Shown here: one piece after another, positions 1 through 64,000 of the stretch
Layout of the letters: each line of letters begins with the position of its first letter
How positions within the stretch are numbered: position 1 is the stretch's first letter
DNA from: Conoideocrella luteorostrata
Lineage: Eukaryota; Ascomycota; Sordariomycetes; Hypocreales; Clavicipitaceae
Assembly (NCBI GenBank): GCA_032433595.1
Contig: JASWJB010000184.1
Span: 1-64,000 of the forward strand
Length of the DNA stretch: 64,000 bases
Direction of reading: 5' to 3'
Program-made: the position numbers and the translations under genes
Notes under the pieces: model-generated
The model's input: the letters and a program-made list of their open reading frames with translations, nothing else
Database searches by the model: none
What the model was told of the DNA's origin: nothing

Positions 1-444
1 ATATATTTTATATATTTTATATTTTTTAGTCGCTAAGGCATTATCTCTTGCGGAGTTAATGCCACCTCGATGGGCTCAGTTAAACTGTCCCCCGCTTGCC
101 CCTCTAGCTGCCTCAGGCGCGATGAGCCTTTTTGAAGGGAGGGGCAGCGGCCTTTGGCCCCAAACGCACCACTGAGAAGTGGCCTTGTTGCCGTCCCACC
201 ACCCACCACACCTGGACGTTTATTGCCGTGAACGCCCTGACATTAAGATGAACTGAACAATACGACACGCGTCTTCATGCGGGAGACGAACTACGTGACC
301 CGTTGACAGCGTAGTTAAGTTAGCCGTGAAGGGACAAGTAAATTATTCGATAGCCATTCATTTTCAATCTCGGATTATTAGCCCTAAATGTCATCATTAT
401 CAATATTATCTTTCTCCATGATAATACTGAGCGTCTAAACTGCA
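1..444. other. AT-rich left edge, no gene seen
   Basis: The first 30 bases are a TATATTTTA-type run. After that there is no open frame with protein-like character and no recognisable RNA gene. The missing 5' exon of the following oxidase relic may lie here, but I could not identify it. Confidence 0.4.
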
Positions 445-1178
445 CGGCTCAGCTACTGTATTGTGAGCATCGCACTAGTCCTAGACATTACCAACGGTAT
501 GGCATCTAAACTTACTTTGTCAGCAGCGCCCACCCAAGATGCTGTTCATTACCAAGTGACAAAGTTCCACCGAGGTTTTGGGGATAAAAAACAATATACC
601 AAGGAGATCCTTCTCCAGACCTCGACAAAGCATGGAAGAGTTTGTTTAACGGTATGTTTGATCTCTTCTATCCAACCTCATCGCTTGAAGGCTAATGCTT
701 TGCTTTTGACATCGTCACCCAGACGATGGTATAACCAGGTTATCTGGAGAGCAAGCTAGACTCCTTCCGAATCGCACACACCAATTCATAGGAGATGAAG
801 GTTATTACATAGCCGAGTTGGCTATCTTCCATCAGCTCCATCGTGTGGTATGTACGACTCCCTTCGCCACAAATGATTGGTTGTTGACATGGCGGCCAGA
901 ACGCAATCAGAATAGCGTTATTCAAGGATCACTATCAAAAAGTCCTCAGCCCAGAGGAATTCGACGATTTGCAAGGTTCTTATGGGCGTGACCATATTAG
1001 CAACTGCCTAGATGCCGCCCGGGAGGCTGTAATATGTGCGTCTGACATTAGTGTCATTACTTGGCAGTGGAATGGTGCTGTTGGAATCTCGTCAAGCACA
1101 ATGAGAAGCACGGAGCGAGTCATGTGGTCACCTTTCGGCCACCCTATTTATACGACGATAGTAGGCTTCGTATCTTGA
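445..1178 (+). pseudogene. UstYa-type (DUF3328) oxidase, frameshifted relic
   Basis: The UstYa family are membrane-anchored oxidases that crosslink or oxidise fungal RiPP peptides (ustiloxin, phomopsin, asperipin pathways). Segments seen in order: a hydrophobic N-terminal stretch with no ATG (about 450-490); HYQVTKFHRG; then, in another frame, IYQGDPSPDLDKAW (from 594); an intron at 652-722; GDEGYYIAELAIFHQLH; an intron at 848-899; and a last exon 900-1178 with a HISNCLDAAREAVICASDI block and ITWQW. The frame breaks in the A-run at 586-591, as if one base were lost. Both family HxxHC motifs are damaged: the first reads HQLHR and the second HISNC. The introns remain spliceable and most of the body is conserved, so decay looks recent. 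It lies about 590 bp upstream of the repeat-containing precursor on the same strand. Assignment to the family is firm; whether the frameshift is real or an assembly error is open. Confidence 0.8.
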
Positions 1179-1769
1179 CTTGTTTTCTCCCTCTTAGATA
1201 GACAGAGACTTATTCAATGTATTGCATTTTAAAGCCGACGATCTAGATCGTTGCACAACCCCGCGCAACCCACCTATATCCATGGGGGGTGGATGTTGGT
1301 GACGAGTTCACCGAGACATGCATTAAGACGTGCTATGCTAGTCAACAGGTCCACAAAGTGGATATTTAGAAACGTTCAACATCCTTTATATGGGATGCTG
1401 ATAACGCAGTACGCATGTTGGGTGCACAATAGAACCAGGTCAGCTGCGGAGCATGCCGATATTTGTCGCATTAGTCCTTTGCTTACACAGGTAGTGATAC
1501 GATGGATGATCTCACAAAGCTCAGCCCCGCATTCAAGTGCTTTTTTCCAGCCGAGTCTCGCACCGGCTGCTAGTTTAAATCAACTGGGGCATCTGCCATA
1601 CCTCGTCACAAAACTGTGAAGCAGTCCCTTGAGATTCACTGAAATAGCCAAGTCACCCATCCACCGACCCAGTCCTTTTTTTTCGGTTCGAAAAAGATTT
1701 CAAGATTTAACAACATTCCCATTCTACACAAAAGCGGCTTATCAGACACCATATCGATTGTCAGCCAAC
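1179..1769. other. Intergenic region upstream of the precursor gene
   Basis: An open frame at 1251-1619 starts on a non-ATG codon and has no recognisable domain, so it is not called. The stretch probably holds the terminator of the oxidase relic and the promoter of the precursor at 1770. Confidence 0.4.
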
Positions 1770-2033
1770 ATGAAAAACCACTTCCTTGTTGCTCTGCTCT
1801 CCATATCCGGATTTGTCAATTCCCGGCTTGTAGTGGAGCGAGTAAGTTGAACATACGAGACATTGCGCGTGTGAAGATTAATTCTCACCTAGGATACCCT
1901 TGACGTTCTCAATGGCAACAGCGGTTGGACGCCGCCTCCCGACCGTAAGAGAGATACGCTCGACGTTCTCAATGGCAACAGCGGTTGGACGCCACCTCCC
2001 GACCGCAAGAGAGATACGACTGGAAAGATCTGA
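1770..2033 (+). CDS. Candidate Kex2-processed RiPP precursor with two identical repeats
   Basis: Two exons, 1770-1841 and 1893-2033, with a 51-nt intron (GTAAGT...CTAG), give about 70 residues. Residues 1-18 form a signal peptide (hydrophobic core FLVALLSISGFV, end VNS). A short leader RLVVER follows. Exon 2 is two copies of a 20-residue unit that begins DTLD, contains NGNSGWTPPPD and ends in RKR, then a short tail DTTGKI. Lys-Arg at each unit end is the classic Kex2 cleavage site, as in UstA-like (dikaritin) precursors. The two units differ at four bases, all synonymous (ACC/ACG, CTT/CTC, CCG/CCA, CGT/CGC), which argues that the peptide has been under selection. Trp is the only aromatic residue and there is no Tyr, unlike ustiloxin-type cores. 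The upstream UstYa relic supports the assignment. The peptide product is unknown. Confidence 0.8.
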
Positions 2034-4768
2034 ACAACGATAAGAGATCTGTAGTTCAAAGTTACTTCACTTATGGAACAGTCTAGAGTACCGGCTATTT
2101 TTTCATCCATGCTCGGGTCGTATATGCTCATTATGTCTCTTTGTCCATAGTTAGTCTTTGGTACTTGAATATGTTGCATTCTTGTCGGTCGCTTTACAAT
2201 TATCAAGCACGCTCATTACAATCTTTGTATTCTAAATTCCCACTAACTACTAAAGAGAATTGACCCACTTCATGATAAGTGCTGCAGTTGTTGCGTAGAA
2301 TATAAGCCCTAATTACAGTTACTGAGCGGTCAATTGTTCCAACAAAAGAAGGTCGCTAATGGGCTCTTAGTTAGTGAAGTGAGGAGAGAAAGGCGAACGG
2401 ATAGAAACATTATGCTTGTTCTTATTTCTCCTTGAGCTTGTGGATTATAACCAGCGCTAATTACAGATGCCCCAACATCGGTCTTAAATAATTATAGTTA
2501 ATTTTGTTTTTAAAACTCATTACTACAGCCAGAATCTTCACATGTGTAAGTGGATTAATCAGGCTACAGGTGGAACCTACAGGACCCTTTTTCTGTAGTG
2601 TGTGGCTAGATAACAACAACAATAATAATTACAGTACTGATAATCTTGCGAATTCTTGCACGCAACGCTCAAGCCTTACTTCAATATAACTATAAGGATT
2701 TTATAGTTCAAGTCGTAGTCTACTTCAAATTATGTTTTACGATGAAATAAGTTTCTGCCCCATGTTCTGCCGTGTCCAGCACATCCTCCAGTCAGGCGAG
2801 GAATAACTCCCGCCGCTACGTGAGATAGTCTAATATCTACAGGCATTCAGAACCTTTAGCAAACATTTGGGACCAGCAGAATTGCCATAATACCGAAATT
2901 CCAGATGCCGGCACTATTCGAGGAGCTTATCCCGAGTAAAACATTATGTGCATGGCAGTAGCGACGATTTTTGAGTGGAGATGGTTCTCTTAATAATGGA
3001 ACGGTCGCAGGACGGAGAAACGTGGGATACACGGCCAACAGCCAGTTATGAAACAAGAGTGTTTGACATCTAAGAGCGATGATACCATAAGAAAAGTTAT
3101 TTACTTTTTTGCCCGGTCAGCTTGGTACGGAGTAAAGGGAAAATCCGATGGGGATCATGATGTCGACTCCTTCACAGAACTCTGACTCCAATAGATGCTA
3201 TGACGTATACGGAGTAGGGGGCTAACTACCTAGCGATGGTTCCTATTTCACGAAGCGAAACCAGAAAAGGAAAAGGGAAAGGGGGTTTCGGAGCTGATAT
3301 TGGCCTGAACTTTAATTGTTTCTGTCGAGAAGTGCTCGGCGAGTTTGTCTGCCTTGTCTTTTATCAGCCTGGTGGGTCGCAGGCTAGCACGAGGCCAAAG
3401 CTCTACTAGTGTATGAGACTCTGGCCGTGCAATTCTGACTTGGCAGCATTAACCCCCAGGGATGGCACTTAGGGTCGGCTCTCTACATAACCTTTAGGAC
3501 GTGGTAATGGGCGGGGATGTCATGAGAAAGCATGAACCTATTGATCGGGTATGAATGCGCATGAGATGTGGCCTCTAGTTACGATATTTCTCATGCGCGA
3601 ATGAGGATTGGCAATTGAAGATGCAATCAAGGCCTTTGTGCTGTCTTCTAGTCCCTACAAGTCGCATTCGTTAACATCTACAAAAAAAAAATTCCGAAGT
3701 TCTGTTTATTATATGAAAGACATTGTTAATCCGAAAAATTTAAAAGCTCCTCGAGACTTTGCCCTGTTTGGCGTGCAATAGTGTTGCCCGTCCATTCCTG
3801 TCGACATTGTAGGATTACGAAGGTCTCAGAATAACGCGCTTTCATTTGGTCAGCCCCAAGGCGGGGTCTGGAAAGGGCGCTTTCTAACCCCTGAAGGGGT
3901 TAACCTTAGCTTCTGCGACAATACTACAGTGGGCCCCCAATTATTCCGAGCCAAGAAACAACCAAATCGTGCAGTGTGGTAGCTCGGAACTCCGGCTGCG
4001 GTAATGTACTTCGTACAAGTAATGTGACAAGGCCAGTGCATTGTGTTTTAAGATCTAAATCTCAGCAAAAGCGGTACCAATAGATTCCCTACTGCAACCA
4101 CACAGGCTCCTACTAGGTGCTCCGTACGTAGAATCCAATCTTGGTCTTACTTTCACGTTTTATTTTCTCCTGGCGAGGGTATACTAAACTTTGCTAATGC
4201 ATCAACTCACGCTATCGCACCTCGTTTTGAAAACATCCTCAAAATGACACAAAAGGAGCCGTTTCATAATACAGTTCAATTACTCTATGTTTTTCATGTG
4301 GAGGAAGGCTTGGTCTTCCCCACAATTTGCGCCGCGAAGCCATGCGACACAGGCAAGAAGTGTGGGGCGGGTGACGATGATCACGACGGAAACGACCGAA
4401 AGAGTCCGGACGAACCGCACGTCTTGCTGGTGGTTTTTTTTTTTAAAAAACTGGGCGGGAGTGAATCCCGGGGTTTTGTTTTGGTTCCTTTTGCGTACAG
4501 ACCTGCGACTGATAGCTTGCCATGAGGCTGGGCACTGAAGTCATGTTTCAATATTGGTAGCAGCGCACGTTTCTCTGTTTCATCAGGACCTACCGGTAGC
4601 TCTTGCCCCCTTTTCGCATCTTTTCAGTCAGTGCCATTTTTAATTTAATAAACTCCGAGGTGCCTCTTGTTCTCTAGAGCTCTTACGAAGTTGTAATTTC
4701 CCTCTCATCCACGCAGCTCGTATCTTACTCACCGCTCTGACAGATTCTGTACTATAATTTCCTCCAAA
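2034..4768. other. 2.7-kb gene-poor stretch
   Basis: No coding gene was recognised. The stretch holds an A-run near 3681, TACGGAGTA motifs near 3127 and 3209, and one copy of a pogo-like terminal sequence at 3924-3991, listed separately. Short open frames here have no domain content. Confidence 0.45.
3924..3991 (+). repeat. Pogo-like terminal sequence, copy A
   Basis: Starts TACAGTGGGCCCCC and continues to a block CCGAGCCA...AAACAACCAAATCG...GCTCGGA. The 14-mer AAACAACCAAATCG is identical to copy B near 18.35 kb in the opposite orientation. A CAGT start next to TA fits terminal inverted repeats of pogo/Tigger-type Tc1-mariner elements. No transposase or partner end was found nearby, so this is a solo end or a MITE remnant. 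Confidence 0.5.
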
Positions 4769-5709
4769 ATGCATCTCCGAGAACTGCTTCTCGCACTCAC
4801 ATGTCTGTCCATGACAGTTATAGCCGCGTCCGAAGCTGGTGTGGAATCGCTGGATCGACTTCAGGCAGAGCAATGTTCCAAGAATCCCGGTCTCCGTAGC
4901 TGTCTTCGCGAAGCGAAGGGAGCCAAGCGAGTTGGGAAAAAGAACAGCAATGAAGCAGGCGTCGCCATTCTCGAACCGGATCTAGTCCAGAATGCCTCCC
5001 AGCAGGATGGCAATAGCCCGAATGTCCAGGGTCAAGCATCCTCAGCCATGTAAGTAAACTAGGTATTGGTGTGAGGCATGCGGGATAACTTATAGTAATA
5101 GTGACATGGCGAACTTTATCAATTTTTGTCGTGGCGCAAAGTTGACCAATGGCAAGCAAGCAGAGGAGGGGTCGTGCAATGGCATTCGTAAGTCTCACAT
5201 TTGTGTATTCTGTTCGTTGTTGAATCCGGTTCTGATCGATATGCAAAGCAATGGGGAAAATACCCGCCACCAACCGCATGATTTCTAGTATCATCGTGAG
5301 CCCCAAAAATAGCGAAAAGGTGCCTGCTGGAAAAGAGTTTGAGATTAAAGTCAAGGTCTTAAACTTGGCAGCCGGGAATTTTACCAACCCAGCATCAACA
5401 TATTATTCTGCGCCTCAAAATTTGAACTCTGACGGCATGGTTATTGGGCACACGCACTTCACGATTCAAAACACTGGAGAGAACCTAAGCCCCGAAACAC
5501 CTCTCGACCCTACCAACGTAAAGTTCTTTAAAGGTGTCAATACTGCGGGCGATGGAGCCGGACAGCTTTCTGCCAGTGTCGAGGGTGGGCTCCCCGCTGG
5601 CAACTACCGCTTGTGCACTTTGATTGCAGCGGCGAATCACCAGCCGGTTATTATGCCGGTAGCCATGCGTGGAGCACAGGATGACTGTATCCGGTTTACC
5701 GCCGAGTAA
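4769..5709 (+). CDS. Secreted fungal protein of unknown function (NFC-motif family)
   Basis: Three exons, 4769-5049, 5096-5187 and 5249-5709, with introns of 46 and 61 nt, encode 277 residues. The start is MHLRELLLALTCLSMTVIAAS, a clear signal peptide. The variable N-terminal region (about 25-95) is hydrophilic. The conserved part begins near the INFCRGAKLTNGKQ block, then IPMGKIP, a beta-rich segment with SPKNSEKVPAG and NPASTYYSAPQ, and IGHTHFTIQ. I recall similar secreted proteins in many ascomycete genomes, often carrying a misleading ribosomal-protein-S17 label; their biochemical role is not established. Frames join exactly across both introns, which supports the model. Confidence 0.85.
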
Positions 5710-6249
5710 TCGGCTACGATGAATATGAGTTTACCAAATAGCTCGGATGCCGGACGTCTAAGCTATCAGGGTGATGAAATGTATGACTTGGTGACTGCAG
5801 GCTTGCAAGCCCCCATTGCTGTATATTAGAATGAGTGAGGATACACTTGTTACGTTTATGAAGCCAGAGTTCTGGAGTAATTGTACGCAGCAGAGAATGG
5901 TAGTAATAGATGAAATCGATAATGTCTTTTGCCTTCCAAATCCACAAACTGTGTGAAGCCAAGCCGCAGAGCTACTAACATGAAACAATCACCCTAACTG
6001 TGGAATAGACCACTCATACTCCATATTTTACTCGTGTCTTTATTTTTTGTGAGTTTGTAATACGGCCAAGGTAAATATAGTAGAGTCGCAGCTGTCACAA
6101 ATTGCAGATAATTGTGAAGGGTAAAGGAGCATGGTAAGAGTTGCCCAGACGTTGCGACGATGATCTAACTTCCCTTGACACTCCTCTTTGCTGATCAGAG
6201 TGCATGTACTAATTGGTAACCGCCTCCCATGGGCTTCCACCTACCAACG
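5710..6249. other. Convergent 3' region
   Basis: Lies between the secreted-protein gene (+) and the tautomerase-like gene (-), so it should hold both terminators. No other gene was seen. Confidence 0.4.
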
Positions 6250-6696
6250 CTACGCGCCATCATACCAAATAGGATAATTCGCCTCCGCCCATAGTTTCTG
6301 CTCCTCGCTGTCAAACTTTGGCGGATTCATCCCATTGATCTGCCAGAGTCTCCGGTCGGTCTCGCCGACGTGCACCTCGGAGTCGTAGCCACGGTCGTAG
6401 ATGTGGGGTTTGAGTACCGCGTTGATGCGTTTCACGGTCGATGCAAACATGGCGTCTTCCTGTTTTGGGATAACATAGGCGACATGATTGACGACAATGC
6501 GGATAAAAGGGGTTCCCGAGTGTTGTTTGCCCCCAACGTAAAGGTCTTCCGGTGACAGCTTGATAAACTGGACGACGACGTAAAATGCAGGGAGGCCCAC
6601 TGCTTTGTACAGTTCAGTGATATCCTCCGCTAGGGCCTTCTTGGAGGCTGCGTCCTCAAATGCCCCCACTGGGTAATACACCTGCCATAGAGGCAT
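6250..6696 (-). CDS. Tautomerase-superfamily enzyme (cis-CaaD-like)
   Basis: A single exon of 148 residues. The protein starts Met-Pro, which leaves Pro-1, the catalytic base of the tautomerase superfamily, after Met removal. Length (about 148) and the motifs YYPVGAF, ALAEDITELY, GLPAFYVVVQF and IRIVVNHVAY fit the fungal group related to cis-3-chloroacrylic acid dehalogenase (Tautomerase_3), in which two beta-alpha-beta units are fused. There is no signal peptide, so it is likely cytosolic. The natural substrate of the fungal members is not known, and dehalogenase activity should not be assumed. Confidence 0.85.
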   Translation of the reverse strand: MPLWQVYYPVGAFEDAASKKALAEDITELYKAVGLPAFYVVVQFIKLSPEDLYVGGKQHSGTPFIRIVVNHVAYVIPKQEDAMFASTVKRINAVLKPHIYDRGYDSEVHVGETDRRLWQINGMNPPKFDSEEQKLWAEANYPIWYDGA

Positions 6697-9121
6697 GTTT
6701 GATTGATGTGATGAGCTTGGTGAGTTTTCAAAGATAAAAGTAGGGAACCAAATGGTCTGAATGGGGTTGTTGTCGTATCAAAAATACTCCTAAATAAAGC
6801 AGATGCGAAATTCGGCGCGTTATATAGAGGAATCGATCCAGATAAGGGCGAGATGCCCCACATCCAGGCGAGCTTCTGGCAATGTCCACGTAGCTGATAA
6901 ATTACACAGTGAGCATTTGTTGCTGACGTTATTGCGCATAAAAAAATTGCGGCAAAACCTCGAATTCTGCATGCGACTAGACCACCATGTCCAGGCATGT
7001 CCGGTGCTTTGAGCAGATACGAATGCAACATCCGTACCCCGAACCTTACGGGCCAGAAGCCAAAACGCCCGCTCAGTTACCAGCGGAAGTCTGCATGGCC
7101 GCTCACTTGCAGAAGTCCGAATGACCGCCCGTACTACGGTAGCGCGTAAGCCAAGGTCCGCAACACGCCGCCAAAAGCCCAGGAAGTGGGCATCCCGCCA
7201 TTTCGATTTCGGTCGGTTTTCGGGAAATCCCAGCATTTGCAATCCAGCGAACTGCCGCCTAATTGCGGAAAGAAGGGCTACGAAGGGCTGTGCTTTGGTG
7301 GCCATCGGGAGTGATGAGCGGGAAGCAACTCTGCTATTTATCATGGCCTGGCTGTAGCGGCTACGCACAATCATCTACTCCGTACGGAGTACAGACCCAT
7401 AGAGGTGGAGGATACGGGAGAATTTCCGCTCTAGTGGCGGGTTTTGTGGTCTTCCCGAGCTTGGCCCCTCACCCCCCCCCCAAACCCTCCCCGCGTTTGG
7501 TCAGATGTCACTTTGTCAGCCACGGCACAAAACACAAAACTTCTCCATGTAACAGAGTGTCCTTTTGGAAAATGGACTGGGATAGCGCCATTTGCGACTT
7601 GTTCATGTGTCTCTCCGCTACCCATAATATTGGCTATGGGGTGTGAGGTCTTAGTGCACGATGCCGAACCGGCCGACCGCGACCAGCCATTCAGCAACGC
7701 CAGGCCCCCAGTTCCACCGCTATCCAATGCGACACGGTTGCAAGTCCGACTGGATCTTACTCTAGATCAACTACGGAGTACGTGAAGGGGGGCCCCATAG
7801 GGATCCATGTCGAACCCTTGTGTCCCCAAGCTAATCATATCGCCTCTACGGAGTACTCCGTAGTTTGCATCAGTTTGAGGTGGGCAGCGCGGGCTTTAGC
7901 GTCGGTATTGCGGGCCACTTTCGGTGTTTTGCGGTAGCTAGCGGGGTTTCTTTATACAGTGGGCCCTCACTTGTTGCGTAGAGTAGAGTGACAGTTCAGT
8001 TGGCCTACACTTTTGCTCCGTAGCCAAGTGGTAAATTGTTCCGACATCACTAATCCCTAGCCAAAAACACCAAATCGCGCAACTATAGTGGTTGCTCGAA
8101 AGTCCTGTTGAGGTACTGTATAGGACCAGCAGTAACAAGAAGAGCATATACATTACACATGTTGGAGGGAAACATCGAGATCCAAATACCTAGATTCGCA
8201 AGCACGGATGACTAACCTCGGCAGAATGAAAAAGCCACTTACCTGGATAACTCACTACGTAAGGGTGGCCGGGCAAACTTTGAGCCTAGTATATGATGGT
8301 CACAGATTCTGCAGTCAGCCAGAGTGCAGTGTACATAATGACAGATACTCGACGCACTACCCTGGTTTCAAAGAGCCGATACTCCGATACCAGGCGGGAC
8401 ATTTTATGTCGCGGTTTACCATATGTTCGGGGAGTGGCGGTAACAAAGAATTGTGGATGGGAGATTACGAGAGGCTGGACCGGATTCATCCTAGACGAAC
8501 TCGGATCGTCGAGCAATGGATGTGGTTTGTAGGCTACGCAAATAGAAGAGTGGTGAGGTATTGAGGACGGGTTAATTTAGTGAATGAAGGCTGCTACTTA
8601 TTAGATTCATATGTAGACTTCATTACAGGGGAAATAACTTGTCTTAGCTCGGATAGTCTTTGCATCTTCGTAACATCCCAAAGCTATACAGTGTTTCCAA
8701 TTAGGAAGTCTACTATCCACTTGTTGGATGAGAACCCATATTGTGCCGTCATCATTTGCGACATACCGTACACTCAGCACTTATTCTATACATGGTGTTT
8801 CACGATGGTATCTAACAGTGCCTTGAGTTATCCCTGACCTCCTGCACGGCTGCCTCGTCATGCGGTCAATGCCATCTGTGACAATCCAATCACTGGGTTT
8901 ATCCCTTGGGAACCGGGTACAGTCGTCACGCAACCAGAGCAGAGTGCTTCATGACCCAGACTTTGGTCAGAGTTTGCTCCAAAGATCTTATAATCACCAC
9001 AGAAGATCGTCCTAGCATGAGATATTCAATTAAAAACAAACTTTTTATAACTAATCATCGTAAAACCCAAAAAAAAAAAAAAAAAAACCCCATTGAGCAC
9101 ATTGAACACTTCCAACGTTCT
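6697..9121. other. 2.4-kb gene-poor stretch
   Basis: No gene was recognised. Notable items are perfect palindromes built from TACTCCGTA/TACGGAGTA at about 7378-7394 and 7849-7865, a C-run near 7474, a degenerate pogo-like end at about 8056-8099, and an 18-base A-run near 9070 just beyond the 3' end of the reductase gene. Confidence 0.4.
8056..8099 (+). repeat. Pogo-like terminal sequence, degenerate copy C
   Basis: CCTAGCCAAAAACACCAAATCGCG followed by GTGGTTGCTCGA matches the inner part of copies A and B with several substitutions. A TACAGTGGGCCC start lies about 100 bp upstream, near 7957, but is not contiguous. This is the weakest of the three copies. Confidence 0.35.
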
Positions 9122-10175
9122 TCACTGCTGATCGCCTTCAAGGCGCCGTTGCTGATCCACAACATCCGTAATGATAGTCTCCAGCGATCTGAAATTCAGC
9201 TTCAAGATGTTCTCCGCGGCAGTGACGTCTGCAGTCCACTGCCCCTGAAACGGAGGGGCCAGTGTGCATCCAAGATCTGGGTACGTTTTCTTGACAAAGT
9301 CGACAGCGCCATTCCAGGTACTAGCAGGTTGGGAAAGCAGGAACTCTTGGCCGGAGGCCGTAACAGATCGAATAGCTTTGATATGTGCGTCCGCTACGTC
9401 TCTAACATGAACCCAGGCGGCGGGAACCAACGGCGTTGTGGAGAAGAGAGACTGCCAAAACAAACCATTTATGGCGTCGATGTTTTCCGGAGACGTCTGG
9501 ATCAGGCTATCTCCAAGCACAAATCCGGCGTGGAGAGTATTCACCACGAATGAGGGCTGGTTTGCTGCGAGCCAGTCGCGGGTTGCCTGATGCGCCAGGA
9601 TCTTAGACCCAGCGTACTTTATGCCCCGGCCCTGCATGCCTTCAGGGAATTGCATCTGGGGGTTAAAAGGTATAACTTCCCCAGTATTATCTGTTAAAAG
9701 TAACGTTAGCTCCTGGAAAGTCTCTCATATCGGTTGAGATCGCACCTTTCAGAATGACGTCTGGTTTCCCCATGGAGTCCGCAGGGACGAGCGCAAGGCA
9801 TGATGAGTCCACAACCACCTTTTTAATACTGGGGAAGTGCAAAGCTGCGTTCAAAATCGCTGTCGTGCCCCTCACCGCGGGCCGGACAAAATCAGCCTCG
9901 ATGTCGTCTCCAGCACCGGGCATGGGCGACGCGATGTGAAAGACATACGACACGTCTTTCAGGTTCTGACCGAACGATTCCGCATTGGTGATGTCCTCGA
10001 TGACGACAGCCTCAATCTTTGAAGCGTGTTCAGGATATCGGTCCAGAACGGCTTGCGCTTGTTCGGGCTTTCGAATGCTGAGCCTGACACGATAACCTGC
10101 GGCGAGAGTCACGGCAACGACGTGGGCGCCGATGAAGCCAGTGCTGCCAGTGATAAAAACGATTTCGCGATCCAT
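9122..10175 (-). CDS. NAD(P)-dependent reductase, extended SDR (dihydroflavonol reductase-like)
   Basis: Two exons, 10175-9746 and 9690-9122, with a 55-nt intron (donor GTGCGA, branch GCTAAC, acceptor ACAG), encode 332 residues. GSTGFIGAHV at residues 10-19 is the Rossmann glycine motif of extended short-chain dehydrogenases. VVVDSS supplies the catalytic serine region, and Y169-x3-K173 (KYAGSK) is the catalytic pair. Family members reduce aldehydes or ketones (dihydroflavonol-4-reductase, cinnamoyl-CoA reductase, yeast Gre2 type); the substrate cannot be read from sequence. The downstream ATG is preferred over an upstream in-frame non-ATG start because it sits directly before the Rossmann fold. 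No signal peptide. Confidence 0.88.
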
Positions 10176-12047
10176 GTTCAAGTCTCGACTGCTTCGGTAG
10201 AGGTGGGTTATTGCTCTGGTGTAATGTGCAGGGCTTTTGCACGCTAGAACAGGCATACACGGTGGACGTATTTATATGTGCTGATGCGCTCATCAGTCTT
10301 GGTCCAATTTACTTCGCCTGAACCTTGGTCTTGCTGTTGGTCAGTAGCCGCTGCCTTTGGTTGGTAATCCGGAGGCGTTTGTAGAGATCGCCCGACCAAG
10401 CACAATTCGTGCGGGCTTTCGGCCAAGTCGACAGCATATTACTTTGGACGGCGAGAACAAGCTCTCGATGCGGCATAGTTGCACGTAAGTCGTCCATTAA
10501 TGATTACGACAGGTAAGCTATTGCATATTTTGTCAGCAGCTCTTACCTCTCGTGTTTCGGCAAGCCCTTGGGGTCGCTTCATCTGCAAGATTTGCTATGG
10601 TATTCGGCCCGCGGCAGCCCGCTGCAGTGGGAGTCAACACCCCGAAACGCCACTTGGTGTTTTGTCTTCACAATACAAGTTCAAGGCTGGAGTGATTATA
10701 TGCTACTGCGCTCACAAGGTATTACCGAACATGGAGTGAGCCCCTTCTATGGCGCCAGTGATGGTTCAATTGCGCCCCGGGCGATCCGTCCCGCCTGGGC
10801 ATCCCGCCCCAATGTCCTTCCGTTCTTCTTGCGCGGAGTAGAGTGGCTCCTGCAGCGGGCTTGTTCTTGCAGCAGACCTGCCAAGGTCGCAATAGGTGCG
10901 AAAATTACGGCCTTTACGGTGCTTTGCGGTACTTTGCGGTCCCCACCACTCTCCGAGATAACGACGGTCCTCCACAAGCACAGACTGCGAAAAAGACAAG
11001 ATCAAATGGAACGTCACACTTGGTCAGACCGCAGCTGCCGGAAACAATTGCTCAAACAGAGCGTCTGAGGTACTTTCCGAACCTCATAGAAAGTCGGTCT
11101 CGGCAAAATTTGTATGGATGCTTTCGCTGCCAATCTTGACGCTGACTGTCTTTCGTGGCTGTGGCAAGGACAAAGATGCATCTAGTGTCTTCCGATGGTA
11201 ATTGCGCAGTATTTCACATTTTTAGGAGCCAGGACGCACAGTATATTTTAAAGTCTGGAATGACGTACAGCAACTCTCGGCCGCCCCCATCGTCGACCGT
11301 CGACCACCGTAGCCATCTTCCAGTGTTGCGTTAACGGTCAACTCAACTATCTACTATCTCTGGACGTCAAGACGTCATGCAATCTCATGCCCTTCTCTCC
11401 TCTACCTCTATATCCCGGTAAGGAAGATTTACACTGAGCACGGAGGAGACATTGCCTCCGCTGGCATACTGGGAGCAGTTATCTTAAACACATTGATGAT
11501 GTACGCATGCTGATGGTAACCAAGACGTGCGACCAACCCAGCTTTGAGCACGTCAAATAGTTGTTTGTTCTTTAGTAAATGTGTTTGGCGTGAGTTTCTT
11601 TCTTCTTGAATCCTTAACTCCATCACCAAACCTTGCATACTCTTCACATAGCACTGCTCGTCTCTGTACTTCTTGTTGAATCGTACTATTCAATTGGTAA
11701 TAAGCATAGATATTAGCGCGTAATTTCCCCATTAAATCTACTTGTGTGTGAAAACGAGCGATACTCTCTGCCAGTTCAGTAGGATATCGGATGATGTAAG
11801 CAACTAGAATGCTTTTCCGGAATTTTTGCCGGGCTATTCGTTCCACGGTTTGAACAGCCAACAGCAGATGATGTTTGTTTAAGGTTTCGTCTCAAGGATT
11901 CCACGGACTCGGCGTGTAATTTTGGAGTGCTGGATGCTCTGATCACCTACACCAGAAAGTCGTGGCGGGGCGAGCATAAATGCCTAGGAATTAGGCTTGC
12001 ATCATCCCGACCGATTATACCTCAGTGATATCAACCCCTCTTGAGTA
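10176..12047. other. 1.9-kb stretch without a recognised gene
   Basis: A minus-strand open frame at 11553-11861 (102 codons, starting MAVQTVERIARQKF) has a plausible composition but no family I recognise, and no spliced extension was found. It lies downstream of the NLR-like gene on the same strand and might be a relic. The rest includes the reductase promoter. Confidence 0.35.
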
Positions 12048-15000
12048 CTAACAACCAGTAGCTCCTTTTTCCAGGAGTATTTGCGCTATATCTGCATGTC
12101 CTCTATCCGAAGCAGCCTGAAGAGCATTGCCAAAGGGTCCACCTTGAGCATTGACATCCGCTCCATTGTCTATTAGCATCTGTACAATCTCGATATGTCC
12201 TCTACCCGAAGCAGCCTGAAGAGCGTTACCAAAGCGTCGACTTTGAGAATTGACATCCGCCCCATTGTCTAACAGTATCTGTACAGTCTCGACATGTCCT
12301 GTAATGGAAGCAGCCTGAAGAGCGTTGCCGAAGTATCCACCTTGAGCATTAACATCCGCTCCATTGTCTAACAGCATATGTACAGTCTCGACATGTCCTC
12401 TATTTGAAGCACGCTGAAGAGCGTTGCCGTGGGCTTTACTTTGAGCATTGACATCCGCTCCATTGTCTAACAGTATCTGTACAGTCTTGACATGTCCTCT
12501 ATCCGAAGCAGCCTGAAGAGCGTTGCCAAAGGGTCCATCTTTAGCATTGACATCCGCTCCATTTTCTAACAGCATCCGGACAATCTCTACATATCCTCTG
12601 TAACAAGCAGCCTGAAAAGAGCTTTTATCTCGCGCGTGAACGTCCGCTCCGTTGTCTAACAGCATCTGTACAATCTCGACATGACCTCTTCTGGATGCCC
12701 AACCTAGTGCATTCGTCCCCGTTTCGTCTGGTTGATTAACCATGTCCCTATTTCTAAGGATCAATCTTTGAAGCACATTTTTATGCCCATTAAAAGCAGC
12801 AAGACAGATAGCATTTACTTTATGCTGAAACCTGTATTGCATCACCGCCGTCCAGAATATGTGATACCACGTCGCAAACCGTGCACTAGTGACATCGTAA
12901 AGTTGATCAATCCGCGTTTCCATTCTTGACTCTGCAAGTGAAGGCATCGCTCGCACATGGTCCGGCCAATACTCCGCGGAATACCGTAGGAAACTTGGGT
13001 CATCCCTGTCACTCCAGTACGACATGGAATGTGTATCATCCAGTAGTAAATAGTTGATACATATCTCCGACAATAATGTCTCAGTCTCGCTCTGTTGCAA
13101 AAACCATTCTTGCTCATGTGTAAGTAGAAACTCCCTCGCAGTCTGATGGATTAGGTAGACCCTTGAGTTATTGATGAAAACGAACAGTCCACATAACCGA
13201 CGGATCTTTGTATCCAACCCTTTCGGATTAAGACTACATTTAGCTGCTGCTCGAGAACCGGGGGACTTGGCTAACCCCAAGGCCATCGCCATCTCCTCGA
13301 TCGTTAAAGGTCGTCGCGCGCCGACAATGATGCGGAGGATCGTTCTCACATCCGACGCTTTATTGGATGGCACTCTGTCTAAAATTTTCGCATATGCGTC
13401 GCTGACTGAGCTAGGAATTAGCCGAATTGATTCCTGTTCAGGCTGAAGACTGTTCCCAAACACGGTATAAATATCATTTATAGCCAAATGTAGCCACAAG
13501 TAAGTGCGATGTTTCATTTGTAGAAGTTGTTGCTCTAGCCGTTCCTGTGTTTCAGGTGCTAGTTGTAGGCTTTCCCCGAGCTTATTTACTTGGGCCTTAA
13601 TGACTAGGTTAATTTCTTCATGGATCTGGTTATTTTCTTCCTCCCCGCGCACATGGATATAAGGAAATAGTTGAGCAGCCCGGAGGAAGCCCTCCTGGAT
13701 TTCGTCATATGGACGACTAGTAACAAGGAATTTTAGCCAGTTTTTCCGGGTTAATAAATAGCTTTGGGTATAAAAGTGCTCTAACTTATTTAGTAAATGA
13801 GCGCGATCGCTTAATCGACATTCATCCAAGGCATCAAAAATACAAATTGTGTTAGAGAACGCGACGTCGGACATTGCGGCCTTGAGAACACGCCAAAGTT
13901 CATCTGCTTCTTGCTGTATTTTCATCCCGTTTTTTTGCCAGCACGGCAAGGCGTGCCGTAGGAGATGCGGTTGTTGGTCAAACAGTTGATGAAGAATAGC
14001 ACATAAGGCTGTTGTAAAACTATTTTGGTCGTCATTATCCTTGAAGAAAAAGTAGCAAATTGTCGCCGATGTAGACGCCTTTAGATCTATGTCGATGAGG
14101 GATTTTGCAAGAACAGATTTGCCACATCCTGGATCAGCCGATACCCATAGAAGATCGTTATGGTCACTCTCCTGCCAAGCAAGGTAGTGGGAGTTCTCAA
14201 GTATCCATCGACACGTTCCCTGGACGCGGTCTGGATTGATGTTTTTATGTTGCTCATATGTGGATGTCTTGAATGCTTGGTGGCACTCCTGCTGCTCTTT
14301 CGTTAATACTAATGCGATCTGCTCGCGATGATGATCTTCTCTTTGGTGAAGCGATCTTTCAATGGTCTGGTTGAGCTCCTTAAGGTCACCTGTGGGTAGA
14401 ATATAAATATTTACTCATGGACAACTATTGGGAAATGTAGACTATTGCTGGCTAACTAACCTGAGAGAACTTCACTTATCTTCTTTTCAGCCTCTACTCT
14501 ATTTGGGGCAATTCGACAGAGAAGATCTTTCGCATAAGCCGACGCCGTCATTGCTGCATAGCCCTGCCACTCTTTGTTCTTATGCGAGTCCGAGTAGTCA
14601 CAGATTCCACGAATTACAAGACAAGGAAAGTGGTTTACTAAGCCAGCCGACTCCATTTCGAAGCACAACACGTCTTTCTCCGCTGCAAGAGCATCCCGTA
14701 TCGTTGCATCCATCATCAATTGGTTTGCCGACGCAACAAGGCCATAATGAACTGCTGGATCATCGTCGTCCTCCGTACGACTTGGCCTCGATTGCAATTG
14801 TGACGGGTCGTCAGGGCAGGAATCGGCACACACCGCATCGTTATCTTGAGGATGAAGAACATTAGGCAGATACAGTCTATCGGTGTTGGCATCCGGGCGC
14901 CTGTATTTCTTTCGTAGCCTTGGCTTTCTCTCGATTGCTTTGTCAATAGCCTGCGCCAGTTCGTGACCATCACTCTCGTACTGTGCCATCAAGCCATTGA

Positions 15001-15448
15001 CCGCCGCTCGTAAAATCGCGGGCGGTTGATTTAAGAAACCTTTCTGCTGAAACTTTTTGCCTTGTATGGACTCTCCAAAGTCGTACTGAAGCACGCCCCC
15101 TTTCCCGCCGCCAGACGCGCTGACGACTACATCGCCGAGGCGAATGTCATGCTTGGGGCTTGGCGCACCGCCAGCTATGCCAACCATCAGACCGATGCGT
15201 ACGTTTGGAAAGCTGTGCAACATGTCTCTCCCCACACTTGTTGCAGACGTGAGGCCGTACTCCCCGTGAGGGAGGACAGCAATTACAACGTTGTGCTTCC
15301 CAATCCTCCCGAGCGCGTAGTCATTATTATCGTGGGTCGCAACATGGTCGGGCGCTTCGTGCTTTTCGTCGAGGAAGGTTTGGGCAGCGACGTACTCGGT
15401 GGCGATGGCACAAATCCAGCCAACTGTGTAGTCGTGGGGATCCGGCAT
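12048..15448 (-). CDS. NLR-like receptor: nucleoside phosphorylase - NACHT - ankyrin repeats
   Basis: Two exons, 15448-14461 and 14389-12048, with a 71-nt intron, encode 1109 residues. Residues 1-300 are a nucleoside-phosphorylase-like domain ([54 protein letters not shown]). The linker leads to a GTCRWIL block and a NACHT NTPase with P-loop DPGCGKS at about 415-421 and Walker [11 protein letters not shown] at 511-520. From about 845 there are eight ankyrin repeats; repeats 4-8 are near-identical ([11 protein letters not shown]...[13 protein letters not shown]). This is the standard layout of fungal STAND/NLR proteins implicated in non-self recognition and heterokaryon incompatibility. The sharp internal repeat conservation is typical of fast-evolving recognition domains. 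The frame is intact and all NTPase motifs are present, so it should be functional. Confidence 0.9.
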
Positions 15449-16737
15449 GCTGATAAAGGATCGGATGTGGGGACACTTGTGACGACGACAACAATCTGAG
15501 TCTGATGCTAGGTATGTAACAATTCACTCAGCTGCTATCTCAGATTCTGCTTCATTCACAAGGGACGGCACGTTGGGCATGGTTTTTGTTGGGATTTTCT
15601 CTCCTCCGTAAGCACACTCAAGGCAATGGAGGCAGCCAATCGTTGGGTTTTGGATTAAGCGCCCACGTACGGAGTGACAATAAGGCAGCCAATGACAGCC
15701 AGAACGTCCCCAGTTGAGGGGAGGAGTCCACCACCGTGGCTGTACGGTTGTCTGCCTAGGGATAATGGAATCTGCCTTGCCATCAGTTGGATCGCTCCCA
15801 TATGGTGTCATGAGGGGTATAGGTTAATGGAAAGCATTAAGAGTTCTAAACACCAGCAGTGGATGCAGCTCCTCCCCTGTCCCTGGCTACAATTTCTGGT
15901 AGGTACACCGTCGCAGCTGTGTTATGTTTTGTGATACGGTATTTTGAATCGACGAACGTACTGGCTCTGGCAGTTGGCCCCGTATCTGAGCTGCCCAGCT
16001 GAAGAGGCAGCCAGGGGCCGGGACGGCTTTTCCAGCTGCACGACGATCTGCTTCTTGGTTGATAGCCCACTGCAATTTGAACAATCAGGCCGTTCAGACA
16101 CAGGCAGCCACGACTGAAATTTTGACTCCCCTAGCTCGGACTGGATCCCACAATTTGTCAGAAAAATTAACCGCTTGACCACTGGAGCAAAAGTGTAGGC
16201 CCTACTGAACTTTTTCCACTGGCTGTAACAGGTCTTATACCCCGCGCAACAAAATTACCCAAACGCCCGCAGCGTAGCTGAGAGGTCAGCATGCACATGA
16301 AGCCAACCTACCACCTATACTCCGTACAAAGGTGCTAATACTAGCTAAATATATAAATAATACTGTTGGGACCCAAATATTTGTCCGCCCTCACTTAATT
16401 ACGGGCCGGGACTAGTTGTGCACTAACAAATCATGGGTAGTAACCACCATCTATTGCTACAGGGCGCCCGCGTAATGGCGTTAGGCAAGTAAAGGTTAGG
16501 TCATGATTAGGAGGCCCAAAAATATCTGGTCAGACATATGTGTCGTAAGCAAGGCTCGCTAGCCGATTGTTGTAGTGGGATACATCTGTGCTTTGCATAT
16601 ATATCAGACAGCGTTGCAATTTGTGTAGATAGCTCAGTGTTTTCTCGCCGTGCAGGCAATACAGCTTGAATTAATCTATAGTGCCGTTTACGATTGGTCT
16701 GCTAAATGATGCTGGCTCGTAGATTCCAAGAATGATT
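15449..16737. other. 1.3-kb stretch without a recognised gene
   Basis: Contains the promoter of the NLR-like gene and TACGGAGT/TACTCCGTA motifs near 15668 and 16319. Open frames are short and lack domains. Confidence 0.4.
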
Positions 16738-17518
16738 TCACCCCTTACTCTGTTTTCCCTGTTCTTCTGTGTCTTCATTCGAGCTCTCTAGTTTATTTTC
16801 TCCTTTGCCTGAAGGATTCCCCTTCTTTGTGTGAGCATGAATTGATTAGTTTTGTCAAGGAAGCGAATATGAACCTACTTACGTTTGTAGAGTTGCCATC
16901 TTTTTCACCTAAAAGTAGCTTAGCTATTTCTTGTTGCTGTAACTGGGTGTTTGGCTTTCCGGTTTCCGTCTTATTGGCAGGGGCAACAGTCACTTCAGCT
17001 GGCAGTTCCGGCGAAGCTCTTTTGCTATGCAAGCCCTCTGATGATGGACGCTGCAAGTCCGAGTCAGGCGCTGGCGACTTGCCAGTTTTGCTTCCCTCCT
17101 GATGTGTGCATTCAATCTATCAGTGAAAGTTGCTTTATGGACATCAGTAGGGTCTCGCTCAGTATTTGTTTACCGTTGCTTTTTTCTTAACGCAAATCTT
17201 AATCTTCTCCCAGGCTTCTTTACGAGTCTCCCTTCCTAAAAGAGAGCGTCCGTGGGAAGTTGATCGACATGTAGGACCATCGTCGCCATGTTTGGATGTT
17301 GACGTCTGCCCCTCCGACGGAACGTCTTCGTTTGACCGAACTTCGTCCGTATGTGATTTGCTGCATTCTTTGAAATGATTTTGACATGTTTTCAATTCCA
17401 AATGAACATTATTGCATAGCTCCTGTGCTTCTTTCGCCGTGTTTACTTCTCTATCTTGAGCAAAGACGACCATGGCCAGGCCACTGGTAATAAATAGAAT
17501 TGTGTTTGTCGCCTTCAT
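16738..17518 (-). CDS. Small secreted hydrophilic protein, unknown function
   Basis: Three exons, 17518-17174, 17098-16883 and 16824-16738, with phase-0 introns of 75 and 58 nt, encode 215 residues. MKATNTILFITSGLAMVVFAQ is a signal peptide. The N-terminal third holds cysteines (ELCNNVHLELKTCQNHFKECSKS and, later, KIKICVKKK). From about residue 115 the chain is low-complexity and charged (Lys, Glu, Ser, Gln), probably disordered. No known domain was recognised. A cysteine-bearing secreted protein with a disordered tail could be an effector-like or cell-wall protein, but this is inference. The third exon is supported by a good GTAAGT donor and ACAAAG acceptor; without it the protein ends about 30 residues later in another frame. 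Confidence 0.65.
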
Positions 17519-18322
17519 CTCGATAGCGTATTGGAAAATTTTCTAGTCCGCGAATAAAAGAATTGATAGAACTCGGTGACTGATGTGAAGTGCTCACGAG
17601 AAATAAACTGCTTGTCCGTAGGGGTCTTGTTATAGATGTAGCAATACATCAAAATCCAGCAAAGCAAAGGGCATCAAACAGCCAGTATTAAAATTGTATG
17701 GTTTCAAAATGAACCTTAGCTGTTTATGTTCTGCGAGTGCCGACGAGACTGTTTGAAATGCATGAGCTGCTGCTGCCATTCGCTTCTCAACTCGTATGTA
17801 GAGTTTTACATTCAAAGTATCTGCAGCTGTACGGAGCAGATCAATAGATTCCATGGTGCCACAAAATGTGGGGATTCATGCGTTGATGTACGAGAAGATC
17901 TACCGTTTACAGTATGCATATCATGCAACTGTTTGTGGCCATGCGGCTATCATGTTCATGCTCATGCTGTCCTTGCTAGGGTCGGATGTGGAGGTGTTTG
18001 GGATGTGCGGTAGTTACAGCTTGGCTTATCGCCGAATATTACCGTACTGAAACATATTGCGCCACATTGGGGGCCTCAAAGTCCACATATCCTTTCGAGG
18101 CTTCCAACAAAGATGGGCCAACTAAATATACCAAAAGGCCGGCGCATATCTAACCGATCAGTCACAACCCGATTGTTGATAATGCGGAGGTGGGGGCGAC
18201 GCGGCCCGGCGACGCAGTTTTACTGGACAAGTCCGCTGTAAGCATAGCTGATGCTACACATGGGACGGTTACAGTTTCGTACCCCTGTTTATTTTCTCTT
18301 TGATTCATAGTACCTCGGAAGT

Positions 18323-18391
18323 AATTCCGAGCCACCCACTATTCGCGATTTGGTTGTTTATGGCTCGGGATTACTGGGAGGCCGCTGTAGT
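18323..18391 (-). repeat. Pogo-like terminal sequence, copy B
   Basis: Read on the minus strand it starts TACAGCGGCCTCCC, then AGTAATCCCGAGCCA, AAACAACCAAATCGCG and GGCTCGG. CCGAGCC and GGCTCGG form a 7-bp inverted pair within the block. It matches copy A over about 45 bases. It points leftwards, but no partner end or transposase frame was found. Confidence 0.5.
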
Positions 18392-18779
18392 TCTGGGATC
18401 GGGGCCCATGTACCCCAGAATGCCCCAACGTAGCGGGGGAAGACTCGCCCCGCGGAGTTCCTAGGTGCAACGGCTGAAAGGGAAAAAAAGTTAATTACTT
18501 AACTTAGTTAGTCATAGCAATTGGTGAAGAAAAAAAGCCGGAAGGAACTACGTGCCGCAAGAGTAGCCACTCTGCCGGCGAGATCTGGCTAGCCGAAAAA
18601 GATCAATCAATGTCCTATCCTACTACCACATCTAATCCTATCGCTAGCTCGCAACCTTGGAGCAAGACAGCTTCAAACTGCATAGAACAAGATTTGCACA
18701 ACACAACAGAAGAGTTAGGCATATTTATACTTAGTGTAAACTTTATATATGACGCTCTTGGATTCTGACTCCACACACT

Positions 18780-18960
18780 AACCCATGCAAGATTAAGATA
18801 CCGGACTAAAGGAAAGCTCGCGAGCCTTCCTATTTCAAATAAGGACTACCGGATCAAGGGAGATAATAACCTTAAGGGTTAATAATTATCTTACGGTATT
18901 GCCGGAAACTTTATTTCCTTATTTCCTTAAGTCCCTTGATACAAAAATGAACCATCCTCT
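18780..18960. repeat. Hairpin-rich segment
   Basis: Centre AACCTTAAGGGTT is palindromic, flanked by AGATAAT and ATTATCT. Outer arms ATCAAGGGA and TCCCTTGAT are also inverted, as are looser TTTCC/GGAAA blocks. Could be the core of a small inverted-repeat element. No coding content. Confidence 0.35.
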
Positions 18961-19090
18961 CACTATCAGCGAGAAATCGAGTCAATATGTGCGCACGATC
19001 AAGCTAAACTCCAAAATTACCTTCAACACCGTCGTCTAGGCCGTGTAAAAGTGCATCGATATCATTTACAAACATTGTTCTTAGTACAAC

Positions 19091-19894
19091 ATGCTTTTCT
19101 TGACGATTATAATCAGCCTCTTGACACTTGCAGCACATCCATGCCAAGGAGATGAGCAGCCTTTCAAACAGAGCCAGGTCGATCGAATCGTCAAAAGTCT
19201 AGAGACACAACTTTTAAATATCAACAGCAAGAGCCTCCCATATTATGATTCGAGTAGCAGGAGAGAAGCAACTTGCATCCAGAACATGTATAAATGTCCA
19301 ACCACAAGGTTTTGGAGTCGTCACTTTTTGACAATTGCCCGCAAAGCTACTATCAAGCAGATCAGACACGCGGACGCAACTTTCGCCAATGATGGATCTG
19401 AGAAGGCCGACCTCAAGTCATCAAAGTCTACGGCGCGGCTGTCTTCGACAACCAAAGGGTGGCAAATCGCAGCTAAAATTGGTACTGGCTCCCCTTCGTC
19501 GGTTGCTGGCGATGTGTCGGGACAGTTCAAGTACGAATGGACGGAAAGCAACACTAAAACGGAGACTGTGGAGTATACCGGCAGATGCCCGGCCGGCAAG
19601 ACGTGCACCATTGAGACGATTACGTTCCAAGCTACCATTGAGGGATATTGTATGGAAGCTCCGCTTCTATATTGTGGTTGGGATATAGATCTCACAGCGC
19701 AAAACGTTTGCGTTGCGCAGGGGGAGGTGAACAGCCTACAAGACACATGTGGTCAATACAAAAGCTACATAGAAAAGGCAAGGAAAGAAATTTGTCCATC
19801 ATCGAGTGCTAGGAAGCGATGTCAAGTTGATGTGCCGGTTTTGGACGCTAGCAACGAGGTTTTTCGCGTAGTGGCCATGACCGAAAAGGATTAA
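19091..19894 (+). CDS. Secreted protein, possible beta-strand pore-former-like fold (uncertain)
   Basis: A single exon of 267 residues. MLFLTIIISLLTLAAHPCQG is a signal peptide. The central part (about residues 100-185) is rich in Ser/Thr and alternates polar and hydrophobic residues: KSSKSTARLSSTTKGWQIAAKIG, then SGQFKYEWTESNTKTETVEYTG, then ETITFQATIEGYC. Such long amphipathic Ser/Thr-rich strands resemble the aerolysin/ETX-MTX2 group, but this is only a visual resemblance and no diagnostic motif was found. About nine cysteines, several near the C terminus (YCGWD, NVCVA, DTCGQY, EICPS, KRCQ), suggest disulphides. It stands alone with no related neighbour. Confidence 0.7.
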   Translation: MLFLTIIISLLTLAAHPCQGDEQPFKQSQVDRIVKSLETQLLNINSKSLPYYDSSSRREATCIQNMYKCPTTRFWSRHFLTIARKATIKQIRHADATFANDGSEKADLKSSKSTARLSSTTKGWQIAAKIGTGSPSSVAGDVSGQFKYEWTESNTKTETVEYTGRCPAGKTCTIETITFQATIEGYCMEAPLLYCGWDIDLTAQNVCVAQGEVNSLQDTCGQYKSYIEKARKEICPSSSARKRCQVDVPVLDASNEVFRVVAMTEKD

Positions 19895-20893
19895 ATATTG
19901 TTCAGTGTATTTTATTTGTTTTATGCCTCAGGGTTAAATTTTATTTCGTTTTATTCTGGATTCTTACAATGCCGCGCCTCACGTCATTATTCTCAACTGT
20001 GGATTAAGCGGAGGAAGTTGATTTGCTATATTTTGAGCATTTTGTTATGTATCCTACTCTTTTTACGATATTCTGCGAAGCGCTACTGATGTGCGGAGCC
20101 GCCCCAGAGTAGGGTTTTTTTTACAAGTATTCCTCAGTAACGACATCGAATGGAGGTTAGAGTTCTGCTAGCTATAATGGGGCCTAAGTGTGTGTGCATG
20201 CTTGTAAGTTGTTTACTCATTTCGGAACCACTCCTCACCTGTCAGTCACTTGGCTAGACGAGGTGAGATGGGCTCAAAGCTTAGTCCGGCCGATTCCCGC
20301 CCGCTGGTGGAATAAGCTAAACAGCATCCGATATTCTGCCGCATTACGAGTGAATGCCTGTAGGTAATGTGGTAGTGTGCGAGGATTGGTTCCAAATACC
20401 TACACTTGGAACCACGAGAGACTGCCGAAACACCTTCTTACAGATTCATGCAGAGCTGTCTCGTTCTGAGCTTTCCTCGACTTCTAGATTCTCGGGCGAG
20501 TTGATACCGAGACCGCTATGAGGCGGCTAGGGTGAGGTAAGTAGAACTTATTTTACTTTGCTGAAAATTAACCATAATATATAGCGTAATTCCCTTATCC
20601 TAGCCGTGCCTTTTAGCCCCACCCCTGCGCACCTTCCGGGACGGGAACTAAAGTGGAGTGCTCACTATGCTCCTTACGGACGATGCTGGGGAACGTATGG
20701 TAACCGCGACTTCATCAACTGGTGTGCTTGTGAGTTCTGAAATCATGCATACAATGGTGTGTGCCTGTTACGGATAACCCAACGTCTTGAATCGCCGTCC
20801 ATCAGGCGTCAACGCTACGCTCCACAATACAATCCCAGATGTGGTAATATCCGCAGCCTTTGCAATGTCTGCCTTGTTCGATTGACACTTGTG
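19895..20893. other. Intergenic region
   Basis: No gene was recognised. Low-scoring open frames only. Confidence 0.4.
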
Positions 20894-21094
20894 TTAAGTG
20901 CCGCCTCTCACAATATCGCCTGTGTCCTGATAGCGTGACAGCATCAGGCTAATTCTGACAGGTATGGTATGCTTGATTCTGACCTTGTAGTTGTTGGGCT
21001 TTGAGATCAGGGCGGCAAAGGACGAAGACGTGTGGATGAAGCACTTCACTTTTGGCGTGTAAGAGATTGCTTGCAGCGCAATAACAGTCCCCAA
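20894..21094 (-). pseudogene. Fragment of an NAD(P)-dependent reductase/epimerase
   Basis: The minus-strand frame begins GTVIALQAISYTPKVKCFIHTSSS and continues FAALISKPN. This matches the central block of cinnamoyl-CoA-reductase/Gre2-like enzymes, where GT..AL.AA...PSVKRFV.TSS. precedes the active site. No Rossmann start upstream and no YxxxK region downstream could be found in any frame. It is read as a short relic of an enzyme in the same broad family as the gene at 9122-10175. Confidence 0.45.
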
Positions 21095-21461
21095 TATAAT
21101 GCTAGACTTGCTAATTCTTGGCGAACTTGCGGATTACGCCAACACCCAAGTCCTAGTTTTTTCGAGGCCTTCAGCTGTCATAGTAATCGGTAATGTTCAG
21201 TGCAGTGGCATCTCCGAGACGGCTTAAGCCAAGCAAAAACTCTTCGTTCTTCTATTTAAAGTAGTGAAGGCATACGAACTCAACACTTGCTCCGATACTG
21301 CTGTCTGCTGGCTGTGGTATGGTTTTTGTTGTCGCCTTGAATAAGCCGCATGACCTTGACAAGCCTCCTAACATAACCCTTCAGGATTCCAACGAAGAAC
21401 AGCCTCCGGCTACAATCTAAGCCCAGTTGCTAAATACCTAACTCGATGCTTACGCATATCT

Positions 21462-21976
21462 CTAGATAGTAAGAATCTTGTAGTCGCCCTCAAATTTTCC
21501 GTCGAACTTGACCGTAATATCCACATGGACCCAGACCTCCTTTCCATTCTTCAGGTAGAAACGGATTGAGCCGGAGGCCAGGAAGAGGTTTATATTGATG
21601 CCAACGCCATTTTTGAGGTTTCCAAAGATATTGCCGACGTTGATTCCGAGAATGCTGACACTGACCCCAAGCTCGAAGGTTTTGGTGTCAACGTATCCAG
21701 TGATCTAGATGAATGTTAGGGAACACCTTCTAGTATTTTCTGACATTTGAGGGGTTTAACATACCTTGACAGGACCGATTGACCATTCAATCGACTTGCG
21801 GCCCGCGATATCGCCAGGAGGCAAGTTTCGTACGATCTCGATCTGCTCTGCCTTCCACGTAGTCTCACCATTCTCAGGCGCAGCGAGACTGATGATGGCG
21901 CCTGAGAGACATATCAATGTGCGTTCAACTCAAGTCAAATTGGAGTCGCGAACATACCGACGGTCTGCTCAGCCAT
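21462..21976 (-). CDS. Small three-exon protein, unknown function
   Basis: Exons 21976-21958, 21901-21765 and 21704-21462, with introns of 56 and 60 nt, give 132 residues. The first exon codes only for MAEQTV and part of a Gly. The body alternates beta-type segments: AEQIEIVRNLPPGDIAGRKSIEWSIG, then TGYVDTKTFELGVSVSILG, then a C-terminal ASGSIRFYLKNGKEVWVHVD and KFDGKFEGDYKI. There is no signal peptide. I recall similar small proteins in Aspergillus and Penicillium but know no function. All splice sites are canonical and frames join exactly, which is strong support although no single long frame marks this gene. Confidence 0.75.
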
Positions 21977-23069
21977 GATGACAGATTTTGAAGTGCAAGA
22001 GATTGGTACAAGGTTGAATATTGAGGTATGAGCTGACTGCTAAGTTATGCTGGATGCTTGTAGAAGGAAAGCCGTCGTGATCGGGGGAGACGGCCCTTTT
22101 TATATTCGTACGGGCTCTTTTTCCCTGCGGTCAAAGCGAGGGCAGTCAGCGAGCCACATGGTCTCGCTCGTCACCAAAAGGACTCTTAGTATCCTTCCAG
22201 TCGCTTATGTGTACACATAAGTCTCCTCTCATTTCAACAAAGGTTGTGACCCTTGATAAGGAAATCTACATAACAACTGACTAACAGTGCGGAAGTAGAC
22301 TTAGAGGCATACTACAACATGTTTTAGCCTCTACGTAACCTTTGCGTGACTATTCCCTTGGTAAACATTATCGCCATAGCCGATTCCGGGTTCCTTTTGC
22401 CTTATTTAGCGCCTGAAATCAACGGTCGAGGCCATCACATCTGGTCTGGATATGACCTCAGCTTGCCATTTTTACGCCACTTGCGGGGTAGACGTTTCAC
22501 CTAACCAGCCTGCTTGTAGAATGATGTGTCGCCATATGCATTTTTCAGCTACTTGTCGAGAGGATAACGAAACGAGGCTGATCATAAGGCTTCTCGGCCA
22601 TACTTGTTGTCATTTTATCACATCATCGCAATATATGCACGCATGCATTGGTTCATTTCAGTGATAGGGGCGTTGTGGCTTGGGGCGCCTGTATGACTGC
22701 ATGCCGCTGCAGCCTTCAATCATATTTACTAGCTCTGATCTGGACCACACAGTGTGGACCGGGTTGCAGCATTGGCAAAAGATACCTGGGATCTGAGCAA
22801 GGAAAAGTGAGAAAAAAAAAAGAGAGATAAGGAAAGCTAAGGATCGAAGAGAGATACCGTGGTGAGCCCAGGTCGTTGGGTACACGTAGATGGTGGTCTT
22901 GATTAAGAATGCTTGGGGTTTTCATACAGCAGTTCCCACGCGGAATATGCATATATCTAGAAGACTTTCGCACAGGGTTCCATTATTCCCTCTTGCCTAG
23001 TAGACTTTTTCAAATCAAGAACACCAAAGACAAGAAACCAAGCCCAAATCTTTCCATTATCAAACCATC
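21977..23069. other. 1.1-kb divergent promoter region
   Basis: Separates the small gene (-) from the metalloprotease gene (+). No coding content was recognised. An AG-rich run lies near 22808. Confidence 0.4.
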
Positions 23070-24818
23070 ATGGCTGAACCAACCGTCAGCTTCCCCTACT
23101 GTTCGGCGGATGCCACCCTCGTGGATTACGACGAAATACCCGGCAGCAACCTCGTCTCGCAGGAAGGGGCTCCCAGTTTTCTGGCATCGAACAAGACTCT
23201 CTGGTGGCCCAAGGGGAAGAAGATCAAGGTCAGATTCCTCAACGGCTCTCCTACGGTGCAGCAGAAGGTCAAGTCCTACGCGGAGACCTGGGAGGAATAC
23301 GCCAACATTGACTTCCAATTCATTAAAGAAGGCGACGCGGATGTCAGGGTCGCCTTCAAATGGTACGTTTTCTTGGCCCAACGTACACTCTTGTGAATGG
23401 GGATTCTCACCCAGAGCAGGGTCAAACCAGGTGGTGAGGTCGATCTGGGCACATGGTCCCAAGTCGGCACGAACGCGAAGACAATGGTATTGAGTAAAGA
23501 CCAGCCTACCATGAACTTTGGCAATCTTGACGACAACAGTCGTGAGGAGGACTTCTGTCGCGATACCACGCACGAGTTTGGGCATGCCATCGGCTGTGTT
23601 CACGAACACCAGGCTTGGGCGATCCCTTGGGATGAACCGCGCGTCATCGCAGATTGCAAGAGGATGTACAAATGGTCCGAGAGCCAGACACGCGCGCAAA
23701 TCATCAAACCCGAGGTTGACCTCAACCGGCTCACCAAGTCCAACTTTGACAGCAACTCCATCATGTGCTACTACTATCCGAAGGAGTGGACCAAGGACCA
23801 CTCTTCGGCGCCGTTCAACGTGAAGCTTTCGGCCACGGACAAGAGCTTCATCGGCAAGATGTACCCGTTCCAGACGCGCAACAGCGGCGAGCTAAGCATC
23901 TACCCCGAGATACGGAATTGGAACCTGCCTGTCCCTCTCAATTCCAAGGAGATTACCTTCACCCCGCCCTACAACGTCGCCCCTCGCATGGCGATTGGCT
24001 TAAAGTCTCTTGACATTAGCAATACCGCCAACATTCGGGTCCGCGCAGCGGCTCAAACAATCACTGAGGATAAATTTTCTGTTAGTATGGACACTTGGGG
24101 CGATACGCAGCTCTTCAACGCGACTTCGACGTGGATAGAATTTGAGCGCACCAGCGATGCAGAATATGAAGGTGAGTATCACCCCCCACCCCCCAACAAC
24201 AAAAGAATCAGAGCATCTGGTGTACTAACGACACCACCTTTTGCAGTGGGCGAGTTCAATACGCTGGATACACGGGGTCTAGGTCAGCTCCAGACTCCGG
24301 ACAAGCAAGGCGTGCGCCGAGATACGGAGCACTTCGACTTCCCTGAGGGCAAGTACACCGAGCCACCCAATGTCCTCGTTTGGCTCAGTGCCATGGATAT
24401 GGATAAGACACACAACTGGCGAGTCCGAGCCAAGGCCACGACCGTCACCACTACCGGGTTCGATCTCGCCATTGAGACATGGGGCGACACCGTGCTCTAC
24501 AGTGCGACGGCGTCATGGGTCGCGTATCCAAAGAACAGCCAGGGAGCCACCGGCGGCAGGGTCAGCACCGAGGACTTGCGACAGTGGTTTCCCGCCGTTG
24601 CCAATAATTCGAAGAAGGTCAAGTTTCCCGCAAAGTTCTTTGACAAGGTGCCCAAGGTCTTCATCGCCATCAGCGCGCTGGATATGGACTCTTCGGTCAA
24701 CCTCCGGGTCAAGGTCTCTGCCGACAAGATCGACGCCTATGGATTTACGTGGCACGGCGATTCGTGGGCAGATAGCCAGCTGTACACGGTTAGCGCAGAC
24801 TGGGTAGCTTTCGGTTGA
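23070..24818 (+). CDS. Astacin-like zinc metalloprotease with three H-type lectin domains
   Basis: Three exons, 23070-23362, 23420-24171 and 24247-24818, with introns of 57 and 75 nt, encode 538 residues. The zinc site HEFGHAIGCVHEH (about 149-161) fits the metzincin pattern HExxHxxGxxH plus the extra Glu of astacins. A downstream SIMCYYY is the Met-turn with its usual Tyr. Three C-terminal beta domains follow, each with the signature of H-type lectins: about 205-275 (GLKSLDISNTANIRVRA, TWGDTQLF), 310-380 (WLSAMDMDK, TWGDTVLY) and 415-485 onward (AISALDMDSS, SWADSQLY). H-type lectins bind GalNAc. There is no signal peptide, so it is probably intracellular or released by another route. Acceptor choice for intron 1 (GAGCAG) keeps the Trp of AFKW; a site 4 nt upstream is possible. 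Confidence 0.88.
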
Positions 24819-25360
24819 CATCTTTTTGTATTTTGATTACTCAGTACACCGTACAGCTTTGGACTTAGTTTTAGCAGGGAATCATGTATTTTGTATCCAA
24901 GAGTAGAGCAGCGTACTGTATGTTCCCCACTGCCCCCGGATCAACCAATGCATAAGCTCCCTTGCAAGATTTAGCCAACGTTATATTGAATGACATAGGA
25001 AATAGTTCTATCTAGCCCAGCCTCGACGCGGGGTTCTCCGCTCCATCCTAGACCGTTATCGCCCAGTTGGGAATGAGATCATCCGGCTCGGAATAAGTGT
25101 GCCGTCAGCTATCAATCATTTTTCTCAAATAACGCATGAGATGACAAGCCACAAATTATGCCTCCTGAGACATGTAGGTCGAGACTGAATGTACATACTA
25201 GAACCCTTGCGTACCGACCTGAGTACCGCCTCAGCTTGCTGGGTCTGTCCCACTTAAACGAGCTTCTATGCCACTGCTGGTAGCCATGGAGTTATTAATG
25301 TAAGCATAGTCCTCCACTGAGATTCAATTGCACCATTCATTCACCCTCCTTTATTTGAAA
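24819..25360. other. Intergenic region
   Basis: Terminator of the metalloprotease gene and promoter of the esterase gene. GGCTCGGAATAAG near 25085 weakly resembles the inner pogo-like block but is too short to call. Confidence 0.35.
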
Positions 25361-27298
25361 ATGAAAAATAGCTTCATAGACACATTAGCAGCGATGCGTG
25401 CTCCCCATGTCAGGTCTCTCATCCATTTCGTTTTCTATCTGGTCAGCGCCCGTGACCTTCGGGTCGCCGCCAATGCCCAAGTACCAACTCTGAAGCTGCC
25501 CTGGGGAACCTACGAAGCACAACCATTCCCGGCCGACCCCAATGTAGGTGAAGGAAGAGTGCAGGATACCAGGTGCGCGTACACAGAAACTGACTTGATC
25601 CCAGATTTACCTCTTCGAGAACGTCCGCTTCGGTGCTAAACCCGTTCGGTTCAGTGCACCGCAGTCACCGTCATGGACTAACTCCTCCGTCCAGCCACCC
25701 TCAGATGGGCGCAACTGTATCCAAATCGACCCTTCGAAGCTCAAGCAGCCGCCCGGTGGTAGCAATCCAATTGATGATCCTGCTGATGCCAACGACAAGA
25801 CCAGCGAGGACTGCCTTTTTCTCGACCTCTACGTTCCCAAGCAGGTCCTAGACAAGCAAAATCCATCCCCAGCCCCCGTAGTTGTATGGATTTATGGAGG
25901 GGCTTTTGCCTTTGGAAGCAAGAACCAGCTGGGCCCTCTCTATAACGGACAGTCCATCATCGAAAAGAGCCTCTACCAGACCATCTTTGTCGCCGGCAAC
26001 TATCGGGTAGGTGCGTACGGCTGGTTGGCCGGCGACTACTTGCAAAAGGTCGGCCAGCCCAACGCCGGGCTGTACGACCAGGCCTTACTGTTCGACTGGG
26101 TGCAGCAGCACATTGACAAGGTCAATGGTGACAAAACAAGTGTGTCCGCATTTGGCGAGTCAGCAGGCGCGAGCTCCATCCTGCACCATCTCATCAGGGA
26201 GAATGGTCAGAGAGCTCCCGCATTTAACAGGATCGCGGTACAGAGCCCGGCGTTTGAATGGGCCTGGGACAACTCGCCGGGTGGAAAGCTGGATAGGGTC
26301 TACAAGTCCTTTTCAAGCCTCGCCGGTTGCGGAGAGACGTTTAACATTGAGTGTCTGAGATCATCTAAGAACCTTTCGTCCGCGAATCAGGTCTTGTTCA
26401 ATACTGTGAGACAGACGGGACTGTTCCCCGTTGGTCCAGCTGTTGATGGGAAGTGGGTGACGACATTGCCAACCATATCTTTCTCCAAGGGTATGTGATC
26501 TGCCAATACAATCATGGTGCTGGGAAAGAGAGACTAACGTGTGAAGCAGGTAGCTACTCAAAAAAGATAAGCTCCGCCATCATCTCTCATACCCTGAATG
26601 AGGCGCATTCGTTCACCCCAGAAGGAATCACATCCGAAGAAAAGTTCAACGCCTTCCTCGCTATCTTCCTTCCAGGGGACAAGCTCACGGCTCAGCGACA
26701 GAAGATACACCACCAGTATGACTGCAAGACAAAGTATAATGGTGACTACACAAGGTGCATCGCGACAGTAATCCGTGATGCCTCCTTCACATGCAATACT
26801 CGGGATCTCTTTTCAGCCTACACCGACAAATCGTATATGATGAGGTACGGCTTCCCTCTAGCCGACTATGCCTATCATGCCAGTGACCTCATTGCCCTAT
26901 TCTCCAACACGGCCAAGGAGGCTCTAGACCTCTTGGAGAAGAACGGCCTGGAGCCATGGCTGGCGAAGTTGTATGCTGACATGCTCGTGGGCAACAACAT
27001 CTCCGTAGCATTCCAGACCTACTTTGCATCATTTGCTCTATCGGGAAACCCGAACAAACTGCCCTTCCCATCGGTCCCTAAGGGTCCAGTCCCAGAGTGG
27101 CCAATCGCGGATGGCTCTGGAGACGAAATCACCAAAGTTCTCCAGGTCCAGGGGCCCAGTGGCCAGAAACCGTTCGAGTTCCAACCCGATGATCAAAACT
27201 CCAAGACCGTGTGTTCTTTCTGGACGACCCTGGCGTTGGAGATTGTGTCTGCTCGAGATTTGGAGGATAAAGACTCTACTGCATACGGTGAGCTCTGA
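25361..27298 (+). CDS. Secreted type-B carboxylesterase/lipase
   Basis: Three exons, 25361-25543, 25605-26490 and 26550-27298, with introns of 61 and 59 nt, encode about 605 residues. The N terminus has a hydrophobic stretch (HVRSLIHFVFYLVSA), a late signal sequence or anchor; an internal ATG at 25394 would give a more typical signal peptide. Markers of the carboxylesterase family in order: EDCLFLDLYVP, the oxyanion strand VVVWIYGGAFAFGS, GNYRVGAYGWL, the nucleophile elbow FGESAGASS with Ser247, and a late His in YAYHASDLIALF. The length is normal for the family. Such enzymes hydrolyse a wide range of esters; the substrate cannot be inferred. Confidence 0.9.
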
Positions 27299-28376
27299 AG
27301 TACGGAATGGCGATAAGTTGGGGCACCAATACAGAATTAATTGCGACATATAACAAACCAAAGTTTTCTAAACTACGGAGAAAAATCTCCAAATCTAGGG
27401 TGAAAGTTGGATGGGCTTGTTTATAGTTCCCCCCCTACCCCCCTGTTCCAAACAATCCCACCGGCTATTGGCTAAAAACGTAGACCGGATCCCTCGGTAC
27501 ACTTACGTGGTGTAATGTAAGTATCTATTGTACCCTTTTTTTTTTCTTCTTTTTTTCGTTTCGATTGTCCCGTATGGCCTTATCTTATAGTAGAAAAAAA
27601 CACGTTAGATGCTAGTAATACTCTGCCGGAAACTTGATTAACAGTTTCAATGTAATAATTTACGGATTTGTGTTGTGCGGCAGCGTACGGTGGCGTGAGT
27701 TATACTGTGGCGTCAGTAGAGCCGCAGGATGAACAGCACGACATCACGGTTAACATTACGGCGGCACGATGAACGGCAACAATGAACAGCAAAATGGAAC
27801 AGCAATCATGAACAGCAAGGACAGAAGAAATACAACATGCATCTTGGCAGCGGAATAAAGGTAAACAAAAAGATTTTATTAGAAGAAGGAAAGAGTGAGC
27901 CCTTGCGATTGAGTCCAAAGTACATAAATCCTTTCGGTTGCTGAGACAGACGCTGTTCTTTTATATATAAAAATCTGGGATGCTCTGCCAGCCATAACAT
28001 TTCAAGTATGTTGAGTTGTTCCCACTGCATGTCGTACAAGTTGGCGTAAATTATAAATCATAACTGCGGTTGGATTTATGGCAAAGTCAATACATATCGC
28101 ATGATACAACGTTCGACGAATACCACGTGGCTAACTGGCACTGCACATGGCTTCGGTGGGCCACAGTCTTCTCGCTGATATATATTACTGGGCAGGGGTC
28201 ACGAAATGCAAACAATCTACTCCGTAGTCCTCTTTCTCTTTCTCTCCACTATTGTGTATTACGCCGCGTAATATAATACATTTTAATGTGCTGCTGGGTC
28301 CTGTAGTACATCCGGTATAACTGGCCGCGCGGACCGAGCTCCTAATGATGGCCACCGCAGAAGCCCCGGAGCTCCA
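27299..28376. other. 1.1-kb intergenic region with a degenerate short repeat
   Basis: No gene was recognised. At 27726-27822 the motif ATGAACAGCA or ATGAACGGCA recurs about five times at irregular spacing. T-runs lie near 27540 and a TACTCCGTAG motif near 28221. Confidence 0.4.
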
Positions 28377-28912
28377 TCACGTAGAATATGGCGCGGCGCG
28401 ATATTGTCTGTCCTCTCCCCTCATCATCTTTTTATTAATGACCGACATATACACATATCGTGCACCGACAATTTGTGGCTGATGTTGTGCCACTGCTATG
28501 AGGCGCGTGTAACCATCCACGCGACAGCCGTGGGCAACTATGACACCAGATAGTAAATAGCTTAACTTAGACAGAATCACACCGGAATCTAGGCTCAGGC
28601 CCATTCCTAAAAGAACCATCTTGCAAAAGACGTCAGGCGCATCGAGCGCAGCTTGTTGTGCGACGTATCCAGCATTGCCAAATCCCAGGACATTGGCATA
28701 TGGGTGTTGCCGGGTTGCAAGGGCATCAGCCGGTTGAGCACAGTCAGAAGGCTGACAGCAACGCCCCGGATGCTGGGGGTGGCGGTGCCGCTGCTATGGC
28801 CGATGCCGGCACAGTCGTACGGGATAAGTTAGCGACCGGCAGAAGTGAGGTTGTTGATTAGTTTCGGGTCCCAAGTGTCGATTGTGGCGCGGGCGTGGTT
28901 GAGCATAAGAGG
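28377..28912 (-). pseudogene. Alpha/beta hydrolase relic
   Basis: The minus strand reads LMLNHARATIDTWDPKLINNLTSAGR, a TAA stop near 28828, then LIPYDCAGIGHSSGTATPSIRG. After a frameshift around 28690 it continues GFGNAGYVAQQAALDAPDVFCKMVLLGMGLS. This is the order of an alpha/beta hydrolase: the oxyanion strand area, the Y-D-x-x-G-x-G-x-S loop, and the nucleophile elbow. At the elbow the usual GFSxGG has become GFGNAG, so the catalytic Ser is gone. The C-terminal half decays into unrelated sequence. Clearly non-functional. Confidence 0.65.
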
Positions 28913-29300
28913 GGGCAGATTTGGAGGACGCATTGCGGTTGCCGATCAGACGGTAGGCATGGACCTATTTCGGCAGAAAATTACGTCTCTTTAGGTGACC
29001 TATGTGACACATACACACACACCGATGCCGACCAGGTCCGAAGAGACTTCTTTGCAGTTGGGTTACAAGAACAGCAAGAGCTTGCTGGATTCACAATCCC
29101 GCTTATATGCGCAAATGTCCGCAATAGCCGACGATTTGCTCGCTTACAAATCTTGTCATACGTCCCATCGACCCGCCACAGGCGTCGAAAGCCAGCGCGA
29201 ATATCATACTACTACGAAGTAAAGTCTCCTCCCTGCAAGATAGACCAATGACATGCGGTCGGCGTAGCCTTTTCGTCATCTGTTTTTTTTGTCGCAGGGC
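28913..29300. other. Promoter region of the Zn2Cys6 regulator
   Basis: No gene was recognised. A T-run followed by GTCGCAG just before the ATG at 29301 looks like an intron acceptor, so a short 5' non-coding exon is possible. Confidence 0.35.
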
Positions 29301-31284
29301 ATGGCATCGAGGTCAGGGACCACGACTATAGCGAAAGCCTCGTGCTTCCACTGCCGTCATAGCAAGCGCCGCTGCGATAGGACGCTGCCTACTTGCCAGG
29401 TATGCTACCACCGGGGCGTTGAATGCCGTTACCCCCGCCGGCGTGGCCAAAGGTCCGCCTCGCCGCAAGACATCTCCAGCATTCACCACGAGGCTACGAC
29501 CGCGAGCGGCGCTCCCACCAACATCCAGAGAACCGGCTCCCTGGCCAGTCCTTTCAAAGTTGATCAGGCTGGACAGACGAACCCAACGGGTCCGTCAGCA
29601 GCATTCGCCACCACAACAGCCATCCGTTTCTTAGCGCCTGACGTGTTCAGCGAGCTTCGTCTCCAGATTCCCCGGCTTGAATGGGACGCTCCCGCCGACA
29701 TAGCCTCCCGTCTGGGTGACCGGCAGCAGATACAAGACGTGACTGTGGCGTTCCTCCGGCTGACTCGATCCTGGATGCCCGTCATCAATGGGAAACGCCA
29801 CCTAGCAGCAGTCTTGAGCCCGCTAGCCCCTTTGCGCCGCCCACGGGCCTTGCTGGCCCTGTGCATGAAGCTGTGCTGCTTATCGGTCGACGATAGAAGT
29901 CGCCAAGACAGAAGGTACCCATTGTATTTGCTCGTGAAACAATTTTATGCGGAGGTGGAAAGTGCGGAGGAGCCTTGTCTCGAGGTGATGCAGGCAGCTC
30001 TATGCATCGCGGTGTTTGAAATGGGAGATGCCATTTACCCAGCTGCTTACTTTACTGTCGGAGCACTGATACGATATGGTATTGCCATGGGCATGAACAA
30101 GATCAATCTCGAAAGAACGGGCGTTGTCGCTGGAGCGACCGCAGGTGCGTCGTGGATGGATATCGAGGAGATGCGGAGGGTATGGTGGGGAGCCTTGATT
30201 TTGGACCGGTGCGTTTACCGCAGGTGACATACACAGCGGCATAGGTGTCGCTTCCCCGTTGCATGATATCAATGCGCTGACGGACTGACCTCTTTCTTCC
30301 CACCGTACAGGCTGCTCAGCGTTTCACATCCCTCCATGAGCTTGACGAGCGCCGATCCAGCTTTCGAAGATTTTCTACCTGTTGACGATGAGTCCTTCTA
30401 TGACGCCGTAAGTCCGTCATTCCTATCGCCAGTTTTCGATGTTGTTTTGCCTAAATCTTACCTGACTCGACAATCCACAACTTAGACATCCACGGCAGAG
30501 AACGCGACGAGAATATCTGAGGCGTTCGGCTTCAAAACGGGATCCTTTGCACGGTTGTGCCAGGCGACATATCTGATCAGCAAGGTACTTGCACTCACTC
30601 GCCAGCCTTCTCATGGTGTCGGAAATTCAGCACTGAGTGATGCAGCGCAGCTCTGTCGCACGCTTGAGGCACTGGTCCGCGCCAATGAGCTCGAGGTCAC
30701 AGCCCGTAAACTGGCGTTTTGCAGTCAAAGCACCGTCTCGTACATGTAAGTCAAACCAATCCGCACTTCGACCCAGTGAGAAATTCCCTTAGCCCCTCAG
30801 CTAGTGTAGCCAGAGCGGTAATACTAACATTTGACAGCGGCGTTTTGCTGCTGCAGGAGCATCATTGGGAGGAGGAAAAACTTAATTCGACTCCAGGGAC
30901 GAAGCAGAACACCTTCACCGAGACTGATTCCGCTCTGGAGACTCTCGATCGCATCTCGATGACATTACGGAAAGCCGGGCACGACGGCCAACAAAGTCTT
31001 CAAGGCGGCAACTGCACCCTGTTCCTTGTCAACCTGGTATATCGAGCTTTACTGGTACTGATGACAATCGGACGAGGCCAAGATGCAACGGTGATCCAAA
31101 ATAAGAAGGAATCGCTTACCTGGCTACTGTCGCACACGCGCCGTCGTTGGCCAATCGCTGGTAGGTGTCTAACCCTGGCCCTTCACGCATAATGACTAAT
31201 CCTGAAACCCCTGAGAAAGGTGTCTACGAGAGCATTTTAGCAGCCAAGGAGACTATGGCCGTAGCAGGAGCCGTAACAGGGTAG
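29301..31284 (+). CDS. Zn2Cys6 transcription factor
   Basis: Five exons, 29301-30208, 30311-30407, 30486-30745, 30838-31160 and 31220-31284, encode 550 residues. The binuclear zinc cluster is at residues 15-42 (CFHCRHSKRRC, then CQVC and EC), with a basic PRRRGQR tail. The middle region has the fungal transcription factor fold: RSWMPVINGKRHL, PRALLALCMKLC, YPLYLLVKQF, RYGIAMGMNKI and RRVWWGALILDR. RRVWW is a common conserved helix of this family. It is a nuclear regulator; the target is unknown. It lies next to the hydrolase relic, so it might be an orphan regulator of a lost cluster. The last exon is short (MAVAGAVTG end) but frames join exactly. Confidence 0.88.
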
Positions 31285-32875
31285 AACTGACCGCCTAAGG
31301 GTCAGGCCGACTCTATCTTGTATTGCTCGCTGTCTGCGCCTGAGCGGAACGATTCTGTAGGGAGCAGTTGGAGAGGCTCAAATTCATGTGCTATGATGGG
31401 AAGAGCTGTGTTACAGTGATGGAATTCTTCGTTTGACGGCCCCGTCCAAATCACCCTATTTATACCCCTTCAATCCGAGACGCCCTTGTCTCGGACTCCT
31501 GAATCAGGCCCAGAGGCCACGTACTCCCTCTCGCACCGCCAGTGTAATCCACACATATCTACACACACACCCGTGTTATCCGACAGATTCATAAGGGCCG
31601 TTCGTGTTGCAAGAGAGGCGTGTAAGAGATGGCAGGGAGAACAGTATCTCTCAGATTGCGCCTGTCTAGAGTCGTAGCGGGTGGTTTGATCCTGCAATCG
31701 ACGAAATGTCTTTCACGCTGACTCGATAGGTCATGGTCACTTACAAGGTTGTGAGGCTACAGCTCAGACAGTCTCGGGGTGTTACTTATGATGACGTTGA
31801 TGAAAGAATTGATGGCGAAGCTGACCGACGCCCAAGCTAGATTACTCGTTAAATTAGCCTAAAAAAAAGGACAATTCCGCTGACTCTGGCCGACCATAGA
31901 CGCTTACCTGTGACAGCTGTAATAAGGCGTCGGGCGTGTAGTGATCATACATGGTCAACACACAATGCGTACGGGAATGCGTTGGCCCCCCGAGAATGGT
32001 CTACAATAGTTGATGTCAAAGACTAGGATGGCAAGGCATTCGAGACGCCTGACGAATGCTTGGACTCTCGCAACCCTGAGCCGCCAAAGCTATCGCTGAC
32101 ACCCGAGATCAAACAGGCCCGAGAAAAGAATGACGGTGAAAACACTGTCTGGACATTATGTGAGAGAGTTTGCTCGGACCTGTACAGCAATAAGATCGAC
32201 CGAAGAAACTGCAAAAAATGTTAGATGCCGATGCATCACCAACGAAAAGGCGTTATGGGTCGCACACTAATATGACAGCTAGGGCAGAAGAGATCCCGCG
32301 ATATTTGGAGAAGGGTAGGCGAAGGATTACTACGATGCCTCGAAGGACAAGCCGGGCGTTGAAGACGGACCAGTGCTTGTGATGTTTTGAGGGTGGAATT
32401 GGGGTAGGTGGTTTCAAGCTGTGAATCCTGCCGACTTTCTTGTCGGGTTTCACATGCGTAAAAGAAGACGCAAAAAGAATTCACAAGTAGCTTTACATTA
32501 ATCCCTGGTTCTATAACTCGAATATGACTACTCAAAATCCTGAGTATCATTGCATGTCGTGGACTTGATGCTTGAGCAATGTGCAGAGAGACCGGCATAC
32601 TTCTGGAAGGGTCCAGTTGTGTAGGCTGTAATTTCGGAAGTACGCTCCGGTGCGCAGAAGTAAATTGAGAGTTGATGTGACCTATAGCTCCCCACGACAG
32701 GGTGACTTGTTTACTACAGTCTTTTCTCCGTTTAAAGGATACATGAGCGAGCAGGAACCAAAGCAGAAGGGCAACAACAAGAAACCAAGACCCGAAGAGA
32801 GAGGCAAGGAAAAGACTAATAAAACGCCCAGAGAGAATGTGAACACAAAAATAACATGCTCTAATTGCTACTCAA
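31285..32875. other. 1.6-kb stretch without a recognised gene
   Basis: Only short open frames without domains. The segment 32236-32600 is open on the minus strand but has no family resemblance. Confidence 0.4.
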
Positions 32876-34920
32876 TTATCGTATATTGTAGCCTTTGACA
32901 CAGAAAGTGGATCGAGAGCGACTTCTCAGATCCGCAATGTCCTCCTCTTGTACAGTGTCCCTCTCATCTGTTACCTCTTCCTTTCTATGCTCGAGCTTCA
33001 TAAAATCATATCTGAACCAGCAATACAAAACCCCACTCATTTGGCAACAAGTCCATTTTGCATTCTCGTGAACATGAATGAGATCCTCGGCGCATTCAAT
33101 CTTGACACCAACACCACTCTGTTGGACGAAACAGAGACGTGCCGGCCATTTGTATACTTTGAACCCATCAACACCGAGCTTGCATTCTCCAAGAGCCAGT
33201 TGACCCCCTTTTTGGTATTGTATGATAAGCCCTCTACATAACTGTGTTCCAGAAGCATAGTAGGCCGTGATTAGAGAGGCATGTTCGAGCGAAGCCAACG
33301 AGATGCACGTCCTTCCTAGTATCATCTGGCTGGGAATGGATAAATTTGGGGCAGTGGTGTTAATTAATGTTTGCTCCGGGGAAAAGGCGCCGACGAAATC
33401 GATTGGAAGAGTATCATCTTTTCTGTATATAAGTGTTTGAGGGTTTAAGAGTGATACGAAATCTTGAGGCTGTTCTTCGTGAGATCCGGCGAGAACTTCA
33501 ATGCCCGAGTCGAACCGAATCTGCTCGCTGTTAGATCCTGTTAAAAAAATCACGCGAGCATGTCCAAACGTTACCAATACATGCTGATGTTTCCTGAAGA
33601 CTCCTGGTTGGTTCGGCAGTCTTGTGAACCCAAGTTCTTCTACTTGACCTTGGATAGGCACATATACCCAAGTAACCGTTTCTTGTCTATGAAGTGGAAG
33701 GCTCATGAAAGTCCTGTGGGCATAAGGTTGGGCCTTTGTATGAACGTGAATAGCATATATAGAAGCGAGGGTTACAAAAAATGTCATCCCAGTGCAGATA
33801 GACAAGTCTACTGTGCGTAGATGCCACGACCGGAGATCGTCGCGTTGGGCGGTAATGTCACGGTCGAGAATGCTGCGAGACAGAGGTGGGGGGCAAGGAG
33901 TATCCCAAATGTGAAATGCCCCCGTTACGCCCTGCAATCGGGCCATACCAAACTATAATAAGCAGTCAGATCAGTGATGTGCGCATGAGAAATTTGTAGA
34001 TGGAAGTACTAACCCGGAAATCCACGGACACTCCCTTGAACCGGTTTGCTGCTTCAACAATGTAGCACATGTGGTCAGGCCGACGGGCTTTTTCCAGTCT
34101 TTCCAGTCTTTCAATGCCTGCCAGGCCACGGAGGTCACACCATAAGCGAACAATAGGCTCGCTAGAGGTGTCTCCGATCAAAGGAGCGTCACCAAGGGCC
34201 CAAGCTTTGATGTCAACAAGGGGGACCGTTTGCGCCTGGTGATGGCTCTTCTCCAGCAACGCCCACATTTGACGACCCAGACTCAAAACGCTGCAATGCC
34301 ACGAGTCATTACATAAGTCCTGGATAATTAACAAGATTTCCCCTGGTAGCTTTTGCAGTCGCCTTGCTTAAACACGCAATTCTCGAACGTCGGTGTTAAA
34401 ATCTTTGGGTACCTCCTCCAAATTGCCCAAGTCCTTGACAATGGTGTCGACATCAGAGACGAAGATATAATCTTTAGGCTGAATATTCAGGTATGGGTCA
34501 CCCTGCCAAGGATTCTTCCATGTTGCTGCCACCCACAGAAGGCAACACTTGTCTTGGGTGCTAATTTTCGTCGGATGACTGCCGAGACTTAACATATGGC
34601 GCAGAAACAGTTCTACACAGCTCGTATGTATTGTGCAAGTCTCCTCTGAATGGGGGCATGCATAACAGTCAGGTATTCGACATAGTCCATCATCACCAAA
34701 ACCCAAACATAAACCAACACATGGGAAATGAAACACTCCATATCTGACGAGCTTGACTGGCCAGGACTAGTCCTCGTTGATGACTGAAACGGAGAATTAC
34801 ATTGTCAGCGAAAAATATAGGCCAGCTGCAGATTTGCACGCGCCTACATGTGTAAAACTGGTCTCTCTCAGAAAACGGAAAGCCACACAAGCCGCAACGG
34901 GAGTGTACGTAAAGGTGCAT
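32876..34920 (-). CDS. Fungal-specific protein, cysteine-rich N terminus, unknown function
   Basis: Four exons, 34920-34848, 34756-34413, 34349-34014 and 33952-32876, encode about 609 residues. The N terminus RCGLCGFPFSERDQF is a CxxC knuckle typical of a large Aspergillus/Penicillium family of F-box-like hypothetical proteins. CYACPHSEETCTIHTSCVELF follows, then LLWVAATWKNPWQGDPYLNI, LPGEILLIIQDLC (F-box-like), RLWCDLRGLAGIERLERL and MARLQGVTGAFHIWDTP. The C-terminal 350 residues are mainly beta-type. The second intron (34412-34350, 63 nt) removes an in-frame TAA that would otherwise split the gene. The first exon is less certain because several acceptors are possible. Function unknown; substrate-adaptor roles for this family are speculation. 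Confidence 0.7.
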
Positions 34921-36619
34921 GTTTTGCAATTATGTCATGTCGGCCATTGTTGTTGTTTTTAAGCAAACCCACGGAGTAGTCGTGGTGTCGCGCCGCTCTC
35001 CGTCCATGGGCAGGAGGCCAAAGGTGAGGCGAGGGCAAGCAGGGACAAGTGTAGCTTCCCGGTTTGCAAGTGCTGCGCCTGCTGTTGATCCATTTGCCAT
35101 TTTAGTGGGCCTTCCATGGCCTTCGCGGTCGTTGTGTGAACCTGAACTCAGCTCTCGTTGCGCAAGTACGCTGGATTCTTCTGGTTGATCTGGCTCAAAT
35201 TCCGAAAATGTGCTAATTCAAGGGTTCGAACTTATGGGTTGTCGCCTGGGTAGCAATTTTGTTGCGAACAGAATAGCGAGCGGTGATGGCGATAAATGTA
35301 GGTGACAGTTCCATTCCTGCCTCCAAACGAAGTTCTTTCACTGGTACTTTCGCAACGCTGCATGTTTCTTCGCCCCCAAGCACATGCGATTCGCTAATGC
35401 ACTACTTGATACCAGGTCCGGACATTTGTGGACATTTGTGGACATTTGTGGACATTTGTGGACATTTGTGAGCATCGAGGACCTGAAGGGGGACCTGGAG
35501 TTGAAGGACGTTGACGGCAAGCATAAGCTTCAGCCTCCATATGAGGCGCCATGGTAAGCTCTGGTGGTTAGAGCCGATTGGGACTTAGCTAGCTGGCTAT
35601 CTACCTAGTACTGTGTCAGACAAGTACGACCGGCACAAATGAAAGAAAATGTAAACCCTCAACGCCTTGTCTTAAGCTCAAGATCTTCGGTGGCCTGTGT
35701 GTAATGTCACATAGTTAGTTACCTCTGGAGCTCTCAGGCTGAACCCGAACACAGTAAATACCTCAGCTGCAGGACGGCACCCATGCGTATTCCAGCCCAG
35801 TCCTTCACGCTCCCTCCTCCCATGCTCCAACTGCTATTATCCTTTTGTGCCTGACTAAGCGGTCTAATGCTTTGATGCACATCTCACTAGATCGAGTATA
35901 GCAAAATGTCTTACGGGTAAGGTAAAATGACACCTAGGAACAGTCGGCGCGCTAACTAGGCTCTGGTGTTTTGAGCAACTAGTTAGGTGCTTCGTACTCC
36001 GTAGACCTTCCGGCCTTGGAAGCCTCAGGCCGCTAGGTCTCTTTACCCGCCTCCGCGAAAGTCGCGCTAACTGGCGTATCTTCCATCTCCGAGGCTATCT
36101 GCAGTCTGTGCCCAGAGTCGCGTTGCGGCACGTCAGCTGGGTTGGAAACTATTGGACCCCACTGTAGCTGGAGAGATAGCCGTCCAGGGGAGCTCCCGCG
36201 TGCCCGGAGGATGCCATTTTGGTGGGACTTGTGAGGTGGAGATGCTCCGCATCTCAGATGCGCAAAGAGTGCATCGTTCATCAATTCCCCTCAACTTGAG
36301 GAACTGCCCTCCGAAGCACTTGGAGACGCCAGCCTGAGGTAAATCCCTGGATACTTGGAGGCAGTGCGGGCCGCTTCCATGCCGTATGGGTCAATACTGA
36401 CCCGACCTTCCCGGCCTCCCCAGCCTCCCCGGCTGTCAGATTGGGGGCTTTGCGAGATAGCGACCTTCCATCGAGCCAGACCAACGACGGAATCACGCTC
36501 CTTTCGAAGAGACAATTTTGTTTCTTGCTTCTGAGTGTCGACGAAGCTGCAGAACTCCCTCCCCAAGAGCAGCCGAATTAATCCCTCGCTCGCTCGCTCC
36601 TAGCTGTCTGTTTCCAACA
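34921..36619. other. 1.7-kb stretch with a minisatellite, no gene recognised
   Basis: Contains the 10-bp tandem repeat at 35418-35469. A plus-strand open frame runs through it (from 35283) but has no domain. TACTCCGTAG near 35996. Confidence 0.4.
35418..35469. repeat. 10-bp minisatellite, five copies
   Basis: Five perfect tandem copies of GGACATTTGT. The unit is 10 bp, so copy-number change would shift any overlapping reading frame. Confidence 0.9.
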
Positions 36620-38195
36620 ATGACATCATTGAACAGAGTCCTCTTGATTGTCGCCGCCATATGGGGCAATGTCGTGTGGTCGACTCACGCCTCGCCCGCG
36701 AGCAGCCAAAGTAGATCACCATCGCTGTCTCAATTCTGTATGGACGACAAGGTCTATACCTTCGACCTCTGTATGGCCTTTTCTCATCGACGCGATGACC
36801 CTTCGACGTATCGGCTCGCCTTCTCCGGCGCTTTCAACAAGGCCCACGGCTGGGCGGCACTAGCACATGGCTCCATTATGGATGGTGCCATCATGTTCGT
36901 TTTCTATCCAAATCGACGGGCAGATGGTGCGTGCGCACAGCAGAAAATGTTTCATACCTTGTAGTGCCTCTGACTTACTGGCGACAATCTGACCGATTCC
37001 TTAGGCCTGACTGTTAGTGTGCGATCGACTACGTATGGTTCTCGTAGCCTCCCTCTTTCTGTATCATCGAAATGATAACAGCTAATACAAGAGCAGTGGC
37101 CATTCTCCACCCAAAACCCTGCCCCAACATAACGATAATCTCAAGTTGCTTCGTACCTTCGTAGACGGCGAAGGCTACTATCATGCCGTCATCGACTGTG
37201 AATCGTGTCGACTGCCGCCTCCAGGTGCAAGCGCTGTGCAACCAAATGAGACTTGGATCTGGTCCGCAAATGATTATCAGGTGCTGACTTCAGATGAGCC
37301 GGGGGAGGAACTCCAAGTGCATTCATCCTATGGTAAGTTGACATGAAGTCGCGTTTCTGCCTTGCAAACTGTTACGTTGCTAACGAATCCTAATATTGCA
37401 GGCAGATTCATAGTCGATGTGCGACCGAACGATCTGGATTTAGACAACATTACTCAACATTACCCAGATAGAACCAATGGTGGCGCGCGAGGAGGTAACA
37501 AGCAAAACACACAAGGCGCGACAGCCGTTCAGGTACATGGCATCTTGATGCTAGTTGTCTTCGTCGGAATCTATCCACTGGGGATTGTGATGATCCGCTC
37601 GGGATTAGCACGGGCCTTTAGATACCATGTTGGATCACAGCTGGCCGCCACACTCATCGTGCTACTTCTTGCCATGCTTGGAGCTTGGAGTGCCTTGAAG
37701 CGAGACCAGGCAAGTCATCACTGCCAGAATACGCTGGACTCTTGCTAACTTGACGGCATGAAGCGCCCGACCCTGGTAGCCCATGAACTTCTTGGAACAT
37801 TGCTTGTGGTCGCGGTGCTATATCAAGTTGCTCTGGGATACTTCCACCACCGACTCTACCGTGTTGCCCGCACGAAAACAACCTACTCCCGGCTGCATCG
37901 ATTATCGGGCTACGTAATCCTCCTCGCGAGTATGGCGAATGCTACACTGTAAGAGAGACTCCACATCTTAGACAGAATCTATACTGACTTAGGCAGGGGC
38001 CTGCAACTGGGCCAGCCAGCAATTAGTCTCTGGCTAATCATTGGCATCTATGCGGTCGCTTGTCTTGGATGGTTCTGCGTCTCAGTAATATTGATGAAAA
38101 TGCAAGCAAGGAAAGCTATTGGTCCGTCAAAGCAATCACGAGACATGGGTCAACCCGAAGATGCCGCTGAAATGGACCTTATGATTCCCAAATAA
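36620..38195 (+). CDS. DOMON / cytochrome b561 transmembrane redox protein
   Basis: Six exons, 36620-36926, 37005-37032, 37097-37332, 37402-37709, 37764-37948 and 37997-38195, encode 420 residues. MTSLNRVLLIVAAIWGNVVWS is a signal peptide. The extracellular DOMON domain follows (about 35-195): GAFNKAHGWAALAHGSIMDGAIMFVFYP, GHSPPKTLP, YYHAVIDCESC. Then come five or six transmembrane helices of the b561 type with candidate haem histidines in VQVHGILML, RYHVGSQ, VAHELLG and SRLHRLSGY. The tail is cytosolic. Such proteins move electrons across membranes and are linked to ferric or lignocellulose-oxidising systems; the partner is unknown. Intron 4 (37710-37763) uses a GC donor in the strong context AG|GCAAGT, with branch GCTAAC. 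Exon 2 is only 28 nt. Confidence 0.87.
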
Positions 38196-38237
38196 CTCGC
38201 ATAGATAACATCCCTTGGGAACTACTTTCCTTGCGTT

Positions 38238-38420
38238 TTAGCATCTGTGATACGAGATGATGCCGGGATGGAGAAGATAGGATCTTAGCACGTCATGATC
38301 AATGACCACGCCACCAATCCATTGTCTGAGCAGTGTTGCTATCGTACTCTTCCCAAAGCCTGGTGCAGCAGACATATGAATGAAGATGTTGTGCGGTGTT
38401 CGCGTCTGCGGCGTCGACAT
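38238..38420 (-). pseudogene. N-terminal fragment of a P-loop kinase-like protein
   Basis: Sixty codons starting at ATG include APGFGKSTIATLL, a Walker A motif (GxxxxGKS/T, here with Phe where Ser or Gly is usual), and GGVVIDHDVLRSYLL, the beta-2 segment of AAA_33/zeta-like fungal kinases. The frame then stops. The rest of the domain is missing because the converging DOMON gene ends 42 bp away. It is either a truncated relic or the first exon of a gene whose remainder has been lost. Confidence 0.6.
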
Positions 38421-38844
38421 CTTGTGGATGTTTGAGAAATCCGCCTATGGCGGATCGTGCTGGAATCCATCAGAGTCGCACCTCCAAGCATCGGCCTCGC
38501 AGTTCGTCGAGAGCCCGGATAGCACCCACCAAGATGTACTGCTCTGACAGGTGCTTCGGATATCGTATCGCTTAGATTGCTGCCTGGCTGACGGTGAAGA
38601 TGACACCCGTGGTGGACCCAAATGTTGGAATCCCTCGTCAACCGTACGAGCAATTGCGGACAAGGTCACGAGGCCACCCTAGCGCGCCTCTTGTATACGG
38701 CGCGCTCGGGCGCATTCCTCTTCCTCTTCCTCTTTCTTATTCTACCCAGATCAGATGAATTGAATTTTTTTGCTTCTTGTTTTGCTTCACCTTCCGGTAT
38801 CGATACCCTCGTCACCCGAAGGCCCTGTGCTTCCTACACCAAAC
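38421..38844. other. Intergenic region
   Basis: No gene was recognised. A pyrimidine-rich TTCCTC repeat lies near 38720. Confidence 0.35.
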
Positions 38845-40476
38845 TTATGGTCCGCTCATGAACATCCCGCCTCTTCTGACTAGACCAGCAAGATCGTCCG
38901 CTGTAGTATTGAGAGAAGCCGGGTCTGGAGAGTTTAGAGTCGTGGATTTTCCTGCGCTGTGCTGATCAGGGGGCGAAAGGCGAAGCAAAGTAGTGACACG
39001 TTGAAATTGCTGGCGGATCCATTTGTGCTGACCGGATCTGAGAATCCCCGTCAGATGATGATTGTCATCCTCCGCTAAGAGAGTCAAGAGACGACTGAGT
39101 GGATTCATGAGATGCCAGGGCCCCTGTGCCACAACCTGGCGCCTGTGCTCGTCCTCTGACATTCTTGTACTCGTCGGCGACTGCGGAGATCGTCCCTGGC
39201 TGTCTTGAGACGGTATACTGTGACCGCACAGCGAAATGGAACAGTCGTCAAAGTCAGTAATATGCATTGGCCGTACTCGGTTGCCGAGGTAGAAGGGCAC
39301 ACTGTAGCATATTGCATCCACCAACTCCTGAAAAATCTGCTCATATCCAACGAGGTTCTCCACTTGTGGTTCTCGGTGCAGCGACTCAAACACGATCTTG
39401 AAGAGCAGAATTCTATGTACGCGCCACATATTCCAGATATTGGCAATTTGCGATGAAGGGTATACCTCGCAAGTGGACCGATATGCCGGGATGGATAAAT
39501 CGAAATCTTGTCCACTGGTAATTTTCCGTGGCTTCCAATGTTCGGGCACGCTCCAACTCCAAGTCAGCAGTTGCTGGTCGATGGCCTTCGCCTCGGCTGC
39601 TAAATCTCCCAGAGTATCAGATAACGCCGATAGGTTCTGTGCATATCGGGCCCGTAACGCTGCGACTGTCGCTCCGATGGCATCAAGCGATGCGCTTGGA
39701 TTTTGGGGTGCACTTAACAGACCCCCTCTGCTAATACAAGATAAAATGGCATCGTTTACAGGACGCTTCTGGCGCGTGGCCGATGAGACTTCGGCATGAG
39801 CTATAAACCTACGAATTGATGCTACAGTTGTCTGATCCTTAGATCCATTGTCGGATTCCATAAACGGAAGCAATGACAATGCGCCAGCATGGTGAGTCGG
39901 TGTGGCTGAGCGATGGCCGAATATTGCAGCAATGTTCTCATACCATTGCATTGTCAAGATCGCCAATACAGTCGCTGGCTTGGTTTGCTGGACAGGATCT
40001 TGTATCGCACCCCGAAGAGCCATAACAGCTTTCGAGTATGGTTCACACGATGATGATAGACTCGCAGGCCCATAGCGCCAAAGATTCAATATTTCAGAGG
40101 CCACCGCTGACACAGCGAGTGAAAGTGCGGAGTTTTGTCTTTCGGCGGAGTAGACCGGAATCAGCACCTCAAAAAAACCACGGGCGGATTCCATGCGACG
40201 GCCAACGTTGACGTAATGATCCAGATAGAAATTCACAGCGTTGTCGAGGCTCTTCAGCTGCCGGGGCCTGGGTATGGCCTCAGTCTCGCGGGCCGCAATT
40301 ACATTGCTGAATCTGACAGTCTGGTCCTTGAACCTGATATTGACGGGTCGTGTCTTGTACCCGCCACAGTAAAGGCCAAGGCGCTGACATGCGCCGCATT
40401 CAGGCTTGGCCTCGTCACACTTGACGCGGCGTTGTCTGCAAGTGGTGCAGCCTTGGGATCGACCGCGATTGACCAT
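38845..40476 (-). CDS. Zn2Cys6 transcription factor
   Basis: A single exon of 543 residues. The N terminus MVNRGRSQGCTTCRQRRVKCDEAKPEC...C..C is a complete zinc cluster (Cys 10, 13, 20, 27, 30, 37), followed by RLGLYCGGY. The rest is a helical fungal-specific domain (FYLDHYVNVGRR, LAVSAVASEILN, MQWYENIAAIFGHRSATPTHHAGAL, NIWNMWRVHRILLF) of the type annotated as DUF3468-like regulators. It is divergent from the secreted hydrolase at 40874 with 397 bp between start codons, so co-regulation or autoregulation of that gene is plausible. No intron is needed. Confidence 0.9.
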   Translation of the reverse strand: MVNRGRSQGCTTCRQRRVKCDEAKPECGACQRLGLYCGGYKTRPVNIRFKDQTVRFSNVIAARETEAIPRPRQLKSLDNAVNFYLDHYVNVGRRMESARGFFEVLIPVYSAERQNSALSLAVSAVASEILNLWRYGPASLSSSCEPYSKAVMALRGAIQDPVQQTKPATVLAILTMQWYENIAAIFGHRSATPTHHAGALSLLPFMESDNGSKDQTTVASIRRFIAHAEVSSATRQKRPVNDAILSCISRGGLLSAPQNPSASLDAIGATVAALRARYAQNLSALSDTLGDLAAEAKAIDQQLLTWSWSVPEHWKPRKITSGQDFDLSIPAYRSTCEVYPSSQIANIWNMWRVHRILLFKIVFESLHREPQVENLVGYEQIFQELVDAICYSVPFYLGNRVRPMHITDFDDCSISLCGHSIPSQDSQGRSPQSPTSTRMSEDEHRRQVVAQGPWHLMNPLSRLLTLLAEDDNHHLTGILRSGQHKWIRQQFQRVTTLLRLSPPDQHSAGKSTTLNSPDPASLNTTADDLAGLVRRGGMFMSGP

Positions 40477-40873
40477 GATGCAGAATTAACGCGACTGCGA
40501 AAAGAGTAAGTTTGTTGCGACGAGGAGGGTCTTGAGATTTATAAATCAACTTGCGTAAGGGCTGCGCCACGCTGCGTCTCTCAACTTGTCTTGGCTCACA
40601 CACAATCCATCTATCCGGGGATCCCGACTACACAGCTGTAGATATAGCCAATCATGGGTGTCGGTCGCAAAAGATCTACCCGATCGAGTATAGGCCGGGC
40701 TTAAGCTAATCGGAGTGGATGTCGCGGACCGTTCAACGCTACCATAATGACGATCAAGTATAAGTATAATGTTGAGGCCGGCGATGTGAGATGAGCATTA
40801 GACCATCATTCCAGACTCGAGCATCATCATCTTCCTTCTCCAAGTCCTCCTCGTCGCATTACTTCCACTGAAC
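40477..40873. promoter_or_regulatory. Shared divergent promoter of regulator and hydrolase
   Basis: 397 bp between two divergent start codons. Contains the pair CGGG/CCCG around 40616-40695 and several CGG/CCG triplets (GACCG, TCGGAG) that a Zn2Cys6 protein could bind. No single perfect paired CGG site stands out. The assignment rests on gene arrangement only. Confidence 0.4.
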
Positions 40874-42184
40874 ATGAAGTTCTCCGCTTACACCGGCTCT
40901 CTTTTTGCGGTATTGCTTCATTCCCGTCTTGCCGCCGGAGCTACCAACAAAAACGATGGCGGTCCGCCTACTTTTCAACTTGGAAACGACACCGCCTTCA
41001 ACTTTGAATACCTTGTCGCCCTCCAAAACTCCCTGTCTGGCGGATCGGACATTGGTCCTGTCCTTGGCGCCGTCAAGAACATCAAGCCTGGCGACTTTGA
41101 CTCCTACCATGAGGAGTTCTACAGACTTGCCAACGCAACCAAGGCTCGGGCTGAGGATCCTGAGAATGCCTACGACTCCATCAATGTGAGAGACTCGTGG
41201 TTCTCTGCCTCTCATTACTACCGACGAGCGGATGTCTATATTCATCGCAACTGGAGCAACCCGCTCATCAAGACCGTATGGGACGAGCAGACTGCCGCTT
41301 TTGACAAGGCAATTGCCGCTTTGCCCATCCCCGGCAAGCGTGTCCAGATCCCCTCCGCTAAGGGTTATCTCACAGTTGAAGCAATCTGGTACTCGGCCTC
41401 TGAGAACCCAGATGCAAAGCTGCCAACAATGATTGTCGGTAATGGCTTCGATGCTGCACAAGAGGACTCGTACCACTACTACTGCGCGGCCGCTCTTGCT
41501 CGCGGCTGGAACTGCATCACCTACGAGGGTCCCGGTCAGAATACAGTACGCCGAACGCAAGACCTTGGCTTTATTCCTGAGTGGGAACGTGTAGTCACCC
41601 CTGTTGTGGATTATGTTCTTTCGGAGAAGAAGCAGGTGGTAGACGAAAATCGCCTTGTCCTAGTTGGCAATTCCTTTGGCGGCTATCTGGCTGCTCGTGC
41701 AGCGGCTTTCGAACCCCGCCTGTCCGCGGCCATCCTCGTCGGCGGAATGTGGGACTTATACGCTGGTTATTCGACGCAGATCTCTGAAGAACTCATCTCC
41801 ATCTACGAAGCCGGCAACCGCACCCAGTTCGACGATGAGATCCTCACTCTACGCGATGCTGGGAAGCTCCCCACCGAAACTGAATGGGGTTTGGACTACG
41901 GTCTGTGGGCGTTCAAGACTCACTCTCCATCCGAGTTTTTCGACCTCACTAAGCAGTACAAAATTGAGCCTGTTGTTCATCAGATCGACATGCCCGTCTT
42001 TGTAGGCGACGCTGAGTATGAGAGTATCTTCAAGGGTCAGGCACAGAAGGTCAAGGATGCACTAGGCGAAAGAGGTACTTTCCATGAGTTTGAAGGGGTT
42101 GCCGGGTATCACTGCCAGTCGGGGTCGCAGCAGGAGTTGGCGCGCACTATCTTTGCGTGGTTGAACAAAACTCTGGGGAAATGA
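40874..42184 (+). CDS. Secreted alpha/beta hydrolase (Ayg1/FrsA-like)
   Basis: A single exon of 436 residues. MKFSAYTGSLFAVLLHSRLAAG is a signal peptide. The N-terminal cap region (about 40-135) has the HYYRRADVYIHRNW block. The hydrolase core has GNGFDAAQEDSYHYYCAAALARGWNCITYEGPGQ and the nucleophile elbow LVGNSFGGYLAARA with Ser267. An Asp-containing strand (MPVFVGDAEYESIF) and a late His (VAGYHCQSG) complete the triad. This is the DUF1100/FrsA-like family, which in fungi includes C-C bond hydrolases of polyketide pathways such as Ayg1; those are usually cytosolic, so a signal peptide is notable. The substrate is unknown. Confidence 0.87.
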   Translation: MKFSAYTGSLFAVLLHSRLAAGATNKNDGGPPTFQLGNDTAFNFEYLVALQNSLSGGSDIGPVLGAVKNIKPGDFDSYHEEFYRLANATKARAEDPENAYDSINVRDSWFSASHYYRRADVYIHRNWSNPLIKTVWDEQTAAFDKAIAALPIPGKRVQIPSAKGYLTVEAIWYSASENPDAKLPTMIVGNGFDAAQEDSYHYYCAAALARGWNCITYEGPGQNTVRRTQDLGFIPEWERVVTPVVDYVLSEKKQVVDENRLVLVGNSFGGYLAARAAAFEPRLSAAILVGGMWDLYAGYSTQISEELISIYEAGNRTQFDDEILTLRDAGKLPTETEWGLDYGLWAFKTHSPSEFFDLTKQYKIEPVVHQIDMPVFVGDAEYESIFKGQAQKVKDALGERGTFHEFEGVAGYHCQSGSQQELARTIFAWLNKTLGK

Positions 42185-43069
42185 TATGTCACAATAATGG
42201 CATAGCAATGACGGATGGGTGTGTGGATGCTGGCTTTAGGTTGAGAATGGATCTCCGGCTTACTTGGTAGCTGTTTACATGTCGCTTTGCAATAGAATTG
42301 TCTAAGAACAAGCCCCAACATGCCCTTTACTTGTAATGTAAGGTGAAGATGCACATGAACCATTCGCTTGGTAGTAACTGAGGCAGCGCCGATGAATGCA
42401 GGCTGGAAGCGTGCTCAACTTCATTCATCTCACCCGTTTATTCTATACTTTGTGTAGAGTGTACTAATTCCATTATGTTGCCCTAGCAGAGGCTATTTCC
42501 TCCCTAGAGACGGTGTGAAAGCAACAGCCATCGTCTCCCATTGATGGTTGTCATTGAGTGGGCTGGGCTCCTAGTATCCGTTGGTCATTGTGAGACGAGC
42601 CTCGGGCTAGGAGTTGGTCTTGGTTCCTTGTTTCAGCATGGCAGAATACCAGATAAAGACAAGCTTGGGAGAGAGCGGCCTGTTGCGCGCCGTCTGATGC
42701 GCCACATCATCAATAATAGCCTCATATCATCCGAGCCTACTTCCGTTGGACAGGACGGATGTCTCAACAGATGTCTAGACAAGCTGCCTAGGGCGGAAAG
42801 GAAAAGGCACAAAGGGTGGCGGAACAGTGTTAATGGGGTATGTCGGGAGGGTGTGCCAGAGGAGGGATTCTTCTTCCATCATCATCAGCATCATCATCAA
42901 TATACATAATTTGGCCCCATCCAAGTGAACGCAACAACGTCGGCGCCTAGTCGTCGCTGTCCCACCGAACACGGTCTCTTCAGGTGATCAATCAGAACCC
43001 CCCCAATCGCCCCCCTTGTAACAAACATCTTCAATCCTCAGAAATCTACGCACCCGCCTCCAGAACAAA
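42185..43069. other. Intergenic region
   Basis: No gene was recognised. A CATCATCAT run lies near 42878. Confidence 0.4.
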
Positions 43070-44256
43070 ACATGTAAGTCTAGGTCTCGTCTAGCGCCAG
43101 CATCGGGTCAAGTCTCATGCGCCGCAGATGAGTTTGTCGCTATTACGTCAATTTTGTTCGTGGCGCGCGACAACCGCCAGGGTTTCATCGAGCTCCCGCT
43201 TTACGACGCGCATCGGATCCAGCTTCCTCCGGTCGCATTGCTCAACCATATCAGTAGCACCACCTATCGAGTACGGATATATTCATGGAGTATAGCGTAT
43301 CAGCGACTACCGAACGGACGGCTATCATCCAGTTCATATCAATAATCGACCTCACAAACGATATCGGATGGTGCACAAGCTCGGCCACGGCACAATTCTC
43401 GACTGCTTGCCTTGCCATCGACGTGACGACAGCAAAGTATGTCGCTGTTAAACTCGGCGCCGCACATGCGGATCGCACCGAGATTGATATTCTCTCTAAG
43501 ATCACACGGAGCCCTGTGAACTGCACTATCTGGGAAGATGAGACGTCGCCAATTCCCATCGTCCTTGATCGATTTGAGGTTAGCGGACCTAATGGCACTC
43601 ATCCATGCCTCGTGACCCATCCGGCACGATGCGGTTTTGCAGGATGCGAGAGGCGTCAGGTAGCTCCTTATTTCAGCTTGATGTTGCCCGATCCCTTGCT
43701 GCGCAATTATTCATCGCCGTGTCGCTCGTCCACGATAGAGGTTATGCCCATGGAGGTGAGCTTTCCTGCCGTATGAGCATTTCATATGCCAACTCAGCTG
43801 ACCCAGTACCCTAGACCTTCATCTCGGCAACCTTCTTCTGCAGTTGCCCTCGTCTCTTAATAACCTGTCAGTAGCGCAACTATACGCACGCTACGGGAAG
43901 CCGGAACAGGAGTCAGTAGTTCGACTCGACAGCAAGGTCCCATGCCACGCGCGTGGTGGGGGAAATGGGAGAAGCGGCCGAAGTGGTACGATGAAGAAGG
44001 CAAGCCATTGAGCAATCCGTCCGGTATTTGGTCATGAGGTCGACGGTTCGAGCAGTGGTTGCAAAACCCGCGACGGTCTAAGGACATGGAAACGATTGGT
44101 GACGACGAGCACGATGCGCTGTTTGAGCTCCTGAGGTGGATGCTTGCATGGAGGCCAAGCGAGCGGCCGGATATAGCAAAGGTGCTAAAGGCAGGCTGGA
44201 TGACAAGGTGGGCTCTACCTGCGTACCAGAAAGGTCTAGACGGGCGTTTCCCTTGA
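43070..44256 (+). pseudogene. SRPK-like protein kinase, broken
   Basis: Pieces of a fungal SR-protein-kinase-like gene appear in order. A GYHPVHINNRPHKRYRMVHKLGHGT block (about 43320-43395) is followed, one base out of frame, by FSTACLAIDVTTAKYVAVKLG. Then LDRFEVSGPNGTHPCLVT precedes a second frameshift near 43625, SLFQLDVARSLAAQL, VHDRGYAHG, and a spliceable intron (43757-43814). DLHLGNLLLQLPSSL follows, and YARYGKPEQESVVRLDS. The next recognisable piece is PRAWWGKWEKR, so the activation segment with its DFG motif is missing, about 80 codons by comparison with the family. A TGA then interrupts the frame at about 44035 before the C-terminal ALFELLRWMLAWRPSERP. Two frameshifts, one deletion and one nonsense codon mean it is dead. 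Confidence 0.82.
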
Positions 44257-52641
<8,385 letters not shown>

Positions 52642-55600
52642 AGCTCACGCATGGCGTGGGCGGCGTGATGACGAAGTCTGTGAAAAAAAAAAAAAAAAAC
52701 TAAAAAAAACTCAATTATGGTCAGCTTGCATGATGATGATTCCGGAAAGTATAAAGTAATCGATCTGAATCGTACCGTGGACAGATGTACATACACGTCT
52801 CGACAGGATTGCGGTGGACCCGAAATAGCCATAGAAGTAACAGTGCGCAATGAGAGGTAGACTCTGTACTGACAACTGCGATGAGGCGGATTTTTGAGCA
52901 TGAAGTACAATTAGATACCTCCTAGATACGGAGTAGATGTTAGAAGGTTCGAAGATAGAGCAGCAGCGAATTGTCACAGTCAGAATTGTTCGGATGTGTG
53001 GGTGCCCTGGCAGATTAGTCATGTATCCAAGTGCGACCCCTCCCTTGTCTACTCCGTAGAGCCACTGGTACATCTGCTGATAATTTGCTGGAGATACGTT
53101 CGTGCGGTTTCCACGTATTCTGTACTCCGTACTCCGTAGTTACTCCGTACTCACTCTAGATTCTGCACCTCACGAGCAGCCTGCTTAACCGTCAAATTCT
53201 TGCTGCCGCCCGCAGGCATCCTGGCTGGAAGCTACGTTCCGAGAAGCTTCGTTCCGAATCCAATTGGCTCCGATCGTTGCCGCGAGCATACTAACAAGCA
53301 GCCCCCTCACGAGCCCGACTGTTACTTCCGACCGGCGCTGCCGCAGTTATCCGAGCTGGCAGCTTCCTCACGAGCCCGGCTGTTCATTTCGATTCGTGCT
53401 GCCGTTATCCTGGCCGACGATTTCTTTACAAATTCAATGCTTTAGGTAGCTGTCGCGTCCCAGTTGGCAGCTTCCGCACGAGCCCGACCTTGCGTTTCGA
53501 TCGCCGCCACAATTATCCTATCCGGCGGCTTCTATCCCATTCAATAGCCGCCAGCGGCGATTGTCCTAGCCAGCAGCATCCATTCCTCACTCCTGCTATT
53601 CTTACATTCCAGTCAGAGCATGGCGGTGCGTTGCTGTCACTCTACGCAGTTTGCTTGAGCAACACGGAGTCAAAATACGATAACAAGGCGTACACAATTT
53701 CTGAACATACCACAGAGGTTAACTGAGGATATATATCAGCCATCTAATACCACCGTGCCCTCCGGAAGCTAAGCCCGGCTATGTTATCACACATTAAACC
53801 GTGGGTTCACGCTGGCAACGCGGACTTATTTTGGTAAGGTTCTATGGCTTTTTGTAAGCTAGAGATTAGATAAAGTAGGAGGGAGATGAAGTTATTTAGC
53901 TAGCAAACCAAAGACCAGCCAGAAGTTAACACGCGTGATCGTTGTCCAACTAGCCTGAGGCCTAATCCAAGCCTGTAATCATTGGTCTATGACACTCGAC
54001 TACTCCAGCTATTTTTCTCTTCGAATAGACTAGCTTTATGCCAAAAGAAGTAATGCTCCCGCATCACTGCTGCAAACCCCGAGGTCCTGACCGCCACAGC
54101 TGCCGTCGGTTTCCCCAATTTCACAGAGTTGTAGCTATTGGGTCCACTCCGGGGGCAGAGGTCTTGTCATGTCTCTGCAGCACTACTCTGTGGTAGTCTG
54201 CTGAAATCGCCCACAAGCAGCAGGCGTGATCCCTTGGCCATTCTAGCTACATTCCTCGGCAATTTATGTTAGTTGTTCTACGAATTTACTACAGGTATCC
54301 TCATCGTCAGCTTTGAATAGCAATGTGTATCTCATTGTACTGAGGATAGATGCTAGAGAGAACTGGCAGACCATATACGAATCCTGCCCTCAGAAGAAGT
54401 ATGTCAGACGTGACGCTGGACGTCATTGTACCTGAAATCCGAGCAAGATTCCTACATCAATGTCTTTGCAACCGGCCATGATTTAGCTGAGTGGATATGT
54501 GTCCAGCTAGCGAAGAAGTTAGTTAAAAGTGGTTGCATAATGCTGGTGACAGTTCTGAAACTGCTGCAAAATTTGCTTGCATTTCCACAGGGTGACTATC
54601 AGCCGGCCACCCGAATGCACTGCACAAGCGATGCATCTGCCCGATTGAGCTACTCTTTTACTTAGCTATCTGGCGTGCAAATCTCTGATTACCGCGACTA
54701 TTCCCAGTGCGTCGCAGTTTACTACGCATGAACTTGCGACTTGATTGCACAGTGTTGTTGTTGGCACCTCCAACCAATCCTGGACGGCGCAAGGGTGAGT
54801 GCTCCCACTGTCTGAAATGACGCGTTATCTTCAGAAAACGGATGCCTGGGTTGCACTTTTATTGTAATTGGCTTTTGCTTCGTGTAGTTTGAGGGCTTGC
54901 TCATAGCCACAAGGTGTGCGTCGTCTTTCCATTCGGTAGCATGTTGTCGGATCTGCCACAGCCAGAGTGGGAAATACGAAAGATAAAATGTACTGATATT
55001 TTTTTTTCGAGCAACTATTGCTTGAAAGTTTGAAATAAAATAATCAAAAAGGGGCTGACAGAGTGCCACACAAAAAATGGCGTAGCCAGAGGCAACTTTT
55101 CATGTGTAGTTACGACCCTTAAGAGGCTCATATTTTCTTGTGACACGTGGTAGGGGCCTTACTAATTCTCTGTAAAGACCATAAGAAAAATGTACCACCG
55201 CAATTTTTTGGCTCTAGATGTGATAATTACGATGAGTTGCTGTTCGATAAATTCCGGCGCCTAGAAATTTATAAACTCAATAGCCAACTTTATGGAGTAA
55301 CGTCCTCATATAATCCTTAGTTTGAGTCAGTTTTGAGATCATTTGTTAGGAGATGTGATTGAAAGAAGTAATTACGGCGTATAAGCTGCGTCCTATTCTT
55401 TTACGGTTGACTGGCGGCCGGATTATTAGCTCGTCATGGCGCATTAACCAAAGCAACTAACCCACATAACCCAACCAGAGCTAATGCAGTTGACCACTGC
55501 CACGCTAACCAGCTGGCTACAAGTATAGGCCGGTCGTAATATCGGACCGTAATTAGAACTCAAGATCTACAAGTTGGATTTCAAGGCAGCAATAAGAGCC

Positions 55601-56124
55601 GGAGGCTTTGCAGACAGATGAAGTGGAAACATAGGCTATCGTTTGAGGTATGCATTGTTCTGGTGTGAACAATTATCTAAGCTCTAAGAAGAAATGATTA
55701 TCCTCGCTTTCGCACGGATACCCGCGTTTCAACCTAACCGCCACTCAAGAACCGCGGATAGGGTTCCACCCACCCTATCTTAAAACAGAACAAGCCGAGA
55801 TCTCGGATGCGAAACAGCAACACATCCGGCGAGATGAAACATCTCAAAGCTTATCGCAATATCCTTCGATGAATCTCGATCGTGAAATACGTCATTTTAG
55901 AAATCAATAAGTGACGTAATTTGAGTAAAAATAGAGAAAAGACGTATAAGTTTACTTATTCCAATTTGATTATAAATAGCATCCTCGGTCCCATTTACGT
56001 CGAGAGAAAATCATCATCTACAACTCCTCTACAGCTATCTCTATTTGAACATTTTACAACTACAAGTTAAAAATCAACACTTTTATTTTCAGAAATTCCT
56101 TTTTGAGACACAATTTTTTCGACA
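52642..56124. other. 3.5-kb stretch with repeats, no intact gene
   Basis: Begins with an A-run near 52683. TACTCCGTA occurs three times at 53121-53151 and once near 53049. A degenerate repeat follows (listed separately). On the minus strand at 53980-54420, pieces such as LLVGDFSRLPQ faintly recall the endonuclease of LINE-type retrotransposons, with many stops. 55860-56060 is AT-rich and forms the promoter of the next gene. Confidence 0.4.
53165..53500. repeat. Degenerate tandem repeat with CACGAGCCCG core
   Basis: The block TGGCAGCTTCCTCACGAGCCCGGCTGTT and close variants recur near 53170, 53296, 53358 and 53468, with GCTGCCG/TTATCC between. Spacing is irregular (about 60-125 bp). Seen by eye; unit borders are approximate. 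Confidence 0.5.
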
Positions 56125-56559
56125 ATGAAAGCCTCCATCACTCTCCTCGCTCTTGTTGGACTCGTTGCAGCGGCTAATCCACGCCAGGGATCGGGACTTA
56201 CACGTCGCCAGGTATGTCAGCTTCCATAATTGATCTCGTGCCCCTCATGACTATGCGCTAACAAAACAACAGCGTGAAGACATCGCGTTTGAAAACGAGC
56301 CCTGGGCCAAAAAGCCCGACGTTTCCGGGGGTGACGCCGATCGCATTGACGCCCAGAGCGGCGTCGCCAATCAACTAGGAAATGAAAATTTTGAGCAAGT
56401 AAGATATCTGGTCTTTCCTACCTAAAAGAGAAATGCTGGAGATATGCTAACATAAACATATAGGAGCTCGATTATGAGAACGGACTCAAGGGTTCGCCAG
56501 GACGGATCGAGGCGGCGGCCAAGCCCGTTCCGGAGCTTGAAGGGAACTCTGGATTCTAG
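56125..56559 (+). CDS. Small secreted protein, unknown function
   Basis: Three exons, 56125-56211, 56273-56398 and 56464-56559, with introns of 61 and 65 nt, all phase 0, give 102 residues. MKASITLLALVGLVAAANP is a signal peptide. A dibasic site (LTRRQ) follows at residues 27-28, right at the first exon border, so a propeptide could be removed. The mature part is acidic and polar (EDIAFENEPWAKKPD, GNENFEQELDYENG, PELEGNSGF) with no cysteine. The promoter is AT-rich. No family was recognised. It has the size and architecture of fungal pheromone-like or secreted peptide genes, but there are no internal repeats. Confidence 0.72.
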
Positions 56560-57293
56560 AGAGTCCAACACCGTCAAGCAAGCTCTATGTACCTCTTGGT
56601 CGTTGATCTGCTATAGACTTTAAACACAGAAGGCATCGTTGTAGCGTGGGGTTTTCTTGAATAGTTTAGTCTCCGTTATCTATCCTAACACCACGTTCAG
56701 AGGAAATAAACACAAACCTTCTTCTCAAGCTTCTCTAAACCTCCGTTTTTAAGACGAACTAAGTATAAAATTTGCAATGTGCATGTCACAGATCCATCCT
56801 ATGAAGAAAAGTGCCCATATGGCTACCTCTAAACAATAGGAGCTTAGGAGTGAGCATGTCTACAAAGGTTCTACTGCTTTAGGTACTGATCGTCTGGCTG
56901 GTAATCCTCATAGTGCTGTTAGCTTCTGCGTTGGTTACACGGTTACATGACATCTTGTCTATAGTTTCGACTCAACATGCTTATACCTTTGCTATGGCTT
57001 TCTGAGCCAAAAACTCGCGGAGCAATCTACAATAACTTGCTATTATCCTCATTTTTCTGAATTTCACCTTCTGCCATTAAGGTTTTAGTCAAAGCCACAG
57101 CGGAGTCATTGTAGAAGTATGTGGAAGTCTGTGGAATACAACTATCGTCGTGGGCCGTCCACCGCTTCGTGCTGTTGCTTGGCGGGTCAAACCTCAGATA
57201 GTAGCTATTTGAGGTGTATCGTGCGGAAAGCTAAATATTACAAAGACGGTCACTTTCAAATGAGTATTCTTGGTTATTGTTGAGGATTTTTAA
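56560..57293. other. Intergenic region
   Basis: No gene was recognised; convergent 3' ends of the small secreted protein and the rhodopsin-like gene. Confidence 0.4.
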
Positions 57294-58278
57294 CTATGCG
57301 CATGGAATTAATTCCTGAGTAAAACTGCCAAAAACTGCCGGAAATAAGCGAACCAACACCAGTCGAATGCCCGGTAAACAAGTGCATATTAACCCAATGT
57401 TAATCTCAATGGCGGACCACAATATAAGCTCAAAGTCGTCATATGTTGGGTTGGACGAATTCATATAATAGGATTTTAGTGTATGAAGGCGGAATATCGA
57501 AACTCCAGTCATTCTGTTTTCGCGTAAGTATCTTTCTTACATATTTTAGCATTGAGAGTTCTGGTACAAAGTAGGCAACTTACATTAAGCCGGTCATGAA
57601 CATAAAAGACGAGATGACTTTCTGTCTCCGGGTAAGGCTCAGCCCTCTCACCTGTGATAGCGGGATAGAAACCAGCCAAAAATCCACAGCAACGTTGACT
57701 ATGGCATTGACCCAGCCCCATGCATTAATGTCGATGCAATGGCCCTTTGTAGAATCTTTCTGGGTCATTTCAAACCTTGTCCAGCTATACTGGATAGGCG
57801 TGCATTCCATAGCAGACCCCATGATAAATGCAATACCTAGAACGAGATGAAAGGCGATAGTGCCCACCAGTAGTCTGCGTACAATTTTACCAGGGAAAAC
57901 CGAGAGGTAAAAGAAAGACAGCATGAGCTTGACAAGAGTAAGGAGAGCGAAATACAGAATTTGTATGATATAAACGTAGAGGCCGAAGAAGACAAGGTCT
58001 TCTGCTTGGAGTGCCCAGACACTCTTGCCCAAGCCATTACTATTCAGTCCCACGAGTAGTAAGGAAAGGCTTGTTATGGCGATCGGCACCGTAAGAAGAC
58101 ACAAAATGAGATGAATGTCGACATAAAATCGTCGTTTGGTGCAAAACAATCTGCCACACAATCGTAATATCAGAGACCCAGCCGTGAGGATTGCGAACAC
58201 GATATTGACAATGAGAAATAGCGTTGACTTGTCTTGAACAGGAGTCCCACATGCAATTTCTGTAGCATTTCTTGTCAC
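57294..58278 (-). CDS. Fungal rhodopsin-domain integral membrane protein (PTH11-like group), 5' end unresolved
   Basis: Exons up to 58278-57584 and 57513-57294 are joined by a 70-nt intron. The protein has about seven hydrophobic helices: FLIVNIVFAILTAGSLILRL, IHLILCLLTVPIAITSLSLLLVG, VYIIQILYFALLTLVKLMLSFFYL, LLVGTIAFHLVLGIAFIMGSAM, NAIVNVAVDFWLVSIPL and EINIGLICTCLPGIRLVLV. Motifs such as FYVDIHLIL, LTLVKLMLSFFYLSVF, CIDINAWGWVNAIVNVAVDFWLVSIP and NPTYDDFELILWSAIEIN fit the Fung_rhodopsin family, whose members include plant-surface-sensing Pth11. No ATG lies at the start (GTG at 58278), and AACACAG just upstream looks like an acceptor, so a 5' exon is missing from the model. The C-terminal tail is short. 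Confidence 0.75.
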
Positions 58279-61200
58279 TGTGTTATAGAGGGTGTAAGTG
58301 AATTAGTCGATTAGGCGGCGGGGCCAATTCGAGGTCGGCACCTACGAATAGCTTCTCGGAGTGAGCACTGCACTAAAACGCAGCTCTCTAGAGTCGCGTT
58401 ATTTGTAACAGAGTCGCATGAATGCCCGATTGAATATGTGGATGAAGTAGTGAAACAATTCTTCTATTCGCCTCAGGAGAAGGTCTTGATTAATATATTT
58501 TTTTTACGCAGTGGTACAAAGCCGGACTTTTGCTTACCGCGCAGCTAGGCAAACTAGTGATTTCCACAGTGGAAAATGCCATTTCTTCGCCTAATTGTCT
58601 AGGCAGAGTACGTTGCGCTGCAACTCGATATTTCGTCCGATAAAACTTCTAATCTTGGCGGAAGCAAATGGTCCGATCGTCAATATTGCGGATGTCAAAT
58701 ATCATCTGAAATTGCAGAATAAGCGTGAAACCCAAGGAACAAGAAAGAGCCATGAACATTCAAATTACCGCGTTCTTAGTATCATATTTAACTACTGTTA
58801 ATCTGCCTTCAAAGCGTTACGCTAACCCTAAAGACGTGGCTGCGCCTGTGCGTAGATGGCCATGTCGGACATCAAAGGTTGCCCGGGGGGATCAGAGCTG
58901 ACCCTTAACCCCCTCATCAATGCTAACTGACCCCATTTCTGCGCTTCCAGTGTCTTTTCCTATCCCTTATGAGACAGGTACAGCTATATCTTGCTTTTGA
59001 ACACACATAGCGGCAAGACAGACACACGTGTTCCATTGTGTAATGCAAAAGTGAGAAATTCGTAGAAATGGTGCATTAGTAAACCCCATCGCGGTTTGTC
59101 GGCATCCGTGCGCGGCGAAATAGGTCTATCCGAGGAGACGGAAGATTTTGAGGCAATAAGCGACGCCAGCCCACGAGCTGCGGAGAGCTATCATCACCTG
59201 CATTTTTCGTTCAGTAGAATTCGAATGCCTCCAACAGCACCAACCGCTCTGCTGCATCGCCACCAAGCACAAACAACTGCTGTTGTCTCAGCATTTTACT
59301 AGAAACAGAAGTTTCGGCGAGTTCAAGACTTGGAGAATTACAACAGAGCACACGGACATGTCCGCGCGTGAGGCTGTCCATCGCCACCTTAGCGTCGGAA
59401 GGGCGCGGGCTGCTAATAGTCCAAGCGCCACAATCTATCCTCCAACAATGCCTTGCGGGGTGACGACTGCGAGTATTCCAAGGAATAAGCCACCCAATGT
59501 TGTGGGGTTTGTTTCATATGTGAAACTATGCCTTTCTTACGGTTACAACAGTTATCTCTACGGGTTAGCGTACGCTCAAGTAAATTATGTGTCGCAGGGC
59601 AAAATGCAATAGGACTACTCCATATAGTGGATAGGCTTCAGGGGTACAACTGCGCAAATGTCTCTAAACCCTTACCCTGCCGTGGTCCTTCTCTAATTTA
59701 CCCCGCGGCACATACTCCGTAATCCGCCTCTTCTTGTACTGTTTGGCTTTGGAGGTATCGGGCTAAAAGTTAACTTTCTTACCCCCGAACTCTAAACTAA
59801 TGTAAGCCACAGCCGATTAGTCTTCAACAACTATCCGTTTGTGAGTGGATATGTGGGTACACGGCCTGTGAGAGAAAGGATACTTGGCCCCTGGGCCCGA
59901 GGCAGGAATTCAGGACAGGCGTGTCTAAGATTGTAGGGGTATTTATAGGGGGATTTGGACGAGGCCGTCAGACGAGGGATTCTGTTTCCATCATCACTGT
60001 AACACAGCTCTTCCCATCAATGCAAAACAATTTGAACCTCTCCCATTTATTCCAACAATATTAACAGGGGACCCGGCAACCCAATGGACTTGGACGTCAT
60101 GAGGATCACTAGCTACCGGTCTGACGTTGCCTCGCGTTGGGTAGTTTTTAATACTTCTCCGTCAACTAAATAACGCTAACTCCACAAGAAGTCGAACTCT
60201 ACAATGCTAAAAGAGAGTTCATAATTCTCACTAGCTTCTAAATCTTTTCATGAGACTGGAGGCAAGGCATCCTTCATATTATTGTTGGCCGACAGGTTTA
60301 TAGACTAGACCCGAGTCATTGTACGTCTCGAGTATTCTCCTTATTTTTGTGGTCCATCAGACTGTCATTTAGGGCCAAGAATCAACACCGTAGTGGCTGG
60401 AAGAAGACTGTAAGCCAGACTACTCATACGCAAAAAGGAAGACGTAGGAAAATTTGACCGGCAAGCACCCACTAGCAGTGAAGTTTCCCACTGCATTGAG
60501 ATAAATCCAAGACTGCCTCGGATACCGCTCATCATCTCGGAGTCAAACACGCGGATACCTAATGAAGAGAACATCTGTACTAAGTTTCCGCTGGATAGTT
60601 TGGTTTTACCTTTTGGTATAAGAAGCCCCATTTTTGATATAGTTTTAATTACAATATCTTTCCTACATTGGGTTTATTATGCATAGCATTCTCACAAGAA
60701 CGTAGAAGTGGGGCTAATATTCAATCCCAGCTTGTTCAAATTATCCGCTTGGGGTTTCAAGTAAGTAACTAGAGGGTTAGTTTTGCATCTTCCCTGAAAA
60801 ACCTCGATCCGCCCGTGTCTTCAGACGTACATATCTTCTCGTGTATAGTATCTCCACCTCCAGAGCTCCCGAGGAGCACTCAAGCGTGTATAGGGTCCAG
60901 TCTACGGTTCAAAGTCTTCTATCCATATCTCGCATAGCCAGTTAGCGACTCTATCCATTGGTCTGATCTGTGAACGAGTGTCAAGCTTCTTGCATCACAG
61001 TCGCCTTTCTTATCCATGAGCAGGTTGTTACACTGGCATTGGCTACAAATGCTATTGTTGAATTCTCCGACCAAGTCTGCTTAAGACGTATGGTTAGAGA
61101 AACAGTCAAATCTGACGTCTCGATCGGTTCGTGATGGTGGTAGAATGCGAAGTGGTCATGTATTTGACCGGGGGCATCCGTTTTCTTGGGAGCTAGTGCG

Positions 61201-61311
61201 TTGGGAGTCCGTCACACCATGGTGCGATGTTTTACTAGGGCGGATTGCAGTTTGTCACCTATCCCTTGGTTGAGCGGCCTGAATTCTCTATATACTTTGG
61301 ACTGATGCATC
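58279..61311. other. 3.0-kb stretch without a recognised gene
   Basis: Only short open frames. The 5' exon of the rhodopsin-like gene is probably within the first few hundred bases. TACTCCGTAA motif near 59713. Confidence 0.4.
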
Positions 61312-61906
61312 TTGCTTGATTCAGCCCTAGAATCACTGTCTGGCGCGGCGCTGAGGTTCGTCCTCGCTCAAGGACGCGTCCATATGTTGGGCGTGCAAGT
61401 ACACCCATGTAAGTGGTCATCAGCGCGGGGCAAAATTGGAAACTATGACCCCGCCGCCGCCGAAGACTATCCTGGAGAAGAGATTTATCTCCCTTTCTCC
61501 TCTGTATGCACACCGCAAGTTGTGGATAACCCCCCAAATTACGATGTCGCCCTTTGGGAGACCCACGAAACGGAGGATGGCTGCACCCCCGTCATCCGAA
61601 CTGACAACAGGCGAGCATTTTACTGCCAAATACCACCGTCTCATTTTCCACCAATCCCCCAAGCTCAAAGAGCAATACTTCAAATGCCTCAACCTGCTGC
61701 GTTCAGGGCAGGGGAGGGAGAAGAAGACGACTTTTATCTTGAAGATGCGTAACGCAGGGCAGCCCAGATCCGCGGCACGTTGGAGAGACTTCACGACCGA
61801 GGCATAGTATAGGGTGATGCGAAGCCCGATAACAAATTGATCGACATGGACGATAATGCGTGGATCTGTTGCGTTATGTGCCTTCATGAGCATATGAGCA
61901 ATTTGC
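61312..61906 (+). pseudogene. Protein kinase-like gene with two nonsense codons
   Basis: In one frame the sequence runs EGEEDDFYLEDA, stop TAA at 61750-61752, RRAAQIRGTLERLHDRGIV, stop TAG near 61807, then GDAKPDNKLIDMDDNAWI. The last part is the catalytic loop of a fungal kinase-like family (usual form GDxKPDNVLID, with the catalytic Asp and the Mg-binding Asn). The expected residues at the two stops are Gln and Trp. Both changes can be explained by C-to-T at CpA, on the plus strand for CAA to TAA and on the minus strand for TGG to TAG. After AWI the expected DFG-like segment is not seen. Clearly not functional. Confidence 0.7.
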
Positions 61907-62670
61907 AACAGTGGAAATCGGCAGAAATAGAAGAATTCAATTCAAGAAATGACTGTGCACTGATCTTTCTGACAGGGAGCTATTCTCGTCTCAACACATT
62001 TCACACGTCCTCTGCTTGAATCGCGCAATGATTATCTACGAAGCGACGCACCACCTGTGTGGGTTGCGCAGGGTGTTGTGCAATACCGGTATCGATACCA
62101 GTATGCGGTCAAAATGCAATATATTTAATAATCTCTGTATGTCTCTGTAAGAAGAAGAAAACAAGCCAAGGTGGGAGGCTCGATATCGCCGTATAAATAT
62201 CGTGGCTGAAAGGTGGCCACGTGACCTGCTCCGTGCTTTCTATTGTGCTTGACGGAGGGATTCCAACATTATTGTATTAGGTTTAAGGTAGTGTGAGACA
62301 AGTGAGACGAACTGCAAATAGAATTTCTGGTGGGGTCCCGTGGGAACGACTTTCCGGGCAAAAAAAGTATCCTATCCTGTGCTATCAGCCATCCACATAG
62401 ACCGGTTAGCATTCTAGGAGATAGAATCTTCAAATCACGCATGGATTCACATATTTTAGCGTAGACATATGTTGAAATCGACTTCATCGTAAAAGAAATA
62501 TATTATTCATTCATATTAAATTCTTTCCGGGCCCGTACAGCTGGTTTTGGTTGTGACTGTGGCAGAAAACCCACCCGCAGGGGCTGGACTGGACAGTGGT
62601 GCCTGGATGTAGGCCTAACCTGGCCACGAGACGCTACCCCGTCAATAACGTCAATGAGTACTTCTTTCAT
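61907..62670. other. Intergenic region
   Basis: Distal remains of the kinase relic and the terminator of the laccase gene; nothing else was recognised. Confidence 0.35.
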
Positions 62671-64000
62671 TCAAACTCCTGAATCTTCCTGTATAATGCC
62701 ATGAGAAATTTTGAATGCCGACCAGGACTTGCAAATCCTGTCAACCTCGTCTCCATCAGTAAGAGCAGGGATGTCGTTGTAACGCTCAAGCAGTTGCAAC
62801 GCAAAACCCTCACTAGTATGCCACCCAATGTGACAGTGCATCAACCAAGCGCCAGGATTATTAGTTTCGAAGGCAAGAACAAGATGACCTCCTCCGGGGA
62901 GCACAACGGTGTCTCTTCTGGCAGGGTTGTTTTGTCTTTTCAGCGCGCCTCTCCTTTGTGAATATGGTCCTCTTCCCTGAGCAAGAACATAAAAGTCATG
63001 TCCATGCAAGTGAATTGGATGTGGTGTCAAAATAGTAGTAGTAATGACCATGTAGACCCATTTATTTTTTTCAGGTAGTTCAATGACGGCGTTGGAATTT
63101 ATGAAATCTCTTGAGTTTCGCACAACCTGCATTAGTGTTGGCTTGTTCCAGTCAACAATCATAGTGGTGTTGTTCAGCGTCCACTTGAATAACCCATCAA
63201 CCCGTTCGACATCGACGTCCGACGACAACTGCATATCTGCATCGCCAACACCACGGCTAACAATGGGTCGCAGAAGATGAGTTTCGTCGTCGCATGAGTC
63301 TATGTATTTATAGGCAGAGGTTGTGGGCTCAGAGGGCTCGTCGTCGTAGGATACAATCGCGCGAATATTCTCTGGCTCGGCATTTCTCGAGCACTTCAGC
63401 TGTGGAATGGCTCTCATCCAAAAGTTTTTGGCTGTTGACGCCTGATTGGCAAGGACTATAATGTCATATCTCTGACCTATAGCAATATCCAGAACCCACC
63501 TTTGGTAGGGCACTACCGGGACGAGGTCGGCGGCCATGACCGTCATGATATGGTGATCAATCATGAACTTGAAATGAGTGTCCATTGCAGAATTCACAAG
63601 CCGGATGCGGTAGGATTTTCCGGGCTTGAAAGATACGCTGAGCCACTTGCCGAGGTTACCGTAGACGTTGGTGCCATTTATAAGCCCCGTTGCAAGAATA
63701 GGAGGGCCATCTGTCTCGGCAGCAGTGTATAGCTGATCAGCAGTCGAGTGATCCCAGTCATTCAGGAAAAGCATGCCGAGATCCTCATCGTAGTTTTGTG
63801 AAGCGGGCCCGTTAATCACGATGCCTCCAAACACACCCTGCCATGCCTGCAGCCCAAAGTGGGAGTGATACCAGGCCGTACCATACTGGACAGCTTTCCA
63901 AGTATATGTGGCGGTTTCCCCAACTGCTATAGGGCACTGTGTGATTGAAGTGACACCGTCATTTTGGTTCGTGAAGTTTTGTCTAATGCCGTGGAAATGA
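62671..64000 (-). CDS. Laccase / multicopper oxidase, 5' part beyond the window
   Basis: The open frame runs from the stop at 62671 to the window end without interruption (443 codons). Copper-binding blocks in order: HFHGIRQ (L1), WYHSHFGLQAWQGVFGGIVI (L2), HPIHLHGHDFYVLAQG (L3) and HCHIGWHTSEGFALQLLER (L4), with the Cys and His of type 1 copper. The middle domain has the cupredoxin motifs KSYRIRLVNSAMDTHFKFMIDHH and GQRYDIIVLANQ. The protein ends EDSGV, the C-terminal DSG(L/V/I) plug typical of ascomycete laccases. The residue ten positions after the Cys is Leu (FALQLLER), as in many ascomycete laccases. It would oxidise phenols with O2; roles include pigment or toxin polymerisation and lignin attack. 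Confidence 0.93.
   Translation of the reverse strand, partial: HFHGIRQNFTNQNDGVTSITQCPIAVGETATYTWKAVQYGTAWYHSHFGLQAWQGVFGGIVINGPASQNYDEDLGMLFLNDWDHSTADQLYTAAETDGPPILATGLINGTNVYGNLGKWLSVSFKPGKSYRIRLVNSAMDTHFKFMIDHHIMTVMAADLVPVVPYQRWVLDIAIGQRYDIIVLANQASTAKNFWMRAIPQLKCSRNAEPENIRAIVSYDDEPSEPTTSAYKYIDSCDDETHLLRPIVSRGVGDADMQLSSDVDVERVDGLFKWTLNNTTMIVDWNKPTLMQVVRNSRDFINSNAVIELPEKNKWVYMVITTTILTPHPIHLHGHDFYVLAQGRGPYSQRRGALKRQNNPARRDTVVLPGGGHLVLAFETNNPGAWLMHCHIGWHTSEGFALQLLERYNDIPALTDGDEVDRICKSWSAFKISHGIIQEDSGV

What the first reader, a model, noticed from the sequence alone, without database searches (positions are those of the whole stretch)
445..2033. Candidate dikaritin-type RiPP locus: two-repeat Kex2 precursor beside a UstYa relic
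Seen directly: a signal peptide, a 51-nt intron, two identical 20-residue units each ending in Lys-Arg, and an upstream gene with UstYa family blocks. Known: UstA-like precursors plus UstYa oxidases define fungal dikaritin RiPPs. The unit has Trp as its only aromatic residue and a Pro-Pro-Pro run, unlike the Tyr-based ustiloxin, phomopsin and asperipin cores, so a new peptide type is possible.
Basis: partly seen in the sequence, partly recalled or inferred. Interest (0 to 1): 0.88.

Follow-up and report, generated by a model that had tools for sequence, protein, structure and literature searches.

The report
Insect fungus peptide gene, broken oxidase
An insect-killing fungus carries a small gene for a secreted peptide that in a related fungus appears to sit beside the kind of enzyme that chemically reshapes such peptides, but here that enzyme gene has decayed, so the peptide is probably an orphan of a known type of fungal peptide pathway.

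Summary
At 1770-2033 (+) lies a 70-residue precursor with a signal-like leader, a 51-nt intron and two identical 20-residue units ending in Arg-Lys-Arg. The only other protein found is H634G_09869 of Metarhizium anisopliae, 86% identical but with ONE unit. The next locus tag, H634G_09870, on a contig of the same listed length, is an intact UstYa (DUF3328) oxidase, a close relative of the broken UstYa pieces at 357-1073 here. In this genome the oxidase looks dead: both HxxHC motifs are altered, the frame is broken and the C-terminal part is missing or faint. No close intact copy was found elsewhere in the assembly. Best reading: an orphaned, undamaged precursor of a Kex2/UstYa-type pathway that works, if anywhere, in Metarhizium. 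UstYa-linked cores with Trp and Pro are already reported, and this genome holds another mostly Trp-only one, so this is a new member of a known kind. The single-core Metarhizium precursor is the more unusual part: mining that asks for three repeats would miss it. No transcript, peptide or chemistry was seen.

The parts
6..100 (.). dispersed repeat at the contig's left end, a likely reason why the contig stops here
   Evidence: 39 other places listed at 88-97% identity (189 candidates, only 40 scored), 3 of them within the first 14 bases of other contigs.
357..461 (+). UstYa remnant: transmembrane-helix piece
   Evidence: tblastn with M. guizhouense P0005; the clear part of a longer gapped match reads FIFNLGLLALNVIIINIIFLHDNTERLNCTAQLLY.
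499..591 (+). UstYa remnant: next piece (frame 1), up to a frame break
   Evidence: 499-594, 75% identity to H634G_09870; 77%.
588..650 (+). UstYa remnant: piece in another frame (frame 3), overlapping the end of the previous piece
   Evidence: 81% identity to M. acridum P0004, 67% to H634G_09870.
728..847 (+). UstYa remnant: exon with the first HxxHC motif, altered to HQLHR
   Evidence: 77.5% identity to M. acridum P0004, 82.5% to H634G_09870; both relatives read HQLHC.
900..1073 (+). UstYa remnant: exon with the second HxxHC motif, altered to HISNC; little or nothing of the C-terminal part follows
   Evidence: 84-86% identity to three Metarhizium UstYa proteins, which read HISHC. Only the Apiospora aurea alignment runs on, to 1145, with 54% over its whole length.
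1770..1841 (+). precursor exon 1: signal-like leader
   Evidence: hydrophobic core LVALLSISGFV.
1842..1892 (+). 51-nt intron, phase 0
   Evidence: the database model P0001 skips exactly this stretch.
1893..2033 (+). precursor exon 2 with stop codon: two units and the tail DTTGKI
1893..1952 (+). core unit 1, DTLDVLNGNSGWTPPPDRKR
1953..2012 (+). core unit 2, identical protein, 4 synonymous differences

Best explanation
This is the precursor gene of a Kex2-processed, UstYa-type ribosomal peptide pathway whose own oxidase has decayed in this genome. Inferred working order in the ancestor and in Metarhizium: the signal peptide sends the precursor into the ER; Kex2 cuts after Arg-Lys-Arg; basic residues are trimmed, leaving a Trp- and Pro-rich peptide of about 17-18 residues (DTLDVLNGNSGWTPPPD or so); and the neighbouring membrane-bound copper oxidase of the UstYa family modifies it, most plausibly by oxidation or cross-linking at the only aromatic residue, Trp. 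In C. luteorostrata the core was duplicated (or the second unit was lost in M. anisopliae) and the oxidase broke, so the peptide is now released linear, or not made at all. Shown: the gene model, the homologue, the consecutive locus tags and the decay. Inferred: secretion, cleavage, trimming, modification and order of events.
For: Precursor anatomy and an identical database gene model. One-unit homologue in M. anisopliae: 43 of 50 aligned residues identical, with leader, Arg-Lys-Arg and DTTGxI tail kept. H634G_09869 and H634G_09870 are consecutive tags with the same listed contig length, 465,503. H634G_09870 and the M. acridum relative carry both HxxHC motifs; the M. guizhouense model skips the first-motif exon but keeps the second. 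The window piece groups with the three Metarhizium UstYa proteins at 97/97 support in a 21-row tree (17 of the 30 proteins were used). The two units differ only at synonymous third positions. In 6 of 20 stretches read around other UstYa matches of this genome, a repeat-precursor candidate lies 410-1622 nt from a UstYa match. Published: DUF3328 gene counts peak next to KEP genes (PMC7329392 section 7), and alanine at the HxxHC residues abolishes activity of a DUF3328 enzyme (PMC12435403, passages).
Against: No transcript, peptide or product was seen. Adjacency in Metarhizium rests on consecutive tags and equal listed contig length; I did not see that DNA. UstYa proteins also work outside RiPP pathways (PMC12048977, passages). 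No tyrosinase or methyltransferase matched in the 15 ORF pieces scanned to the right, and the left side is beyond the contig end. The core has no Tyr. Only 2 proteins of this precursor family were found. In 14 of the 20 stretches around other UstYa matches the script found no repeat precursor.
Confidence: 0.72

Rival explanations
1. A linear secreted peptide (signal, effector or antimicrobial) made by Kex2 alone; the UstYa gene next door is incidental or serves something else.
For: Most KEPs have no DUF3328 gene nearby (6120 of 7878, PMC7329392). The units stay identical here although the oxidase is broken. W content is similar with and without DUF3328 neighbours, 20.5% and 24.5%.
Against: The consecutive-tag pairing in Metarhizium, and the relic's last clear codon is 696 nt upstream of the ATG here: the same neighbourhood in two genera is unlikely by chance.
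Confidence: 0.17
2. The whole locus is dying here: the precursor is intact only because the oxidase broke recently, and no peptide is made. This overlaps with the best explanation and differs only on present-day activity.
For: The oxidase piece is still 84-86% identical to Metarhizium, close to the 86% of the precursor, so decay may be recent. The contig ends in a dispersed repeat just upstream.
Against: The precursor shows no damage, and its two units differ only at synonymous sites, although those changes may predate the loss.
Confidence: 0.35
3. The peptide is still modified in trans by another UstYa of this genome.
For: 57 exon-level UstYa matches in the genome. The best match to H634G_09870 outside the window, on C532, lies near another precursor with Trp in every unit.
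Against: That best match is only 38% identical to H634G_09870 and falls outside the Metarhizium group in the tree, on a long branch.
Confidence: 0.1
4. Artefact: a chance open frame over a DNA repeat, the real frame lying elsewhere.
For: Other frames are open across the repeat, and one antisense frame keeps 19 of 20 residues between the units.
Against: A separately annotated species keeps this frame, leader and tail. 0 of 100 resamplings gave such a repeat.
Confidence: 0.01

Closest known systems
DUF3328-linked KEX2-processed repeat proteins (KEPs), including type P-3 with W and P (PMC7329392: section 7 and passages seen)
   Same: Precursor with signal-like leader, Kex2 sites after each core, UstYa-family gene adjacent, Trp and Pro in the core as in P-3.
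   Different: Two units here and one in M. anisopliae. P-3 has 7 members, 4 with and 3 without a DUF3328 gene nearby, from Fonsecaea, Cladophialophora, Galerina, Psilocybe and Coprinellus; its letters are only in a figure, so I could not compare them.
Ustiloxins, phomopsins and asperipin-2a (dikaritins)
   Same: Precursor logic and the class-defining DUF3328 oxidase in the neighbourhood.
   Different: Their cores cyclise through Tyr; this unit has no Tyr. No tyrosinase or methyltransferase among the ORF pieces scanned on the right. The oxidase is broken in this genome.
Victorin (PMC9233826, passages)
   Same: A pathway without a Tyr linkage: cyclisation uses a core Phe.
   Different: Different core, multi-core precursor, chlorination; no sequence relation tested.
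Parmeliaceae RiPP clans R1 and R2 (PMC12048977, passages)
   Same: UstY genes without a recognisable repeated precursor, for which the authors name a single-core precursor as one possibility. H634G_09869 looks like a concrete single-core case.
   Different: Different fungi and accessory genes; relationship not tested.
Ascomycete alpha-type pheromone precursors
   Same: Signal peptide plus Kex2-spaced units.
   Different: The unit starts with Asp-Thr rather than the STE13 X-Ala or X-Pro dipeptides described in PMC7329392 (passage). It also has no Cys; that such pheromones often carry Cys is recalled, not from a call.

Membership tests
Dikaritin RiPP locus | N-terminal secretion signal on the precursor | tested here: met
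   (hydrophobic core, by eye and hydropathy; no signal-peptide predictor was used); kept in M. anisopliae.
Dikaritin RiPP locus | Core units separated by Kex2 sites | tested here: met
   Two units ending Arg-Lys-Arg; one unit with the same site in M. anisopliae.
Dikaritin RiPP locus | Multiple repeated cores (typical rather than strict) | tested here: inconclusive
   Two in the window, one in M. anisopliae.
Dikaritin RiPP locus | Adjacent working DUF3328/UstYa protein with two HxxHC motifs (class-defining as reported in PMC12048977, passages) | tested here: not met
   In the window the gene is there but broken: HQLHR, HISNC, frame break, C-terminal part missing or faint. Met in M. anisopliae as far as consecutive locus tags show.
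Dikaritin RiPP locus | Tyr in the core for the cross-link (ustiloxin, phomopsin, asperipin) | tested here: not met
   The unit has Trp as its only aromatic residue.
Dikaritin RiPP locus | Accessory tyrosinase, methyltransferase, peptidase | tested here: inconclusive
   No tyrosinase or methyltransferase among 15 ORF pieces scanned on the right (not every ORF was scanned). One ORF 39 kb away (40802-42181) matches alpha/beta-hydrolase families, Peptidase_S9 among them at 26.4 bits over a cut-off of 22.6. The left side is off the contig.
Dikaritin RiPP locus | Oxidatively cross-linked product | not testable with these tools
   Needs mass spectrometry.
KEX2-processed repeat protein (KEP) | Signal peptide, internal repeats, Kex2 sites between repeats | tested here: met
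   The 250-secretome survey asks for at least three repeats (PMC6339444, passage), so this gene would fall below its threshold.
Alpha-type mating pheromone precursor | STE13 X-Ala or X-Pro dipeptides at the start of the units | tested here: not met
   Units start Asp-Thr; no Pfam match for exon 2 at E 1.

The most novel reading that the evidence does not exclude
A small family of one- and two-core precursors with a Trp-Thr-Pro-Pro-Pro core, paired with one branch of UstYa copper oxidases, makes a Trp-modified or Trp-cross-linked peptide in insect-pathogenic Clavicipitaceae. Such single-core precursors would be the kind that repeat-based mining misses and could explain some UstYa clusters that seem to lack a precursor.
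Probability: 0.3. Interest if true: 0.7.

Novelty: new member of a known kind. Interest (0 to 1): 0.5.

Why it matters
It joins a new Trp/Pro core to a definite UstYa oxidase in Metarhizium, a genus used in biological control, and gives what looks like a concrete single-core precursor beside a UstYa gene. That offers a testable answer to a question raised for lichen UstYa clusters, where no repeated precursor could be found (PMC12048977, passages). The pair of species, one with an intact oxidase and one with a dead one but an intact precursor, is also a natural comparison for what the oxidase does to the peptide.

Tried and rejected
Chance repeat or wrong frame: rejected, although one antisense frame keeps 19 of 20 residues. 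Alpha-pheromone: rejected because the units lack STE13 dipeptides. A second copy of the precursor in the genome: none by protein or DNA, one match each, the query itself. A close intact copy of the oxidase elsewhere in the assembly: none found; the best match to H634G_09870 outside the window was 38% identical (40 candidates scored, 30 matches). A neighbouring cluster on the right: none recognised in 15 ORF pieces scanned. A solved structure for the oxidase: none (best E 0.62, a chance match). Spurious intron hiding a second unit in M. anisopliae: exact removal of one unit by a canonical intron needs AGGT in the unit, absent in both window units; the Metarhizium DNA was not seen, so this is not excluded there. 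Published mention of six locus tags (H634G_09869, H634G_09870, MGU_08681, J3459_018083, QQS21_008246, JDV02_008781): none in the held library. Broader paper searches listed no paper on this peptide by title or start of abstract; their full texts were mostly not read, and supplementary tables of KEP catalogues could not be opened.

Full report
What is there. The window starts at the first base of contig C184 of a 46.4-Mb genome in 620 contigs. The database protein matching the feature, P0001, is QQS21_008246 of Conoideocrella luteorostrata, an insect pathogen in Clavicipitaceae whose published draft is Illumina-only, polished, 47.39 Mb in 864 scaffolds (PMC12352038, part 1 of 2 of the text read). 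That this is the window's species is inferred from the protein identity and the similar assembly size. The precursor gene is 1770-1841 plus 1893-2033 with a 51-nt intron, exactly as in P0001.

Is it more than chance. The two 60-nt units are the only direct repeat longer than 14 nt found in the first 5 kb. They differ at 4 sites, all synonymous third positions in this frame. Of the six frames only this one keeps 20 of 20 residues; one antisense frame keeps 19 of 20 and the other four 16 of 20. About 23% of single changes would be synonymous, giving p near 0.003 to 0.006 for four of four, on a simple count. A repeated 12-mer ending in KR/RR was seen in 0 of 100 resamplings of the window.

Relatives of the precursor. 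A search of 5.8 billion proteins with exon 2, E up to 10, returned 2 of 2 candidates: the gene itself and H634G_09869 of Metarhizium anisopliae BRIP 53293. The Metarhizium protein has a very similar leader, one unit (D to G before RKR) and the same kind of tail; 43 of 50 aligned residues are identical. No other copy was found in the own genome.

The oxidase. One window exon (900-1073) found 7 of 19 candidates, among them H634G_09870, the next locus tag after the Metarhizium precursor, with the same listed contig length of 465,503. With H634G_09870 as query, 30 of 139 candidates passed E 1e-5, from Metarhizium, Cladobotryum, Apiospora, Purpureocillium, Podospora, Schizophyllum and others, all listed with the UstYa domain. 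In a 21-row tree (17 of those 30, four rows of this genome) the window piece sits with three Metarhizium proteins at 97/97, and nearest to M. acridum at 95/77, on 58 columns only. H634G_09870 and the M. acridum protein have HQLHC and HISHC; the M. guizhouense model lacks the first-motif exon but has HISHC. The window has HQLHR and HISNC. It also has a frame break between 499-591 and 588-650. The C-terminal part conserved in relatives had no match in the first 6 kb with the Metarhizium proteins at E below 0.1; only the Apiospora aurea alignment runs past 1073, to 1145, at 54% overall, so at most a faint remnant is left. In CctR, a DUF3328 hydroxylase, alanine at the conserved His and Cys residues abolished activity (PMC12435403, passages). 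The window copy is therefore almost certainly dead. The polished Illumina data make a sequencing error an unlikely cause, though the contig end is near.

Surroundings. Bases 6-100 belong to a dispersed repeat with 39 other places listed, 3 of them at the starts of other contigs (capped list). To the right, 15 ORF pieces scanned with Pfam gave no tyrosinase or methyltransferase; one ORF at 40802-42181 matched alpha/beta-hydrolase families including Peptidase_S9 at 26.4 bits over a cut-off of 22.6. The other UstYa genes of this genome are a useful comparison: in 6 of the 20 stretches read around UstYa matches a repeat-precursor candidate was found, each 410-1622 nt from a UstYa match, with units such as DKTVEDYFIGADKR, SADESYLPNKR, VDGTNNQAGWGKR, EIDVADAFKR, VEPDRHQSYLKER and RQCYNWIKR (the place of the fifth is approximate, and its unit ends in KER, not in a dibasic site). 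In 14 of 20 none was found. The third has Trp as the only aromatic in 8 of its 9 units, the first unit also holding a Tyr, so a Trp core beside UstYa is not unique to the window locus.

How it most likely works. By published accounts of the pathway (PMC7329392, PMC9233826, passages), the precursor enters the ER, Kex2 in the Golgi cuts at dibasic sites, and UstYa proteins oxidise the core. For this precursor that is inference. The first unit follows a single Arg rather than a dibasic site, so its N-terminus is less certain than that of the second. With the oxidase dead, C. luteorostrata would release a linear peptide or nothing.

Compared with what is known. DUF3328 genes lie near 22% of 7878 KEPs, with counts peaking at the adjacent position; 65.6% of the DUF3328-linked repeats contain Tyr and 20.5% contain Trp, and type P-3 combines W and P, with a DUF3328 gene near 4 of its 7 members (PMC7329392 section 7 and a passage). 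So the locus belongs to a known kind. What is less usual is the small number of cores, one in Metarhizium, below the three-repeat threshold of one survey (PMC6339444, passage), and the contrast of intact against broken oxidase between two genera. The locus in the window is filed as a remnant of such a pathway, not as a working dikaritin cluster, because the class-defining enzyme was tested and is not intact.

Limits. No expression or chemical data were seen. The tree row for the window is short. Twelve UstYa stretches of the own genome could not be read.

Noticed in passing
L017 1323-1826 (-), own genome C532: Repeat precursor with nine near-identical units around VDGTNNQAGWGKR, Trp the only aromatic in eight of them (the first also has a Tyr), 1.6 kb from a UstYa match; the oxidase there is the best match to H634G_09870 outside the window (38%).
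   Followed up: partly
L013 5798-6163 (-), own genome C54: Repeat precursor with eight units of the VEDYFIGADKR kind, the ustiloxin/phomopsin-like YxIG core, 610 nt from a UstYa match.
   Followed up: partly
L016 6716-6928; L020 4515-4703; L022 about 3000-3500 (-); L023 3286-3555 (-): Four more repeat-precursor candidates near UstYa genes with different cores (SADESYLPNKR; EIDVADAFKR; VEPDRHQSYLKER; RQCYNWIKR with Cys, Tyr and Trp).
   Followed up: partly
window 12048-15523 (-): Two adjacent ORFs, a PNP_UDP_1 phosphorylase domain and an NPHP3_N/NACHT-like region with ankyrin repeats, looking like one fungal NLR-like gene.
   Followed up: no
window 23397-24818 (+): ORF with an HEFGHAIGCVHEH metalloprotease-like stretch (motif recognised from memory) followed by H-type lectin domains, three stretches.
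   Followed up: no
window 3917-4014: About 100-nt stretch, parts of which match 36 listed places in the genome at 74-93% identity (capped list), probably a short dispersed repeat.
   Followed up: no
window 900-1073: In the tree the window's UstYa piece falls inside the three Metarhizium proteins (with M. acridum, 95/77) rather than beside them; with 58 columns this could be noise, or a sign of transfer between genera.
   Followed up: partly
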